Below are positions 1 through 64,000 of a DNA stretch of 64,000 nucleotides, in pieces; positions within the stretch are counted from its first letter, which is position 1; every line of letters starts with the position of its first letter. The stretch covers positions 1,535,226 to 1,599,225 of the forward strand of contig CP059069.1 in NCBI GenBank assembly GCA_017798145.1. The letters are read 5' to 3'. The notes beneath the pieces were generated by a model. The model saw only the letters and a list, made by a program, of their open reading frames with translations. It was not told the DNA's origin and searched no databases. The stretch comes from Akkermansiaceae bacterium (lineage in GTDB: Bacteria; Verrucomicrobiota; Verrucomicrobiia; Verrucomicrobiales; Akkermansiaceae). The position numbers and the translations under genes were made by a program.

Positions 1-193
1 TCCATTTTTAGGACGGAATCTAACTGGCCGGCAGATATCGAAATTCGGGACTTTTTACGAATCATCTTGACCCTGAATGGCTCTATGAATAAGGACTTTT
101 AGGCGTTTTTTGTCAGTCGCATACATCACCTGTTTCAATACGGAACTCCAGCTCTCCGCCAAAACGCCGCCACAATTGCACCAACATACGATC
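1..193. other. Leader region without a recognisable gene
   Basis: No coding frame here looks real. The stretch is richer in A and T than the following gene and presumably holds its promoter, but no clear -35/-10 pair could be picked out by eye. Confidence 0.4.
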
Positions 194-3100
194 ATGAAGA
201 AGCCAACCGCACTCATCACGGCAGCCGCACTGCTGACCACCGCCTGCCTGGCAGCGACACCAAGCGGCACATCCACCGGAATTCCAAGCATCACCGAGCA
301 GCAGCTCTCGGAGATCGCCGCCGCCGCCGCCATGCGATGGGAGGCCACCGGACTGACTGATTCACAGAAAGAAACGCTGCGCGGCCTGCGCTACGAGATT
401 TCAGACATGCAAGGTAGCGTGCTTGGCTCCTACCGGGAGGGCAAGGTCTGCATCGACACGAACGCCGCCGCCAAGGCTGGGTACATTGATGCCACCCCGG
501 GCTCCGACGAGGAATTCCGCAGCTTTGGATCGTCCACACAACTTGCCGCCAAAGAGGGCATCTCCGGAGGGTTGGACCTTCTCAGCGTTGTGCTACAGGA
601 GCAGGGTCATGCGCTCGGCCTGAAGGACAGCTTCAGGGATGCCGACAACGTGATGTTCGCCTTCAATGCGAAGGGCATACGCCTTCTCCCTGCGGCGGGA
701 CAGGCCGAGGGATCGATTCCCGGCAGCCTCACCGGCACGCATTTCTCCCACTACCGCGGCGGCTCCGTGACCCACACGGTCAGCGCCACTGGCCTGGTGA
801 CCATCGAGGTGTTTTCCGTCTGGGGATCATTCATCAGCCAACCCACATTCCAAATGTACACGGGTCCGAGCCAAGGAGGATCTTTTTTGGGTAACTTCGT
901 TACACTTCAAGATACACCGAACTACGCCTCCGGAACGGAATTGGGCGGAGCAGGATTCACGGTGTCTCGCTATGTGGCCGTTTACCAATTGCCTTCCGCA
1001 GGCACATACTATGCGACATGGAATTCCTGTTGCAGGGTTGACGGCATCAACAACGCGCCCGCAAACAGTTGGGAACTCGAGACCGGCATCGTATGGAACG
1101 GATCCACGGCTTCCGCAAGCCCTACCCAGCGGGAGGCAACCATCGATGTCGTTGCTAGGGGATTCAATTACGTGCAGAACCTCAATAGCGTCGATCCCGA
1201 CGGATCACCTGTTAGCTATGGTTTCCTGGTTGGAGCAGGTGATCCCCAATACGGGGCGGCAACGCAAATCCCTGGTATCAATCTTGACGGATTGGGTAAC
1301 GTCAACATTTCCAGCGCCAACACAGCATCCCTAGCCTTGGGTCGCTGGATTTACAAGACACGGGTGACCGACGGGCAGGGAGCCTACTCTGACCGGGATG
1401 TGATGATCGTCGTGGAGAACGCATCCTCCGGCCCCGGCTTGAACCCGAATGCCCCCGTGCTTGCTCCCATCGCGAACCGGACCGTTGCAGTGGGATCGCC
1501 CCTGAGCTTCGTTGTCTCAGCAACCGATGCGGACAACGACTCGTTGACGATACGCGCTCAGTTGCTGCCCAGCGGCTCGACCCTTCCGCAGGCCACCGCC
1601 GTGGGCACGGTGAACTCAACCTTCAACTGGACTCCCGCTCCCGGGCAGGAGGGTGTATACACCATCAACGTCGAGGCCTTCGATAATGTGGCCGTGCCCA
1701 TCATTGCCAGCCAGCAGGTTCAGATCACCGTCACAGGAGCCAACGACCCGCCGGTGTTGGATCCGATCGGAAACAAGAGCGTCGCCAACGGCGGAACGCT
1801 ATCATTCACCATCAGCGGCAGCGATCCGGATATGGATGGACTCACCTACAGCGCATTCTTCCTGCCCTCCGGAGCCTCCTTCAATCCCGGTACCAGGACA
1901 TTCACTTGGACGCCGACCGCTGGGCAATACAACAATACCTTCACCAATGTCCGCTTCCGTGTCACCGATGACGGGGTGCCAAACCTTTTCACCGAGGAGG
2001 CCATCAATATCACGGTGGGCGCAGGAAACGTGGCACCTGTGATCGCACCGGTCGCAACCGTGACAGCCCAACTCAACCAGCCACTGACGATCCCCATCTC
2101 AGTTACGGATTCCGCAGGGCAGACGATCAGTGTCACCGCCCCTATCATACCGGCGGGCGGCTCCTTCACTTCGACCCCCGGAACCAGCCCTGTAAGCGGC
2201 ACATTCACCTGGACCCCGACAGTTGCCGGGCCTGCAACCCTGCGGATTCGTGCCGAAGACAATGGCGCCCCTATCCTGAGCAGTTTCCAGGATATTACCA
2301 TCAACGTAACCTCCAATCTCCCCCCCGTCGTCACGCTCAACGGCCCGAGCAGCGTGACCCTGGAGTGCTTCGTGGATTTCTACACCGAACTGGGCGCCAC
2401 CGCGACGGATCCCGAGGACGGCTCCCGCCCGGTGGTCATCAGCGGCACGGTTGACCGCACGAAGGTCGGGGTATACACCAGGACATACACCGCCACCGAC
2501 AGCGAGGGCGCCACCGGCACGGCCACCCGCACCATCAACGTGGTGGACACCCTCCCACCCGTCATCTCCGCCCCCTCCGGCATCCTCGTGCCCTCCGCCA
2601 TCGGCGGCCTCAGCGAGAGGATCTTCTACTCCCCGACGATCACCGCCAGCGACAGGGCGCAGGGCAACGTGGCCGTGGTCCTATCGCACCCGACGGGCAC
2701 CAGGTTCCCGGTCGGCAAGACCACCGTCACCTGCACCGCCACCGACCTCTACGGCAACTCCGCGACGGCCGCATTCGATGTCATCGTCCTCGAGCTGCAG
2801 GAATCGCCCGGCACCCGCTACATGGATGTCGTCAGCTTCCGCGGCGATGTGCCTGCGGGAGCCTCCGGTGAGATCTTCAACGTCAACAACGCCTTCATCA
2901 ACAACGCCGGCGACGTGATCTACGACGCACGCCTCTCCGGCGCGGGCTCCAATGACGCCGCCGTGTTCTTCGGCCCGGCGGGCGGGGTCCAGACCGCCAT
3001 TGCGGTCAAGGGCACGCCTGCGGGAGCGGGCAACTTCGGCGCTTTCAGCAAGCTGACGCTCAACAACCTCGGCAACGCCGGCTTCGAGTCGCTTGTCGGA

Positions 3101-4282
3101 ACCACCCCGGGCCACTTCGCCAACACCGGAGGAGCCGTCCTGGCCTCCGCCCAGAAGGGTGCGGCCTCGCCGCTTGCCGGCAGCCCGACATACAACGCCC
3201 TCTACCAGCCCGCCATGGCCTCCAACGGCGATCTGCTCACCCCGGCCTACCTGCTCCTGGGCTCCGGAAGCGGGGTCACGATCGCCGACGACACGGTCAT
3301 CACCGGCAGCGCCGGCACGGTGATCGCACGGGAAGGCTCGCCCAGCTCCATCCCGGCGACAAACTACGGCCAGCTCCACCAGCGCGTGGTGACCAGCGAG
3401 GCCGGCGAAAGGTATGCCTTCCCCGCGTTCCTTGAGGAGGCGGTCTTCGACCCAGCCACCAACACCGGCCTCTTCGTCGGCACCCTCGGTGCCGGCCAGC
3501 CCTCGCTCGTCGTCCGCGAAGGCGATGCGGCCGGCGGGGTGAGCGGCGCGGCCTTCTTCCAGTTCCTCGGCGAGGCGGTCAACAGCGCCGGTGAAATCGC
3601 CATGCGCGCCAACGTGACGGGCACCGGGATCACCTCCCTCAACAACGAGGCGATATGGACCAACGCGGGCAACACCTCGCTGCCGCCGGTCCTCGTCGCC
3701 AGGGAGGGTGCCGTCGCCCCTTGCGCACCTAGGAACAGGGTCGCCTTCGCAAGGTTCACCACCCTGCACATGAACGATGACGGCTCGGTGGTCTTCCACG
3801 CATACCTCAAGGATGCCACCGGGATCCCCACGGTCACTTCCGCCAACGACGGCAGCATCTGGCGCTGGAGCGGCGGAGTCCTCAGCCTCGTCGCCCGCGA
3901 GGGCGAGCTTGCCAACAACACCGCCGGTGCGCGCCTGCTGAGCATCAACGGCTTCGACTGCAACGATGTGGGCGGCGTCGTCTATGACGCGACCCTCGTG
4001 CCGGGTGTCGGCGATGCCACCACCGCCACCAACCAGGCGGTCTTCGTCGACCGCGGCGCCTCGGATCCCGCCCCGCTGCTGGTGATGCGCCGCAACGATT
4101 CCTTCGATGTCGACGGCACCACCCACAGCGTGGCCGGGATCAAGATCAGCACCGAGTCGAACACGGGCGGCGGCACCGGCGGCTACGGCCGCGCCATCAA
4201 CGACTCCGGGGACATCGTCTTCAACCTGACACTCTCGGGCAACAAGTCGGGGATCTTCATCCTCGGCACGCCTCCTCCCTGA
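194..4282 (+). CDS. Large secreted multidomain protein: degenerate metallopeptidase-like N-domain, Ig-like repeats, NxxGxxAF repeats
   Basis: Predicted exported surface or extracellular protein of 1,362 residues with no proven activity. The ATG at 194 was chosen because it opens directly into a signal peptide (MKKPTALITAAALL, ending near ACLA); the in-frame ATG at 110 would add 28 residues that do not look like a signal. Residues 30-200 resemble the matrixin-like domain of other verrucomicrobial secreted proteins, but the zinc-site region reads QEQGHALGL (135-143) instead of HExxH, so catalysis is doubtful. Putative-Ig/cadherin-like repeats begin near residues 421, 519 and 614, a DUF5011-like domain near 710 and a HYR-like domain near 788. 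From about 902 to the end come repeats of the N-x-x-G-x-x-a/v-F type (NNAGDVIYDARL, NSAGEIAMRANV, NDDGSVVFHAYL, NDSGDIVFNLTL), as in the NxxGxxAF (DUF7453-like) family. An adhesin or structural role is inference. Confidence 0.85.
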   Translation: MKKPTALITAAALLTTACLAATPSGTSTGIPSITEQQLSEIAAAAAMRWEATGLTDSQKETLRGLRYEISDMQGSVLGSYREGKVCIDTNAAAKAGYIDATPGSDEEFRSFGSSTQLAAKEGISGGLDLLSVVLQEQGHALGLKDSFRDADNVMFAFNAKGIRLLPAAGQAEGSIPGSLTGTHFSHYRGGSVTHTVSATGLVTIEVFSVWGSFISQPTFQMYTGPSQGGSFLGNFVTLQDTPNYASGTELGGAGFTVSRYVAVYQLPSAGTYYATWNSCCRVDGINNAPANSWELETGIVWNGSTASASPTQREATIDVVARGFNYVQNLNSVDPDGSPVSYGFLVGAGDPQYGAATQIPGINLDGLGNVNISSANTASLALGRWIYKTRVTDGQGAYSDRDVMIVVENASSGPGLNPNAPVLAPIANRTVAVGSPLSFVVSATDADNDSLTIRAQLLPSGSTLPQATAVGTVNSTFNWTPAPGQEGVYTINVEAFDNVAVPIIASQQVQITVTGANDPPVLDPIGNKSVANGGTLSFTISGSDPDMDGLTYSAFFLPSGASFNPGTRTFTWTPTAGQYNNTFTNVRFRVTDDGVPNLFTEEAINITVGAGNVAPVIAPVATVTAQLNQPLTIPISVTDSAGQTISVTAPIIPAGGSFTSTPGTSPVSGTFTWTPTVAGPATLRIRAEDNGAPILSSFQDITINVTSNLPPVVTLNGPSSVTLECFVDFYTELGATATDPEDGSRPVVISGTVDRTKVGVYTRTYTATDSEGATGTATRTINVVDTLPPVISAPSGILVPSAIGGLSERIFYSPTITASDRAQGNVAVVLSHPTGTRFPVGKTTVTCTATDLYGNSATAAFDVIVLELQESPGTRYMDVVSFRGDVPAGASGEIFNVNNAFINNAGDVIYDARLSGAGSNDAAVFFGPAGGVQTAIAVKGTPAGAGNFGAFSKLTLNNLGNAGFESLVGTTPGHFANTGGAVLASAQKGAASPLAGSPTYNALYQPAMASNGDLLTPAYLLLGSGSGVTIADDTVITGSAGTVIAREGSPSSIPATNYGQLHQRVVTSEAGERYAFPAFLEEAVFDPATNTGLFVGTLGAGQPSLVVREGDAAGGVSGAAFFQFLGEAVNSAGEIAMRANVTGTGITSLNNEAIWTNAGNTSLPPVLVAREGAVAPCAPRNRVAFARFTTLHMNDDGSVVFHAYLKDATGIPTVTSANDGSIWRWSGGVLSLVAREGELANNTAGARLLSINGFDCNDVGGVVYDATLVPGVGDATTATNQAVFVDRGASDPAPLLVMRRNDSFDVDGTTHSVAGIKISTESNTGGGTGGYGRAINDSGDIVFNLTLSGNKSGIFILGTPPP

Positions 4283-4308
4283 AACCGGATCCGAACGCAC
4301 TTTTGCCC

Positions 4309-4341
4309 AGCGGGGCCGCTCCAGACCGGGGCGGCCCCGCT
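4309..4341 (+). terminator. Hairpin downstream of the large secreted protein
   Basis: A perfect 11-bp GC-rich stem (AGCGGGGCCGC at 4309-4319 pairing with 4331-4341) with an 11-nt loop lies 27 bp after the stop at 4282. No T-run follows, so it is a terminator-like hairpin rather than a textbook intrinsic terminator. Confidence 0.5.
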
Positions 4342-4562
4342 CGCTTCGGGGGGGCTTTGGCACCATCAATACGGTTCATAGGATGTGGTATCGGATTATC
4401 CTGATTCGGCCCGGAGCCAAAGCGACTTACATCCTTGACTTGCCCTTACCGGGCTGGTGTGCTTGATCAAGCAATATAAAACACGATCTGTAAGAGGGCT
4501 TACAGCATGCGTGATACGGAATGCTGACAGGCTCCTGACAAAACCAGCGTTTAAGACTTCCT

Positions 4563-5573
4563 ATGAAATTATCAAAATGCCTGCTGACATTGGTTCCGAT
4601 GGCACTTTGCGGGCTATTGCCGGCGCAGACGATCTCGCGCCCGCCACTCGTTCCCCTCATCCCCTCGCTGCACGATATTCCCGGCTACATGGACAACAAG
4701 GATCATGTTTTCATCTATGAAAGGGACGGCAAGCTTCAAACAGGAATATACGAGCGCCATGCCCAACCCTTGATCGTGGGACAGCCGATCCCTCCGGGAG
4801 ATCCGGTAAATATCAGGACCCAGTGGCGCATCTTCGAAGGCGAGCTTTTCCATACGACCGACTTCAACGGCAATCCTGCATGTCGAAGCGACCGGCCGGG
4901 ATGGGCGAACGACCCTTCGGAGCTGCTGGATGATTATTCCCTGACCCCTGGCAGCAGCATAGGCATAACAGCACTTGCTTTCGAAATCGATGGTAAGCGC
5001 GGCAACCTTTTCTATTGGGATGGAAACGGGGACACACCCAAATTCGGGCAGGCTCCCCAAGGCCTCCTCATGCAGCTTTGGAACCAGGACATGGTTTACC
5101 CACAGAAATCATTGCTGGATGGCTCCGATGAGGACAGGCAGGGGCCGGAGCTGGCAAGGGTCGAGCCAAGCGGAAAGTTCAAGGGGCACCACGCACACCG
5201 TGACTTTTCAATTGTGGAAATACCCGTCGGGCAAAAAGTGCCGGAAGGAATTTTCCTGATCAAATTCTCCGTGAGGTCAAGCGCCGTCGGGGTGGCGCCG
5301 GCTGATCCCATCTACTGGATTCTGAATTTGGGGCTCGCTTCGGAAAAACGTGTCGCTGCTTCGGAATGGGTGCACCGCAACCTGGTTCCCGCCCCCCAGA
5401 AGGCCGCGATCGCGGCAACCAAGGTGATGAACCCGCCAGATCCCAACGCCACCTCCTGCAATTGCCAGGGGACCATCTGCAAGAAAACGGGAGCACCCAA
5501 GAGCGAAGGCGGCTACACCGAGCCCGCGACTGACACCAAAGACGGCACGCGCCAGGGCGGCGGCCAAGAATGA
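4563..5573 (+). CDS. Secreted protein of unknown function
   Basis: 336 residues, not recognised. The start ATG at 4563 opens a signal peptide (MKLSKCLLTLVPMALCGLLP, cleavage likely after PAQT). The body looks globular and is rich in aromatic residues, for example FNGNPACRSDRPGWANDP and NLFYWDGNGDTPKFGQAP; this and phrases such as HHAHRDFSIVEIPVG suggest a beta-rich extracellular fold. The C-terminal 40 residues are low in structure and hold three close cysteines (CNCQGTIC). It follows the large secreted protein in the same direction after about 280 bp and converges on the HEAT-repeat gene, so it is probably transcribed alone. No function is proposed. Confidence 0.75.
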   Translation: MKLSKCLLTLVPMALCGLLPAQTISRPPLVPLIPSLHDIPGYMDNKDHVFIYERDGKLQTGIYERHAQPLIVGQPIPPGDPVNIRTQWRIFEGELFHTTDFNGNPACRSDRPGWANDPSELLDDYSLTPGSSIGITALAFEIDGKRGNLFYWDGNGDTPKFGQAPQGLLMQLWNQDMVYPQKSLLDGSDEDRQGPELARVEPSGKFKGHHAHRDFSIVEIPVGQKVPEGIFLIKFSVRSSAVGVAPADPIYWILNLGLASEKRVAASEWVHRNLVPAPQKAAIAATKVMNPPDPNATSCNCQGTICKKTGAPKSEGGYTEPATDTKDGTRQGGGQE

Positions 5574-5648
5574 GTGCAGCAACCGGAAAGCCTTGGGGCT
5601 TCCAATGAGTGCCGGTAATGGGTGGGCGGCAGATGGTATTCCGTTCGC

Positions 5649-6398
5649 CTAGTCTTCGATTCTCATGAGCCGTTCATCGAATTTTACCGAGTTGGCCTTC
5701 CACCACCCGTTGGCCTCATCCAATGAATCGAACCGTGCGTTAATGAGGGTGCTAAGCTCGTCATTCACCTTCATCGAAAAATCAGGATCCCCATAGCCCA
5801 GGCCTTGGAAAAGAAGTTCCAGAGCCGGCTTGGATTTCATGCGCCCCAGTTCCAGAACCGTCATTTCCCGAACCTCGGCAAGAGGTGATCCAAGGGTTGT
5901 TGCATATACCTTGAGTTTTGTCTCGGATGGCTGCTCGTTGAGCATTTGCAGCGCATGGCTGCGGACTTCCGCACTGTCATCGCAACTTGCAGCGGCAAGG
6001 ATATCCGTGGCATCCTCTGGGAATTGGTAGATGCTCGGTGTCATCATGACAGCATGGATGCGCAGCCCTTCATCGGGATTGAGCAGTGCGCGCCGCAGGA
6101 CGTTTGCCAGAGAGCCAGGGTCGGATGCCTCCAGCTTAGCAAGCACCGTCTGCTTCTCCCCCGCTGTGGTGGCATCCTCGTAAGCCCGTTCCGAAGCCGT
6201 AGTCGGCTCGCCCAGATTCCAATTCTTCTCGGCGTATTGGTTTCTCGCCGCCCGCTCGGACGGGTTGCGTGGCGAGCCTTTGGTTTTTGTTACATCATGC
6301 GGGGCCGGAGATCCGGAAGCAGTGTTTTCCCGGTTTGCGAAGTATGCGGCAACGAGAATGAGGAGACAAACAAGGATAGCTGATACGGTGAGTTTCAT
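5649..6398 (-). CDS. Membrane-anchored HEAT-repeat-like protein
   Basis: 249 residues. The N-terminus carries one hydrophobic segment (residues 4-20, TVSAILVCLLILVAAYF) that should act as a signal anchor, followed by a polar linker. Residues about 85-215 are helical pairs of the HEAT/armadillo type: LRRALLNPDEGLRIHAVMM, AAASCDDSAEVRSHALQML and GSPLAEVREMTVLELGRM each carry the spacing of a HEAT unit. Such repeats act as protein-binding scaffolds. It is the last gene of the minus-strand exopolysaccharide block, 46 bp after the flippase, so it may be co-transcribed with it. Its partner is unknown. Confidence 0.75.
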   Translation of the reverse strand: MKLTVSAILVCLLILVAAYFANRENTASGSPAPHDVTKTKGSPRNPSERAARNQYAEKNWNLGEPTTASERAYEDATTAGEKQTVLAKLEASDPGSLANVLRRALLNPDEGLRIHAVMMTPSIYQFPEDATDILAAASCDDSAEVRSHALQMLNEQPSETKLKVYATTLGSPLAEVREMTVLELGRMKSKPALELLFQGLGYGDPDFSMKVNDELSTLINARFDSLDEANGWWKANSVKFDERLMRIED

Positions 6399-6444
6399 GG
6401 GTGGATTCTGGGAGGTTATGGCGTTTCTGTTAATGCGGAAAACG

Positions 6445-7974
6445 TCACGGCTGTGGCTTTGTGGACGGTTTCAGGATCGATCTCATCTTTTCCAGAAGCT
6501 GGCTTCGCTCCCTAGGGGCGAATACAAGGAACCAGGTGGAGACGGAGATGGCAGCCAAATACCCGGAGCCAAGCAGGAAAAGGCGATCATAGGCCGGCAC
6601 GATGAATGAGTGCAACGCCAGCCAATACGCAACGGATACAAGCGTAACTTTCATTCCAGTGATGACTATCTGCCCAAGATACCGCTCCAAGGGTATGGCA
6701 CAGACCTTTGTGACCAACCATGGGGTTACGATGCCGAACGCTATCGCCATTTCCACACAGGTCGCCCAGACCACACCCATCCAGCCTATTTGCCAGGCCA
6801 GGTAAAAACTGAGCGTCAAATTGAATATCCCGCTCACCAATGTGAAAATCGCCAGCCAATGTTGCTTGTTCTGGCTGTAGAACAGGCTCCACACCGGATA
6901 CTGGCACAAGGATAGAGCTGTCACAGGAGTGAGGATCCAGAGCACCTTGCCGGACATCTCAAAATCGGGACCGACCCAACGCTCGATGAAAGCAGGGCCG
7001 AACATCATAAGCGAGCATCCGCCCAAGGCAGCGGCAAGCGTACAGTAGCGGATCGCCTCTAGGAATCTGCTGTTCAGCACCTCCTGATCCCCGCGCCCAT
7101 GCAGCTGGCTGAAGGCCGACATGAAGTTTCCTCCGAAGATGGCGTTGATCACATCCGTGAAAACACCCAGGAAGCGTGCGCCAACACTGTAGGGTGGAAG
7201 GGTCGCCACTCCAGAGACATGGGTGATGATGAGCGGATCAATCCCCTGCCGCAGGCTTTGTCCTGCAACCGTCACCATTGCCGTCGCACTGTAGCGTAGC
7301 AGCTCGCCCGTTCTCGCCGCGCCCCCTGATGACTTGCCAAGGCCGAGACCCGACTCAATCCGTCTTGCAAAGAACACCAGCAACACCTGATCCAAAATAT
7401 CGATCAGGATGTGTGCGACCAGGAGCGCCATCAGGCCCTTGCCGGCAATCAGGAGACCAATGATAAGCCCTGACTGGAGTATCGTTTTCATGATCGAGGA
7501 TATCCCGATCAGGTCATATCTGACGTGGCTCTTGAGTATCACCTCGTAGATCCTCGTGAAGAACCTCAATGCGGTAGTCACCCCCAGACCTGCGACCATG
7601 ACCCTTACCGTGGCAGACATGCCGGGATCCGATATGAAGAGTGGCAGCGCCAAGACCGTGAGCGCTGTCAGGGCAAGTGCAGCAATTCCAATACGGACGA
7701 AAAGCCTGCAGAGATTTCGTGCCAAGGATTGGTATTCCTGCCGGTCGCCTGACCCGAGGGCCGTTCCAAGAAAACGCGAGCCCGCAAAGGAAACACCAAG
7801 GTCGAGAAGGCGGAAATAGGCAATGATGGCGATTGCCAGGAGCCAGATGCCATAGTCCTCCTTGCCAAGACGACTGATCATGAGCGGTGTGGTGATGAAC
7901 ATCACCACTACTTTCAGGCCGTGTTCAATCAGATTGACCGACGCGCCGCGAGCCAATTTGGCGAAAAGTGACAA
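6445..7974 (-). CDS. Wzx-like polysaccharide/oligosaccharide flippase
   Basis: 509 residues with about a dozen hydrophobic segments spread along the whole chain, the pattern of the polysaccharide-transporter (PST/MOP, Polysacc_synt) superfamily. The N-terminus (MSLFAKLARGASVNLIEHGLKVVVMFITTPLMISRLGKEDYG) is typical: family members begin with a short amphipathic segment, then a first membrane helix, then a loop containing a LGxxxYG-like motif. Members flip lipid-linked glycan units across the inner membrane. It sits between the Wza-like lipoprotein gene (70 bp upstream) and the HEAT-repeat gene, supporting an exopolysaccharide role. The glycan exported is not indicated, since no glycosyltransferase or polymerase lies in the window. 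Confidence 0.88.
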   Translation of the reverse strand: MSLFAKLARGASVNLIEHGLKVVVMFITTPLMISRLGKEDYGIWLLAIAIIAYFRLLDLGVSFAGSRFLGTALGSGDRQEYQSLARNLCRLFVRIGIAALALTALTVLALPLFISDPGMSATVRVMVAGLGVTTALRFFTRIYEVILKSHVRYDLIGISSIMKTILQSGLIIGLLIAGKGLMALLVAHILIDILDQVLLVFFARRIESGLGLGKSSGGAARTGELLRYSATAMVTVAGQSLRQGIDPLIITHVSGVATLPPYSVGARFLGVFTDVINAIFGGNFMSAFSQLHGRGDQEVLNSRFLEAIRYCTLAAALGGCSLMMFGPAFIERWVGPDFEMSGKVLWILTPVTALSLCQYPVWSLFYSQNKQHWLAIFTLVSGIFNLTLSFYLAWQIGWMGVVWATCVEMAIAFGIVTPWLVTKVCAIPLERYLGQIVITGMKVTLVSVAYWLALHSFIVPAYDRLFLLGSGYLAAISVSTWFLVFAPRERSQLLEKMRSILKPSTKPQP

Positions 7975-8044
7975 GACTGGTATTGGGATGGCAGCTACTG
8001 GGAGCTTGGCCGGTTACAAGCGAGATATGGGCTGGGTGTTGTTG

Positions 8045-8812
8045 CTAAAACCCGAAAACCTTCTCGGGAACTACGACCACATCGCCCTGCCCGATCGCGG
8101 GATCCGGGGTTTCGCCTTGGCGGATGAGCTTGATGTTGACTGGAATGCGGTGTCTCACTCGCTTGGCGTCCATGCGCAGGACATGTACCTTTTGCTCGTC
8201 TGCGAACCGTCCTGTCCCCCCTGAGATCAGAATCGCCTCATAAACCCCGAGCGGCCTGCCTTCAGGCACGGTCAACATGTGTTGTCCGGGTTTCTGAACC
8301 GCGCCGGTCATGTAAACGAGCATTCTGCTGGCTCCGGCAACCGCAGGCCCTGGACCCGTATCCCTGATCCTGTCGAGAATTACGGTGGCATCCTTGATTT
8401 GCCCCTGCTCAAGGCGGCTTTCGACCCTCCGCTCCGCAGATTCGACATTCAGCCCCTGCAACTGGATGCGCCCGATGTCGGGGATGATGATGTCCCCGCG
8501 CTCCCGCACCAGATACCTGCCGTTGAACACAGGGTCTTCGGTGACGAACAGCTCCAACTCATCACCGACCTTGATGGTGCCGTTGTCGGCCTGGCTTGCA
8601 GCCACGGGCATGGAGGCCGGGGGTGCATCGCTTGATTCTGACGATACGTTGGAACATCCGGAACCGGACATGAGCAATGCAGCCAGCAACGCCGGTCCAG
8701 ACAACAGAAAGGCCTTGTTAATCACTGATGATTTGTTCGTTATGGGAACTGCAACTGGGTGCGTGGCAAAGCGAGCTGCCGCCTTGCCACCAGCACTTAC
8801 GGCTTGATCCAC
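8045..8812 (-). CDS. Wza-like polysaccharide export lipoprotein (Poly_export/SLBB)
   Basis: 255 residues. A lipobox-like end of the signal peptide (LLMSGSGC) predicts a lipoprotein anchored at Cys53. The following region contains the polysaccharide-export domain (IKVGDELELFVTEDPVFNGRYLVRERGDIIIPDIGRIQLQGL), then an SLBB-like segment (VYMTGAVQKPGQHMLTVPEGRPLGVYEAILISGG). Such proteins form the outer-membrane/periplasmic exit channel for exopolysaccharide. The ATG at 8812 lies 16 bp inside the end of the upstream gene, implying translational coupling; it gives an unusually long n-region, so the GTG at 8725 (just ahead of INKAFLLSG) is an alternative start. It is shorter than E. coli Wza, as is common for single-SLBB forms. 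Confidence 0.85.
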   Translation of the reverse strand: MDQAVSAGGKAAARFATHPVAVPITNKSSVINKAFLLSGPALLAALLMSGSGCSNVSSESSDAPPASMPVAASQADNGTIKVGDELELFVTEDPVFNGRYLVRERGDIIIPDIGRIQLQGLNVESAERRVESRLEQGQIKDATVILDRIRDTGPGPAVAGASRMLVYMTGAVQKPGQHMLTVPEGRPLGVYEAILISGGTGRFADEQKVHVLRMDAKRVRHRIPVNIKLIRQGETPDPAIGQGDVVVVPEKVFGF

Positions 8813-9648
8813 ACGCCTTCGGCGTTGTTATTGATGAAGTCCTTCTTCATCGGGGTAGGTGTGACCGTAAAGAGCATGTGGTCGAAGGTTGTTCGAAAGG
8901 TTTTGATGCCCCTTTTCCTATCTTCCGCGTATGTTTCCGCAGTTACACCGTGCGAACGATGAGTCACAGTGGTCAGCACCCTTAGGTCACCGGAATAGGC
9001 TCCGGAAGGACGAACTCCCTCCACGTAGAAAGTGCGAGGAACAGTGCCCGGCAAGTTGGCTGGGTATTTCGAGGCATCCATCACAAACTCATGAACCAGT
9101 TTGTCGCTTTTGCCCGAATCAAGCAACAACTCGGACTTCGCGGCATCCCGCCAGACCCGGATGCGTCCGACTGCGGCCTGCTCTTCCTCAAAGGATTCGA
9201 AGGTGCCAGATGCTACAGAACGGTTGATTCCTGCAACCTCGATCGTCACAACCACATCGCCCTGGTAGTCGATGCGGTATGGGATCAGGCGGAGAACCAG
9301 CTTCGAGAGCTCACCGACACCCACCACAAGGCCGGGAGGGGTGTTCTGGAATGCTCCATTGTCAGCCGGATCCTCATTGGAAATGGTGCCGTCGTAATTG
9401 AGATCACCGTCCAGGTCGAGCTTGGCCACCTTCCTCTCGCCATCCCTGTAATAGTTTACATTCTGCCCGTAATATTTGTGGAATGATCCCGGCAGATCCA
9501 TTTGCGTTTCCACTCCGCGCGCAGTGAGATCCTGCGCCGGGGTATTTTCATCCCCGGCGAGAAGGGTGCCAGCCAAGCCGACCAGGCTTGCCACTGCACA
9601 CAGTGAAATCTTGTTTCCTGTGGATGGAAATATGGTATTTGGTTTCAT
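8797..9648 (-). CDS. Secreted protein with an EF-hand-like loop, exopolysaccharide operon
   Basis: 283 residues, family not recognised. A hydrophobic segment near residues 14-31 (ISLCAVASLVGLAGTLLAG) acts as signal peptide. Around residue 78 the chain reads LDGDLNYDGTISNED, whose acidic and glycine spacing matches a dockerin- or EF-hand-like calcium loop. The rest is beta-rich with repeated VxVxIEV-type strands. Its stop overlaps the start of the Wza-like gene by 16 bp and the outer-membrane barrel gene lies 75 bp upstream, so it is very likely a component of the same export or biofilm machine. A calcium-dependent matrix or periplasmic connector role is conceivable but not shown. Confidence 0.75.
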   Translation of the reverse strand: MKPNTIFPSTGNKISLCAVASLVGLAGTLLAGDENTPAQDLTARGVETQMDLPGSFHKYYGQNVNYYRDGERKVAKLDLDGDLNYDGTISNEDPADNGAFQNTPPGLVVGVGELSKLVLRLIPYRIDYQGDVVVTIEVAGINRSVASGTFESFEEEQAAVGRIRVWRDAAKSELLLDSGKSDKLVHEFVMDASKYPANLPGTVPRTFYVEGVRPSGAYSGDLRVLTTVTHRSHGVTAETYAEDRKRGIKTFRTTFDHMLFTVTPTPMKKDFINNNAEGVWIKP

Positions 9649-9723
9649 TGTATTTACTTGCTGTTGTTTTGTTGATTCTGAGGGAATTGGTTCGTTTCTG
9701 GACTCGGTCGCCCTTGGATTTGA

Positions 9724-11517
9724 TCAGAAATACTGCCGGATGGTAAGCCCGAAAAGCTGTTCGTTGAAACTTGGGAAAACCGTTGATTCTTCGTATTGGT
9801 AGAAAAGTTCAGCAGTGGTGCGGGAATACAGCATCTGAGTGTAACTCAGGCGGCCAAGCCAGCGGTCGCCATTCTGTGAACCATGGCGATTTTCGTAGGC
9901 TCCGCGCAGAACCAGGGCGCTGCTATCCCCGCCGAACAATGCGTATCGGAGAATTCCGGTAACATTTGTGCGCTCTCCGTCAAAAAACCTGCCATCCTGT
10001 TCCGAATACTGAACCCAGGCCGCGCCGCTGAGTGACCTGGTGAAGGTGTGGTTGAGGGAGTAGCGGATGTAGCTGGCGACCGTTGACTCGCCGGTCAGTT
10101 CATAATTGAAGTATTCCTTTCCTGCCGAAAGGGAGTGCGAGGTGTAGCGGGACAGCTCATGCAAGAGCGCCAGCGAATACAGGTAACTGTCGTCGATACC
10201 GCCCACTCCGTTTTGCCAAAAGTATCCAACCCGCGCCTGGGCACTTAGATTTTCCGTAATCCTGCCATTCAGGCTGAGGTAGAAGCGCTGATGCACGGCG
10301 GAATTGTTGTTCTGGTAGTATTCGAAGTGGTCGAGGTAGTATTCGAAGGCTGGGGAAAAAATGATGTCGTTTCCGTTGTAGCCGAGGCGGGAATAGAGCG
10401 AATTGTGACCCAAGCGGTCATCAAAGCCCCAAGTGCGCCATGTGTCCGAATGTTTGCCTGACAGCCAGAACCGCCAGTCTTCCCATGCAGGGGTGGTGGC
10501 GTCGAAACCGATGGCATTGGTGAAATAGGAATTGTCACCGTCATAGAAACCGCTTGCGCCCTGACGGCGGTCGTTGAACCCGAAGCTGTAGCGCCCGGCC
10601 CTATCGAAGGCACCGCTTTCCAAGTTGGCGAAGAGGTCGTCGCCGATGCCGGCGTAGATCGTATCATAGAGAAGAACATCCCAGGATCCGCTCTCGAACC
10701 GGTATTTCAGGTCGGCGATGACTGTGGGAATCCCTCCCGAGCCGAGCCGGATCCCGACCTCATTCTCAAGCGGGAGATAGACAAGGACACCGGCAAGGCT
10801 CAGATAGAATTGGTCGGTGAACTGCACCAGGCCCCTCAGTCCGAACTCGACGCCCATGAGCCATCCATCCTCGCTGCCATTCGGAAACGCTTGCTGCCCT
10901 TGGTAATCGGAGTGCAGGACTGTCATACCGACAAAGAGCAGGTCGAAATAGGTCGGACCCGCCTTCAGCGTCGCCCTCTCTGGGGAGAAATCCCTCACAA
11001 GCAAGGGAAATGAGCTGTCGAGCTCGAGGTTCAGACCACGTGGCCAATCCTCGCCCTCGGTGATCAGTGCCTCCCTGGGAGCCAGGAAGCCGAGGAACGG
11101 GTTCAAGGGGGAAAGTGGTTCTGCCCATGGAGCCTCGTAGCCTCCGCCGGGATTCGGATGAGGATAAAGGCCCTGGGCTGTGAGCATCCGGCTGTCCGGA
11201 GTGTAGTTGAGTTGGCCGTCCCTTGACCGAGGATAGTCGCCACCCAGAAGAAGCGTTTCATCGATCGTCGGGTAGAAGCCCTCGTCATCCGTGGGCAATT
11301 CAACGTCGGGCTCAGCCGCGATGTTATCAAGCGGAGCTTCCAGCACAGGCTCCACATCGACTGCATCAGAACCCGGCGGCACTAGCGGGAGGGGCGCCGT
11401 CTCGGCAGCCCGGGCACCCGCGATAAGCACGGCGGCAAGCGCCGCAGTGATTCCGAAGCCGATCAGATGGAACGGAAAAATGTATCCTTGGCGAACCCTA
11501 TGTATCATCGAACTCAT
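9724..11517 (-). CDS. Predicted outer-membrane beta-barrel of an exopolysaccharide operon
   Basis: About 597 residues from the ATG at 11517 (MSSMIHRVRQGY), chosen because the signal-type hydrophobic stretch IGFGITAALAAVLIAGARAAE follows; an upstream in-frame start at 11571 would add 18 residues. After a proline-rich acidic linker (residues 35-110) the chain shows regular alternation of aromatic and polar residues (for example FYLSLNGRITENLSAQARVGYFW and YIRYSLNHTFTRSLSGAAWVQYS) and ends in Phe (LTIRQYF), the usual C-terminal signature of BAM-assembled barrels. It is first in the minus-strand block with the export lipoprotein and flippase. It may be the outer-membrane porin for the polysaccharide, like EpsL-type proteins, but that homology is untested. 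Confidence 0.78.
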   Translation of the reverse strand: MSSMIHRVRQGYIFPFHLIGFGITAALAAVLIAGARAAETAPLPLVPPGSDAVDVEPVLEAPLDNIAAEPDVELPTDDEGFYPTIDETLLLGGDYPRSRDGQLNYTPDSRMLTAQGLYPHPNPGGGYEAPWAEPLSPLNPFLGFLAPREALITEGEDWPRGLNLELDSSFPLLVRDFSPERATLKAGPTYFDLLFVGMTVLHSDYQGQQAFPNGSEDGWLMGVEFGLRGLVQFTDQFYLSLAGVLVYLPLENEVGIRLGSGGIPTVIADLKYRFESGSWDVLLYDTIYAGIGDDLFANLESGAFDRAGRYSFGFNDRRQGASGFYDGDNSYFTNAIGFDATTPAWEDWRFWLSGKHSDTWRTWGFDDRLGHNSLYSRLGYNGNDIIFSPAFEYYLDHFEYYQNNNSAVHQRFYLSLNGRITENLSAQARVGYFWQNGVGGIDDSYLYSLALLHELSRYTSHSLSAGKEYFNYELTGESTVASYIRYSLNHTFTRSLSGAAWVQYSEQDGRFFDGERTNVTGILRYALFGGDSSALVLRGAYENRHGSQNGDRWLGRLSYTQMLYSRTTAELFYQYEESTVFPSFNEQLFGLTIRQYF

Positions 11518-11675
11518 GATATGATTTTTACTCAAATTGACAGTGGCCAAGGTCAAATACCTACCACACACACCTGCATAGGCCGATCTAATCGCTCATC
11601 ACATGGGAAGGCAAGTCAGAAATGAATGTTTGTAAGCGAACCCCTATTCGCAATAGCGGGCGGTTAGGAGGAAGG

Positions 11676-11714
11676 TCGGCTCCAAGACTCGGCTCCAAGA
11701 CTCGACTCCGAGAG
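11676..11714. repeat. Three 13-bp tandem repeats
   Basis: TCGGCTCCAAGAC occurs twice head to tail (11676-11688 and 11689-11701), followed by a third, diverged copy (TCGACTCCGAGAG, 11702-11714). It lies in the 0.4 kb non-coding stretch between the outer-membrane barrel gene and the IS630 remnant; nothing else was recognised in that stretch. Confidence 0.7.
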
Positions 11715-11979
11715 TTCCATCTCCCATCCATCCTCTCCGGCAGATAAAGCCGCCAAGGCGGACTAGATCCCGTCCCAAGAATCCGAGCGGTTCCAGCACG
11801 TGCACCCCCACCCTGCCAGAACCGGGGAACCCGGTCGCTTCAGTGTGCAGAAAAGCTTTAGACCGTTTCTCAAAAGTCTTTTTGTGAAAACCGCATTTTG
11901 GGCTGAACCGCGCCGGAGGGACTGCGTTCCTTGTGCATCTGCCGCACCCGTCAACTTCCCGATCCTGAGAACTGCCCCG

Positions 11980-12848
11980 TTGGGGGGGGGGCGGATTGCC
12001 ATCGACTGCTGCCCCGACCGGAAGGCACGGAAGCGCCTCAACGCAATCCACCTGCTACTCTGCGGAAGTTCCTTCGAACTCACGCTTGCCCACGGCGGCG
12101 TCACCTAGCGCTGCCTCCAGCTCTGGATCTCGCGCTTCAATTCCATGGGGCTCGACGGCATCTCCTACAGCCCCCGCCCGGGTCGCCCGAGGACACTCCC
12201 GCCCGGCTCGATCCGTGGGGAGATCCTGCCCTTGGTCGACGACCCGTCCATCGCGGGGGAGAGCGCCGCTGGACGGCGGTCAAGCTCTGCGGCTGGCTGC
12301 CCAGGCGCATCCCCAGGCCCGTGCCCGAGCCGCCAGACAGGGAACTCTGGATCGGGCAGCACGAAGACTTCCCGCAGAGCTCCTCGGCCTTCTCTCCGAT
12401 CATTGCGTCAAAACGTTTTTTGGCGACGAGACCGGCTTCGAGTGCGACCCGCGCGCCCGCCAGCCCTACTACGTAGGGTATGTCCGGCAGAATGTCGTTA
12501 AGGGCCGTCAATCCCGCCGACGGCCAGCTCGTCCCCCACAACGACACGGAGGCCTGCCTGGACACCATGCCGAAGGAGGTTCCCGATGAGGATGGGAAAC
12601 GCGTCGTGCTGGTTCTCGACAATACGAACTGATAGAAGTCGCAGTGCCTGTGCTGGCACCACATCGAACGGCTCTGGCAGCACCTCAAGAGCCACCACCT
12701 GGCGGGCTTCCTCACCAAGTGCGGCAAGGAACCCTCCGAGAAACTCTTCGACACCATACGCGGACTGCTCGCTAAGCCCGAAATCCTGCGCTCGGTCTGC
12801 ACAACGCACTCCCCATGGGCGAACGAACTATTGAGAAACGGTCTAACA
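11980..12848 (+). pseudogene. Decayed IS630-family transposase
   Basis: The plus strand carries an IS630-type transposase in pieces. The N-terminal winged helix reads RKARKRLNAIHLLLCG, then after an in-frame TAG at 12106 continues as RCLQLWISRFNSMGLDGI and GRPRTLPPG. A frame change follows (RRWTAVKLCGWL), then another (FFGDETGFECDPRARQ, matching the first catalytic acid region of the DDE core), then LVLDNTN near the second acid, an in-frame TGA near 12632, and finally RLWQHLKSHHLAGF and PEILRSVCTTHSPW. At least one internal stop and several frameshifts show it is inactive. A run of ten G at 11982-11991 may have caused one shift. Terminal inverted repeats were not identified. Confidence 0.78.
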
Positions 12849-12879
12849 TGCGAATTGCCATCCATGGAAGCCGTTGCCT

Positions 12880-12897
12880 TGTCAGCACTTTGGGGAC
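12880..12897 (+). promoter_or_regulatory. Recurrent GTCATCACTTTGGGGAC-type motif, site 1
   Basis: Reads TGTCAGCACTTTGGGGAC, pointing at the GMC oxidoreductase start 60 bp downstream and lying about 30 bp after the IS630 remnant. It could be a promoter-proximal site or part of the IS end. Confidence 0.5.
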
Positions 12898-12957
12898 GTT
12901 ACAAAAGCCGGGCATTGCTTCTTAATGTAGCTGAAAACCTCACCCAAGAAGAAACCC

Positions 12958-14742
12958 ATGGCCATCCTCACCGACAGAAAAACCCTCCCCGAATATGACG
13001 CAATCATCGTAGGCTCCGGAGCCGGTGGCGGGATGATGGCGATGCAGCTCGCCCTCGGCGGCATGAAAGTGCTGATGGTCGAGGCCGGTAGGAACTACGA
13101 GCCCGCCAGCGAGACGCCCATGTTCAACACCCCGGAGCAAGCCCCGCTCCGCGGCAAGAGCACCACGGAAAAGCCCTTTGGCTACTACGACGCCACCATC
13201 GACGGCGGCTGGCAGGTTCCCGGCGAGCCCTACTCCGACAAATCCGGCACCGAACACAATTTCATGTGGTGGCGCGCCCGCATGCTCGGCGGCCGCACCA
13301 ACCACTGGGGCCGCATCTCCCTCCGTTTCGGCCCCTACGATTTCAAGCCCTTCACCCGCGACGGCCTCGGCTACGACTGGCCCATCTCGTACGAGGATCT
13401 TGCGCCCTACTACGATAAGACCCAACTCATAACCGGCATCTACGGCACGAACGTCGGCATGGAAAACATCCCGGACTCCCCGCCCGGCATCCTCCAGCCC
13501 CCGCCGAAAGCCCGCGCCAACGAGCTCCTCGCGAAAAAGCACGCCGCGAAGCTCGGCGTCCCCATCCACCCCATCCACCGCGCCGTCCTCAGCGAGCCCC
13601 TCGACGGCCCGGCACGTGCCGCACGGATGTTCCCGGACAACCCGCTCGCCCGGAAGCTCGTCGCCAAGGACATGTCGAACCGCGCCGCCTGCTTCTGGGC
13701 CACGGATTGCGGACGCGGCTGCTCGATCCGCGCGAATTTCCAGTCGACCACCGTCCTCATTCCGCCCGCCCTCGCCTCCGGCAACCTCGACATCATCACC
13801 GATGCCATGGTCCGCGAGGTCATGCTCGACGCCTCCGGGAAAGCCACCGGCATCCGCTATATCGACAAGCCCACCGGCCGCGATGCCGAGGTGAAAGCCC
13901 GCGTGGTCATCCTCTCCGCCTCCACCTGCGAGACCGCCCGCATCCTGCTCAACTCCAAGTCCAAGCTTTTCCCCGATGGCCTCGCCAACAGCTCGGGACA
14001 GGTCGGGAAAAACCTCGTCGATTCCGTGGGATCCGCGCTTGGCGGCCACATCCCCGCCTTGGAAAACCTCCCGCCCTACAATGCGGATGGCGCCGGCGGC
14101 GGCCACGTCTATGCCCCGTGGTGGAACCATGGCAAGCACGACAAGCTGGATTTCCCACGCGGCTACCACATCGAGGTCGGAGGCGGCATAAGGATGCCCA
14201 ACATGAACTCCCTCGCGATCCTCGACGGCAAATCCCCCTCCACCTACGGGAAAAAGCTCATGGAGGAAGCCCGCCGCTACTACGGCGCTTCCATCAGTTT
14301 CGAGGGTCGCGGCGAAATGGTTCCGAACGAGCACTGCTACACCGAGCTCGATCCCGACCGCGTTGACAAATGGGGCATCCCCATCCTCCGCTTCCACTGG
14401 AAGTGGTCCGACCACGAGCTCAACCAGGTCAAGCACATGCAGGAGACCTTCGCGGGGATCATCACCGAGATGGGCGGCTCAGCCAGCCCCCGCCCCGCCG
14501 CACAGGCCATCAACAAGCCCGGCGAAATCATCCACGAAGCCGGCACCGCCCGCATGGGTCCCACGGCCAAAGACTCCGTCTGCAACTCCTTCGGCCAGAC
14601 ATGGGATGTGAAAAACCTCTTCCTCATGGACGGCTCCATTTTCCCTTCCAACCCCGACAAAAACCTCACCATCACCATCATGGCCCTAGCATGGCGCTCC
14701 TCCGAATACCTGATGGCCGAAATGAAATCCGGAAACATCTAA
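12958..14742 (+). CDS. GMC-family oxidoreductase, large subunit
   Basis: 594 residues. FAD-dependent glucose-methanol-choline oxidoreductase. The dinucleotide motif is at residues 17-25 (VGSGAGGGM), followed by the beta-strand acidic end VEAGRNYEP. MWWRARMLGGRTNHWG matches the substrate-loop region of sugar-oxidising members, and the C-terminus holds the GMC_oxred_C signatures HEAGTARMG and PSNPDKNLTITIMALAWR. It has no signal peptide; the next gene encodes a Tat-bearing small subunit 59 bp downstream, so the complex is probably exported by hitchhiking, as in gluconate 2-dehydrogenase and glucoside 3-dehydrogenase types. Oxidation of a sugar or glycoside hydroxyl is the likely reaction; the exact substrate is unknown. 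Confidence 0.9.
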   Translation: MAILTDRKTLPEYDAIIVGSGAGGGMMAMQLALGGMKVLMVEAGRNYEPASETPMFNTPEQAPLRGKSTTEKPFGYYDATIDGGWQVPGEPYSDKSGTEHNFMWWRARMLGGRTNHWGRISLRFGPYDFKPFTRDGLGYDWPISYEDLAPYYDKTQLITGIYGTNVGMENIPDSPPGILQPPPKARANELLAKKHAAKLGVPIHPIHRAVLSEPLDGPARAARMFPDNPLARKLVAKDMSNRAACFWATDCGRGCSIRANFQSTTVLIPPALASGNLDIITDAMVREVMLDASGKATGIRYIDKPTGRDAEVKARVVILSASTCETARILLNSKSKLFPDGLANSSGQVGKNLVDSVGSALGGHIPALENLPPYNADGAGGGHVYAPWWNHGKHDKLDFPRGYHIEVGGGIRMPNMNSLAILDGKSPSTYGKKLMEEARRYYGASISFEGRGEMVPNEHCYTELDPDRVDKWGIPILRFHWKWSDHELNQVKHMQETFAGIITEMGGSASPRPAAQAINKPGEIIHEAGTARMGPTAKDSVCNSFGQTWDVKNLFLMDGSIFPSNPDKNLTITIMALAWRSSEYLMAEMKSGNI

Positions 14743-14801
14743 CAGTCTTCCATCACAACCCAAGTCTTCCACTGCTCACTGATCACTTTCCACTTCTTTA
14801 A

Positions 14802-15431
14802 ATGCAACCCTCACTCCTCTCCCGCCGTGACATGTTCCGGCTTCTCGCCGCCGCCAGCGCCGCCGGGGCCATGCTCCCCAGCCACATCGTCGCCGAGGAA
14901 GCAAAACGCCCGCCCGGCAACCCTTGGGATCCGGATTTCCTCAATCCCACAATCCACTGGGAAAAGCCGCTCACCAAGGCCGAGCTCGCCACACTCACCG
15001 TCCTCTGCGACCTGCTCATCCCCGGTGATGAAAACGCCCCCTCCCCCTCCAAATTGGGACTCGCCGATTTTCTCAACGAATGGGTCGGAGCACCTTACGA
15101 CCAGAACATCGCCGACCTAAAAGCGATACGCGGCGGCCTCACCTGGATCGATGACCGCTCCGCCTCGCTCCACGGAAAAAACTTCGTTTCCCTCGAACCC
15201 GCGCAGCAGACCACCATCCTGGACAGCATCTGCGGCTCCGGGAAAATCACTGAGGAGCTCAAGCCTGGAAATGCCTTCTTCCGCAAGCTACGCAATCTCA
15301 CCCTCGGCGGATACTACAGCCATAGTAGCACATGGAAATCCCTCGGCTACGTCGGCAACGTCCCCATCGGAGGCCCCTACCCCGGCGTCCCGGAGGAAAT
15401 CCTAGCCAAGCTCGGCGTGGAAAACATCTGA
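14802..15431 (+). CDS. Gluconate 2-dehydrogenase subunit 3-like protein, Tat-exported
   Basis: 209 residues. The N-terminus SRRDMFRLLAAASAAGAML is a twin-arginine signal. The body matches the gluconate 2-dehydrogenase subunit 3 family: ELATLTVLCDLLIPGDENAP near residue 65 and LGGYYSHSSTWKSLGYVG near residue 167 are its typical positions. This small subunit carries the FAD-bearing large subunit through the Tat pore and helps dock it to an electron acceptor. It follows the GMC gene in the same direction, which makes the pair a two-subunit dehydrogenase; no cytochrome subunit is adjacent, so the electron acceptor is unknown. Confidence 0.88.
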   Translation: MQPSLLSRRDMFRLLAAASAAGAMLPSHIVAEEAKRPPGNPWDPDFLNPTIHWEKPLTKAELATLTVLCDLLIPGDENAPSPSKLGLADFLNEWVGAPYDQNIADLKAIRGGLTWIDDRSASLHGKNFVSLEPAQQTTILDSICGSGKITEELKPGNAFFRKLRNLTLGGYYSHSSTWKSLGYVGNVPIGGPYPGVPEEILAKLGVENI

Positions 15432-15472
15432 GGCCATCCGCCCTCAGAACAGAACGACAAGTCTTACGCCCG

Positions 15473-15837
15473 GGCAGGGACGTTTGTCTCCAAACGTCCA
15501 TATCTGACGGCCTTAGAGATCCCATCGGCTCCTTTCCGTGAAAACCGCCGCGAGATATGGACGGCAAGGATTGCCGTCCCTGCCTGTTTCACGCGCCCGG
15601 GCAGGGACGTTTGTCCCCAACGTCCATATCTGACGGCCTGGGTGATCCCATCGGCTCCTTTCCGTGAAAACCGCCGCGAGATATGGACGGCAAGGATTGC
15701 CGTCCCTGCCTGCTTCACGCGCCCGGGCAGGGACGTTTGTCCCCAAACGTCCATATCTGACGGCCTGGCTGATCCCATCGGTTCCTTTCCGTGAAAACCG
15801 CTGCGAGATATGGACGGCAAGGATTGCCGTCCCTGCC
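15473..15837. repeat. Composite palindromic repeat array A (three units, reversed orientation)
   Basis: Three units at 15473-15583, 15599-15710 and 15726-15837, spaced 126-127 bp. Each runs from GGCAGGGACG to CGTCCCTGCC and contains a hairpin GGACGTTTG/CAAACGTCC, an arm pair CCATATCT/AGATATGG and a second hairpin GGACGGCAA/TTGCCGTCC. The order of the hairpins is opposite to all other arrays, so this array is inverted. It fills the gap between the subunit-3 gene and the first prepilin-like gene. Confidence 0.9.
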
Positions 15838-15846
15838 TGTTTTACG

Positions 15847-16187
15847 CGGCATTCCCTGGGTCAGCCGCCCTTGTCGTCGATTTGGGGACTAGGTATGCCG
15901 GGCGGCTCCTGATATCTATTACTCACTTCCCCACCATCGGATGCAACCGATGCCAACCCGTCCGGGAAGCAAACCCAAGACGAAACCCAAGACACATGAA
16001 ATTGCCACACAAAGCAGGAGGAGACCGCATCGCTGCGGAAAAGGGCTTCACTCTTGTCGAGTTGCTGATCGTCATCGCGATCATTGCTGTCCTTGCCGTC
16101 CTCTCATTCTTGGGTGCGTCGAAATTCAAGTCCAGGGCAAAAGGAATCACCTGCGCATCGAATCTCCGGCAGATCGGAACGGCCATG
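15847..16187. repeat. Duplicated segment, copy 1 (leader plus 5' part of prepilin-like gene)
   Basis: Nearly identical to 20993-21320, from GGCATTCCCTGGG through the start codon into codon ~60 of the gene. Differences include a 12-bp tandem duplication just before the ATG here. It contains the hairpin CATCGG/CCGATG (15935-15952). Beyond 16187 the two genes diverge. Confidence 0.9.
15872..15891 (+). promoter_or_regulatory. Recurrent GTCATCACTTTGGGGAC-type motif, site 2
   Basis: Reads TGTCGTCGATTTGGGGACTA, lies between array A and the prepilin-like start 105 bp downstream, and points toward that gene. Identical to site 4 within the duplicated leader. Confidence 0.5.
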
Positions 16188-16715
16188 ATTTCCTACGCGC
16201 AGGAACGCAACGGCCAGCTGCCCGCCTTGGAGGCCAAAAACCCGAACGGCAGCGGCAACGGTAACTGGGCTGTTTTGATGGCTAGGGAGGGCTACCTCTG
16301 GGACACCAGCATGCCCGGCCCGCCGAAATTAGGCGAGGGCGTGTGGGCTTGTCCGGACTGCGATTTCCGCAACAACAACCAGCGTGGCTACGGCGTGGTC
16401 GAAGGCACGATTTTCCAATACAGCGACAGGATGAGCACGGTGAACTCCCGGCTCGGCAGAACGGAAAAAGGATCATTGCGGCTCAGCGCGATCGAAGATC
16501 CAGCCCGTACCTGGCTCGTCGGCGACGCAGCGGAAAAGCCAGACCAAATCAACAAGAGCTGGTTCGCGATCTGGCCGCAGCCCACGCGTTGGGCCTCCAG
16601 CCACCCGCCAGCCTCGCGCCATGGGGGCAAAGTGAATGTTTGCATGGTGGACGGCCACGTCAGGGCGATGACGATGCAGGATCTCACCGACGGGAACTAC
16701 ACCATGTATAAATAA
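15996..16715 (+). CDS. Type II secretion/prepilin-like protein with H-X9-DG domain, copy 1
   Basis: 239 residues from the ATG at 15996, chosen because it places the prepilin peptidase site at GFTLVELLIVIAI (cleavage after Gly17, Glu at mature position 5). Helix residues 18-38 would span the membrane and form the pseudopilin stem. The globular head contains WACPDCDFRNNN and, near the end, RHGGKVNVCMVDGH, the H-X9-DG motif typical of the prepilin-like proteins abundant in Verrucomicrobia and Planctomycetes. Its leader and first 60 or so codons match the gene at 21130 almost exactly, while the head regions differ. It converges on the response regulator gene with only 5 bp between stops. Its real function is not known. 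Confidence 0.88.
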   Translation: MKLPHKAGGDRIAAEKGFTLVELLIVIAIIAVLAVLSFLGASKFKSRAKGITCASNLRQIGTAMISYAQERNGQLPALEAKNPNGSGNGNWAVLMAREGYLWDTSMPGPPKLGEGVWACPDCDFRNNNQRGYGVVEGTIFQYSDRMSTVNSRLGRTEKGSLRLSAIEDPARTWLVGDAAEKPDQINKSWFAIWPQPTRWASSHPPASRHGGKVNVCMVDGHVRAMTMQDLTDGNYTMYK

Positions 16716-16720
16716 CCCGC

Positions 16721-17353
16721 TCAAGATAGATACTTGATGATCGCCTCGACCTTGCTGCGGACGTGGAGCTTGAAGCAGATGCGCTTCACGTAGGTGCGGA
16801 CCGTCGGGAGGGTGATGCCCATCTCGTCGGCGACTTCCTTGTGGATGTATCCGGCGGCGAGGAGCCGGAGCACCTCGGTCTCGCGGGGCGAGAGGGATTC
16901 CCGCTCGTCCTCGATCTCACGCTTCTCGCGGAAGAACATCGCCATTTTCCGTGCGATGGGGCCGGAGAAAGGGGACTCGCCGGCGAAGACATCGCGGATC
17001 GCCTCGATGATGTCCTTCGAGTTGCTGGATTTCAGGATGTATCCGCTGGCTCCTTCCTTGAGGGCGCGGAAGATATTGTCCTCCTCTTCGTAGGCGGTGA
17101 GCATGACGACCTCGAGCTTAGGCAGGCGGCGCTTCAGTTCGCGGATGCACTCGATGCCGGATTTGCCAGGCAGGTTTATGTCCATGAGGACGACATCAGG
17201 GTGAAGGCCGGGGATGAAATCCTCCGCCTCCTCAGCGGATCCAACGGCGCCGAGGAACTCGATGTCATCGGCGACCTTGAGGATCTCGATGAGGTGTTCC
17301 TGGATCTGGATGTCATCCTCGACGATGACGACGGTCTTTTTCTTGGGGATCAT
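16721..17353 (-). CDS. NarL/FixJ-family response regulator
   Basis: 210 residues. The receiver domain (about 7-125) shows the acidic pair E12-D13-D14, phosphoacceptor D58 (VVLMDINLPG), T86 (MLTAYEE) and K108 (YILKSSN). The C-terminal LuxR-type helix-turn-helix spans about 153-208 (SPRETEVLRLLAAGYIHKEV, TVRTYVKRICFKL). Its start overlaps the stop of the histidine kinase gene by 4 bp (ATGA), so the two are translationally coupled and form a two-component system. Target genes are not identifiable; the neighbouring prepilin-like and glycosidase genes are candidates only by proximity. Confidence 0.95.
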   Translation of the reverse strand: MIPKKKTVVIVEDDIQIQEHLIEILKVADDIEFLGAVGSAEEAEDFIPGLHPDVVLMDINLPGKSGIECIRELKRRLPKLEVVMLTAYEEEDNIFRALKEGASGYILKSSNSKDIIEAIRDVFAGESPFSGPIARKMAMFFREKREIEDERESLSPRETEVLRLLAAGYIHKEVADEMGITLPTVRTYVKRICFKLHVRSKVEAIIKYLS

Positions 17354-18972
17354 GCTGCTGGTTTCCTATTGGGTTTCCGGGACAAGGGGGCGTTGAGCAC
17401 GATGCGCATCCCGCCCTCTTCAAGCTGGTCGATGTTACAGGAACCGCCAATCGATTTCATCCGGCGGGTCAGGTTCGCCAGGCCGAGTCCGTCGCTGCGC
17501 GACTCTTCAGTCATCCCGATGCCGTTGTCGGTGATGGCAATGGTGAGGATGCGCTGGTGGAGCTCGATCTTCATCTTGAACTCGGTTGCCTCGGAGTGCT
17601 TGAGGACGTTGTTGATGCTTTCCTTCACCGCCAGGCTCACGTTGTGCCTGAAATCGTAGGGGATCGGCTCGTTCTCGGTGATGAAGGCTGCATCCACGCG
17701 GCAGCGAATCCTCTTGAGGCGGCAGAGCTCGGTGGCGAGGCGGTAAAGGAAATCGACAAGCGACTCGAGGTCGTCGTTCTTCGGGTTGAGCATCCAGACG
17801 GTTTCCGAAAGGGCGCCGATGAGATCCCGTGACATGGATGAGATCTGGCCGAAGGCCTTTTGCGCAGCCTCGTTGGGGATGGTGTTGTCCGCATGGGAGG
17901 CCACAAGCGAGATGTGGGAGATGCGGGTGCCGATGTCGTCGTGGAGATCGAGCGCGATGCGGCGGCGTTCCTCTGAGATCATCTGTTCCTGGAGGAGGTG
18001 GAGGCGGATCCTGCGCCGGATGAGATAGCGCCCGACCACGACCGAGACGGAGGCAATGATGACCCAGAACCACGGGGTTTTCCAGAAGATCGCCGGTACC
18101 GTGAGCCCGACCACCGCACCCGATCCCCGAGGGTTGCCATTCATGGTCAGATCCTCCACCAACAGCCTGTATTTGCCGGGAGGCAGGCGGTCGTAGGTCA
18201 CGGTGAAATTGTCGCCGAGCCCCATGTTGTAGGTTTCCTTCCAACTCATCTGGATCGTATCTCCGGGCTTCATTCCCACCGGGCCGCGGATTATCGACAC
18301 GAGATCCGCGTGTGCGTTCACATCGTAGTCGGTGATCACGAGGACGGGCGATCCTTCGCCTTCTCCATCGAGTTTCGTGACCGAGGACATCGACGGATGC
18401 GTGCCGGATTTCGCCCATGCCGCCTTGCCGTTTTCCGCGAGGCGGCTGTCCGCCATGAGGGTGACGGGCGGCTCACCGGATTTAGGCACCAGCACGACGC
18501 CGAAATCCTTGATCGCGAAGGTGCCAACCAGCGCCGCCGGCCCCGCGCTGGACATCACGACGACAACATTCGCCGCACCGGGCGGCACGGTGAGAGTGAC
18601 ATCCCTGGGTGTGAATTCCGACGCCTCAAGGGAGCCTTTCCAACCCGCGCTGCTACCTGACACGGGAAACGGAAACCTCCGGACAATGTCTCCGCGCCGG
18701 TTGGTGAAACGCACCCACAGGAGGTTCGGTTCGGAACGCTCGTCCCATTCCTCATCCAGCCCTTCAAGCATGAAGCGGACCCGCGGAGCCTTAGACTTGA
18801 TCTGGAACCTGAGAGTGTTGGTTCCCGCCGGGATCTCGAGTTTGTCGCCATGCCTTGGCTCGGCTTCCCTGTCCACGAAAACGTCGATCGTCGTGGCTCC
18901 CTCCGCCGCAAGAGCCGACTGCGACCCGCTAAAGAGTGCGCAAAGTGCCAGGGCTAGGTGGGATTTTTTCAC
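17350..18972 (-). CDS. Membrane sensor histidine kinase (HisKA_3 type)
   Basis: 540 residues. Signal peptide 1-22 (ending SALAAEG), an extracytoplasmic region of about 270 residues that is beta-rich and includes a Y_Y_Y-like segment (YNMGLGDNFTVTYDRLPPGKYRLLVEDL), one transmembrane helix at about 300-317, then a HisKA_3 dimerisation domain with H344 (RRIALDLHDDIG) and a HATPase domain (NVSLAVKESINNVLKHS N-box; DNGIGM and GLGLANL G-boxes). It belongs to the NarX/DegS-like class that pairs with LuxR-type regulators, matching the coupled downstream gene. Unlike the hybrid glycan sensors it has no N-terminal beta-propeller, so its ligand is unclear. Confidence 0.92.
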   Translation of the reverse strand: MKKSHLALALCALFSGSQSALAAEGATTIDVFVDREAEPRHGDKLEIPAGTNTLRFQIKSKAPRVRFMLEGLDEEWDERSEPNLLWVRFTNRRGDIVRRFPFPVSGSSAGWKGSLEASEFTPRDVTLTVPPGAANVVVVMSSAGPAALVGTFAIKDFGVVLVPKSGEPPVTLMADSRLAENGKAAWAKSGTHPSMSSVTKLDGEGEGSPVLVITDYDVNAHADLVSIIRGPVGMKPGDTIQMSWKETYNMGLGDNFTVTYDRLPPGKYRLLVEDLTMNGNPRGSGAVVGLTVPAIFWKTPWFWVIIASVSVVVGRYLIRRRIRLHLLQEQMISEERRRIALDLHDDIGTRISHISLVASHADNTIPNEAAQKAFGQISSMSRDLIGALSETVWMLNPKNDDLESLVDFLYRLATELCRLKRIRCRVDAAFITENEPIPYDFRHNVSLAVKESINNVLKHSEATEFKMKIELHQRILTIAITDNGIGMTEESRSDGLGLANLTRRMKSIGGSCNIDQLEEGGMRIVLNAPLSRKPNRKPAA

Positions 18973-19074
18973 ATCGTGGTTTTTGTGGAAACGGGAGATC
19001 GGTTGACGACCGTGGCCACCCTAGCGAATCGCACGGCGTGAGGGAAGCAAGGACTGGAGTCGGGGCGACTGCTC

Positions 19075-20454
19075 TCAGTTCCTCGCGGCCGCAACCGGGA
19101 TCTCCGGGACGGACTCCTGGATCTTGCGCTCGCCGCGGAGGAGTCGCCCGCCTTCGCCGGTGAGCCGCAGGTAGAAATCGCTTGGCAGCCCCTCATAGGT
19201 GAGGAACGGATTTGCGCCGACCGGGGGCGAGTTCGTGCATTTGAAGATCGCCGTGCCCTCATCGACCTCGTCGAACATCGCCACGTAGATCATGTTGGCT
19301 CCGGCTCTTTTCGCGCCAACGAACTGGGACCAGAGGAATTCGCCCTTTAGCCTCGGGATGGTATTTAAGGCATCCTCCGGCTTCAGATTGTGCCAGCTGA
19401 AACCGGGAAAAACCACGGGCAGATAGTCCATTGAATTCCGCCTGCACCATTCCATGTCCTTTCGATGATACTTCGCGGCGTGAAGCTTGGCTTGCCCGGG
19501 CGTTCTGTATCTGCCGACCGTCCATGGGCTGATGATGTCGGCGAGTTTCAGCAAATCATGGAACCCGGCATCCTTTGTGGAATCGCGGTATTGGTCGCGC
19601 CATCCGGTGGGAACTCCGAGCATCACCGCGCAGCCGTCGGCCTTCAGGAACTCCACCAGCACCCGGCACTCCTCGAGGGTGTATTTGCGCGAGTCTCCAA
19701 AACCGAGGCCCCAGACCGCCACGAGCGGTTTGCCCTCGTGATGCAGGTATGCGCGATCCTGCCCCATTTTCATTTTCATCCTCAGCATCTTCCAGTCTTC
19801 GGAAACGGCCCTGGTCCCTCCGGCGCCCAGTCCGCTCAGGTCATACATCACCGCATAGGCGCGGCCGGCCAAGTTCGCCCCTTCCCGGGAATTCGAAAGA
19901 ACCACATCTTTGTGGTGGCGCGTGGACTCTTTCCTCAAGCCGTTCGCGAACCGTTGCACAAAAGCCCCGTCGATGCCGTAGTCGCGCATCCATTCGAAAT
20001 GCCGCAGCACGGTAGTCCGGTTGTATGAGCTGAAAACGTAAGCGGTTTCACCGTCCGCATGTTTGAAGCCGGTGGGAAAGCGTTCCGATGCAGTGGCTTC
20101 CGACATGTCCGGCCAGAGATCCACGGTGACATTCCCCGGTGCGAAGGGTTTTGACGTATTGCGCGCCCAGTGCGTCCAGCCGAGACCCGCACCATCATCG
20201 GGACAGTTGAACCAACCCTGGTAGCCTGTCATGACCTTGCCCCGGAGGGTGGTGGTATCCACACCCCGTATGTTCTCCCCGCGAAATGGAACCAGGGGAT
20301 CCCTGTTTTTCCCTTCCACAGGCTCAGGGGGCGTCGCGGCTGCTGCCTGCTGCGTATCGTGCTGCTCGGGTTGGGTCGGCTCCTTTGTAAGCCCGGCAAC
20401 CAGAGCGACGGACAAAAGACACACTACCAGGATTGTTATGTGGTTTCTCTGCAT
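19075..20454 (-). CDS. Glycoside hydrolase family 71/99-like protein
   Basis: 459 residues from the ATG at 20454 (MQRNHITILVVCLLSVALVA), chosen because that start gives a signal or signal-anchor sequence; the longer upstream frame runs through repeat DNA. The catalytic-type barrel begins with VMTGYQGWFNCPDDGAGLGW, a hallmark of GH99/GH71-like proteins, and continues with VFSSYNRTTVLRHFEWM and YGIDGAFVQRF. Families 99 and 71 cleave alpha-mannosides/alpha-glucans by endo action; the substrate here is uncertain. It is transcribed away from repeat array B, with the motif at 20563-20581 upstream of its start. Confidence 0.82.
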   Translation of the reverse strand: MQRNHITILVVCLLSVALVAGLTKEPTQPEQHDTQQAAAATPPEPVEGKNRDPLVPFRGENIRGVDTTTLRGKVMTGYQGWFNCPDDGAGLGWTHWARNTSKPFAPGNVTVDLWPDMSEATASERFPTGFKHADGETAYVFSSYNRTTVLRHFEWMRDYGIDGAFVQRFANGLRKESTRHHKDVVLSNSREGANLAGRAYAVMYDLSGLGAGGTRAVSEDWKMLRMKMKMGQDRAYLHHEGKPLVAVWGLGFGDSRKYTLEECRVLVEFLKADGCAVMLGVPTGWRDQYRDSTKDAGFHDLLKLADIISPWTVGRYRTPGQAKLHAAKYHRKDMEWCRRNSMDYLPVVFPGFSWHNLKPEDALNTIPRLKGEFLWSQFVGAKRAGANMIYVAMFDEVDEGTAIFKCTNSPPVGANPFLTYEGLPSDFYLRLTGEGGRLLRGERKIQESVPEIPVAAARN

Positions 20455-20562
20455 TGTAATCGTTGTGCTTGCCCCTAAGGGAGCCTGAGGGCCGGGATCC
20501 AAACGCTGCGCGTCCTTAATTGCCAAACCTCCCCATTGTTTTCCACCTGCCCGCGAACGGGA

Positions 20563-20581
20563 AGTCCCCAAAGCGATGACA
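20563..20581 (-). promoter_or_regulatory. Recurrent GTCATCACTTTGGGGAC-type motif, site 3
   Basis: On the minus strand this reads TGTCATCGCTTTGGGGACT, pointing toward the GH71/99-like gene whose start is 109 bp away. Array B begins 51 bp on the other side. Confidence 0.5.
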
Positions 20582-20631
20582 TAGGAGAAGCAGGGTCGTG
20601 GCTCTGATCCGAATGGCACTCGGATTCCCCA

Positions 20632-20978
20632 GGCAGGGACGGTCTTTGTCGTTTGCCATCTCCGCTTCGCTCCGGTTCCAAGCCGTTCATATCTCGCAGC
20701 GGTTCCCACAGGCAGGGACGGTCTTTGCCGTTGGCCATCTCCGCTTCGCTCCGGTTCCGAGCCGTCCAGATCTCGCAGCGCTCTTCACGGAAAAGAACCG
20801 ATGGGATCACCAGGCCCTGAGATATGGACGTTTTGGAAAAACGTCCCTGCCTGGGCGCGTTCAACAGGCAGGGACGGTCTCTCCGAGTCGTCCATATCTC
20901 GCAGCGCTCTTCACGGAAAAGAACCGATGGGATGGATCAGGCCGTCAGATATGGACGTTTTGGAAAAACGTCCCTGCC
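20632..20978. repeat. Composite palindromic repeat array B (two full units and a partial one)
   Basis: A partial unit starts at 20632; full units lie at 20711-20851 and 20867-20978. The first two contain an extra insertion in the first hairpin loop (TCTCCGCTTCGCTCCGGTTC), making the second unit 141 bp. The last has the GGACGGTCTC-type first hairpin and the GGACGTTTT/AAAACGTCC second hairpin. Orientation is opposite to array A. It separates the divergent glycosidase and prepilin-like genes. Confidence 0.88.
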
Positions 20979-20992
20979 TGGGCGCGTTCAAA

Positions 20993-21320
20993 CGGCATTC
21001 CCTGGGTCAGCCTCCCTTGTCGTCGATTTGGGGACTAGGTATGCCAGGCGGCTCCTGATATCTATTGTTCAATTCCCCACCATCGGATGCAACCGATGCC
21101 AACCCGTCCGGGAAGGAAACCCAAGACACATGAAGTTGCCACGCAAAGCAGGAGGAGACCGCATCGCTGCGGAAAAGGGCTTCACCCTTGTCGAGTTGCT
21201 GATCGTCATCGCGATCATTGCTGTCCTTGCCGTCCTTTCATTCTTGGGTGCGTCGAAATTCAAGTCCAAGGCAAGAGGAGTCACCTGCGCATCGAATCTC
21301 CGGCAGATCGGAACGGCGAT
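20993..21320. repeat. Duplicated segment, copy 2 (leader plus 5' part of prepilin-like gene)
   Basis: Partner of 15847-16187. Identity starts just after the repeat array and runs through the leader, the hairpin CATCGG/CCGATG (21081-21098), the start codon and about 60 codons. The 12-bp duplication seen in copy 1 is absent. Confidence 0.9.
21018..21037 (+). promoter_or_regulatory. Recurrent GTCATCACTTTGGGGAC-type motif, site 4
   Basis: TGTCGTCGATTTGGGGACTA, identical to site 2, 93 bp before the second prepilin-like start and pointing toward it. Confidence 0.5.
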
Positions 21321-21831
21321 GCTTGCATATGCGGCGGATAACAACGGCCAGTTGCCACCGCTCGAGGACAGGACCGGCTCCGGCGATAGCCTCAAGGGAA
21401 TCTGGCCGGTCATTGTCTCGGACAACGGCTATCTGGAAAAAGTGACCAACAAGAATGGACAAGTCGGCACCGGTGCCGGCGTGTGGGCGTGCCCGGATTG
21501 CACGATTGTCCAGAGAAATTACAACGGTTACGGCGCGGCCGAGGGAACCGTCCTGAAAGTCAAGAAAGGCTCGGTGCCCGGCTCCAGTTCCCCCCGCATC
21601 GCCAGCATCCCCAACCCATCCAGAACTTGGCTGGTAGGGGATGCCGCCAACCAAGCCAACAACCTCAAAAGCGGCTGGTATGCGATCTGGGCAAATCCCG
21701 CCCAGTGGAGTAACTCACATACCCCGGCCGCAAGACACGGAGGCAAGGTAAATGTCGTCATGGTGGACGGCCACCTAGAGAGCCTTACGATGACCGAGCT
21801 GCGCGCAAAGGACTACACGATGCGCAACTGA
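21130..21831 (+). CDS. Type II secretion/prepilin-like protein with H-X9-DG domain, copy 2
   Basis: 233 residues. The start at 21130 is fixed by identity with the first copy and by the prepilin site GFTLVELLIVIAI. The head domain includes WACPDCTIVQRNYNG and ends with RHGGKVNVVMVDGHL (H-X9-DG). It differs from copy 1 in most of the head, so the pair shares export and assembly signals but presents different surfaces. Divergent from the glycosidase gene across array B. A role in a type IV pilus- or type II secretion-like fibre is inferred from the N-terminus only. Confidence 0.88.
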   Translation: MKLPRKAGGDRIAAEKGFTLVELLIVIAIIAVLAVLSFLGASKFKSKARGVTCASNLRQIGTAMLAYAADNNGQLPPLEDRTGSGDSLKGIWPVIVSDNGYLEKVTNKNGQVGTGAGVWACPDCTIVQRNYNGYGAAEGTVLKVKKGSVPGSSSPRIASIPNPSRTWLVGDAANQANNLKSGWYAIWANPAQWSNSHTPAARHGGKVNVVMVDGHLESLTMTELRAKDYTMRN

Positions 21832-22086
21832 CCTTCGGGTCGGTTCACCGCCTATCGCAGCAGGAATCGCCTCCTTCCGAACCGCAGTTCCCAGCGTCCC
21901 GCTTCCAACCGCAAGCCCATGGGACTGCTCTGTTTCCTATTAAAAGGATTACTGATGACGGGGAGTTACACAGGGTTCATTCCCAATCCGGGCGCAGAAA
22001 CGTGCCATCTTCAAAGGCTCGGATTTGCTGGCCGCAGACTGCGAAATTTCCAGGGCTGAACCCGGCAAGAGCTAGTGTCGCAGATC

Positions 22087-22104
22087 GTCCCCAAAGTGAT
22101 GACA
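22087..22104 (-). promoter_or_regulatory. Recurrent GTCATCACTTTGGGGAC-type motif, site 5 (orphan)
   Basis: Minus strand TGTCATCACTTTGGGGAC, 4 bp after the stop codon of the gene remnant at 22109-22198. No intact gene lies downstream in its direction. Confidence 0.45.
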
Positions 22105-22108
22105 CGGA

Positions 22109-22198
22109 TCACGGCTCCGTGACCTCGGCGCGGATGAACTGCCTCTCTACATCGCCAGCCTCACCCCCGCCCGCCGCGAAAAATCCGCCGCTTGAATC
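22109..22198 (-). pseudogene. C-terminal remnant of a protein related to the 25724-29245 sulfatase
   Basis: The minus strand reads GDVERQFIRAEVTEP followed by a stop, closely matching GDESKQFMRAEIIEP-stop at the end of the sulfatase gene at 25724. Only about 29 codons remain readable (from DSSGG). The recurrent motif follows the stop in both places at 4-7 bp, so the similarity extends past the coding end. The rest of the gene is lost. Confidence 0.6.
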
Positions 22199-22224
22199 AT
22201 GTCAAGGAGGCAGAGTTTCCTTCG

Positions 22225-22306
22225 CTTACAGCAAAGCAATAAATCCTGCGCTCTGTTTAGAGCGCCCAACTCCCCAAAAGTAAAAGAACTTTTGAGAAAT
22301 AGTTAA
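22225..22306 (+). pseudogene. 3' remnant of an IS630-family transposase
   Basis: The DNA aligns with the end of the decayed transposase at about 12765-12848: shared blocks include AAATCCTGCGCTC, CAACTCCCCA-like and TTGAGAAA followed by a stop. A few bases later both share AAGCCGTTG. This is a short leftover of a second related element. The rest of the 0.55 kb interval 21832-22379 holds only this, the remnant at 22109 and the motif at 22087. Confidence 0.55.
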
Positions 22307-22379
22307 TGCCCTCGGTTGAATTTGAAAAGCCGTTGGCCCCATGGAATCTTCACATCGGCTGATGCGATAGCTTGCTAGA

Positions 22380-25300
22380 TCAGTTCGAAATTACCCTCAG
22401 TCGTAGGAAGTTCTTTTCCGGCGTTCCTGGCGAAAACGCGTAGGATATGGTTCCTGAATCGTTCACGTATGAATCGCCTGTAACCTCAGACCAGTCATCC
22501 GTTTCGCCGAGGTCGGTGGACTCCTGAATTGCGTAGGTTAGCCCGCTGGTGCCTGCGGCTTTGGTGAAGCTGAGGCTGCTAGCAGTGAAGGTGCCGATTG
22601 TCGGGTTACTGACCGTCGGGTCCTCTCCAGCGATGGCGTATTCCAGCAGGTTGCTGATGCCGTCTTTGTCGAAGTCCTGATTGGGTCCTTGCTTGACTCG
22701 GGGAACCGTCGCCCCACCGGCGAAGGGTTGGTTGATCCACGAGGAGAAGCCCGGGCTGCCGGTGATCCATTTCGCGGTGAGGGCGGCTTGTTCGGCGGCA
22801 AACTCCGCCGGTGTCAAGGTTCCGCGATAGATCTTCAACTCACCGAAGACACCGTTCATGCCTGCGCCGCCGTTTTCGGTGCCGGCGATGAACATTTGCT
22901 GGGTGCTGGCGAAGTTCGTGGCTGAGATTGCCGTGGTGACAGAATCACCGGACTCGGAATCCCAGAGCTCAATATTCCCGGTTTCAGAGTTGTAATTCAC
23001 CGCAAGGACGACGGTTTCACCCGGAGCAACGACTGGATCCCTGGAGATCAACTGGGCCCCCGCAACCACCTGGGGACGACCTTCGAAGTATCTGAGAGCA
23101 AAACTGTTTTCCGTGGTGGTCGCATTGCCATGGTTGGAGAAGACGATGTCATTCGTCCCACCTCCGATCGCAATCGGCCGGACGACCGCAAAGACCGCGA
23201 ATCCGCTGTATTCCTTGGCACCGTTCGTGGCGGAACTGAAGTCGAGCCAATCTTTTTGCTGTGTCGAATCAAAGACGAGGAGCTTGCTGTCTGTCGTTGC
23301 GCGCGTATCCAGACCTGCGAGACCGGACGAAGTGACGAGCACGCTCGGATACAGGATGGGAGCGCCTGCCCCAGCCGCCGTGGCGTCAAAAAGATTGGCT
23401 GTCTGGTCGGCCCAAATGGAAACTTCGTTCCCATTCACGACGGTCACGCTGCCTGCATCCGTGGCATCGTAGTGGGCGTAGAGTGCATTCCCAGGGATCG
23501 GTGTGAACGGGGTGGCACTCACTGTGGCGCTGGGATCGCTCACATCGGCACCGGAAGTTGCCGTGACATAATAGTAATAGGTCGTCCCGTTGATTAGGCT
23601 GGAGTCGAGGAAATCGCTGGAGGTCAGCGGTCCGGCAATCGCGGAGTAGCCGCCGAATTCCGTGAGGCTGCGGTAAACCGTGTAGGAATCCGCGAGTTGA
23701 TCATCCCAATCCAGCGCGACCGCGCCGGGTTCCTCGGTGGCGACCAAACCGGCCGGGGTTCTTGTGCCAATCCATTTGACCTCCAAGGCCTCCTGCTCGG
23801 CGGCGAACTCCGAAGGAGTCAGCTTGCCCTGGAAAAGCTTCAACTCGCCGAACATGCCATCCATAAACTGGGTGGCATTGTTGGTGCCTCCGATAAAGAG
23901 GGCTGAAGCATTTTGGCTAGTGTTGGAGAAATCTGCTGCGGGGACCGTCCCGGTCACCGAGGTTCCAGCATTTGAATTCCAGAATTCCAGGGCCCCAGTC
24001 GCCTTGTCGTAATTCCCAGCGATCACCACGGTATCTCCAGCGACGATGCTGGCGCCGGCGTTCGCGATCGTCGTGGAAGTACTGCCATTACCTAAACCTC
24101 CCGAGTCTTGATTGCCTATAAAAAGCCTCGGTGAATTGCCTGGGCCGTCCAAACGAAGCATTAGGCTGCCGTTACTAACATTATCATTGTTGCCGAGGAT
24201 CGAATTCGTGCCGGCCAGAATGGAATCGACCTTGACCACAGCGAAGAAGGCAAAACCCGAGTAGGGTAGAGCATTTGCAGCGCTCGTGAAGTCCAGCAAG
24301 TCCGGTTGCTCATTTGGAAGGAGCGTCCTAAGCGTGTTGCGGGTAGAGCCCATATCCAAGCCCGCCAATCCAGTGGGACTGAGGCTGGTGCTGGGATACA
24401 GAACATCGCCGAACTGTGTGCCGTTGCCATCTTCGGCACCATAACCATTGCCGGAAAGGTCTGCTAGATCAGTTACTTTAAAACCAGCCACCGTCACATT
24501 CGCGGCATTCGAGGCATCGTAATGCGCATAAACGGAAGAACCCTCGACCGTCGCATAAGGTGTGGCTTCGAATTCGTTACTCGTCGCCGGAGACACTCCA
24601 TCGGTCGCGACGACCTGATAGAAATACTTCGTGCCATTGGTCAGGCCGGTGTCGGTGAACTCGCTGGCAAAGGTGCCGCCGGTCAAGGTCGCGATCGGCG
24701 CCCCGTAGGAGCCGGAAGTCGTGCTGCGGTAGACCTCATAGGAGGTGGCAAGGCCGGAGAGATCATCATTCCAGTCAAGAACGACCGTTTCGCTGGTGCC
24801 CACGGATGCGGTCAGATCAGGCGCTAAAATGGTTGTGGGAATGAAATCAAAGAATAGTTCCGTGAGACGCACCTGCCCGTTGCCACTCGGATTGCCCGTG
24901 TCGCCCGTATGGAAGGAGATTTTGTCGCCGGTTTCGAGCGCCTGAGTGACGAACTGCGTGACGTTGCTACCCACCGCGCCGCCGCCGTTATAGACTGCGG
25001 TGGAAACGGTCGTGCCATTTTGGAGGTATCGGACTCGTGCGCCGTCCCCATCGTTGTTCATGCGAATGGCGGAAAGATTCACTCCGTTAGCACCCGTCAA
25101 ATTGGTGAAGTCGAAGGTAAAGACCAGGCCCTGACCGATAATCGTGTTGACGTTGGCGTTGATATCCGAATTGACGGCCCATTCAGTATTACCCGAGAAC
25201 ACCCCGTCTGCGAGGCCGCCGGTGAAGTCGGCCGGATCAAAATTGTCGGCGATCGTGCCGAGCGCCTCAAAATTGATGGTGAAGCTACCGCCGATATACG

Positions 25301-25589
25301 AGGGAAATGCGTCACGTTTGGGTGGATTGAGCGCTACGGTCCGCGCCCCGGCAGTCCCGGTCAAGGTGACGGTGTCGGCGGTGATATTGACCGTGATGAT
25401 GCCGGCTTGGGTGTCTTCACCGCCTTGCCCGTTAAATTTGAGGCCGACATCGGTATCCGCGCCGAAAGCATGGAAACTAAGGGCTGTCGCGCCAAGAATC
25501 GCCAAAAGGCATTTGGAAAGACAGGTCGGTCTTTTCGTTCGAAGAACACTGCAGCGCGTGCGATTGGGGTCGAATAATGGATTTTTCAT
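22380..25589 (-). CDS. Secreted protein with two FnIII-LamG-like modules
   Basis: 1,069 residues. A long n-region precedes the signal helix (LLAILGATALSFHAFGAD, ending near 43). An N-terminal beta-rich domain (45-250) is followed by two repeats of the same pair: a fibronectin type III domain (VLDWNDDLSGLATSYEVYRS near 270; ALDWDDQLADSYTVYRS near 625) and a LamG/concanavalin-like domain beginning YAHYDASNAANVTV and YAHYDATDAGSVTV. Each module ends with GELKLFQGKLTPSEFAAEQ or GELKIYRGTLTPAEFAAEQ, so the module was duplicated internally. Near 970 is a DFDKDGISNLLEYA calcium-type segment, and the end (KNFLRLRVISN) resembles the C-terminal tails of many verrucomicrobial exported proteins. Likely carbohydrate binding or adhesion. 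Confidence 0.85.
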   Translation of the reverse strand: MKNPLFDPNRTRCSVLRTKRPTCLSKCLLAILGATALSFHAFGADTDVGLKFNGQGGEDTQAGIITVNITADTVTLTGTAGARTVALNPPKRDAFPSYIGGSFTINFEALGTIADNFDPADFTGGLADGVFSGNTEWAVNSDINANVNTIIGQGLVFTFDFTNLTGANGVNLSAIRMNNDGDGARVRYLQNGTTVSTAVYNGGGAVGSNVTQFVTQALETGDKISFHTGDTGNPSGNGQVRLTELFFDFIPTTILAPDLTASVGTSETVVLDWNDDLSGLATSYEVYRSTTSGSYGAPIATLTGGTFASEFTDTGLTNGTKYFYQVVATDGVSPATSNEFEATPYATVEGSSVYAHYDASNAANVTVAGFKVTDLADLSGNGYGAEDGNGTQFGDVLYPSTSLSPTGLAGLDMGSTRNTLRTLLPNEQPDLLDFTSAANALPYSGFAFFAVVKVDSILAGTNSILGNNDNVSNGSLMLRLDGPGNSPRLFIGNQDSGGLGNGSTSTTIANAGASIVAGDTVVIAGNYDKATGALEFWNSNAGTSVTGTVPAADFSNTSQNASALFIGGTNNATQFMDGMFGELKLFQGKLTPSEFAAEQEALEVKWIGTRTPAGLVATEEPGAVALDWDDQLADSYTVYRSLTEFGGYSAIAGPLTSSDFLDSSLINGTTYYYYVTATSGADVSDPSATVSATPFTPIPGNALYAHYDATDAGSVTVVNGNEVSIWADQTANLFDATAAGAGAPILYPSVLVTSSGLAGLDTRATTDSKLLVFDSTQQKDWLDFSSATNGAKEYSGFAVFAVVRPIAIGGGTNDIVFSNHGNATTTENSFALRYFEGRPQVVAGAQLISRDPVVAPGETVVLAVNYNSETGNIELWDSESGDSVTTAISATNFASTQQMFIAGTENGGAGMNGVFGELKIYRGTLTPAEFAAEQAALTAKWITGSPGFSSWINQPFAGGATVPRVKQGPNQDFDKDGISNLLEYAIAGEDPTVSNPTIGTFTASSLSFTKAAGTSGLTYAIQESTDLGETDDWSEVTGDSYVNDSGTISYAFSPGTPEKNFLRLRVISN

Positions 25590-25697
25590 AAGATTTTGCG
25601 TCTATGGGTTGTTTTTGAATTTTTCAGCCACAAGTGGGAATTCAAGATTCCCATATTAGATTTTTATTAACCAAACAATGGAACTCAGGATCGGGAT

Positions 25698-25716
25698 AGT
25701 CCCCAAAGTGATGACA
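25698..25716 (-). promoter_or_regulatory. Recurrent GTCATCACTTTGGGGAC-type motif, site 6
   Basis: Minus strand TGTCATCACTTTGGGGACT followed by ATCC. It is 7 bp after the sulfatase stop and 109 bp before the start of the FnIII/LamG gene, pointing toward the latter. Confidence 0.5.
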
Positions 25717-25723
25717 TCGAAGC

Positions 25724-28700
25724 CTAGGGTTCAATGATTTCCGCACGCATGAACTGCTTTGACTCGTCGCCTACGGGTGTGGAACTACGTAGGAGTAGAT
25801 GATCCTGCTCATCGGATGCTACGATACAATGTGGAAGTCCGGTATTCCAGATGGAGAGATCGATCGAGACCGAGCCGGCGATCTGAACGGCGCGGCGGCG
25901 GTCTCTTGGCAGCCAATATTCGAGGAAGGAATCCTCTCCGACCCTGGTCAGTCGGCCTTCGGGGCGCGCCACGGATGAGGCGAGCCGCGGGTTGGTCGCG
26001 AAGGCATACTCCCAGAGGGTTGGCACCCCGTCGCCGTCGGCATCGTTGCCCCACTGGCTGAAGGACGTGCTCAGGCCGGGATCGACATCGCCGAAAATGC
26101 GGAAACGCCAGGCATCGGGGGAAAGCAGGTCGACCGGGTTCGCAGCCTGGGCATCGTTCATCGCGTTGTATCCGGCGACTTTCAGGACGATATCCTCCAC
26201 CCCCGCATCCACCGGCACGGTTGCGGTGGTCGCTCCCGCAGGCAGCTCGGCGACGATCTCGCCTGGGCCGCCGTTCACATGTTTGCGGACGATGTAACCC
26301 AGTTCGTTGTCCGAGGCATCGGTCCAGTCGAGTTTCACGGAGTTGGGGGAGAGCAACTGCGTTTGGAGATTTCCCGGCGGCTGCGGGGCGGCTGTCGGCG
26401 CGGGGGAAAACTCGGTGGAGGAGCCGCTGAACTGCCGGAACGGGCGATCCGGAATGCCGCCGATGTAGTTGGCGAGGCGTTTCTTCAGGTCGTAGGTAGT
26501 GGCGGGCTCCTGGCCGTAGAGGTTCGTGTTCTCGTCCGGGTCGGTGTTCAGGTTGTAGAGCTGATCGTCGTCGAAGTAGGTCGGGTTCGTGTTGGCCACA
26601 CCCGCGCCGAGGCCGCTGTTGTTGATGTAATAGGGTCGTGGAATGGTTCCTCCCGTCGGCTGCGAGTTCGCACCGAATTGCGGCCAGGTTCCGCCGTTCG
26701 CGATCTGGGTGTAAACCGATGGCGTGTAGCGCACCGCGATGTATTTCCGGTCCCTGGTGCGGACGGCGCGCGCGTATCCGATCTCGCAGAAAAGATCATC
26801 CCGGACCGCCGCGTTGCCGCCATTGAGCACGGGCACGAGGCTCACGCCGTCCACCGGGCGCGTCGGCAGGGCGGAAGCTCCGGTCAGCGCGAGCAAGGTC
26901 GGCGCAATGTCCACATGGCTGATGATCTCGCCATAATTGCGTCCCGGCGAGGCGACACCATTGGGCCAGTTCATCACGAACGGCACTTTCATCCCGAGGT
27001 CGTAGAGCGATGATTTCCCCCAGACCAGCGGGCCGTTGAGCGTTTTCTCGCCGTGGTCGGAGGTGAAAATGATCAGGGTGTCGTTGCGGATGCCGTGCTG
27101 GGTGAGCTTGTTGAGGATGGCCTTGATGGAATAATCGAGCCAGGTCTCGCGGGCGGAGATGAGATCCTTTCCGGCGCCGGTCACCTGATTCACGATCGCC
27201 TGCCGTGCCGGCATGAACGTGTAGTCTTCGTCCGGCAGGTAGCCCGCGCTGGTGTAGCCCTTGTCGGCGAGGAGGGTCTTGCTCAGGTCGTTGCGCACCG
27301 GCCCGTGGTTGATGGTGGGTGCCATGTAGAGGAAGAAGCGTTCGCCGTGGTTTTCCTCGATGAAATCCAGCGCACCTTTCGTAATCCATTCCTGGTTGTG
27401 GACGTTGAGGGCATCGTTGCGGAGTTCCGCGAGGTTCGCCTTGTAGTAGCTTTCCACGTAGTCGAAGCCGAATTCCCGCATGCGCTGGCAGAGCACGCGA
27501 TGGTTGTGCTTCATCTTGCCATTGGTCGCGGCATCGGTCTTGGGGTCGGCGGCCTGCGGGTAGGTGAGCAGGCCCTTCGCCGCCCAGTTTGCGGTCGAGT
27601 TCAGGTCATCATCGGTGAAATGCCCTTTGCCGACCATGCCGGTGCGGTAACCCGCCTGCCGGAGCCACGCACCGAGGTTTTCCCCATCGGTTTCCAGCTC
27701 GGTGTCGGAAACGCCGAAGCGCCCGAGCGTGCCGAGCGGGTAGCGGGCGATGAACTGCGCGCTGGTGTTGCGCGAAGCCCAGCGCCCTGTGAGCAGCGAG
27801 TAGCGCGAGGGGCCGCAGACCGTGGATGCCGCGAAGGCTTGGGTGAAACGGACGCCGGTGGACGCAAGGGTGTCGAGGGTTGGGGTGATGCAGTCGCGCC
27901 CCTCGAAGCCGAAGTGCTGGCCGCCCGCCATGTCGTCCACGTTCACGATGATGATGTTCGGGCCGGTGGCGGCGGTCTGCGCGACGACCTCGTAGTAGAG
28001 GGAGGTCGCGGTCTGGGTGAGTTGCAGCCGGCGGTTTGCAGGGAGATCGAAATTGCGCGTCCGCACCCCCGCCGTGCTGCCGGAAAACGACCCGAAGTTC
28101 GCCAGCACGAACCTGTTTCCGACATTGAAAGAGCCGGTGAAATCCGTGCCATCGAGGATCCACTGGGATCCGCGGTCGAGCACCAGCTTGGCGCTGCCGA
28201 GTTCAAGCGGTTCGCAGCCGCCGGAATCGGGTTTCGTTTCCACGGTGGCCGCGGTGCCCACCGCGAACTCATCGGTGGAGGATGCGCCGGAATACCCGAA
28301 GGACACGCCCGATCCCGCCATCACCAGCCGCACCGCTTTCTCGATGTTCCGCCCTATGGTCATCGATTTCATGGAAAGCGCGCCGCTGCCCGACAGTGTC
28401 AGGGAGCCGTTGATGATGCGGAGCTCGGAGATGCCGCCCGCCGCGCCGTTCAGGATGACATCGAAGCCCGCGATCTCGGCATCGTTGGCGGAGGCCGGCA
28501 CACCGTCCGGGTTCCAGTTCGATGCGGTGGTCCAGAGCCTGTTTCCCGAGCCGTTGTCGAAAGCTCTGGTGCCCGGAGCCGGGGGCGCTGCAACCATGTC
28601 GAAGCTGAGCCCGCTGAGGACGAAGCCCTGTCCGACCGCGCTGGCGCTCGAGGCGACCGTGAACGTGCCGTTGACGCCCTGAGACGAGACGTCCGCCGTG

Positions 28701-29245
28701 CCGCTGGATCCGGACAGGATGTGGACGGTGCCCGAGAGGTTGAGGTTCGCGCCCCCTGAGACGCCGACATAGCCGATACCCTGCAGGCTGAATCGCGTCC
28801 CCGGGGCGCTGAGGGTCGCGGTAATCACCTCGTTGACGCCCGAGGCATCCGCATCGATCAGCTGCGCGTTTCCGCCCTGGAGCGCGAGGCCGCCGCCGGT
28901 GTTGTTGATCCGCAGGGCACCGCTCCCGGTGGAGGAAAGCACGATGGAGAAACCCTGCCCCCACATCGCCGGATCGCTCACCGTCCCCACCGGACCGTCG
29001 AATTCGTTCACATAGGAGGCCGGATCCGGATCGGTGCAGGAGGCGTCCAGGGAGACGTTGCCCGAGGCATCCACCGCAAACGACAACGTGATGTTGCCGG
29101 TGTTCTGGATCGCACTTGCAGCCCCCGTGTAGGAATGGCTGAAGTCCACCTGCACGGCTGCCAGCGCCCCGCAGGCGCAGGCCATCCAACAGGCACCTGC
29201 CAGCAGGGTCACGGGGCGGAAGGCTTTCGATTTGGGCGATTTCAT
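25724..29245 (-). CDS. Secreted S1 sulfatase with long N-terminal beta region and C-terminal FnIII domain
   Basis: 1,173 residues from the ATG at 29245 (MKSPKSKAFRPVTLLAG); a TTG seven codons upstream is less likely. After the signal peptide, residues 25-420 form a beta-helix/autotransporter-like region with glycine-rich repeats (WTTASNWNPDGVPASANDAEI). The sulfatase domain begins at PNIIIVNVDDMAGG and holds the formylglycine motif C477-G-P-S-R, with GKGHFTDDD and FTSDHGEKTLNGP further on. A fibronectin type III domain (SVKLDWTDASDNELGYIVRKH) follows, then a tail ending QFMRAEIIEP. Sulfatases of this class need conversion of the cysteine by a formylglycine-generating enzyme, which is not in the window. 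Average bacterial sulfatases have about 500 residues, so more than half of this chain is accessory. Confidence 0.9.
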   Translation of the reverse strand: MKSPKSKAFRPVTLLAGACWMACACGALAAVQVDFSHSYTGAASAIQNTGNITLSFAVDASGNVSLDASCTDPDPASYVNEFDGPVGTVSDPAMWGQGFSIVLSSTGSGALRINNTGGGLALQGGNAQLIDADASGVNEVITATLSAPGTRFSLQGIGYVGVSGGANLNLSGTVHILSGSSGTADVSSQGVNGTFTVASSASAVGQGFVLSGLSFDMVAAPPAPGTRAFDNGSGNRLWTTASNWNPDGVPASANDAEIAGFDVILNGAAGGISELRIINGSLTLSGSGALSMKSMTIGRNIEKAVRLVMAGSGVSFGYSGASSTDEFAVGTAATVETKPDSGGCEPLELGSAKLVLDRGSQWILDGTDFTGSFNVGNRFVLANFGSFSGSTAGVRTRNFDLPANRRLQLTQTATSLYYEVVAQTAATGPNIIIVNVDDMAGGQHFGFEGRDCITPTLDTLASTGVRFTQAFAASTVCGPSRYSLLTGRWASRNTSAQFIARYPLGTLGRFGVSDTELETDGENLGAWLRQAGYRTGMVGKGHFTDDDLNSTANWAAKGLLTYPQAADPKTDAATNGKMKHNHRVLCQRMREFGFDYVESYYKANLAELRNDALNVHNQEWITKGALDFIEENHGERFFLYMAPTINHGPVRNDLSKTLLADKGYTSAGYLPDEDYTFMPARQAIVNQVTGAGKDLISARETWLDYSIKAILNKLTQHGIRNDTLIIFTSDHGEKTLNGPLVWGKSSLYDLGMKVPFVMNWPNGVASPGRNYGEIISHVDIAPTLLALTGASALPTRPVDGVSLVPVLNGGNAAVRDDLFCEIGYARAVRTRDRKYIAVRYTPSVYTQIANGGTWPQFGANSQPTGGTIPRPYYINNSGLGAGVANTNPTYFDDDQLYNLNTDPDENTNLYGQEPATTYDLKKRLANYIGGIPDRPFRQFSGSSTEFSPAPTAAPQPPGNLQTQLLSPNSVKLDWTDASDNELGYIVRKHVNGGPGEIVAELPAGATTATVPVDAGVEDIVLKVAGYNAMNDAQAANPVDLLSPDAWRFRIFGDVDPGLSTSFSQWGNDADGDGVPTLWEYAFATNPRLASSVARPEGRLTRVGEDSFLEYWLPRDRRRAVQIAGSVSIDLSIWNTGLPHCIVASDEQDHLLLRSSTPVGDESKQFMRAEIIEP

Positions 29246-29341
29246 TTCAAAAGGTTTTGGTAGCAAAGGAAAGCTCCCGTCCGTTTCCGGATGGGAGCTT
29301 GGGAAGGAAGCCTTATGATAGCCCCTTGCCGCTGATGCGGA

Positions 29342-30070
29342 TCAGGCGCGGCGGCGGCGGAGAAGGGCGAGCATACCGAGTGCGCCGAGGAGGGCTGTGG
29401 AGGGCTCGGGGACGATGGACGCAGTGCCGTTGTTCCAGAAATACGCATCGCCATCAATCGTGCCTGCGAGTGATTTCAGATCCTGATTGAATGCTCCCGC
29501 TGAACTAAACGTGCCAGCACGGTCACCATTATTGACGCTTCTTGTTCCGACTGACAGGGAATTGTTTCCATTCCAGTTTGCCTGAGGGCTGGTCACTGTG
29601 CCGCTATCAACTATGGGACTTAAACCCACTCCGAAGGAGTAAGCGCCGCCCGCTCCACTGTAAACGAGGGCGGCCACTGTTTGGACGCCTGCAGTCAAAA
29701 CCCCACCACTGTGCAGGATTGCTATGCCACTCCCGTCGCCAAAAGATGTGTCAGTGGGGGTGTAAACATTGCCGCCACCGGACTTCGAGAGGAAAATCGG
29801 AGTGCCATCCAGCAAATACAAAGCTGTGCCGCTGGTTTGACCACCAATTTCCATAAGGGTCACCAAGCCGGTGAGATCGGCGGCCGTCGGCGTGAATGTG
29901 ATGTTAAAGGCCATCCCATCCGCCTGTACTATTCCTGATGGTGTAACGCCAGCTGTAGCACCACCTGCACGCTTGGCATCGCCCGGGAGCAGGTTTACAA
30001 TGATTGCGGAATGGGCGGCAGGGGCGCCGAGGAGGATGGCTAGCAATGCCAGTCTTGTTGGATTTTTCAT
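29342..30070 (-). CDS. PEP-CTERM sorting-domain protein
   Basis: 242 residues from the ATG at 30070 (MKNPTRLALLAILLGAPAAHS signal region). The C-terminus has the tripartite PEP-CTERM signal: VPEPSTA, a hydrophobic stretch of about a dozen residues, and the basic tail RRRRA. Exosortase cleaves such proteins and attaches them to, or releases them at, the cell surface. The central region is beta-rich and low in charge, with repeated SGGG/GAGG patches. No exosortase gene is in the window. The gene lies 97 bp before the sulfatase gene in the same direction, with the recurrent motif and array C upstream. Confidence 0.9.
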   Translation of the reverse strand: MKNPTRLALLAILLGAPAAHSAIIVNLLPGDAKRAGGATAGVTPSGIVQADGMAFNITFTPTAADLTGLVTLMEIGGQTSGTALYLLDGTPIFLSKSGGGNVYTPTDTSFGDGSGIAILHSGGVLTAGVQTVAALVYSGAGGAYSFGVGLSPIVDSGTVTSPQANWNGNNSLSVGTRSVNNGDRAGTFSSAGAFNQDLKSLAGTIDGDAYFWNNGTASIVPEPSTALLGALGMLALLRRRRA

Positions 30071-30156
30071 ATCGGGTTTGGTTCTTGGATTTGTTCGGGA
30101 GCCTTGCATGTGAGGCTTTACGCACTTGATCAAACCAAAAACGGTAAGCGCGCGAT

Positions 30157-30175
30157 AGTCCCCAAAGTGATGACA
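30157..30175 (-). promoter_or_regulatory. Recurrent GTCATCACTTTGGGGAC-type motif, site 7
   Basis: Minus strand TGTCATCACTTTGGGGACT, 87 bp upstream of the PEP-CTERM start and pointing toward it. Array C begins 1 bp beyond it. Confidence 0.5.
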
Positions 30176-30176
30176 A

Positions 30177-31086
30177 GGCAGGGACGGTCTCTCCGAGCCG
30201 TCCATATCTCACGGCGGTTTTTCACGGAAAGGAACCGTTGGGATCCCCCAAGCCGTGAGATATGGACGTTTTGGGAAAAACGTCCCTGCCGTTCCCGCAG
30301 GCAGGGACGGCAATCCTTGCCGTCCATATCTAGCGGCGGTTCATACGGAAAGGAACCGATGGGATCCCCAAAGCCGTCAGATATGGACGTTTTGGGAAAA
30401 ACGTCCCTGCCGTTCCCGCAGGCAGGGACGGCAATCCTTGCCGTCCATATCTCGCGGCGCTTCATACGAAAAGGAACCGATGGGATCCCCCAAGCCGTCA
30501 GATATGGACGTTTTGGGAAAAACGTCCCTGCCTAGGCGCATTCCACGGGCAGGGACGGCAATCCTTGCCGTCCATATCTCGCGGCGCTTCATACGAAAAG
30601 GAACCGATGGGATCCCCCAAGCCGTCAGATATGGACGTTTTGGGAAAAACGTCCCTGCCTGGGCGCGTTCCGCAGGCAGGGACGGCAATCCTTGCCGTCC
30701 ATATCTCGCGGCGCTTCACACGGAAAGCAACCGTTGGGATCCCCCAAGCCGTCAGATATGGACGTTTTTGGGAAAATGTCCCTGCCTAGGCGCATTCCAC
30801 GGGCAGGGACGGCAATCCTTGCCGTCCATATCTCGCGGCGCTTCACACGGAAAGCAACCGTTGGGATCTCACGAGCCGCCAGATATGGACGTTTTGGGAA
30901 AAACGTCCCTGCCCGGGGGCGTTCCGCGGGCAGGGACGGCAATCCTTGCCGTCCATATCTCGCGGCGCTTCATACGGAGAGGGACCGATGGGATCTCACT
31001 GGCCGCCAGATATGGACGTTTTGGGAAAAACGTCCCTGCCCGGGCGCGTTCTGCAGGCAGGGACGGCAATCCTTGCCGTCCATACC
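30177..31086. repeat. Composite palindromic repeat array C (seven full units and a half unit)
   Basis: Unit starts at 30177, 30300, 30421, 30548, 30675, 30802, 30929 and 31056; the last five steps are exactly 127 bp. Each full unit (112-114 bp) is bounded by GGCAGGGACG and CGTCCCTGCC and contains a first hairpin (GGACGGCAA/TTGCCGTCC; the first unit has the GGACGGTCTC variant), the long-range arm CCATATCT/AGATATGG, and a second hairpin (GGACGTTTT/AAAACGTCC). Linkers between units are 9-15 bp. The final half unit stops at the DUF1080 stop codon. This array fills the whole 1 kb between the two minus-strand genes. Confidence 0.95.
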
Positions 31087-31785
31087 TCAGCCACCCACCT
31101 TGAGCTCGATGTCCTTGTAATACGCCGTGCTGCCGGGATCGTGGCCCTGGATGGCGAAGGTGCCGCTGCCGAGCTTGCGGCCGGGCATGCCCTGCAGGGC
31201 TTTCGCGGGATCGAAGCCCTCAGGCTCCGTCCACTCGACCGTGGTCTTGCCATTCACCTTGATCGTGATCGTCTTCCCTTTCACGATGATGTGGTAGTCG
31301 AACCACTCGCCGTCGGTGTTCGGCGCTTTCTCGACGACGATGTTCTCCAGGCTCCCTGGAGGAGCCTTCTGGCCGGGCGCGAGCACGAGGACATTCACCA
31401 CGCCGTAAAGGCTGCCGGTTTTCTTGGGATCCCCGTGGGTGGCGTTCACCTGGCACTCGAAGCCCTTCGAAGGCCAGCCCTTGTCCTCATACTCCGTATG
31501 GAAATACACTCCGCCATTGGCCTTCGGCAGGGTCTTCACCTTGAGCTTCAGCTCGAAATCCGTGAACGACGCCTTGCCGTCCGCGCCCATGTAAAACAGG
31601 TGGGCGCGCCCGTTGCTGACTTTCAGGGCACCGTCCTCCACTGAGAAGGAGCCCGGCGTTTCCTCGTTCGACTTCCAGCCGGTGAGGTCCTTGCCGTTGA
31701 AGATGGAGACAAAGCCGTCCTCGGCGCTTGCCACGGATGCGAGCATGGCGAAGGCCGATGCGATAAGCAGGGTTGTTTTTTTCAT
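31087..31785 (-). CDS. DUF1080 (3-keto-disaccharide hydrolase family) secreted protein
   Basis: 232 residues from the ATG at 31785 (a GTG lies one codon upstream). Signal peptide MKKTTLLIASAFAMLASVASA. The body matches the DUF1080/3-keto-disaccharide hydrolase family: FVSIFNGKDLTGWK at the start, DFELKLKVKTLPKANGGVYFHT, GFECQVNATHGDP, and the closing GTFAIQGHDPGSTAYYKDIELK. The fold is a concanavalin-like jelly roll, and characterised members cleave 3-keto-glycosides. That fits with the GMC/subunit-3 dehydrogenase at 12958, although the two are 16 kb apart. The stop codon lies at the end of array C, whose last hairpin would form the 3' end of its transcript. Confidence 0.93.
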   Translation of the reverse strand: MKKTTLLIASAFAMLASVASAEDGFVSIFNGKDLTGWKSNEETPGSFSVEDGALKVSNGRAHLFYMGADGKASFTDFELKLKVKTLPKANGGVYFHTEYEDKGWPSKGFECQVNATHGDPKKTGSLYGVVNVLVLAPGQKAPPGSLENIVVEKAPNTDGEWFDYHIIVKGKTITIKVNGKTTVEWTEPEGFDPAKALQGMPGRKLGSGTFAIQGHDPGSTAYYKDIELKVGG

Positions 31786-31842
31786 CACGGAGATTCAAAG
31801 AGAGCGAACCGCACATGTCCAGTGGCGAGGTGATCGCAGGCC

Positions 31843-31860
31843 GTCCACAAAGTGATGACA
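31843..31860 (-). promoter_or_regulatory. Recurrent GTCATCACTTTGGGGAC-type motif, site 8
   Basis: Minus strand TGTCATCACTTTGTGGAC (one mismatch), 58 bp upstream of the DUF1080 start and pointing toward it. Confidence 0.45.
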
Positions 31861-31875
31861 GCCAGATCTGGCCAA

Positions 31876-31987
31876 GGCAGGGACGGCAATCCTTGCCGTC
31901 CATATCTCGCGGCGGTTCACACGGAAAGGAACCGATGGGATCACCCAAGCCGCCAGATATGGACGTTTTGGGAAAAACGTCCCTGCC
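31876..31987. repeat. Single composite palindromic unit next to the RAYT pseudogene
   Basis: One complete 112-bp unit in the same orientation as arrays B-E, with GGACGGCAA/TTGCCGTCC and GGACGTTTT/AAAACGTCC hairpins. It ends 11 bp from the end of the RAYT pseudogene. Confidence 0.92.
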
Positions 31988-31997
31988 GGGACATTGC

Positions 31998-32473
31998 CTA
32001 CCAACCCCTTGTCCCATCACCCCGCAAAACATAAGGCCATTTCTCGAATGAATCCACGAGACCGCCACGCACAGGATTTTCACGGATGTAATCCCATTTG
32101 TCGGTCATGTCGGAATCCCCCCTGACCCTGTGGTCGAAATAATCCCTCTGCCACTCGGTCCCGAACGTCTTCGCCGTGTATCGTTTCCAGCTCTTGATGA
32201 GATTCCCCATCCCAAGGCCTTTGTCGTTGTTGAAGGAGATCAGGCATGGAAATGATCCGGCATGAGCAGCGCGAGGAAGACATGCCATTTGCCGAGATCC
32301 TGGTAGAAGCTCAATGCATCGAGCAATCCCTCAGCCACCCCGGGCAGCGTGAGCTGCGGTTCGCCGCGTTTTTGGCAATTGATCGTGATGAAGAAAACCG
32401 CGTTCTCCGGTGCCCATGACGGCGGGCGGTGAAAGTCACCCCTTGCTTTCCGTTTTGAAAATTCCTCCGCCAA
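31998..32473 (-). pseudogene. REP-associated tyrosine transposase (RAYT, Y1_Tnp), frameshifted
   Basis: Two overlapping minus-strand frames together give one IS200/Y1-like transposase. The first (start 32473) reads PENAVFFITINCQKRGEP and LALLMPDHFHA, containing the HxH metal site (HFH). The second reads LISFNNDKGLGMGNLIKSWK, TEWQRDYFDHRVRGDSD and WDYIRENPVRGGLV, where the Tyr of DYIRENPV is the expected nucleophile. One missing C near 32241-32243, just after HFHA, breaks the frame and creates a TGA. All catalytic residues are otherwise present, so the loss is recent. It lies between a single repeat unit (11 bp away) and array D (47 bp away), the arrangement known for REP/RAYT pairs, which mobilise or maintain the palindromes in trans. 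Confidence 0.85.
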
Positions 32474-32519
32474 ACCAAGGCAAATTGCGGATCAACGGTG
32501 CCAGAAGGTCAAACCAAAA

Positions 32520-33007
32520 GGCAGGGACGGCAATCCTTGCCGTCCATATCTCGCAGCGGTTTTCACGGAAAGGAACCGATGGGATCACCCAGGCCGCCAG
32601 ATATGGACGTTTTGGGAAAAATGCCCCTGCCGTTCCCGCAGGCAGGGACGGTCTCTCCGAGCCGTCCATATCTCACGGCGCTTCACACGGAAAGGAACCG
32701 TTGGGATCACCCGGGCCGTCAGATATGGACGTTTTGGGAAAAACGTCCCTGCCCGGGCGCGTCCCACGGGCAGGGACGGCAATCCTTGCCGTCCATATCT
32801 CGCGGCGCTTCACACGGAAAGGAACCGATGGGATCACCCAGGCCGCCAGATATGGACGTTTTGGGAAAAACGTCCCTGCCCGGGCGCGTCCCACGGGCAG
32901 GGACGGCAATCCTTGCCGTCCATATCTCGCGGCGCTTCACACGGAAAGGAACCGATGGGATCTCACGGGCCGCCAGATATGGACGTTTTGGGAAAAACGT
33001 CCCTGCC
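32520..33007. repeat. Composite palindromic repeat array D (four units)
   Basis: Units at 32520-32631, 32641-32753, 32769-32880 and 32896-33007, spaced 121-128 bp, in the same orientation as array C. The second unit has the GGACGGTCTC-type first hairpin; the others GGACGGCAA/TTGCCGTCC. The array starts upstream of the RAYT start codon and ends 42 bp before the motif at 33049. Confidence 0.93.
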
Positions 33008-33048
33008 TGGGCGCAATTCCATCCGCAGGATAAACCGGATATCGCAAC

Positions 33049-33067
33049 AGTCCCCAAAGCGATGACA
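33049..33067 (-). promoter_or_regulatory. Recurrent GTCATCACTTTGGGGAC-type motif, site 9
   Basis: Minus strand TGTCATCGCTTTGGGGACT. It points away from the sulfatase at 33154 and toward array D and the RAYT pseudogene, so it is one of two sites not pointing at a nearby intact gene. Confidence 0.45.
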
Positions 33068-33153
33068 AAGGCGGGTTATCCTTGGCAAGGGGCGGAGAAG
33101 GGGGATTGACTCGGATCATGTGCCGTTTCAATCCGCACCAACCCAAGACCATC

Positions 33154-34728
33154 ATGGAATCCACCGCAACCCCCGTCCCGCGCTTCTCCGCAATCCTGTT
33201 TACCCTGCTCGCCGCTACGACTGCCCTTCACGCATCCGCACCCGTTCCCACGGAAATCGTTCCCGGGAAAATCCCCGGCGCGAAGCCGCGCAACGTGGTC
33301 TTCATCCTCTCCGATGACCACCGCTACGATGCGATGAGCTTCCTCGGCCACCAGTTCGCGAAGACCCCGGTGATGGACTCCATGGCCGCGAACGGCGCCT
33401 ACGTGAAAAACGCCTTGGTGACCACCTCGCTCTGCTCCCCAAGCCGCGCGTCCATCCTCACCGGGCTCTACACCTTCCGCCATCGTGTGATCGACAACAA
33501 CCGCGCGATCCCCAAGGGCACGGTCTATTTCCCGCAATACATCCAGAAGGCCGGCTATGCGACCTGCTTCATCGGCAAATGGCACATGGGCGGGGAAAGC
33601 GATGAGCCGCAGCCCGGCTGGGATCATTGGGTCAGCTTCCGCGGGCAGGGAAATTATTATCCGCCATCGCCCGACTACACGCTCAACGTCGATGGCAAGC
33701 GCGTGAAACAGAAGGGCTACATCACCGGCGAGCTCACCGACTACGCCATCGACTGGCTGAAGCAGCAGAAGCCTTCCGAAAAACCCTTCTGCCTCTACCT
33801 GTCCCACAAGGCCGTCCACGCGAACTTCACCCCCGAGCCGAAGTATGAGGACAGCTTGAAGGATCTGCCCTTCAAACGCCCCGCGACCGAGGCCAGCACC
33901 CCCGGCAACCTGCTCCAGCCCCGCTGGCTGCGCGACCAGCGGAACTCCTGGCACGGCGTCGATTTCCCCTACCACAGCGAGCTGAACATCGAGGGCTACT
34001 ACAAGCGCTACTGCGAGGCGCTCCGCTCCGTGGACGACAGCATCGGCCGCGTGATGCAGCAGCTCAAGGACATGGGCGTCTATGACGACACCCTGGTGAT
34101 CTATATGGGCGACAACGGTTTCATGTTCGGCGAGCACGGCCTCATCGACAAGCGCGTGGCCTACGAGGCCTCGATGCGCGTGCCAATGCTCGTCCAGTGC
34201 CCTTCCCTCATCAAGGGCGGCACGGTGGTGGACGAAATGGTCGCCAACATCGACGTCGCGCCGACCATCATGGAGGCGATGGGGCTGGAAAAACCCGCGC
34301 ACATGGACGGCGAGAGTTTCCTGCCGCTGGCCGAGGGCAAGGAAACCAAATGGCGCGACGATTTCCTCTACGTCTATTACTGGGAGAAAAATTTCCCGCA
34401 GACCCCCACCACCTTCGCAATCCGCAGCGACCGCTTCAAATACATCACCTACTACGGCCTCTGGGATGCCGATGAATTCTACTATCTCCAGAGCGACCCC
34501 GACGAAAGCAAGAACCTCCTCTACGACCCCGCCTTCAAGGCGCAGGCAAAGCAGATGGAGAACAGGCTCTACAAAATGATGGGCGAATTCGGCGGGATGG
34601 AAATCCCCCTGAACCAGCCCGCCGGCGGCATCAACAACATCCGCCTCCGCGAGCGCGGCGGCGAAAAGGCCTCCGATTTCCCGCCGCCCATGGTCGTCGA
34701 TGAGCCGGTCAACACGGATGCGAACTGA
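33154..34728 (+). CDS. Secreted S1 sulfatase, N-acetylglucosamine-6-sulfatase-like
   Basis: 524 residues from the ATG at 33154 (signal region MESTATPVPRFSAILFTLLA); earlier in-frame starts at 33082 and 33118 would add non-signal residues. Metal ligands D54-D55 (FILSDDHRYDAM), formylglycine motif C94-S-P-S-R98, GKWHMGG, and YMGDNGFMFGEHG in the distal metal site. The layout, with FRHRVIDNNRAIPKG after the active site and RSDRFKYITY near the end, resembles S1_11 sulfatases acting on N-acetylglucosamine 6-sulfate or related units, but specificity is a guess. It converges on the regulator gene at 34954 across repeat element E. Confidence 0.9.
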   Translation: MESTATPVPRFSAILFTLLAATTALHASAPVPTEIVPGKIPGAKPRNVVFILSDDHRYDAMSFLGHQFAKTPVMDSMAANGAYVKNALVTTSLCSPSRASILTGLYTFRHRVIDNNRAIPKGTVYFPQYIQKAGYATCFIGKWHMGGESDEPQPGWDHWVSFRGQGNYYPPSPDYTLNVDGKRVKQKGYITGELTDYAIDWLKQQKPSEKPFCLYLSHKAVHANFTPEPKYEDSLKDLPFKRPATEASTPGNLLQPRWLRDQRNSWHGVDFPYHSELNIEGYYKRYCEALRSVDDSIGRVMQQLKDMGVYDDTLVIYMGDNGFMFGEHGLIDKRVAYEASMRVPMLVQCPSLIKGGTVVDEMVANIDVAPTIMEAMGLEKPAHMDGESFLPLAEGKETKWRDDFLYVYYWEKNFPQTPTTFAIRSDRFKYITYYGLWDADEFYYLQSDPDESKNLLYDPAFKAQAKQMENRLYKMMGEFGGMEIPLNQPAGGINNIRLRERGGEKASDFPPPMVVDEPVNTDAN

Positions 34729-34731
34729 CCC

Positions 34732-34902
34732 GAATGGCACGGGATTAAGCCGTCTTTCGTGAAATAGGCAGGGACGACAATCCTTGTCGTCCATATCTCG
34801 CGGAGCTTCGCGCGGAAAGGAACCGATGGGATCCCACAAGCCGTCAGATATGGACGTTTTGGAAAAACGTCCCTGCCTTCTTGGCTTAATCCCGTGCCAT
34901 TC
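34732..34902. repeat. Repeat element E inside a perfect 20-bp inverted repeat
   Basis: A single composite unit (34767-34877) has the first hairpin GGACGACAA/TTGTCGTCC, a compensated change from the usual GGACGGCAA/TTGCCGTCC. It is enclosed by a perfect 20-bp inverted repeat (34732-34751, GAATGGCACGGGATTAAGCC, pairing with 34883-34902). CGAACTGACC also occurs as a direct repeat outside both arms (34721, 34903). The structure occupies the gap between two convergent genes and could stop transcription from both sides. Confidence 0.85.
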
Positions 34903-34953
34903 CGAACTGACCCCCGATGCCGGCATCCCGGAGCCCGTGACTGCCGGAAACCG

Positions 34954-36033
34954 TCAAGGCCGCGGCCTCGGTACCGGCCCCATGGTTCCGCCGGGAACAA
35001 AGCGCGCCGGGTAGAGGATCTGGCGGCGATCCTGTTTTCCGTGGCTGAGATTCACCGCCCAGCGCACCGTCCGCCTCACCCAGAGCGCGCTGTCCGCCCT
35101 GAACTGCGCCGCGCTAGGCTGTTGCCAATCCAGCACCGCGTCGCCATCCGGACAGACCAGCGAAACATCGCCCGGCACCGCGATCCCCCGCGAGGACAGG
35201 AACTGCTGCACGGCCACGAAGACCTTCGCTTCCTGCACGATCAGCGCCGTCGGAGGGGTCGCTACGAAGATTTTCCGCAGGCAGGCGTGCAAACCCTCGC
35301 TGTCGCTGCTCGGCCACAGGGGAAAATGGTAATCCCCCGTCTCGATTCCATGCGCCTTGAGCACATCGAGGAACTCGGTCTCGGGATGCTCGGGCTCCGG
35401 TGTCCGCCGGTTCGGGCGGGCGATCATCACGATGCGCCGGTGCCCCAGCCGCACCAGCTCCTCGGTGCACTCCCGGAACGGCGGCCCGAAGTCCGGCCCG
35501 GTCGCCGCGATCGGCAGCCCGCGGAAACTGCCCAGGAAGCCGAACACCGGAAACGGCTGCTCGGCGAACCAATCGTAAACCTCCCGCGAGGCGGCATGCA
35601 CGATCCAGGCGTCCGCCTTGGTTTGCGCCACCAAACGCTTGATGCGCCGGACATCCATCCCCAGCTCCATCAAGCCCTTCTCGGCCGGGAAGGGCTCGTG
35701 CCCCGCCTCGATCAAGCGGTGCTGGAGATCGCTGATGTATGGGCCGTAGGGGCCGTGCCGCCGCCATAGCAACATCGCGATCCGCAGTTGCGAGGCCGCC
35801 CGGCCGCCCTCCGCCGAGACGATCTTCCGGCGCCTGCCCGCTCCCTGCGCCTCCAGCACGCCCTCCTTTTCCAGCAGCGCCAGCGCGTTCTCCGCCGTCT
35901 GGTTGCTCACCTCCAGCTCCCGCGCCAGCTCATGCCTGCCCGGCATCCATTTCGCCCACCTCCCCTGCGCGATCTGCTCCCGCAAATAAACGGCGGCCTG
36001 TTCGGTGATGGTGAGGAATCGCGGTCCCGGCAT
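34954..36033 (-). CDS. GntR-type winged-helix regulator with LacI-like sugar-binding domain (paralogue 1)
   Basis: 359 residues from the ATG at 36033 (MPGPRFLTITEQAAVYLREQ). Residues 8-75 form a GntR-like winged helix (GRWAKWMPGRHELARELEVS, QTAENALALLEKEGVL); residues about 82-345 form a type 1 periplasmic-binding fold (LRIAMLLWRRHGPYGPYISD; LVRLGHRRIVMIAR; FLSSRGIAVPGDVSLVC). Such proteins repress sugar-utilisation genes until a ligand binds. It diverges from the PEP-CTERM/sulfatase genes at 36230, with the recurrent motif in the intergenic gap. A close paralogue sits at 60858, sharing for example the LVxxGHxRIV and PVFGxFGS positions. Confidence 0.9.
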   Translation of the reverse strand: MPGPRFLTITEQAAVYLREQIAQGRWAKWMPGRHELARELEVSNQTAENALALLEKEGVLEAQGAGRRRKIVSAEGGRAASQLRIAMLLWRRHGPYGPYISDLQHRLIEAGHEPFPAEKGLMELGMDVRRIKRLVAQTKADAWIVHAASREVYDWFAEQPFPVFGFLGSFRGLPIAATGPDFGPPFRECTEELVRLGHRRIVMIARPNRRTPEPEHPETEFLDVLKAHGIETGDYHFPLWPSSDSEGLHACLRKIFVATPPTALIVQEAKVFVAVQQFLSSRGIAVPGDVSLVCPDGDAVLDWQQPSAAQFRADSALWVRRTVRWAVNLSHGKQDRRQILYPARFVPGGTMGPVPRPRP

Positions 36034-36154
36034 GGCGCAAACTTGCCTGAAAGGTGGGCAGGTTGTCGAGTGGGAAAAAAATTGCCTCCCATCGGATGAT
36101 CCATTCTGATCCTTTACGGACAAAACAATCCGGCACAACACCGTTTCGGATTCC

Positions 36155-36174
36155 GTCCTCACTTTGGGGACTAT
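36155..36174 (+). promoter_or_regulatory. Recurrent GTCATCACTTTGGGGAC-type motif, site 10
   Basis: Reads GTCCTCACTTTGGGGACTAT, 55 bp before the PEP-CTERM start at 36230 and pointing toward it, in the divergent promoter region shared with the regulator gene. Confidence 0.5.
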
Positions 36175-36229
36175 CCGAGTGCCTTGAAATGTGCTGAGAT
36201 GATAGGCTCCAAAAGGAAGCAAACAAACC

Positions 36230-36994
36230 ATGAAACAAACCATGAAAAACACCAGATATATCCCCGTTCTCGCCGCGCTCGCGCTCGGCATCACCTCCAG
36301 CCACGCCGCGATCACTCTTGTCAATACGGGATTCGCCGCTACCAATGGTAGTGGTCAAAGCGGCACTCTGACGAGGGATGTGGCCACTTATACCTATAGC
36401 TACGACGCTGGCGCAAGTTTCGACATGCTGGTGGTGACCGTCAGTCGTGAAGGGGGAGGGGGACTCAGTGTGACTTATGCCAATGTCGGCATGAATTCGG
36501 CGACCCCGACAGCTGGCAGCACCGGCGTCAGCATCTACTACCTCAACACCACCGCGTCCAGCGGGGACATCGTGTTGAATTTCGGTGGCGGATCCAATGG
36601 CGTCGGCATCGGCATCGCAGCGATCAAGAGTGACAATGGTGACCCGATTGCTGTCTTTGACGCCGATTTCGGCACCGGCACCAGCATCAGCATCGACACT
36701 GCGGATGACAGCTTCACGATGTGGGCGATCGACACCAACCTCGGCCCTTTCGACGATCTCCCCGCAGTCCAAATCAACAAGAACACGGATGTCGGATCCA
36801 ACGGCTATGCCGCCGCTTATAAATTGGTTACTACGGGTTCCGTTGGAGACACTTACTCTTATAACTTCACCGGCACTACAGGAACTCAGGCAGCCCGGGG
36901 AATCGCGGCAGCCAACTTCGTGGTCGTCCCCGAGCCCTCCGCCGCCCTGCTCGGCGCTCTGGGAGCACTCTGCCTGCTCCGCCGTCGCCGTTGA
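36230..36994 (+). CDS. PEP-CTERM sorting-domain protein
   Basis: 254 residues. AAAAGGAAG at 36211-36219 is a plausible ribosome-binding site for the ATG at 36230. A 12-bp direct repeat (AAACAAACCATG, 36221-36244) provides a second in-frame ATG four codons later. Signal peptide through SSHAAI. The centre is beta-rich and glycine/threonine-rich; the C-terminus carries VPEPSAA, a hydrophobic stretch and the RRRR tail that defines PEP-CTERM proteins. It is followed by a strong terminator and then the sulfatase gene. Surface display or release by an exosortase is expected from the family. Confidence 0.9.
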   Translation: MKQTMKNTRYIPVLAALALGITSSHAAITLVNTGFAATNGSGQSGTLTRDVATYTYSYDAGASFDMLVVTVSREGGGGLSVTYANVGMNSATPTAGSTGVSIYYLNTTASSGDIVLNFGGGSNGVGIGIAAIKSDNGDPIAVFDADFGTGTSISIDTADDSFTMWAIDTNLGPFDDLPAVQINKNTDVGSNGYAAAYKLVTTGSVGDTYSYNFTGTTGTQAARGIAAANFVVVPEPSAALLGALGALCLLRRRR

Positions 36995-37025
36995 TTCTTC
37001 GGCGGTTTCCACGCATCCGTCTTCC

Positions 37026-37056
37026 ATGCCCCGTTCCGCCCGCCGGAACGGGGCAT
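37026..37056 (+). terminator. Terminator-like hairpin after the PEP-CTERM gene
   Basis: A perfect 13-bp stem (ATGCCCCGTTCCG at 37026-37038 with 37044-37056) and 5-nt loop lies 32 bp after the stop at 36994; only a short T-run (TTT) follows. It lies 19 bp before the next start codon, so it may be an attenuating rather than complete stop. Confidence 0.6.
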
Positions 37057-37074
37057 TTCCTTGAACCCGATACA

Positions 37075-38535
37075 ATGAAACTTCCCCTCTTCCTTTTCAC
37101 CGCCCTGCTATCGGCATTCGTCGCCGTGCCCTTCGCATCCTCCGCGCCGCGCCCGAACGTCCTGCTCATCATGGTGGACGACCTGAATTACGAACTCGGC
37201 TGCTACGGCAGCAAGAGCGCGAAGTCGCCGCACATCGATTCCTTCGCGGCGAGCGCGACGCGGTTCACGCGGGCCTATTGCCAGGCTCCGCTCTGCAACC
37301 CCTCCCGCACCAGCATGCTCACCGGACTGCGGCCGGAAAGCATCGGGGTGATCGACAACAACACGCATTTCCGCTGGAAGCGCCCGGACATCCGGACCCT
37401 GCCGCAGAAATTCCAGGCGGCGGGCTGGCGCGCGGAGGCATACGGGAAAATTTTCCACGGCGGCAGCACGCCCATCGAAGACGGCGCCTCGTGGGATGCC
37501 GGCCCGGGCACCGGCAAGCCCCTGCCCGTTCAGCCCGCGCAAACCGGGAAGCCCGACCGGAATGTGGAACCGAAGCCCGATGCGAAGACCGCCCGCCAAA
37601 AGAACAACCCCTGGGACAACTGGGGGGCCATCCCCGGAGGCGACACCGCGGCGGGAGACGGCAAATTCTCCCGCTCCGCCGCCGCCGCGATGAAGCGGAT
37701 GAAGGACGCGCCGTTTTTCCTCGCCGTCGGTTTCAAGAAACCCCACGCGCCGCTGATGGCGCCGGAGGCCTACTTCGCCATGCACACCCCGCAGGCCGCG
37801 CATTTGCCGAAGAGTTTCCGCTACCCCGACGAGCCGCCGATCACCTACCTGCCCGCCGTCGCGCTGAGGCCGAACTTCGACCTCTTCGGCCCGCAGCGCA
37901 CGGTCACCGGCACCCGCGACGAGGCGCTCTCCGCCCGCGCCGCCTACGCCGCCTGCGTTTCCTACATCGACGCGCAGGTCGGCATCGTGCTCGACACCCT
38001 CGACGAACTGGGACTCCGCGACAACACCATCGTGATCTTCGTCAGCGACCACGGCTTCCACCTCGGCGAGCACGGCCTGTGGTCCAAGATGACCCTGCTG
38101 GAGGAAAGCCTGCGCGCGCCGATGATGATCCGCGCCCCGGGGATCGCGCCCGGAGTCTGCGGGCGCGTGGTCGAGCTGTTGGATATTTATCCTACAACAC
38201 TCGATCTCGCCGGCCTGCCCGCCGCCGATCATGCCGAAGGCCGCAGCCTCGCACCGTTGATGCGCCAGCCGGACCGTGAGTGGCCGCACCCCGCCTACGC
38301 CCAGCTGCCCCGCCAGCCGAATCTCCCCGGCGGAGCCCGGATGACCGAGGAAATGGGTGGCCGGAGCGTCCATCTGGATCGCTGGCACTACGTGCGGTGG
38401 AACGGCGGGGAGGAGGCGCTCTTCGACCTCACGGGCGACCCTTTCGAGATGGAGAACCTCGTCGGCAAACCCGAACACGACGCCACCCTTGCCGACATGA
38501 GGAAACGGATGGAGGCGTATCCGGCGAAGCCCTGA
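37075..38535 (+). CDS. Secreted S1 sulfatase, iduronate-2-sulfatase-like
   Basis: 486 residues from the ATG at 37075 (MKLPLFLFTALLSAFVAVPF signal). Metal site D35-D36 (LIMVDDLNYELGCYG), formylglycine motif C74-N-P-S-R78, a KxP-H region (VGFKKPHAPLMAP) and FVSDHGFHLGEHG. KKPH together with LxGSVYDQLG-like spacing is common in iduronate-2-sulfatase/S1_7 members, so a uronate 2-O-sulfate is a reasonable but unproven substrate. It follows the PEP-CTERM gene by 80 bp, with a hairpin between. Confidence 0.9.
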   Translation: MKLPLFLFTALLSAFVAVPFASSAPRPNVLLIMVDDLNYELGCYGSKSAKSPHIDSFAASATRFTRAYCQAPLCNPSRTSMLTGLRPESIGVIDNNTHFRWKRPDIRTLPQKFQAAGWRAEAYGKIFHGGSTPIEDGASWDAGPGTGKPLPVQPAQTGKPDRNVEPKPDAKTARQKNNPWDNWGAIPGGDTAAGDGKFSRSAAAAMKRMKDAPFFLAVGFKKPHAPLMAPEAYFAMHTPQAAHLPKSFRYPDEPPITYLPAVALRPNFDLFGPQRTVTGTRDEALSARAAYAACVSYIDAQVGIVLDTLDELGLRDNTIVIFVSDHGFHLGEHGLWSKMTLLEESLRAPMMIRAPGIAPGVCGRVVELLDIYPTTLDLAGLPAADHAEGRSLAPLMRQPDREWPHPAYAQLPRQPNLPGGARMTEEMGGRSVHLDRWHYVRWNGGEEALFDLTGDPFEMENLVGKPEHDATLADMRKRMEAYPAKP

Positions 38536-38802
38536 ATCCGCATCGGCGGGAGTCCCCAGGGTCTCCCCGGCACGGGTTCCAACCTGTATGAAAAGCAGGC
38601 AAGTCGAGCGAAGGGAATCCCCTTGCCACGCGGCATTTCCAACAGGTCTATGGCGCGGTGCCGCGTCACGGAAACACCCGGACCCGCAGGGAGCTACCGG
38701 CGTGTCGTCGCAATGGTGACTAGCAAGCGATCATTAAAACCTGTAATTACCATGTATCCGCATCATCAGGTCTTGCATGATCGCGCCAAACCCAAGTTCC
38801 GC

Positions 38803-41800
38803 ATGAACCCGAAATCCGAGTCCCATCCATCATCCGCCGGTCACCGCCGCATGGCCCGGCGTGGTTTTGCGCTTGTGGCGACCCTCACGATGATGGTGTT
38901 GCTGGTGCTGCTGGCGGTCGGTCTGCTGAGCCTTTCGGCGGTCTCGCTGCGCGCATCGTCTCAAAACTCCGCCATGGCCGCGGCGCAGGCAAACGCCCGG
39001 ATGGCCCTGATGCTGGCGATCGGCCAGTTGCAGTCCGAGCTTGGGCCGGACTCGAGGATTTCCGCACCGCACGATCTGGCGGGTGGGGACTCCGGCGGGC
39101 GGCCGCACTGGACCGCGGTTTACGATGCCTGGAAGGCTCCGGATCCTGCGAGCAATGTGGCAGATTCGCCCGGAGATCGGAAAGTCGTCTTCCGCAAATG
39201 GCTGGTCTCCGGCGAAGCGGGGACAACCGCTGACGAGATCCTGCTGGTGGGACCGGGCACGCTCGGCTCGCCTTCGGCGGCGGTTGACCAAGTGCGTGTG
39301 CCATCCCAAAAACTGGATGCAGGCAGCCGCAGCGGGCGGATCGCATGGTGGACATCCGATGAAGGGATGAAGGCCAGGATCAACGCGGGGCCGGACGACA
39401 GCCCGTTGGTGCAGGACGTTTCCAACCCGCTGTTCCATGTGCAGTCCCCGCCGCATCCCGACCATCGGGTGTTCGCCGCGCTCGGGAATTTCGAATGGAA
39501 GGACGGCCAGAGGGAAATGGCGCTTTCCCAAGGGCAGGTCAATCTCGCCGCCGGGTTGGGGAAAGCCGGTCTGGGCTCTTCTTTCCATGATCTCACCGTC
39601 CACAGCGAAGGCGTGCTGGCCGATGTGAGGACGGGACGGCTGAAACGGGATCTCACGCAGCTCCTGAGCCGCCCGCTTTCCGAGCTGGAGGACAAGCCGC
39701 TTTACCTCGCCGACGGGCGCATCAACCGCTTCGATATCACCCCGGCTGGAGTGGTGGCCAACAGGTCGTTTGTGGGGCCATGGAGCTCCTCGCGTTACAA
39801 GGCGGCCGAATGGGGCATCAATCTCGAGGAACTCGCCCTCTTCCACAACATCCACCGCGAGATCGACTGGTCCGGAGGGGTGCCGACGCTTGCCACCAAG
39901 GATAGCGCGGACGGTCTCGCCATGGACCGCTTCTACATGTATGGCAAGCCCGCGATCGAAGCGATACAGTTCATCCTGTGCCTGCAGGCGGTCCAGACCG
40001 GCGGCACTGCGGCCGACCCCATCTACAAGATGCAGATGATGTGCGACGGGATGGTCGTCCTCGCCAACCCCAACGATGTGCGACTGCGCTTCCCGCCGGG
40101 TCTCGTGAAATTCCTGGACCTGATCACCCTGCCCTACGATGTGAAACTGAAGATCACGAAGGCGAACGGCTCCATCCTCGAAAGGAAGACGATCCCCCCG
40201 AAAAACAAGCTTTTCGTCGGCTACATCGAGGGCGGCTTCGGCGGAATGCCGGCCGATGGCTTCGATCTCGAACCCGGGGAAGCCGCCGCCTTCGGATCGA
40301 CCACGGCAAGCGGATACGACCTGAACATCCGCCGTGGATTCGTCCCCAGCGGCGGGGTCAGCATGTCGTGGAACCTGAATGTCACCGGGCTGAAAAAGGC
40401 CGACATGGTGGACTTCGAGCTATTGAAAACCACGGCCGCGAGGAACAACTCCAACAGCAACATGTATTACCAGGCGTGGCATGGCAATCCGGGGGGCAGG
40501 CGGATCTTCGAATCCGCAAACCTGACCAAGGATAGCGGCGCGCCGGATGGCGACCTGATGAATGCTTTCCTCCCGGAGAAAATCCTTCCGCCCCAGGTTC
40601 GGCCGGTCAGCGACTTCATCGACAAGCCGCAGCCGATCATGGTGATGAGCGTCATCAAGAATGTGGAACAAAGCTCCAGCGCGAACAATCCCGACGCCTT
40701 GCCCTCGCGGCCCTTCCTGCTCGATGAACCCGCTACCGGGGGAGGTGCGATCTGGCGGAATGCGATTCCCCACGACTTGCATGCCTCCCAGCTGCTGTTC
40801 ACGGCGGAGCCGCTCAACTACCAGTTCCGCTCCCTCGCCGCCGGTGCGGGAGGGCGCAACGTGTATCACGGCGGCGGACGCCAGCCTTCGGTCGGTGGTG
40901 AGTTCCGGGTGATCAAGCGCCGGATCCCGCTTGCCCCGCCGCTCTCGCTCGGGGCCTTCGAGAACGCCATCGCCGGCAGTTTCGGCGCCCACTTCGGGGA
41001 GGTCAGCAGTGCCTGGGGCACGATCGGCCCGGGTGTCGATCCGGACAATACGGCACTCGCCAGCACCCTCGGGGCCGGCTTTCCGGTCATCTCCAAGGCG
41101 ATCGGGAATTCCTTCACAAATCCCTTCCTCGCGCCCGGTCAGGTTTACCGCCCGGGCAGCGGCAGCGGCACCGTGGGACGGGTGGCCACCGACCCGTCAT
41201 GGATGGTGAATACGGCGCTCTGGGATTCCTGGTTCCTCTCCGGAATCGTGGACGGTAGCGGCACCGCCGCCGCCAATCCCATGAAAGACCTCCGCACCCC
41301 CCGCGCCCAGTTCCGCGATCTCGCGGAGGGAACCGGGACGCTCAGGAACACACGTTTCCGCTTCCATCCCCACAAGTCTCCGGAAATGGCGCTCGACGAG
41401 CTGTTCACCGGGGAGGGGTTCAAGGGCGCGGCGCTCAACACCCTCGGGAAATACCTCCTGATCGACGGAGCCTTCAACGTGAACTCCACCTCCGCCGAGG
41501 CATGGACCGCGATGTTCCGCAGCGTGGCCGGCCAGGAGCTGCTCGGCTCGACCAAGACTTTCACCAACCCCTTCTGCACCCTCGGCTACACGGCCAGTGA
41601 AGCAACCTCCGGCCCGCAAGGCGACTGGAGCGGCCTCCGCGACCTTACCGACGCTCAGATCACGGATTTGGCCAAGGCGACCGTGGAGGAAGTGAAAGCG
41701 CGCGGCCCTTTCCTCAGCATGGCGGATTTCGTGAACCGGCGGCCGAACTCCGGCGATTCCGGCCAGCAGGTTCTCGGCGCGCTTCAGGCGGCCATCGACA

Positions 41801-42198
41801 AGAGCGGCCTCAACGACCGCTTCACGGCGGGCAACCGGAAGGTCACACAAGCCGATCTGGATCCCCTGGATGGCAATGGAAGCGTGGCTAACGAGCCCGC
41901 GCCCGCCCGCGCGATCGGAGCCGCCGGTCACCTCCGCCAGGCAAACATCCTCACCGCCCTCGGTTCCCAGACCAGCGTGAGATCGGATACCTTCGTGGTC
42001 CGTGCCTACGGCGACAGCCGCGACAAGGCCGGCAACATCCAGGCGACCGCTTACTGCGAGGCGGTCGTCCAGCGCGTGCCGGAATTCCTTGATCCAAGCG
42101 ATCCGCCCGAGGTCACTCCGGTTTCCCCTGTCAACCAACTCTTCGGGCGAGCCTTCCGGATGGTTTCCTTCCGCTGGCTCGCGCCTTCCGAGATATAA
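38803..42198 (+). CDS. Giant prepilin-like (PilX/GspK-type) exported protein
   Basis: About 1,131 residues from the ATG at 38803; in-frame ATGs at 38713 and 38752 are alternatives, and none has a clear ribosome-binding site. The N-terminus MARRGFALVATLTMMVLLVLL has a prepilin-type cleavage site after Gly21 but lacks the Glu at mature position 5, as in minor pseudopilins of the GspK/PilX type. After the stem comes ANARMALMLAIGQLQSELG, typical of large verrucomicrobial PilX-like proteins, and near the end RGPFLSMADFVNRRP. The 1-kilo-residue head has no other recognised domain. It starts a run of seven closely spaced genes (gap of 12 bp to the next), tying this fibre-type protein to glycan-degradation genes. 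Confidence 0.82.
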   Translation: MNPKSESHPSSAGHRRMARRGFALVATLTMMVLLVLLAVGLLSLSAVSLRASSQNSAMAAAQANARMALMLAIGQLQSELGPDSRISAPHDLAGGDSGGRPHWTAVYDAWKAPDPASNVADSPGDRKVVFRKWLVSGEAGTTADEILLVGPGTLGSPSAAVDQVRVPSQKLDAGSRSGRIAWWTSDEGMKARINAGPDDSPLVQDVSNPLFHVQSPPHPDHRVFAALGNFEWKDGQREMALSQGQVNLAAGLGKAGLGSSFHDLTVHSEGVLADVRTGRLKRDLTQLLSRPLSELEDKPLYLADGRINRFDITPAGVVANRSFVGPWSSSRYKAAEWGINLEELALFHNIHREIDWSGGVPTLATKDSADGLAMDRFYMYGKPAIEAIQFILCLQAVQTGGTAADPIYKMQMMCDGMVVLANPNDVRLRFPPGLVKFLDLITLPYDVKLKITKANGSILERKTIPPKNKLFVGYIEGGFGGMPADGFDLEPGEAAAFGSTTASGYDLNIRRGFVPSGGVSMSWNLNVTGLKKADMVDFELLKTTAARNNSNSNMYYQAWHGNPGGRRIFESANLTKDSGAPDGDLMNAFLPEKILPPQVRPVSDFIDKPQPIMVMSVIKNVEQSSSANNPDALPSRPFLLDEPATGGGAIWRNAIPHDLHASQLLFTAEPLNYQFRSLAAGAGGRNVYHGGGRQPSVGGEFRVIKRRIPLAPPLSLGAFENAIAGSFGAHFGEVSSAWGTIGPGVDPDNTALASTLGAGFPVISKAIGNSFTNPFLAPGQVYRPGSGSGTVGRVATDPSWMVNTALWDSWFLSGIVDGSGTAAANPMKDLRTPRAQFRDLAEGTGTLRNTRFRFHPHKSPEMALDELFTGEGFKGAALNTLGKYLLIDGAFNVNSTSAEAWTAMFRSVAGQELLGSTKTFTNPFCTLGYTASEATSGPQGDWSGLRDLTDAQITDLAKATVEEVKARGPFLSMADFVNRRPNSGDSGQQVLGALQAAIDKSGLNDRFTAGNRKVTQADLDPLDGNGSVANEPAPARAIGAAGHLRQANILTALGSQTSVRSDTFVVRAYGDSRDKAGNIQATAYCEAVVQRVPEFLDPSDPPEVTPVSPVNQLFGRAFRMVSFRWLAPSEI

Positions 42199-42210
42199 AC
42201 CGCTTGTCCG

Positions 42211-42939
42211 ATGCATTCGCTTCACCACCACCCTTCCTTTCTGCTCGCCGCTGTTTTCTGCTCGGCCATGGCATTCGCCCCGTGCTTGGTCGCGGAACCC
42301 GCATCCACCGCCACACCCGGCGGCACCAGGGATTCCGCCCCGAAAGTCCGCCTGGTCTTCCTGTCGACCCTCGCGCAGGACGAAGTGTTGGTTCTCGCAT
42401 CCCCCGGCGAGGATGGGAAATGGACGGAGCACGGGGAATTGAAAGCGAGGCCGTCGTTCATCACCGATTGGCTTGAAGTGCCCGCCGGTGAGACCCACCT
42501 CACCCGCCGGACACCCGAAGGTCTGGTTTCCAAAGGGAAATTCAACGTTCCTCCGCGTGCCCGCTCCGTTCTCGCGGTCATTGTGGCCGATCCGGCTGCT
42601 GAAAACTATCGCTCAAAGGTAATCGATCCTGCGAAGCAGGGGTTCGCGCGCGGCTCGACCCTTGTCATGAATCTCAGCAAAAACAGCGCGTTGGTGGTTC
42701 TCGGCGGAACCCGGCTTACCGTGGAACCGGCAGCCACGAAGGTTTCCAAGGCGACCCCGGAAGCCAACGGCATGTACCGGATGCTTGCAGGCTACAAGGA
42801 TAAGGACGATAAATTGGTCGTATGCTACGACCGCTACGTCTCAAGCGATTCCAAAGCACGCGAGTTCCTGTTTCTTCTTCCCGATGAGAATACGGGCCTG
42901 AGGGTTCTCTCGCTTCCCGAATTCGGAGACGTTGACTGA
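42211..42939 (+). CDS. Secreted protein of unknown function next to the prepilin-like gene
   Basis: 242 residues with a signal region near residues 9-28 (SFLLAAVFCSAMAFAPCLVA). No domain was recognised. The chain reads as two small beta domains: VRLVFLSTLAQDEVLVLA and, further on, STLVMNLSKNSALVVLGGTRLTV. The pattern resembles partner proteins that follow verrucomicrobial PilX-like genes. It is 12 bp after the giant prepilin-like gene and 12 bp before the next gene, so co-translation is likely. Confidence 0.78.
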   Translation: MHSLHHHPSFLLAAVFCSAMAFAPCLVAEPASTATPGGTRDSAPKVRLVFLSTLAQDEVLVLASPGEDGKWTEHGELKARPSFITDWLEVPAGETHLTRRTPEGLVSKGKFNVPPRARSVLAVIVADPAAENYRSKVIDPAKQGFARGSTLVMNLSKNSALVVLGGTRLTVEPAATKVSKATPEANGMYRMLAGYKDKDDKLVVCYDRYVSSDSKAREFLFLLPDENTGLRVLSLPEFGDVD

Positions 42940-42951
42940 CCCGTATTGAAC

Positions 42952-44895
42952 ATGATCCGAATCCCCACCATCCCTATCTTGATCTCCCGGCATCGGTTCC
43001 TCGCCGTGGCACTCCTGATCGGCGCGGTGGATCTGGTCCAAGCCGACACCCTTTCGGTGGATGAGCGTTTCGCCGGGCATGGGAAACTCGTCGCGGAAAC
43101 ACATGCCGAGTCACTCCAACTGCGCGAAAAGAACCTGCGGAAAACCATCGCTCGCGGCACCGTGTGGCCGTCCGGCGTCTGGGGGGATAACCTTTGGTGC
43201 CTCAGCGCCCTTTACCTCAACGAGAAAACCGATGAGGCGAATGCGCGCCTGCTCAAACAGGCGAATGATTTCATCGCATCGAAGCCGGACCCCGCGCTCA
43301 CCACATCGCCGGAGCATCCCGGCAAACTGCCATGGTCTTTCTTCTCCATCACCGACTACGTGAGGATCCTGTATCTTTTCCACGCAAACAGCACACAATT
43401 CCCCGGTCGCCTGGATCCGCAGACCGAGGCGGCGATGAAGGAATCCCTCTGGCTCTGGGTCCGTGGAGCGAGCCGCCTTTCCGAGGTGGGTGCGGACGAC
43501 CAATTCCTGCTCCTGGGCACGGAAAACCACGATCTCAACCGACGGCCGCCGTATTATCTCATCACCGCATTCCTGAAAGAGGATCCCGCCTATCGCGACA
43601 GGAAGCTCGATGACGGGCACAGCGTCGCCGAGCATGCCGCCGCCTACACCCGGTTCTTCCGCGAATGGCCGCGCAGCCGCGCGAAGACCGGCCTCTGGAT
43701 CGAGATCGGCTCCACCACCTATCAGAAATATTCGTGGCCCGCGCTTTTCAACCTGCACGAGCTTTCGCCCGATCCGGTCATCCGGCACCGCTTCGGGCTG
43801 CTGCTCGACCTCGCTTTCATCGAGGAGGCGCAGATCTCGGTGCGGGGACGGCGCGGCGGCGGGCAGAGCCGCGCCGAGGGTGTTCCCAACGGCTTCAGCG
43901 GCTACAAGAACCTGCTCTTCGCCCGCGCGGGCCAGCCGGCCGGCTCCAGCCACTCGCGGGTGATCGAGACCAGCCGCTACCAGCTCCCGGCTGCAGCCAT
44001 CCTGCTGGATAAGCGTGCGTTTCCGGCGGTCAGGCCTTTCGTAATCCGCAACCGCGTTCTCGGCCGGTCGGAGACCCGTGGGGCGGACGGCGAAGCCCAG
44101 CGCATCGCCCCCGACTCGGCGCTGGTCAATTACGCCTGGCGCTCTCCGCACTACCTGCTCGGGAGCACCTTGCAAAACCCTTCCCTTGAATATGCCGGCA
44201 TATCGAGACAGAAACGCTGGTGCGGCCTGCTCATCGACGACCCCTCCGCGGATCGCGTCGGCTCGATCGGGGTGGTCATCGGGAAAACCCGGGGCGGGCG
44301 CCCGCAACATTCCTTCTGGAGCGTGCAGCACGAGAACGTGATGATCCTCCAGCGAATCGCCAACGTAAAGGAAGGCGGATCCTACAGCACCGGGGAAATC
44401 AGCATGGACTTCGATGCGCCGGGACTCGAGATCATCGACGAGGACGGCTGGATTTTTGCCAGCACCGGCAAGGCCTTCGCCGCCGTGAAATTCCTCGATG
44501 GCGGCCACCGCTGGGACAAGGCCCGCAGGGTCGCCTCCCCGGCGGATTTCACCGGGCTGAACGACACCGGGCGCATCCTGCTCCATGCGGGTGACGTCAC
44601 CACCCATGGTTCGTTCGACCGCTTTCGCGAAAGCCTGCGCGCATGCGAACTCGTGGTCAGCGCCGACAAGGTGGACTACCGTTTCGGAGAGGCCAAACAG
44701 CGCCTCGAAATGTTCCGCTACGATGTGAAAGCCCGGGACTCCTTCAGTTTGCCACGCATCAACGGCTCGCCCATCGATCTCCATCCCAAGGCCGTCTACG
44801 AGAGCCCCTTTCTCAAAGGAGCCTCAAACAGCGATCGTATCGCCGTAACCGTCGGCCCGGTCCGGCAGGTGCTCGATTTTTCGTCCGCCCCATGA
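42952..44895 (+). CDS. Secreted helical-toroid-like protein, possible polysaccharide lyase
   Basis: 647 residues from the ATG at 42952 (a TTG two codons upstream is possible). Signal region MIRIPTIPILISRHRFLAVALL to VQAD. The first 330 residues are helical and aromatic-rich, with GTENHDLNRRPPYYLITAFL near residue 185; E-N-H-D motifs of this kind and an N-terminal alpha/alpha toroid followed by a beta-sandwich are common in polysaccharide lyases. The second half (from about 390) is beta-rich. Candidate catalytic residues are the Asn-His of ENHD and a Tyr of the following helix, but no family could be named with confidence. It is in an operon with a sulfatase and DUF1961, which supports a role in cleaving a sulfated glycan. 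Confidence 0.7.
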   Translation: MIRIPTIPILISRHRFLAVALLIGAVDLVQADTLSVDERFAGHGKLVAETHAESLQLREKNLRKTIARGTVWPSGVWGDNLWCLSALYLNEKTDEANARLLKQANDFIASKPDPALTTSPEHPGKLPWSFFSITDYVRILYLFHANSTQFPGRLDPQTEAAMKESLWLWVRGASRLSEVGADDQFLLLGTENHDLNRRPPYYLITAFLKEDPAYRDRKLDDGHSVAEHAAAYTRFFREWPRSRAKTGLWIEIGSTTYQKYSWPALFNLHELSPDPVIRHRFGLLLDLAFIEEAQISVRGRRGGGQSRAEGVPNGFSGYKNLLFARAGQPAGSSHSRVIETSRYQLPAAAILLDKRAFPAVRPFVIRNRVLGRSETRGADGEAQRIAPDSALVNYAWRSPHYLLGSTLQNPSLEYAGISRQKRWCGLLIDDPSADRVGSIGVVIGKTRGGRPQHSFWSVQHENVMILQRIANVKEGGSYSTGEISMDFDAPGLEIIDEDGWIFASTGKAFAAVKFLDGGHRWDKARRVASPADFTGLNDTGRILLHAGDVTTHGSFDRFRESLRACELVVSADKVDYRFGEAKQRLEMFRYDVKARDSFSLPRINGSPIDLHPKAVYESPFLKGASNSDRIAVTVGPVRQVLDFSSAP

Positions 44896-44916
44896 TCCGC
44901 CCCTGACTCCTTTCCC

Positions 44917-46410
44917 ATGAAGATTCTAACACTTTTCGCGTCCGCCCTCTGGCTTCCCGTGTGCGCAGCGCCCGCGCCGCCGAACATCATCCTCATGATG
45001 AGCGACGACCATGGCTGGGAGGAAACCGGTTACAACGGACATCCTCACGTCAAGACCCCGGTGCTCGACGAGATGGCGGCCACGGGGCTGAAGTTCGATC
45101 GCTTTTACGCCGCGCATCCGAGCTGCTCGCCGACCCGCGCGAGCTTCCTCACCGGCCGGCACCCGAACCGCATGGGCACCTTCGCGCCGGGTTGGTCGCT
45201 GCGGCCGGAGGAAATCACCATCGCCCACCTGCTGTCCAAGGCCGGCTACCACTGCATGCACCTCGGGAAATGGCATGTCGGCGCGGTGAAAGAGGGCTCC
45301 CCGCTGAATCCTGGCGCGATGGGATTCGACGAATGGCTGTCCCATGACAACTTCTTCGAACTGGATCCACCGCTCTCGCGCAACGGCGGCCCGCCCCAGG
45401 TCTTCAAGGGCGAAAGCTCGGAAGTGCTCGTCAATGAGGCGATCGCGGGCATCGAACGCGCCCGCGATGCCGGCAAGCCGCTCCTGCAGGTCATCTGGTT
45501 CGGCTCCCCCCACGAACCCTACAGCGGCCTCCCGCAGGATCTCGCGCTCTATGACGACCTGCCCGCGAAATATACGAAAATGGTGAGCCTCACCTCGAAC
45601 GAGACCGGCACCCGAACCCGGCGTCCGCAAGGCGAGGTTCTGCGGGAGCGCTACGCGGAAATCACCGCGATGGATCGCGCCATCGGCATGCTCCGCAAGC
45701 ACCTCAAGGAAACCGGTCTGCGGGAAAACACCCTGCTGCTCTACTGTGGTGACAACGGCACCTCCGCCGAGAGCGCGCTCGGTTTTCCCCACCGCGGAGC
45801 GAAGGGGCAAATCTACGAAGGCGGCACGCTGGTGCCCGGCCTGATCGAATGGCCCGTCCGCATCCCGAAGCCCCGCTCCACCTCCTTCCGCGCCACCACC
45901 AGCGACCTGCTGCCGACCCTTGCCGCCATCACCGGACAAGCGCTGCCGGATCGGCCGCTCGACGGCACCGACCTCATGCCCGTGATCAATGGCACCCTCG
46001 ACGCGCGTGCTACCCCCATGGCATTCTGGGACTTCGACACCCGCCGATTCATGGCCACGAATCCGCAACCCTACATCGATCCCGCCCTGCAGGCGGGCAC
46101 CACGCCGCTGGTCAAGCTCAGCGGCGGCAAGGCCACCCGTGATTTCCTCAACTTCCGTTATCCCGCCGTCAACGAGGCCGATATCCTCGGCCCACGGTCC
46201 ATCATCGAAGGCGATCACAAACTCGTCGTCCGCGAAACGAAGGGCGAAACCGGCATCGAGTTGTTCGACCTGAAAGCCGATCCGGGCGAGAAGCTCAACC
46301 TCACCAAGCAACAACCCGAGCTCACCCGCAAGCTCCAGGCCGACCTCCGCCAATGGCAGGAATCGGTTCTCAAAAGCCTTGACGGGGCAGACTACCACGT
46401 TTCGAAATGA
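44917..46410 (+). CDS. Secreted S1 sulfatase, arylsulfatase-like
   Basis: 497 residues. Signal peptide MKILTLFASALWLPVCAAPA. Metal site D30-D31 (LMMSDDHGWEETGYNG), formylglycine motif C70-S-P-T-R74 followed by ASFLTGRHPNRMG, GKWHVGAV, and LYCGDNGTSAE in the distal metal site. It is the standard length for an S1 sulfatase. The stop overlaps the next start by 4 bp (ATGA), coupling translation with the DUF1961 gene, and the preceding possible lyase gene is 21 bp upstream. Confidence 0.92.
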   Translation: MKILTLFASALWLPVCAAPAPPNIILMMSDDHGWEETGYNGHPHVKTPVLDEMAATGLKFDRFYAAHPSCSPTRASFLTGRHPNRMGTFAPGWSLRPEEITIAHLLSKAGYHCMHLGKWHVGAVKEGSPLNPGAMGFDEWLSHDNFFELDPPLSRNGGPPQVFKGESSEVLVNEAIAGIERARDAGKPLLQVIWFGSPHEPYSGLPQDLALYDDLPAKYTKMVSLTSNETGTRTRRPQGEVLRERYAEITAMDRAIGMLRKHLKETGLRENTLLLYCGDNGTSAESALGFPHRGAKGQIYEGGTLVPGLIEWPVRIPKPRSTSFRATTSDLLPTLAAITGQALPDRPLDGTDLMPVINGTLDARATPMAFWDFDTRRFMATNPQPYIDPALQAGTTPLVKLSGGKATRDFLNFRYPAVNEADILGPRSIIEGDHKLVVRETKGETGIELFDLKADPGEKLNLTKQQPELTRKLQADLRQWQESVLKSLDGADYHVSK

Positions 46411-47246
46411 AATCCTTTTTCCGCACCGCCGCCATCCTCCTGGCATCCTGCCTGACCACGCCCCTCATGGCGGAGCCTGCGCAGGACAAGGCTGCGTTTG
46501 AGAAAGCAGCCGCAGCAGACTGGAAGGAGGTTTTTTCCGACCCCTGCACCGGCGATTGGCGGAAGCAATGGTTTCTCGACGGCGAGGTCGGCACCGTGGT
46601 CACCGGGCCGGAGGGCATGGCTCTTACCGCCGGCCCGGAGTTTGGAAATGATGCACACCATATGGTGCTGTGGACGAAGCAAAGCTTCGAAGGGGATCTG
46701 AAGATCGGCTACGAATACACCCGCACCGACAACGAGACGCGCTGCGTCAACATCCTCTACATCCAGGCCACGGGCAGCGGAAAAGAGCCGTATGCCCGTG
46801 ACATCTCGCAATGGAACGAACTCCGCAAGGTGCCCGCAATGGCGACCTACTTCGACCACATGCACACGGTTCATCTCAGCTACGCCGCGTTTCCGAACTC
46901 CGGGGAAAACCGCGTTTCCTACATCCGCGCCCGCCGCTACCTGCCCGAGGGCAAAGGGCTCAAGGGCACCGAATTGGCACCTGACTACGAGCCCGAAGGT
47001 TTTTTCGCCCAGGACGTGCCCCACCACATCACGGTGATCAAAAGAGGGCGCGAACTTTTCATGCGTGTCGAGAATCCGGAGCGCGTCGGCCACTTCCATT
47101 TCAGCAACCCGCACCTCCCGGCGGTGAACGAAGGCCGCGTCGGCTTGCGCCACATGTTCACCCGCTCCGCGCGCTACCGGAATTTCCGGATCAGCAAGCT
47201 CCAGGACAGCCCCCCCGCTGGAGAACCCGCCACACCCGTGCCGTAA
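46407..47246 (+). CDS. DUF1961 (YesU-like) secreted protein
   Basis: 279 residues. Signal peptide MKSFFRTAAILLASCLTTPLMA. The body matches DUF1961, a concanavalin-like fold whose Bacillus member YesU lies in a rhamnogalacturonan gene cluster: GPEFGNDAHHMVLWTKQSFEGD, IGYEYTRTDNETRCVNILYIQA, and FFAQDVPHHITVIKRGRELFM are typical positions, with HFHFSNPHLPAVNEGRVGLRHM close to the end. Coupled to the sulfatase by a 4-bp overlap, and 16 bp before the PSD1 gene. The activity of the family is not established. Confidence 0.88.
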   Translation: MKSFFRTAAILLASCLTTPLMAEPAQDKAAFEKAAAADWKEVFSDPCTGDWRKQWFLDGEVGTVVTGPEGMALTAGPEFGNDAHHMVLWTKQSFEGDLKIGYEYTRTDNETRCVNILYIQATGSGKEPYARDISQWNELRKVPAMATYFDHMHTVHLSYAAFPNSGENRVSYIRARRYLPEGKGLKGTELAPDYEPEGFFAQDVPHHITVIKRGRELFMRVENPERVGHFHFSNPHLPAVNEGRVGLRHMFTRSARYRNFRISKLQDSPPAGEPATPVP

Positions 47247-47262
47247 CTAGCCTTTAGCTGAA

Positions 47263-50200
47263 ATGAAATCACGCGCTCATCTTTCCGCACAGGTCGTCTC
47301 CCGTCATCCGGTTTCGGCGATCTTTCTGATCGTTGCGCTTTCCGGTGTTTGCCGCGGCGAGGAGCGGGTGGTCAGCTACAACCGGGACGTCCGGCCCATC
47401 CTTTCGGAGAATTGCTTTTTCTGCCACGGCTTCGACAAGAACAAGCGCGAGGCCGAACTTCGTCTGGACATCGAGGCGGAAGCGAAGGAGTCCGCGATCG
47501 TGGCGGGAAACTCTGCGGCCTCGGAGCTTTTCAAGCGCATCACTTCGGGTGACCCGGATGAGGTCATGCCTCCTGCGGATTCCGTCTACAAACTGAAGCC
47601 GGACCAGGTGGAAACGCTGCGGCTTTGGATCGAGCAGGGCGCGGAATACGAGGAGCACTGGGTCTATAAAAAGCTCGAACGTCCACCGGTGCCGCAGGAG
47701 GGCGCGGCCACCCCCATCGATTCCTTCCTGCGCCAGACGTGGAAGGAACACGGCGTTTCCCCGGTCGCGGAAGCGGAACCGCGCGTCCTGATCCGGCGGC
47801 TGAGCTTCGACCTCCGCGGCCTGCCGCCCACGTCGGAGGAGGTTGCCGATTTCGAGCATGACCCTTCGCCCGCGAAGTTTCAGGAACTTGTCAGGAAATG
47901 GACGGAATCGACCGAATACGCCGAACACCAAGGTCTCCGATGGCTGGATCTGGTGCGCTGGGCTGACTCCTCGGGCATGGTCAGCGACGAGCCGATCGCG
48001 ACCGGGCGTTACCGGAAGTACGTGATCGAGGCGTTCCGCGACAACATGCCTTTCGACCGCTTCACCCGCGAGCAACTCGCCGGCGACCTGCTGCCGAACC
48101 CGACCGACGACACGCTCACCGCCTCCGCCTACAACCGCTTGGTGAAGACCAACAGCGAGGCGGGCGTGATCGAGGAAGAGGCGCTGCACGCTCTGAAGGG
48201 CGAGCACGTGCGCGCCCTCGGAACCGTCTGGCTCGGCGCGACCACCGGTTGTGCAGAATGCCACGATCACAAATACGATCCGATCTCCGCGAAAGACTAC
48301 TACTCGCTCGCTGCGTTCTTCGATGACCTCATCGAGGCGGGGGTTTACCAGCCGGGGGATCGCCGTGTGCCGGTCCATTACCTTCACGGGGATCCTGAGT
48401 CTGTTAGAGAAGACGCGGAGCTCAGCGCGCAAGCGGAGTCGGTTCGGAAGGAGCTTTACGAAAGCGAACACGATCCCGCCGAACTGGCGGAGTGGGAAAA
48501 AGCGATCATCGCAGCGAGCGATGCGGCGGAGAAATCGAAGAAGGAAGCGCCGGTGGACTTCGAATGCGTGCCCGCCGTCATACCTCCTGCGAAGGTCGTC
48601 GAAGGGGAGTTTTCCCAAACGGCCGGGGGACGCAAAGTCACCGCCGCGCAAGGCACCATCGACCGCCATCTCGTCGGCGAGTTCATCACCGGCCCGCTGC
48701 CGAAGGAGGTGCTCGGGCTTTACACGAACGTCACTCTCGATCCCGCAGATACGCCCGAGTTGATCGCTTTCCAGACGGTCAACGGAGCCTACGGGCGCAT
48801 GGGCTGGCACCGGGACTATCATGTCACTTACTACTGGGGGCAGGAGGATCATCCGTTTCTGAAAGCCGACTATCCGTGGCTGGAGCCCACCAAGCTCATC
48901 CGCATGGGCCCGCTGCCTGAAGCCGGAAAATGCGTGCGGCTCGATGTCCCTGCCGCGAGGTTCCCCAAGACGGAATATTTCCCGGTCGGCATGGGCTGGA
49001 TCCAGATCGGCGGCACTGCCACCTGGGGCGCGAGCGGCTACCGCACCGATCCCCATCGCGCCTTCCTGAACAACCTCCAGACACCCATGATCCGCTACTG
49101 GTGGGAGCTGCCGCTCAACCGCGACGACCGCAACAAGTTCCCCAACCTCGTGGATCTCTCGGCACGGCTCGGCAAAGCCGAACGCAGGCCCATCCATGAG
49201 AAATCCATCCGCATCGCTTTCGCCGAAACGAAGCGCCCGGATCTCGTCGCGGAACTGGACGCGATCAATCGCGAGCTTTCCATGCTACGCCGCGATGCCG
49301 ATACCACCCTGGTCAGCAAAACCGGCCCGCGCAAAATCACCCGCCTCCGTAACCGGGGCGATTTCATGGACAACTCCGGCCCGGTGCTCGAACCCGCTTT
49401 CCCATCCCACTTTGTGAATGGCGGGCCGAAAAAAGGACTCACCCGCCTTGATCTCGCGAACTGGCTCACCTCGCCGGAAAACCCGATGACCGCGCGCGTT
49501 TTCGTCAACCGCCTCTGGCACCAGTTCTACGGGCGCGGCATCAGCGAGACACTGGTGGATTCCGGAAACCAGGGCGACTGGCCGTCCCACCCCGACCTGC
49601 TCGACTGGCTGGCCGCCGAGTTCATCGGGAGCGGATGGGACGTCCGCCACATGGTCCGGCTGATGGTTTCCACCGATGCCTACCGGCTTTCCTCCGTCCC
49701 GGATCCGAAGACGGCGGAGATCGATCCGAAGAACCGCCTCATCACCCGCCAGTTGCCGCATCGCCTCGACGCGGAGGAAATCCGCGACACCGCGCTCGCC
49801 GCCGCCGGGGTGTTGAGGAAAACGGAGGCCATCCCGGTGCAATCGTTTTTCCCCTATCAGCCGGATGCCTACTGGGAGCAGTCCAACAAAATCATGCTCG
49901 GCAGCCGCTACCAGATTTGGGAAACGGCACACGGGGAAGACCAGCACCAGCGCAGCCTCTACACCTACTGGAAACGCCAGAACCCGCACCCGTCCATGCT
50001 CGCGTTCGACGCGCCGACCCGGCAGGAATGCACCGCCCAGCGCCCGGTCACGAACTCGCCCGGACAGGCGCTGGCACTGCTCAACGATCCCATCTACATC
50101 GAGGCCTCCCGCCTGCTCGCCCGCCGCGTGATGGCTTCCGCGCCGGACGAGAAGACCCGTTTCGCGAATCTCTTCCGCTACGCCCTGCAACGGGAACCCT

Positions 50201-50400
50201 CGCCGGACGAAACCGAAGTCATCACTCCCTACCTCTCGAAATGGAAAACCCATTTCGAAACCAACGCCGAGGAAGCGCAAGCCCTGCTGGCGATCGGCCA
50301 GGATCAGGATGGAAAAGCCCTTCCCGCCGATGAGCATGCCGCCTGGACGAACATGGCGAGGCTCGTTCTCAACCTCCACGAATTCCTGACACGCTCCTGA
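47263..50400 (+). CDS. PSD1-type protein: cytochrome c-like domain plus DUF1549 and DUF1553
   Basis: 1,045 residues. Signal region to about 32. A planctomycete-type cytochrome c domain has the heme-binding motif C51-F-F-C-H55 (RPILSENCFFCHGFDKNKRE). DUF1549 follows (SFLRQTWKEHGVSPV; RWLDLVRWADSSGM; FTREQLAGDLLPNPT), including a second CxxCH (GCAECHDHKYDPIS). DUF1553 is in the C-terminal part (LTRLDLANWLTSPENPMTAR; FVNRLWHQFYGRGI; NSPGQALALLNDPIYIEAS). These proteins always travel with a DUF1501 partner, as here 22 bp downstream. They are believed to be periplasmic electron-transfer or glycan-modifying proteins, but no activity is established. Confidence 0.95.
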   Translation: MKSRAHLSAQVVSRHPVSAIFLIVALSGVCRGEERVVSYNRDVRPILSENCFFCHGFDKNKREAELRLDIEAEAKESAIVAGNSAASELFKRITSGDPDEVMPPADSVYKLKPDQVETLRLWIEQGAEYEEHWVYKKLERPPVPQEGAATPIDSFLRQTWKEHGVSPVAEAEPRVLIRRLSFDLRGLPPTSEEVADFEHDPSPAKFQELVRKWTESTEYAEHQGLRWLDLVRWADSSGMVSDEPIATGRYRKYVIEAFRDNMPFDRFTREQLAGDLLPNPTDDTLTASAYNRLVKTNSEAGVIEEEALHALKGEHVRALGTVWLGATTGCAECHDHKYDPISAKDYYSLAAFFDDLIEAGVYQPGDRRVPVHYLHGDPESVREDAELSAQAESVRKELYESEHDPAELAEWEKAIIAASDAAEKSKKEAPVDFECVPAVIPPAKVVEGEFSQTAGGRKVTAAQGTIDRHLVGEFITGPLPKEVLGLYTNVTLDPADTPELIAFQTVNGAYGRMGWHRDYHVTYYWGQEDHPFLKADYPWLEPTKLIRMGPLPEAGKCVRLDVPAARFPKTEYFPVGMGWIQIGGTATWGASGYRTDPHRAFLNNLQTPMIRYWWELPLNRDDRNKFPNLVDLSARLGKAERRPIHEKSIRIAFAETKRPDLVAELDAINRELSMLRRDADTTLVSKTGPRKITRLRNRGDFMDNSGPVLEPAFPSHFVNGGPKKGLTRLDLANWLTSPENPMTARVFVNRLWHQFYGRGISETLVDSGNQGDWPSHPDLLDWLAAEFIGSGWDVRHMVRLMVSTDAYRLSSVPDPKTAEIDPKNRLITRQLPHRLDAEEIRDTALAAAGVLRKTEAIPVQSFFPYQPDAYWEQSNKIMLGSRYQIWETAHGEDQHQRSLYTYWKRQNPHPSMLAFDAPTRQECTAQRPVTNSPGQALALLNDPIYIEASRLLARRVMASAPDEKTRFANLFRYALQREPSPDETEVITPYLSKWKTHFETNAEEAQALLAIGQDQDGKALPADEHAAWTNMARLVLNLHEFLTRS

Positions 50401-50422
50401 AAACCCCGTCTTCCCATCCGCC

Positions 50423-51790
50423 ATGATCACCCGCCGCCATTTCCTCAACCGCATGTCCACCGGACTCGCAGGCACCGCCCTCGGCCAGCTCCTTGCGAAC
50501 GAGTCGCCAATTCCCCCACTGCCGCAATACACGCCGAAAGCGAAGCGTGTCATCTTCCTCTACATGGCCGGCGGCCCCAGCCAGTTCGACACCTTCGACG
50601 ACAAGCCCGAGCTGCGCACGCGGAACGGCCAGCCGCTGCCCGCGGAACTCACCAAGGGCGTGAAACTCGCCTTTCTCCAGAACGAGGCTCTCAAATGCTA
50701 CGGCAGCAAAGTGAACTTCACCCGTTGCGGGACATCCGGGCAGAACATTTCCGATCTCCTCCCGAACATCCAGAAAATCGCGGACGACATCTGCATCGTC
50801 CGCACCCAGCAGACCGATCAGGTGAACCACGATCCGGCGCACATGTTCATGAACACCGGCACCGCCATCACCGGCCGCCCGAGCATGGGTTCATGGATCT
50901 CGTATGGCCTCGGAAGCATCGCGGACAACCTGCCGAATTTCGTCGTCATGCGCTCGGGGCCGGAGGATCAGCCGGTGCCGCAGGTCGCATGGAACAGCGG
51001 CTTCCTGCCCGGGAAACATTCCGGAGTGGAATTTTACTCATCGGGCGATCCGCTCAACTACCTGCGCTCACCCGCAGGCATCAACTCCACCCTCCAGAGG
51101 GAAACCATCGACGGCATTTCCTCGCTCAACTCGATCTACGGCGAGCGTGCCGCCGACCCGGAGATCCGCACCCGCATCGCCCAATACGAACTCGCCTTCA
51201 AGATGCAGACCAGCGTCCCTGAGGTCGCGGATTTTTCCGGCGAGAGCGCGGAGACGCGCGAGCTTTACGGCACCGGCGACAAGCCGGACGGCAGCTTCGC
51301 CTCGAACTGCCTCATGGCGCGGCGCATGGCCGAGCGCGGCGTGCGTTTCATCCAGCTCTACCACACCGGCTGGGATCACCACAGCAGCATCGAAAAGAAG
51401 ATCAGGCAACAGACCAAGGAAGTCGATCGTGGCTCCGCCGCCCTCGTCATGGATCTCAAGCGGCGGGGGCTATTGGAAGACACGCTGGTCATCTGGGGCG
51501 GGGAGTTCGGGCGCACGCCGATGAGCCAGGGCGGAAGCGGACGCGACCACCACACCAAGAGCGGCGCGATGTTCCTCGCCGGTGGCGGCATCCAGGGCGG
51601 CACCACCTATGGCGAAACGGATGCCTTCGGCTTCGCGGCCATTCAGGATCCCTTCCACGTCCACGATTTCCACGCCACCATGCTCCACCTGCTCGGCATC
51701 GATCACCTCAAGCTCACCTACAAGTACGCCGGCCGCAATTTCCGCCTCACCGATGTCTTCGGAAACGTGGTGAAAAAAGTCCTCGCCTGA
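50423..51790 (+). CDS. DUF1501 protein, Tat-exported partner of PSD1
   Basis: 455 residues. The N-terminus MITRRHFLNRMSTGLAGTA is a twin-arginine signal. The DUF1501 domain shows FLYMAGGPSQFDTFDDKPEL, QTDQVNHDPAHMFMNTGT, SNCLMARRMAERGVRFIQLYH, and WGGEFGRTPMSQ with an alkaline-phosphatase/sulfatase-like metal-binding layout (GRDHHTKSGAMFLAGGG). It is the last gene of the operon, converging on vapC. A hydrolytic role within the same glycan pathway is plausible. Confidence 0.95.
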   Translation: MITRRHFLNRMSTGLAGTALGQLLANESPIPPLPQYTPKAKRVIFLYMAGGPSQFDTFDDKPELRTRNGQPLPAELTKGVKLAFLQNEALKCYGSKVNFTRCGTSGQNISDLLPNIQKIADDICIVRTQQTDQVNHDPAHMFMNTGTAITGRPSMGSWISYGLGSIADNLPNFVVMRSGPEDQPVPQVAWNSGFLPGKHSGVEFYSSGDPLNYLRSPAGINSTLQRETIDGISSLNSIYGERAADPEIRTRIAQYELAFKMQTSVPEVADFSGESAETRELYGTGDKPDGSFASNCLMARRMAERGVRFIQLYHTGWDHHSSIEKKIRQQTKEVDRGSAALVMDLKRRGLLEDTLVIWGGEFGRTPMSQGGSGRDHHTKSGAMFLAGGGIQGGTTYGETDAFGFAAIQDPFHVHDFHATMLHLLGIDHLKLTYKYAGRNFRLTDVFGNVVKKVLA

Positions 51791-51847
51791 AACGCCATGC
51801 ACCGCCGCCCTAACCATCGCTTTGCGATTCGGAATTCCTATGCCTCT

Positions 51848-52249
51848 TCAGGCGTTGGTTGGGAAAAGCCGGACGTGTGGATAATCCAAAATCTTGCGAT
51901 CAACGGTAACGAGGGGTGCATCCAGGATGCGGGATGTCGCGACAATGATTTGGTCAGCGGGGTCGCGGTGGAATGTGCCCGGAAGCTGCGTGGACTCCAC
52001 GCAAATGCTCGGGGAAAGCTCGATGAGCCTTATGCCGGGATAGGAAAGTGCCTGCTGGATCCAATCGGAAACAGGACACGGCAGAGTAAGTCGACCGCTC
52101 TCGACCAACTTGGCGACCTCCCAGCATGAAATCGAGCTCACACCGATTTCCTCCTGCTCGGCCTCATCAAGCAACGTGCGAGTCGATGCGGCCAGCGCAG
52201 GATCGCCATGAACCCACCAAACCCAGATATGGGTATCCAGGACAATCAC
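51848..52249 (-). CDS. VapC-like PIN-domain toxin
   Basis: 133 residues. PIN domain with acidic residues D5 (VLDTHIWVWW), E44 (CWEVAKL), D96 and D99 (HRDPADQIIVATS) and D117 (VTVDRKIL), the magnesium site of VapC RNases. It overlaps the antitoxin gene by 4 bp, in the usual order antitoxin then toxin. VapC toxins cut specific RNAs, typically initiator tRNA or rRNA. The pair is in the opposite direction to the catabolic operons on both sides, like an inserted cassette. Confidence 0.92.
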   Translation of the reverse strand: MIVLDTHIWVWWVHGDPALAASTRTLLDEAEQEEIGVSSISCWEVAKLVESGRLTLPCPVSDWIQQALSYPGIRLIELSPSICVESTQLPGTFHRDPADQIIVATSRILDAPLVTVDRKILDYPHVRLFPTNA

Positions 52250-52461
52250 CCCGCAGCCTCCCAGTCAGTGTCCGCCACGGGTTCCGTAGGGGCGAGAAAA
52301 GTGACCGGTTTGCCGCGCAGCGGATAACGGGAGCCGTTGGATGGAGCGGTAGCGAAGGGAAGGACAATCACCTCGACGGACTCGCCGCGACGGAAAGGAA
52401 TGCCGCGCAACGTAATCACGCCATCCTCGGACAATGTGGTTTCGGCACGATGAGCTTGCAT
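52246..52461 (-). CDS. VapB-like antitoxin
   Basis: 71 residues; N-terminal MQAHRAETTLSEDGVITLRGIPF resembles the beta-strand DNA-binding part of small toxin-system antitoxins, followed by a polar, flexible tail that would wrap the toxin. It is coupled to vapC by ATGA. Family assignment rests mainly on position and size. Confidence 0.78.
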   Translation of the reverse strand: MQAHRAETTLSEDGVITLRGIPFRRGESVEVIVLPFATAPSNGSRYPLRGKPVTFLAPTEPVADTDWEAAG

Positions 52462-52568
52462 GAGGATAACCTAAAGTGTCACCGATCCCAGGGCAAGCAT
52501 GCAAAATGCCGGGATGCCGTAAAGAGTCGTCAATTGAACGGCCGGAAAGATAACCATGAAGTGATCCC

Positions 52569-53618
52569 ATGATGCACCGCCGCCGCTTCCTCGCCACCGC
52601 CGCGCTCGCCGCTGCGCCGAACATCCTGACCGCCGCGAAAACCGCGGAGTCGCCCGTCATCGTCGGCCACGGCAGCCACCGCTACCGCGTGGAGAAAAAC
52701 TGGTCGAAGGCGGATCATGCGAAAGTCCCCTTGGAGAACTGCCATGAAATGATCCAGGCCTCCGACGGGCGACTGTTCCTCGTGACCGACCATCCGAAGA
52801 ACAACGTCCTCATCTACAACACCGATGGCGCCTTGCTCGACCATTGGACCTTGGACTCAAAGACCGCCCACGGCCTCACCCTTCAGCGCGAGGGCGGTGT
52901 CGATTTCCTCCACATCACGATGACCGAAGGCAGGGTCGTGAAAACCACCTTGGACGGCGAGGTTCTGCTGGAGCTCGATCCGCCCCACAAGACCGGCGCA
53001 TACACGGCGGATCTGCCCTATCACCCCACCGAGACTGCCATCGGCCCGAATGGCGATATCTACGTGATCGACGGCTACGGCTCGCAGTTCATCCTCCGCC
53101 ACTCGGCCGGGGGAAAGTTTCTCGGGAAATTCGGAGGCAGGAGCTCGATGCCGGAAAAGCCCGGGAAATTCATGCAGGCGCACGGCATCGCGCTCGACAC
53201 CCGCGGCCCGGAACCGCTGCTCGTCTGCACCGCCCGCATCCGCAACGAACTCGCCTGGTTCTCCCTCGATGGGAAACACCAGCGCACGGAATACTATCCT
53301 GGCGCCTATCTCAGCCGCCCCGTCATCCACGGCGAAAACCTCTACTCCGCCGTGTGCTTCGGCTTCCGTGAAAACGATTACCGCATGTGGACGGGACGCG
53401 GGTTCATCCTCATCCTCGATAAGGACAACAAAGCCATCTCCTGCCCCGGCGGCGCAACTCCGCTTTATGAAAACGGAACACTCAAGGCTCTCATGAAAGA
53501 AGGCGACCTCGTCAACAACGGCCATGATGTCTGCATCGATCACAACAAAGACCTCTACCTCTGCCAGTGGAACTCCGGCAGGATCCCTCCCTACAAACTC
53601 CACCTCCTGCCAAGCTGA
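52569..53618 (+). CDS. Exported NHL-type six-bladed propeller protein
   Basis: 349 residues. The N-terminus [17 protein letters not shown] is a Tat-like signal. The remainder reads as NHL/SMP-30-like propeller blades with motifs [46 protein letters not shown] and [21 protein letters not shown]. Such proteins bind sugars or act as lactonase-like enzymes; no catalytic residue set was recognised. It is first in a run with the FAD-oxidoreductase remnant and the PQQ-type propeller, 17 bp before the remnant. Confidence 0.82.
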
Positions 53619-53635
53619 CATTGACTTTCCCTACC

Positions 53636-53893
53636 ATGAAAAAATCCGACATTTCCCCAAACCGTTTGCAAGCCCGCCCCAAGTTCTGGCCATTTGCCAT
53701 ACTCGGCCTGTGCATGGCGGCGCTATCCTCCCACGTTGCCTTCGGTTCGATCCGAATGGAGCCGGTGTTCATGATCCTCGGCCAGAGCGCCGGAACCGCC
53801 GCGGTTCTCGCGATCGACAAAGGCGTGGCCGTCCAGCAGGTGGGCTACGGGGAGCTGAAAAGCATGCTATTGGAGGGCGGGCAGAGACTGTAG
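53636..53893 (+). pseudogene. Internal-deletion remnant of an FAD-dependent oxidoreductase
   Basis: 84 or so codons. The last 50 residues ([20 protein letters not shown] and [18 protein letters not shown]) match the C-terminal end of the FAD-oxidoreductase at 56707 (TWMLIGQSAGIAAALAADQ), but they are joined directly to a short N-terminal segment with a hydrophobic stretch. The FAD-binding and catalytic parts are missing, so it looks like a gene left after a deletion. Whether the short frame is still translated is unknown. Confidence 0.7.
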
Positions 53894-53948
53894 CTTACCC
53901 GAGACCCATCACTGAATTTATATTTCTAACATCTGCCAATTTGAACGG

Positions 53949-56627
53949 ATGCTTACCCAACGCCTTTTCCTCCTCCCTCTCTTACTCGGAACGTTCGCAT
54001 TGCGAGCCGCAGCCGCCCCGGTGACCGCCCACGATGCGGATATAGACCGAGTGAGGGCAGAGATCAGGACCGCGCCCACGTCGGCCGAAACCTACCGCGA
54101 GCGCTCGCTCCTGATGTTCCTCTGGCTGGCCTCACTGCAGCAACAGGGCGCGGACACGCATCCGTTTTTCGACATCGATAAAAAATACTACGAACTGGAG
54201 AACGCGGTGCTCAACCGGCAGGGCGCGGCGCGTGAAGAGGCACTGCGCGAGATGAGCCGGATCATCGACGCGGGCTTCGCCAAGCTGGAGGAAATCCAGG
54301 CCAAGCTGAACCGGAACGGCACGATCTACCAACCCTTTACCGCCGACCCCGCGACGGCCCCAACCGGCGGCGACATGGAGGCGGATTGGCCGATGTTCCA
54401 GGGCAACAAGCACAACACCGGCCACACCAACGCGCCCGGCCCGAAGACGGGGGAGCTGGCTTGGAAATTTCCGGTGGGTCTCGGTTGGTATGCGCGGCCG
54501 ACTGTCGAGGGCGACCGGGTCTATGTCGCTTCCCCCGGCATGCACACCACGAGTCTCTGCCTCGACATGGAGACCGGAAATGAGATCTGGAAGTCCACCC
54601 AGATGCATCCGCTTTTCGGCATCTACAAATACCCGGCGATCATGTCCACGCCGGTGATCGCGGGCGACAGGATCATCCTGCGCGAGGTCAACAGCCACGG
54701 CGGCAACGAAGGCCAGGCGCGCAACCTCGTTTACCTCGACAAGAACACCGGCAAGACCCTTTCGCGGAAATTCGCCGGGCACATCGACTACCGCACGCAG
54801 CTGGCACCGGTGGCCAGCAACGGGAAATACACGGTCTATCCCTTCGGCGTCCACGACATCTACGGCTACCCCGCCGTTTGCCAGAATTTCAACCGCCTGA
54901 TCTGCGCGGACGCGGACAACGAACGCAGGCTATGGGACTTCAACGTCGGCGATATCGATGCCCTCGCCGAGCCGGTGATGACCGAGGATCGCGTGCTGCA
55001 AGGCACCAGCGAAGGCTACCTGTATTCGCTGAAACTGGCCGGCACCAACAGGCATGACCTGGTCGCCTGGAAATTCCACGCGGAGGGTGCGGTAAATACG
55101 GCGGTCACAGTAGCAGGCGGAAACGTCTTTTTCGGATCGAACGGCGGCGTGCTCTACGCGCTCAAGGAATCCGACGGATCGCTCGTCTGGGAAACACGCG
55201 TGGAGGCACCCGAAAAAGGCGCGCGCAAGCAATTCACTGTCCCGCTTTTCCTCGACGGGAAAATCTACGTCGGCGGAGCGAACAAGCATCTCTATTGCCT
55301 CGACGCCAAATCCGGAGAGATCGAATGGAAGACCAAGTTGTCCGATTGGATCCGCTCGAAACCGGCGATGACTTCCACGGGACTGCTGGTCGCCAGCGTC
55401 GATGGAAAGATCGCATGCCTGAACAAGACGGATGGAAAGATCCAGTGGAGCAAAACCATCTCCACCCATCAGGTCTACTCCGACCTCGTGAGCGCCGGGG
55501 ACTCCGTGCTGGTCAGCGACAGCGACCTGTGGCTGCGCCGGATCGGTGCCTCGGGCGAAGTCCTCTGGAAACGCAGCCTGCTGAACGCTTACGAAAACGA
55601 AAAGGGCGAGCGCATCTTCACCGATGTGCTTTCCGGCGGCACCTACTACCAATCCAAGCCGACCGCCGCGGACGGCATCGTCTATTTCGGAAACGCGGCC
55701 GGATTCCTTTTCGCTGTCGATGCGGACACGGGTGAGGAGATCTGGAAGTTCGAAATGGGCGGTGCCATCTCGGTGGGTCCCGCCATCGGTGAGGGCAAGG
55801 TTTTCGCCGGACAGCAGGGCGGCGAGCGGTTCTTCTACTGCGTCGATGCGAAAACGGGAGAACTCGTCTGGAAGCAGACGCTTCCCGGTGGCTGGGTCTG
55901 GGGATCGGCGGCCTACGACGACGGCATGGTCTATGTCCCCACCGTCAACGGATACGCCGTCTGCCTCGATGCGAAAACCGGCCACATCGTCTGGATGTAC
56001 CCGACCGCCAAGTCCATCCCAGCGGAACCCGCCATCGACGGCGACCTGGTCTTCTTCGGATCATGGAGCGGTTCGCTCTATGCGTTCGAGAAGAAGACCG
56101 GCGAGATCGTCTGGAAGGTCAACGGCATCGAACTGGATTCCGGGACCCTGATCGCCTACGAGGGGAAAATCTACGTGCCGCACCACGCGAACGTGTTCAT
56201 GAGCTTCGACGCGAAGACCGGAGCCATCCTGAGCGAAGGGAACAAGAACCCGCAGCATGCCGGGAATTTCTCCAACTTCAACGCGACGCCCGCCTTCTTC
56301 GAGAACCGCGCCTACTACACCGCGCGCGTCGGCCAAGGCCTCCGCGGAGTCCCCACCGCCTCACGGATCTATTGCGTGGACACCGAAAACGCCGAGGTGC
56401 TCTGGACCTTCCCCGACGGCGGCGGCCTCTCCGCACCCGCCATCGCCAACGGCCGCGTTTACATCGGCTCCGGGAACACCCCTTTCTTCTACTGCCTCGA
56501 CGCCCTCACCGGAAAACCACTCTGGATCCACAAGTTCAACCAGCGCGTCGAGGAATCCACCCTCTGCATCTATCGCGACAAGGTCTTCGTCCTCGCCGGG
56601 GATGGTTATGTCCACGCGATCAAATGA
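53949..56627 (+). CDS. Exported PQQ-binding-like beta-propeller protein
   Basis: 892 residues. Signal region MLTQRLFLLPLLLGTFAL to AAAAP; an initial helical domain (residues 30-120, DADIDRVRAEIRTAPTSAET). From about residue 140 on (WPMFQGNKHNTGHT) come repeated PQQ-type blades: YCLDAKSGEIEWKTKL, FAVDADTGEEIWKFEM, YCVDAKTGELVWKQTL, YAFEKKTGEIVWKVNG and VCLDAKTGHIVWMY. No classic quinoprotein disulfide or metal site was recognised, so PQQ binding is doubtful. It probably acts as an exported propeller scaffold or sugar-binding protein within the same operon as the oxidoreductase and GH2 genes. Confidence 0.9.
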   Translation: MLTQRLFLLPLLLGTFALRAAAAPVTAHDADIDRVRAEIRTAPTSAETYRERSLLMFLWLASLQQQGADTHPFFDIDKKYYELENAVLNRQGAAREEALREMSRIIDAGFAKLEEIQAKLNRNGTIYQPFTADPATAPTGGDMEADWPMFQGNKHNTGHTNAPGPKTGELAWKFPVGLGWYARPTVEGDRVYVASPGMHTTSLCLDMETGNEIWKSTQMHPLFGIYKYPAIMSTPVIAGDRIILREVNSHGGNEGQARNLVYLDKNTGKTLSRKFAGHIDYRTQLAPVASNGKYTVYPFGVHDIYGYPAVCQNFNRLICADADNERRLWDFNVGDIDALAEPVMTEDRVLQGTSEGYLYSLKLAGTNRHDLVAWKFHAEGAVNTAVTVAGGNVFFGSNGGVLYALKESDGSLVWETRVEAPEKGARKQFTVPLFLDGKIYVGGANKHLYCLDAKSGEIEWKTKLSDWIRSKPAMTSTGLLVASVDGKIACLNKTDGKIQWSKTISTHQVYSDLVSAGDSVLVSDSDLWLRRIGASGEVLWKRSLLNAYENEKGERIFTDVLSGGTYYQSKPTAADGIVYFGNAAGFLFAVDADTGEEIWKFEMGGAISVGPAIGEGKVFAGQQGGERFFYCVDAKTGELVWKQTLPGGWVWGSAAYDDGMVYVPTVNGYAVCLDAKTGHIVWMYPTAKSIPAEPAIDGDLVFFGSWSGSLYAFEKKTGEIVWKVNGIELDSGTLIAYEGKIYVPHHANVFMSFDAKTGAILSEGNKNPQHAGNFSNFNATPAFFENRAYYTARVGQGLRGVPTASRIYCVDTENAEVLWTFPDGGGLSAPAIANGRVYIGSGNTPFFYCLDALTGKPLWIHKFNQRVEESTLCIYRDKVFVLAGDGYVHAIK

Positions 56628-56706
56628 ATCAGGCCTCAAAACCCCATGAATCACTAACATGAATATCCCTCGTCCCTTCCCAAACTTCACGAAAACTCTC
56701 AATCCA

Positions 56707-58419
56707 ATGCCGTCCCCAGCCGCAAGATATATCGGCATACTGCTCCTGGCCTGCGGGCTTTTTCTGTCCGCCGCAACCGTCTGCCGCGCCCAGACCAGCG
56801 CCGATGTCATCGTCTATGGCTCGACTCCCGGCGGCTACTGCGCGGCGATCGGCGCGGCGCGCGAGGGCGCCTCGGTGATCCTGCTCGAACCCACCACCCA
56901 CGTCGGCGGAATGAACACCGGCGGCCTCTGCTTCAGCGACTCCGACCAGATGTATCGCGAGCAGCTGATGGGGCTTTTCCACGAGTGGCACCTGCGCATC
57001 CAGAAGGACTACGAGAGCCGTGGCGTCACCCTGCCCTATGATGTGAACGTGAAAAACCAGGCCACCTGGTCCTACGAGGCCCTTGTCGCGCAGCGAGTGA
57101 CCGATGCCATGCTCGCCGAGGCCGGGGTGAAGGTGCTCACCGGGCGCTACCTGAAATCGGTCACCAGGAACGGCCCGTGCATCACCGGCATCGTCACCGG
57201 CAACGGCACCTTCACCGGGCGGGTTTTCATCGACGGCAGCTACGAGGGCGACCTGATGGCCGCCGCAGGCGTGAGTTGGCGCATCGACCGCGAGAGCCGC
57301 GCCGAATTCGGGGAATCCTACGCCGGACGCCAGTATCCCAAGGCGCGCATGGACATCAACGGTTTCGACGACGAGGGCAAGCCCTTGCCGCTGATCACCG
57401 CCGTCGGGAAAGGCCCCGACGAGATCGGCGACGATGAACTGATGGTTTACAGCTACCGCATTCCCATGACCAAGGACGCGGCCAACAAGGTCGCCATGCC
57501 CGCACCGAAGAATTACGATCCCGCCCGTTTCGAGTTGATCCGCCGCTTCGTGAAACGCCATGGCGAGGGAAAGGTGAGCTTCAGCTACCTGCCGGTGCCC
57601 AACAACAAGATCGACGCCAACAACGCGATCGGCTCGCAGTTTTCCATCGGGCTGATCGGCGGGGCGAAGGACTGGGCCGAGGCGGACGAGGCCGGGCGTG
57701 CGGCGATCCTCGAGGCGCACAAGCAATACACGCTGGAGATGATTCATTTCATGAAAACGGATCCGGTCTTCAGCCAGAAACGGCGCGACGACATCGCCGG
57801 TTGGGGACTCTGCGCGGACGAGTTCGCGGACTACGGCCACTTCCCGCCCCAGCTCTACGTGCGCGCGAGCCGCCGCATGAAGGGCCTGCATGTGATGACC
57901 CAGGCGGACATCCTCGACAACCCCACGAAGCCGGATCCGATCATGGTCGCCTCTTTCCCGCTCGACTCGCACGACTGCCGCCGGGTGGCGATCAAGGGCG
58001 GCGGCGTGATCAACGAGGGCACCATTTTCCCGGTGCGCCAGATGCCGGAGCGGATCGGCTACCCGCATCATGTGCCTTATCGCGCCATCCTCCCGCAGCC
58101 CGCCGAATGCGACAACCTGCTGGTTCCCGTGGCGCTGTCCTGCACCCACGTGGCGATGTCCTCGCTGCGCATCGAGGCGACCTGGATGCTCATCGGCCAG
58201 AGCGCGGGCATCGCGGCGGCGCTGGCGGCCGACCAGGACGTGGCGGTGCAGGATCTGCCTTATGCGAAGCTCAAGCCCCGCCTTGAGGCGCAGGGACAGG
58301 TGCTGACACTGCCCAAGGGCTTCAAGCCGTTCAAGTCGGCGAAAGGCGCCGAACCCGACAAAAGCGGCGTGAAGAAAACCCCGCCCGTTCCCACCGGCAA
58401 GCCGCCCAAGGTGGATTGA
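56707..58419 (+). CDS. FAD-dependent oxidoreductase (FAD_oxidored family), secreted
   Basis: 570 residues from the ATG at 56707 (MPSPAARYIGILLLACGLFL signal); an in-frame ATG at 56659 is possible. The dinucleotide region reads ADVIVYGSTPGGYCAAIGAA with VILLEP at the end of the second strand and THVGGMNTGG after it, the profile of the FAD_oxidored family common in glycan-degradation loci of Verrucomicrobia. Later FIDGSYEGDLMAAAGVSW is also family-typical. The C-terminal tail is rich in Lys and Pro. It is 79 bp after the PQQ-type gene and 21 bp before the GH2 gene. The 53636 remnant is a related copy. Confidence 0.9.
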   Translation: MPSPAARYIGILLLACGLFLSAATVCRAQTSADVIVYGSTPGGYCAAIGAAREGASVILLEPTTHVGGMNTGGLCFSDSDQMYREQLMGLFHEWHLRIQKDYESRGVTLPYDVNVKNQATWSYEALVAQRVTDAMLAEAGVKVLTGRYLKSVTRNGPCITGIVTGNGTFTGRVFIDGSYEGDLMAAAGVSWRIDRESRAEFGESYAGRQYPKARMDINGFDDEGKPLPLITAVGKGPDEIGDDELMVYSYRIPMTKDAANKVAMPAPKNYDPARFELIRRFVKRHGEGKVSFSYLPVPNNKIDANNAIGSQFSIGLIGGAKDWAEADEAGRAAILEAHKQYTLEMIHFMKTDPVFSQKRRDDIAGWGLCADEFADYGHFPPQLYVRASRRMKGLHVMTQADILDNPTKPDPIMVASFPLDSHDCRRVAIKGGGVINEGTIFPVRQMPERIGYPHHVPYRAILPQPAECDNLLVPVALSCTHVAMSSLRIEATWMLIGQSAGIAAALAADQDVAVQDLPYAKLKPRLEAQGQVLTLPKGFKPFKSAKGAEPDKSGVKKTPPVPTGKPPKVD

Positions 58420-58440
58420 TGCCGAAAAAACGGCACCGAC

Positions 58441-60594
58441 ATGTTTCGCATCTTTGACAAATCGACCCAGAAAGGCGGCATCAACATCCGCACTCGGGTG
58501 GAATCAATCCCAATTGGAAATCCCGCAGCAATTGTCGCCCGGGCAGGCGCACTTTCCATCATCATGACCTCTAAATCTCAATTGCTCAATTTCCTCACAA
58601 CCCCTCCGGGATCCCATCTGTCTGCGGCCCGCGTATCCAGCCCAGCGCTACCAACCGGGAGATACCGCGCGGGATCAACTCTCCGTATTCTCATTCCCCT
58701 ATTGATGCTCGGCGCGTCCGGGTGGGCATCGGCGGGAGAACCCATTTCCGGCGAGACAAGCCAGTCGCTCGACGGCGTCTGGCGCTTCACCACCGATGTC
58801 TCGAATCCTCCGGAGTCGTGGGTTGATATGGCCGTCCCGGGAAACTGGGACTCCATGCCTCAGTTTTCGACCTACGTCGGTGTCGGTTGGTATCGGCGGA
58901 TCTTCACGCCGGATCCGGCCTTGCAGGGGAAATCGGTGCGGCTTCATTTCGGCGCGGTCTATCACGAGGCGGAGGTTTTTCTGAACGGCGCAAGCATCGG
59001 CACCCACGTCGGCGGCTACACCCCGTTCGAGTTCGATGTGACGGACAAGCTGGTTTTCGGAAAGCCCAATGAGATCACCGTCAGCGCGGACAACACCTAC
59101 AAGCGCGGTGCCTGGTGGCCGTGGGGCGGCATCAGCCGCAGTGTGAAACTGACCGGCAACAACCCGGTCCGCCTTGTCTTCCAGCACATTCACGGCGACC
59201 CGGATCTCGCGGCCGGCACGGCGGTTGTTTCCGTCAAATACCGCCTCCAGAACACCGCGGCCACCCCGGCGGATGTCACCGTCACTTCCCGGCTCGCCTC
59301 CTGGGACAAGGAACTCGTGAACGCCACCCACACGCTGAAGGCCGGGGAAACCAAGGACGTCTCCGCAAAGTTCAACCTGCCCAAGGAGCAGGTGCGGCTC
59401 TGGCACTTCGACCACCCGGAATTCTATCATCTCGAAACCACCCTGACGGTATCCGGAAATGTGCAGCACGCGGTCAGCGACCGCTTCGGCATCCGCAAGA
59501 TCGAGATCAGTGCCACCGAATTCCGCCTCAACGGCGAGCCGGTTCGGCTCGTCGGCTTCAACCGCGTCGCCGACGATGCGGGCAAATACGGCAACACCGA
59601 ACCCGACGCGCTGGTGAATGGCGATGTCGATCTCATGAAGCGGGCCGGCGCGAACATGCAGCGCATCAACTGCGTGCCGCAGGCGACGAATCTCCTCAAC
59701 CGGATGGACGAAAAAGGGATGATGATCGTCGTCGGCATCCCGGTCTGGGGCGACGATCCGCAGACCACCGTGGTGGACAACCCGCTGACCAAGCAATGGC
59801 TCCGGGAAATGATTGAGCGCGACTACAATCACCCCTGCATCATCGGCTGGGAGGTATCTAACGAATCCTATCAGTATCTCGGCTACCACGAGAACATGAT
59901 GGACTACGTCCGCAAGGAACTCGACCCGCACCGTCTTGTCACCTTCACCTCCTGGAACAGCTACCGCACCGACATCGCGGGAACGGAGAAACAACCGGTC
60001 GAGCAGGCCGACCTGCCCATGATCAACATGTATCGAACCTTCCCGGAAAAGTTCGCCACCCAGGCCGCCCGCTGGCCTAACAAGCCCTTCTTCCTTTCCG
60101 AGTGCGGCATCCGGCAACTTGTGGGAGGCGCCAACGCGGATTTCGATCCGGCCTTCATTCCCGGATGGGAATCCTTCGCGCGGGGTCAGTTCCCCAATCT
60201 TCTTGGCGCCAGCCTGTGGTGTTTCAATGACTACCGCAGCAACTTCCGCAACACCCCGCCCACCGGCTTCCGCTCGTGGGGCGTGGTAGATCAGCACCGG
60301 AAGATCAAACCGGCCTATTACACCATCCGGAAAATGCACAGTCCGGTGGAAATTCTCAAGGTCGATGGCGTCACCGCCACGGTGAAGACGCGCCCGCTCG
60401 GCCACCTTCCCAGCTACACGCTCAAGGGCTACAAGCTGGTGTGGGAGAAGGGCTCACAAAAGGGGGAAATCCCCCTGCCCACCCTCAAGCCGGGGGATCC
60501 CGCCTGGACCGTTGATCTTCCTGTGCCGGGCGTCACCCTCAAATTGGTGACCCCGCTGGGATACGACATCGACGATACCATCGATCGTTCCTAA
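58441..60594 (+). CDS. Glycoside hydrolase family 2 (beta-galactosidase/glucuronidase-like)
   Basis: 717 residues from 58441 (an ATG at 58564 is an alternative start closer to the hydrophobic segment LRILIPLLMLGASGWASAGE). A sugar-binding jelly roll (SLDGVWRFTTDVSNPPESW; VPGNWDS; VGVGWYRRIF; EVFLNGASIGTHVGGYTPF), an Ig-like domain, and a TIM barrel (FRLNGEPVRLVGFNRVADD; NHPCIIGWEVSNESYQYLG) appear in order. With the 58441 start, the acid/base is E475 (in VSNES) and the nucleophile E554 (FFLSECG). It is exported, so it would act on oligosaccharides outside the cytoplasm. Last gene of the second catabolic operon. Confidence 0.93.
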   Translation: MFRIFDKSTQKGGINIRTRVESIPIGNPAAIVARAGALSIIMTSKSQLLNFLTTPPGSHLSAARVSSPALPTGRYRAGSTLRILIPLLMLGASGWASAGEPISGETSQSLDGVWRFTTDVSNPPESWVDMAVPGNWDSMPQFSTYVGVGWYRRIFTPDPALQGKSVRLHFGAVYHEAEVFLNGASIGTHVGGYTPFEFDVTDKLVFGKPNEITVSADNTYKRGAWWPWGGISRSVKLTGNNPVRLVFQHIHGDPDLAAGTAVVSVKYRLQNTAATPADVTVTSRLASWDKELVNATHTLKAGETKDVSAKFNLPKEQVRLWHFDHPEFYHLETTLTVSGNVQHAVSDRFGIRKIEISATEFRLNGEPVRLVGFNRVADDAGKYGNTEPDALVNGDVDLMKRAGANMQRINCVPQATNLLNRMDEKGMMIVVGIPVWGDDPQTTVVDNPLTKQWLREMIERDYNHPCIIGWEVSNESYQYLGYHENMMDYVRKELDPHRLVTFTSWNSYRTDIAGTEKQPVEQADLPMINMYRTFPEKFATQAARWPNKPFFLSECGIRQLVGGANADFDPAFIPGWESFARGQFPNLLGASLWCFNDYRSNFRNTPPTGFRSWGVVDQHRKIKPAYYTIRKMHSPVEILKVDGVTATVKTRPLGHLPSYTLKGYKLVWEKGSQKGEIPLPTLKPGDPAWTVDLPVPGVTLKLVTPLGYDIDDTIDRS

Positions 60595-60722
60595 ATGCTT
60601 TGCTTGGATTTCGACATGATACCTGCCCGCGTCACCGAAGCTCTGTCCCGGCTGTATGCAGGGCCGAACCCGCCTCACACGCCATGATCGAAAGCATCAA
60701 CCATCGCGTCGACCATCGGATG

Positions 60723-60753
60723 AAACCGGTATCGGCGGCGGCCGCCGGTTTTT
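60723..60753 (+). terminator. Terminator-like hairpin after the GH2 gene
   Basis: AAACCGG (60723-60729) can pair with CCGGTTT (60745-60751), with a GC-rich inner loop that can extend the stem, ending in a run of five T. It lies 128 bp after the stop at 60594. The rest of 60595-60857 holds nothing recognisable. Confidence 0.4.
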
Positions 60754-60857
60754 CCGTCACCTGGGCGCGGAGATTTCCATCCACCGGGCATACGATCACA
60801 AATGGCGGGTAGCCGGCCACGCGCGCAGCAGTCCAAGTAAACACGAATGGCGCCGAA

Positions 60858-61931
60858 TCACCTCGGCACCGGCCCGATGGTGCCCCCGTTCACGAATTCC
60901 GAGTGACTCACGACACTGCGGCGGTCGTCCTTGCCGCGGGCGATGTTGTCGGCCCAGCGGCACGCTCGCCGGATCCACGGTTCGCTGTCCCACCGGATAT
61001 GGGCGACGCTCGGCACCCGCCACTCGAAGGTGGGATCCGGGTCATCGCAGACCAGCGAGACGTCATGCGGCACCCGGATTCCCCGCGCGCCAAGGAACTG
61101 CTGCACCACGCTGAACAAGGTCGTTTCCTGGACCACCAGGGCGGTAGGCGGATTCACGCGGAACAATCCCTCCAGGCACTTCTGGAAACCCTCCCGGGTA
61201 TTCTCCCAGCGGGGAAAATGGTAATCGCCCACCTCGATGCCCGCCTCGCCCAGCGTTCGCAGAAAAACCCGCTCGTGATCCACAGGCACAGGCTCCCGCC
61301 GAGACAGGCGTGCGAGAAGGACGATCCTCTTGTGGCCTTGCGCCACCAAGGTGCGCACCACCTCGGCATAGGCATCAAGTTTCTGCGGCCCTCCGCCGGC
61401 GATCGGCAGGTTCTTCATGGATCCGAAAAGCCCGAACACCGGGCGAGGGCCGGCTGCGAACCACTCGATCACCTTGCGGGGAGCCGCCACCACCAGCCAG
61501 ACATCCGCGTGGGTTCTCTCCACGAAGGCCGCCACCCTCCCGACATCCATACCCAGATCGGTGAGGTTTTTCCGCGCGAAAAACGGCGCATGTCCGCCGG
61601 CCGTAAGCCGGTGATGGATTTCCGCGATGTATTCCGCCTGACGGTCGAACGCATCGCCCAGCAGCATGCCGATGCGCAGCGAACGCTTGGCAATCCCATG
61701 TGCCGCCAGAATGCGGCGCGGCTTGCGCTCCCCTTGGTTCCCGAGCACCCCCTCCCGCACCAGCAGGGCAAGTGCCGCCTGCACCGTCTTGGGATTCACG
61801 CCCAGTTCCTTCGCCAGCGCGGTCTCCCCGGGCATCTCCTCCCGCCAAACGCCGCTCTCCAGCCCGGCCCGCAAGTGCTCCGCCACCTGCTCGGCGGCGG
61901 ATCTCAGATGAAATGGTTGCATGTAGTTCAT
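60858..61931 (-). CDS. GntR-type winged-helix regulator with LacI-like sugar-binding domain (paralogue 2)
   Basis: 357 residues from the ATG at 61931 (MNYMQPFHLRSAAEQVAEHL). Winged helix about 8-75 (EEMPGETALAKELGVNPKTV, QAALALLVREGVL) and a type 1 periplasmic-binding fold to the end (LRIGMLLGDAFDRQAEYIAEIHHRL; LVAQGHKRIVLLARLSRREP; FLGARGIRVPHDVSLVC). Similar in length and domain order to the gene at 34954. It converges on the GH2 operon; a repressor of that operon is a natural guess. The ATG at 61931 lies just after GCATTACTTTGGGGTGC, only weakly like the recurrent motif. Confidence 0.9.
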   Translation of the reverse strand: MNYMQPFHLRSAAEQVAEHLRAGLESGVWREEMPGETALAKELGVNPKTVQAALALLVREGVLGNQGERKPRRILAAHGIAKRSLRIGMLLGDAFDRQAEYIAEIHHRLTAGGHAPFFARKNLTDLGMDVGRVAAFVERTHADVWLVVAAPRKVIEWFAAGPRPVFGLFGSMKNLPIAGGGPQKLDAYAEVVRTLVAQGHKRIVLLARLSRREPVPVDHERVFLRTLGEAGIEVGDYHFPRWENTREGFQKCLEGLFRVNPPTALVVQETTLFSVVQQFLGARGIRVPHDVSLVCDDPDPTFEWRVPSVAHIRWDSEPWIRRACRWADNIARGKDDRRSVVSHSEFVNGGTIGPVPR

Positions 61932-62250
61932 TGCACCCCAAAGTAATGCAGCGGTCGAGGATGTTTTTCTTCCAGATAGCCTCGTTGCTGCCTGAATACG
62001 AGGAACTCCATCCAATGGCGATTTTCAGAACAACAAGTCCAACAGAACGAAAACCGCTATCTTAGCCCCTCCAGAAAACGTATCCAATGAATCGCTCGGT
62101 CAAGATTCTTCTTTCCGCCCGCAAATCCCAGGTTCATGACCACCGCCTTGGTTCACCAGGGATGTAAGTAATGGCAATTTCAAACCGTATTCCGTCCCTG
62201 TTTCGCTGGGGAATCGATTCATCAAAATGGGAGAACAACCACACGCAATC
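61932..62250. other. Divergent intergenic region without recognised features
   Basis: About 320 bp between the divergent regulator and the next gene. No repeat unit, tRNA-like fold or coding frame was recognised. It should hold both promoters, but no clear box pair stood out. Confidence 0.35.
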
Positions 62251-64000
62251 ATGAGATTACCAGGCAGATGGATTCTGATTGTGTGGCTGGTTGCCATGTT
62301 TTTTCTTCCGTCGCCGTTGCCAGCTCAGGAGGAACTTCCGGTCATGGAGATGGAGGAAAACCTCTCGCGCGAGGGAAGCATCCCGGTCAGAATTGTCGGT
62401 GGCCGTCTGGTGGCCGCGGTGGAGTTGTCCACCGTTCACAGCCGGATTCCGGTGAACCTCTTCATCGACTATGAGAGCCCCAGCGGGCTTCAACTGCATG
62501 ATAGTGCGGCCAAGGCTCTCAGGACTGAGGACGAATTCGGACAGACCATCCCCATCACCATCCATTTCCCGGATTTTGACATCACGGTGGATCGGCGTGA
62601 GAAGGGGCCGGAGGATGAGTATGGGGAGTTCACCCGCCTCCATTCCGAGGAACTCAATGAAGACGCCTTGGTCGGCTCGATCGGTTCGAGAATTCTCAGC
62701 AAGTATCGCGTCACTTTTGATCTGCACGAAGGACGCATGGAACTCGCACTCCCTGGCGGGGAGGAGGCCGACGGCGAAGAAGCCGCTGCGGATGACGAAG
62801 AACCCGGCGATGAGAAACTGAAAGTGGGCATCACGGTCACCGACGGCGTCGTCTGGCTGCCCATTCAACTGGCCAGCGGCAGGATCCATGCCATGGCCGT
62901 GTCCACCACGAGCTACGACAGCCTCATCGATCGGGAATGGTGCGATATCCAAGGCTTTCCCGCCGGTGAGATCGATCCGCTGAAGCTGGGCGAACTCAAC
63001 CTCGCAAAGTGTGTCGCCTTCCGCCCGCAGGAGGTGATCTACACGGATCCGCCTGAGTCGATCGGGGTGCTGGGTCTCAATTTGCTCAAGCACCTGCACC
63101 TGACCATCGACCCAAGCACCAAAACGGCAGTCTGCTTTATCTCTTCTCCACCGATCTTTCCGGTGGCGGATCGCGAATACTTCGAGGCCGAGGCCTCCGG
63201 CGATGCCGACCGGCTTGAGGCTTGGTTGGAGAAATATCCCAAGGAACGGCTTAGCGCCGAAGGGGCGGAGAAACTCCTCAACGACCGACTCGTTGAAAAG
63301 GCCACCCCCGGGCAAATCGAATCGGCGATACGCCGCCTGAGGGTCACCTGGCCGGATGACATGATCAGCACCAAGGCGCTTGATCTGGTGAAGGAGCTTT
63401 TGAAAACCGGCTATCCCGAGCAAGCGGTGCTCGCCGGCGAACTCGGTATCGAGGGCGGCCGCACCGACCGCTACCCGGATTCCGTTCACCAACTGCACGC
63501 CACGCTGGGAGAACTCTTTCTTGGGCAGGATGAAAACAAGCGTGCCTGGCGCCATCTTCTCTCCGCCGCCTTCGGGGTTCCGGACGATGGACGGGTCAAT
63601 CTGAACCTGGGTCGTTTTTATGAGAAAGAGAAACGCTACAACCGTGCTCTTTCGCGATACGTTCAGGCGGTCACCAAGGTCGAGACCGGTGAGCAGGCGC
63701 TGGAAGGTCTCGCCCGCGTCCAGCGGTTGATGGGGGATACCACGCCACTCTCCGTGGATACCATCGCCCCGCTCATCGCCGGCAAGACCTACAACTACGC
63801 CGCCGCCACCCGCTATCGCCCCACACCCGAGGAAGAAACAAACCGCGTCGCCCTGGTCGAGTTTTTCACCAACGCCAACTACAAGAAGCCCGGCAAAGAG
63901 GAAGGCGCCATCGGCGGTGCGCTGGGCAACGAGGGAGTGATGACCTACTTCCCGCGGGAGAAGGTCGCCATGCTGACCTACCACTTGCTGAATCCACAGC
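62251..64000 (+). CDS. Secreted protein with degenerate retropepsin-like and cysteine-less thioredoxin-like regions (runs off the window)
   Basis: At least 583 residues, open to the last base, so the C-terminus is unseen. The ATG at 62251 opens a signal peptide (MRLPGRWILIVWLVAMFFLP, cleavage near PAQ); an ATG at 62227 would add eight residues. Residues about 30-165 and 190-295 look like two retropepsin-like folds (GSRILSKYRVTFDLHEGRMEL; IGVLGLNLLKHLHLTIDP), but no catalytic D-T/S-G is present (LFIDYESPS, AVSTTSYD). TPR-like helices follow (LNLGRFYEKEKRYNRALSRY). Near residue 533 comes VALVEFFTNANYKKPGKEEG, matching the start of a thioredoxin-like domain (usual pattern VELFTGxxCxxC) with both cysteines replaced. 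Confidence 0.8.
   Translation, partial: MRLPGRWILIVWLVAMFFLPSPLPAQEELPVMEMEENLSREGSIPVRIVGGRLVAAVELSTVHSRIPVNLFIDYESPSGLQLHDSAAKALRTEDEFGQTIPITIHFPDFDITVDRREKGPEDEYGEFTRLHSEELNEDALVGSIGSRILSKYRVTFDLHEGRMELALPGGEEADGEEAAADDEEPGDEKLKVGITVTDGVVWLPIQLASGRIHAMAVSTTSYDSLIDREWCDIQGFPAGEIDPLKLGELNLAKCVAFRPQEVIYTDPPESIGVLGLNLLKHLHLTIDPSTKTAVCFISSPPIFPVADREYFEAEASGDADRLEAWLEKYPKERLSAEGAEKLLNDRLVEKATPGQIESAIRRLRVTWPDDMISTKALDLVKELLKTGYPEQAVLAGELGIEGGRTDRYPDSVHQLHATLGELFLGQDENKRAWRHLLSAAFGVPDDGRVNLNLGRFYEKEKRYNRALSRYVQAVTKVETGEQALEGLARVQRLMGDTTPLSVDTIAPLIAGKTYNYAAATRYRPTPEEETNRVALVEFFTNANYKKPGKEEGAIGGALGNEGVMTYFPREKVAMLTYHLLNPQ

Follow-up and report, generated by a model that had tools for sequence, protein, structure and literature searches.

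A frameshifted RAYT gene among GCAG-tagged REPIN arrays in an Akkermansiaceae genome

Introduction

When a transposase gene lies broken among tandem palindromes, were these repeats its own substrates, by what feature did it recognize them, and is the system still at work? These questions are raised by a locus in a 64,000-nucleotide stretch of an Akkermansiaceae bacterium (contig CP059069.1), hereafter called the window, where a frameshifted gene for a REP-associated tyrosine transposase (RAYT), a tyrosine nuclease of the Y1/HUH type, stands between arrays of units about 112 bp long. The tetranucleotide at the foot of the REP is one of the features by which RAYTs differ from ordinary IS200/IS605 transposases, and the RAYT clade described here bears on how this tag determines where the DNA is cut. 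With a probability of roughly nine in ten, we read the locus as a REPtron, that is, a RAYT gene with its own REPINs clustered around it, whose units were spread by the RAYT and are now probably no longer multiplying. The kind of system is already known, and REPtrons are common in Verrucomicrobiota; what is unusual is the GCAG tag of this clade, as against GTAG or GTGG in its relatives. If true, the switch from GTAG to GCAG would mean that specificity for a hallmark recognition element has changed in nature, and a single tag change with intact enzymes on either side would provide natural pairs in which to find the residues that read the tag. Moreover, tag searches limited to GT[AG]G overlook whole REP families.

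Architecture and Distribution of the Units

Each unit consists of two REPs of about 26 nt in inverted, head-to-head orientation, laid out as GGCAG, a 9-bp hairpin (GGACGGCAAtccTTGCCGTCC), a spacer, a second hairpin (GGACGTTTTgggAAAAACGTCC) and CTGCC. The outer arms pair with each other, as do the ATATCT and AGATAT ends of the spacer. Folded as DNA, the unit reaches -37.6 kcal/mol (z = -6.6; none of 200 shuffles did as well) in a cloverleaf of four helices, namely an outer stem, two small hairpins and a middle stem, and the two-hairpin form, drawn by hand, comes to -17.3; the three stems of the first-pass annotation are corrected accordingly. The pairing is also borne by the variation among copies, with 97.8% of pair cells in the helices standard over 20 distinct copies and 12 double, compensatory changes against 1.9 in shuffles, a signal that is lost when the helix partners are slid by 1-3 columns. 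The window contains 15 occurrences of the head motif, shuffles none. All 24 units of the genome (111-143 bp) show an inverted pair of REPs which, together with the spacer between them, can form a single hairpin, and the window holds only one lone REP. The supposed 112-bp three-stem unit is an ordinary REPIN, an arrangement already known (PMC3116915), and its length, once taken to distinguish it from repeats of 20-40 bp, does not do so, 112 bp being the size of a REPIN with two REPs of about 26 nt and 20-40 bp that of a single REP. The REPINs of Pseudomonas fluorescens SBW25 (Bertels and Rainey, 2011; PMC3116915) likewise combine two inverted REPs and a spacer into a hairpin and form tandem clusters with compensatory changes beside a RAYT, and a "clover" fold was proposed for them too; they differ in REP sequence, the tag here being GCAG, and in abundance, with hundreds of spread copies in SBW25 as opposed to 24 concentrated around the gene.

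Table 1. Features of the locus and of the methionine synthase gene discussed below (window positions unless marked as genome or contig coordinates).
Feature	Position	Strand	Remarks
RAYT pseudogene (Y1/HUH tyrosine nuclease)	31998-32473	-	two overlapping frames, one frameshift between them
RAYT pseudogene, 5' part	frame 32240-32473	-	HUH motif, MPDHFHA, then stop
RAYT pseudogene, 3' part	frame 31998-32288	-	WQRDYFDHR; catalytic Tyr in DYIRENPV
REPIN unit (GCAG-tagged REP dimer, head-to-head)	31876-31987	+	10 bp from RAYT 3' end
Four-unit tandem REPIN array	32520-33007 (32520-32631, 32641-32753, 32769-32880, 32896-33007)	+	46 bp from RAYT 5' end
Seven-unit tandem REPIN array	30177-31040 (30177-30290, 30300-30411, 30421-30532, 30548-30659, 30675-30786, 30802-30913, 30929-31040)	+	period mostly 127 bp
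Solitary left REP (half unit)	31056-31081	+	closes the seven-unit array
Isolated REPIN unit	34767-34877	+	nested in TIR element
Two REPIN units	20711-20978 (20711-20851, 20867-20978)	+	longer left hairpin in the first
Three REPIN units	15473-15837 (15473-15584, 15600-15710, 15726-15837)	-	
TIR element, 172 bp	34731-34903	unassigned	21-bp terminal inverted repeats (CGAATGGCACGGGATTAAGCC); carries a REPIN
MetH (B12-dependent methionine synthase) with RAYT-like insert	L208:3212-6661; genome 1142711-1146160	-	also L217-L239

The single unit and the four-unit array beside the gene lie where the first-pass annotation had placed them, except that the gaps to the gene are 10 and 46 bp rather than 11 and 47 bp, and the larger array at which its title hinted comprises seven units and a lone REP (30177-31081). 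In the genome as a whole, a single contig of 4.39 Mb, 18 of the 24 units are found within 17 kb of the RAYT gene, a clustering whose p of 2e-33 under independent uniform placement is overstated because the members of an array are not independent. The six remote copies have sharp ends in flanks that are unrelated except for one pair within TIR elements; they are dispersed in the genome as units, as REPINs are, and their sharp ends in unrelated flanks support the excision and insertion by the RAYT that is proposed below. An 18-bp sequence (GTCCCCAAAGTGATGACA) recurs at 30151-30176, 31843-31860 and 33043-33067, at the outer array edges and before the single unit, and may mark duplicated segments of the RAYT locus.

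The element with terminal inverted repeats (TIRs) that encloses the isolated unit of the window is one of three copies, 172-183 bp in size, two of which, the one in the window included, have a GCAG REPIN inside: the second REPIN-carrying copy lies at genome 1960123-1960295, and a third copy (genome 1726282-1726464) holds other cargo. Some copies border GGGGTCAG, which agrees with GGGGWSAS, a motif that goes with TIR-associated tyrosine transposases, and no form of the element free of cargo was found by an exact gap pattern. The remote unit at 1960149 may have travelled as cargo of such an element, a possibility that speaks against spread by the RAYT.

The RAYT Gene and Its Break

The catalytic residues, HFH and the tyrosine of DYIRENPV, are invariant among relatives and are split over the two halves of the pseudogene, between which a 1-nt frame change stands immediately behind the HUH motif; the frames thus bear out the first-pass annotation, which had described a RAYT with both sites, broken just after the HxH site. 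For profile searches the two frames were joined into one protein, with X marking the break. This protein passes NF047646, the NCBI model of REP-associated tyrosine transposases, with 83.7 bits (cut-off 80; the intact relative L107 reaches 88.7 bits), and stays below the cut-off of 23 bits for Pfam Y1_Tnp, at 14.4 bits. An intact gene in genome G166 (L026/L107) shares 68-70% identity with it, the differences being mostly silent; dN to L107 is 0.23 and 0.16 for the two halves, with dS saturated. Since both halves are about equally conserved, the break is either recent or a sequencing error. Programmed frameshifting was set aside, the slippery heptamer being absent at the break.

That the living organism has an intact, active gene, the one-base frameshift having arisen in sequencing or assembly, we regard as unlikely. 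The catalytic residues kept in both halves, the mostly silent differences from G166 and the presence of one indel only are all compatible with such an error, but the genome is a single contig of 98.5% completeness in which long neighboring genes read through, and the site of the frameshift lies outside any long homopolymer. The earlier suggestion that the system stopped recently is plausible, its basis being a single indel for which sequencing may be to blame.

Association of Gene and Units Across Genomes

Relatives of the window RAYT are carried by 14 other genomes of the family, at 47-68% identity over most of the length and nearly all intact; 13 fall in the GCAG clade and one (G184) has a sister GTAG gene. 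A search of viral contigs yielded no relative. A search with a covariance model built from the units of this genome alone detected units beside most of these relatives, and reading of the flanks located them on both sides of 13/13 GCAG-clade RAYTs in other genomes, with the unit architecture and termini constant and the hairpin sequences varying from genome to genome. Among 260 genomes of the family, units were scored in 10 of the 14 with a clade RAYT (a count that includes this genome) versus 10 of the 246 without (Fisher p = 5e-10), and on deeper search of selected genomes 12 of the 14 with a clade RAYT carry them. Both the two-sided units and this enrichment uphold the original proposal that RAYT and units belong together, and the check it proposed, whether intact RAYT genes are always flanked by the unit, comes out positive for all 13 clade relatives, in the same architecture with diverged hairpins. 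The observations named at the outset as breaking the link give a mixed result. G122 has about 16 units and no clade RAYT, but is an 89% complete draft in 190 contigs, which fits either loss of the RAYT or an assembly gap, and a few other drafts also have units and no clade RAYT. RAYTs flanked by a different palindrome do exist, but belong to other clades with REP families of their own. Four relatives (G118, G164, G108 and G159) were compared at the RAYT locus in search of an empty site; synteny was broken or divergence too great, and in G118, the only one readable there, the neighborhood is rearranged.

The same comparisons weigh upon the alternative that the units are MITEs, or terminator or RNA-stability elements, unrelated to a RAYT that merely sits among them. 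Either strand of the units does fold well, and units can be carried along by the 172-bp TIR element, but their two-sided architecture recurs at 13/13 clade RAYTs elsewhere with sequences diverged between genomes, their tag follows the RAYT clade, and RAYT-bearing genomes are strongly enriched for them, such that we consider an unrelated origin very improbable and retain the units as REPINs of this RAYT.

The GCAG Tag and Its Origin

The class is defined in surveys by GT[AG]G, with a degenerate GYAG mentioned in some families (PMC6006769; PMC3733652). The units described here lack GTAG or GTGG at the 5' hairpin foot and carry the variant GCAG instead. To place this variant, we scored the flanks of each RAYT gene for G[CT][AG]G tetranucleotides that stand at hairpin feet, with a far-flank control; arm-pair counting that did not demand a hairpin was abandoned, its tag calls being noisy where flanks are GC-rich. 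Two genes (L112 and L115), for each of which the script found fewer than two matches, were called GCAG by eye. The RAYT tree has 82 rows (80 relatives from named genomes and two more, with the window gene and an outgroup), nearly all of them Verrucomicrobiota records, short or broken rows being left out. Its 14 GCAG rows form one clade (SH-aLRT 93) and amount to one change, alongside 38 GTAG rows and 12 GTGG rows. Counting any GNNG tag with a hairpin, GCAG occurs in the flanks of GCAG-clade genes at 3.76/kb within 600 bp of the gene versus 0.06/kb at 1.5-2.4 kb, and GTAG near the gene at 0.00/kb; around all other RAYTs, GCAG stands at 0.01/kb and GTAG at 1.92/kb near the gene versus 0.15/kb farther out. 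On the evidence of these sequences, GCAG reads as a variant REP tag with a single origin on the RAYT tree. All tag classes share an invariant extra G before the tag (GGCAG, GGTAG, GGTGG) and an enriched A preceding it, and a conserved cleavage dinucleotide beside the tag, sought across the classes, was not found. Ten of the GTGG rows make up a second clustered tag change (L152, L162, L169, L170, L172, L175 and L179-L182). A literature search for GCAG, RAYT and palindromic together as whole words returned no paper, a weak negative given partial journal coverage.

The intact relative L107 matches E. coli TnpA_REP (4er8, the structure of a RAYT bound to a REP hairpin) by sequence (E 1.3e-5), and its AlphaFold2 model (pLDDT 89) has 4er8 as the best fold match (E 4e-9). 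The E. coli REPtron resembles the present one in protein family, fold and the presence of REPs on both sides of the gene, and differs in that its REPs are tagged GTAG rather than GCAG, the two enzymes being about 23% identical in the structural alignment (PMC8266576). Equivalents of E. coli W94, Q95 and R104, which lie in the GTAG-reading region (PMC6006769), are conserved in both the GCAG and GTAG classes. Shortly behind the GTAG-contacting region, which ends at R104, the position of E. coli D108 is Asp in 14/14 GCAG-clade RAYTs versus 0/67 others; E. coli TnpA_REP itself has D at 108, yet reads GTAG. A loop Gly, at position 87 of L107, is likewise fixed only in the GCAG clade. Such clade-only residues, the Asp among them, are sequence-based candidates for tag specificity, and since GCAG has a single origin, specificity changes are inseparable from shared descent.

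Did this Akkermansiaceae/Verrucomicrobiaceae clade, then, switch its tag from GTAG to GCAG once, via changes in the enzyme? We put this at even odds. It is also possible, though in our estimate doubtful, that GCAG is not read by the RAYT and reflects drift in a tolerated base, fixed by descent of the REP family together with its gene. The single origin, by which tag and enzyme changes are confounded, is consistent with drift, as is the finding that mutation of GTAG does not abolish binding by TnpA_REP of S. maltophilia (PMC8266576). Against drift, a GCAG substrate was barely cleaved by that same enzyme in vitro (PMC8266576), and GCAG has been kept in 13 diverged genomes while the adjacent hairpin sequences turned over.

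The nearest described systems carry other tags. The GTAG REP families of Verrucomicrobia, for example in Opitutus terrae (PMC3733652), come from the same phylum and likewise feature foot-tagged palindromes and inverted dimers; those covered in the accessible part of that survey are GTAG or GTGG, with a degenerate GYAG in some, and it names there neither a GCAG family nor a linked RAYT clade. In the REPtrons Ma and Mb of Marinomonas sp. MWYL1 (PMC8266576), REPs are similarly concentrated near the tnpA_REP gene, but the tag is GTAG, the hairpin shapes are different and the enzyme is intact.

Proposed Mechanism and Present State

Cutting and rejoining of REPs as single-stranded DNA is known for the E. 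coli, S. maltophilia and Marinomonas enzymes (PMC8266576), and by analogy we infer binding, cutting and single-strand transposition of the units by the RAYT. A unit in single-stranded DNA (e.g., the lagging-strand template) can take the form of either a cloverleaf or a pair of hairpins; the RAYT, a HUH nuclease with one tyrosine, would bind each hairpin with its GCAG foot, cut beside it, excise the unit as single-stranded DNA and rejoin it elsewhere, and the units would multiply while the RAYT gene itself stays put. The broken RAYT is a domesticated single-strand transposase among hairpin repeats that it most likely once copied about the genome.

The search for RAYT homologues and the unit count that the first-pass annotation had proposed for this genome gave 24 units and no second GCAG-clade RAYT, the other Y1 genes being distant. 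Because the RAYT is frameshifted and the genome has no intact clade homologue, the 24 units are probably not multiplying and the system is probably dead. The idea that an intact copy elsewhere may still act accordingly fails within this genome, which has no other clade RAYT, and holds for other species, where intact genes are present. A different function, for instance at RNA 3' ends, could also account for the retention of the units.

Other RAYT-Like Genes and Domains

An intact RAYT-like gene of another subclass (L002/L209, genome 1444500-1449500) has its own flanking repeat (CAAGGAGCGGCGCGCCCTATGGCCGCCGGATAAG), unrelated to the unit. A RAYT-like domain, again of another subclass (HUH PNHVH and Tyr), lies complete and in frame inside the activation domain of MetH (Table 1). 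Matched by a query spanning both junctions, this insert is end-to-end and stop-free in at least 21 of the 73 genus genomes, the present one included, and five others have the right-hand MetH part alone, in a frame of ~920 aa that is apparently insert-free. The domain looks like a long-kept, intein-like passenger without known removal, and a literature search found no paper joining RAYT and methionine synthase. With host enzymes recognized by eye in the translated sequences, in-frame RAYT domains were also seen in other essential enzymes of relatives, namely IspG (L241, L243, L245 and L246) and LeuRS (L193), and a GTAG-type domain is fused to MnmG (L168). A second insertion site in MetH is occupied in L242 and L244, and in L245 a single IspG contains two RAYT domains.
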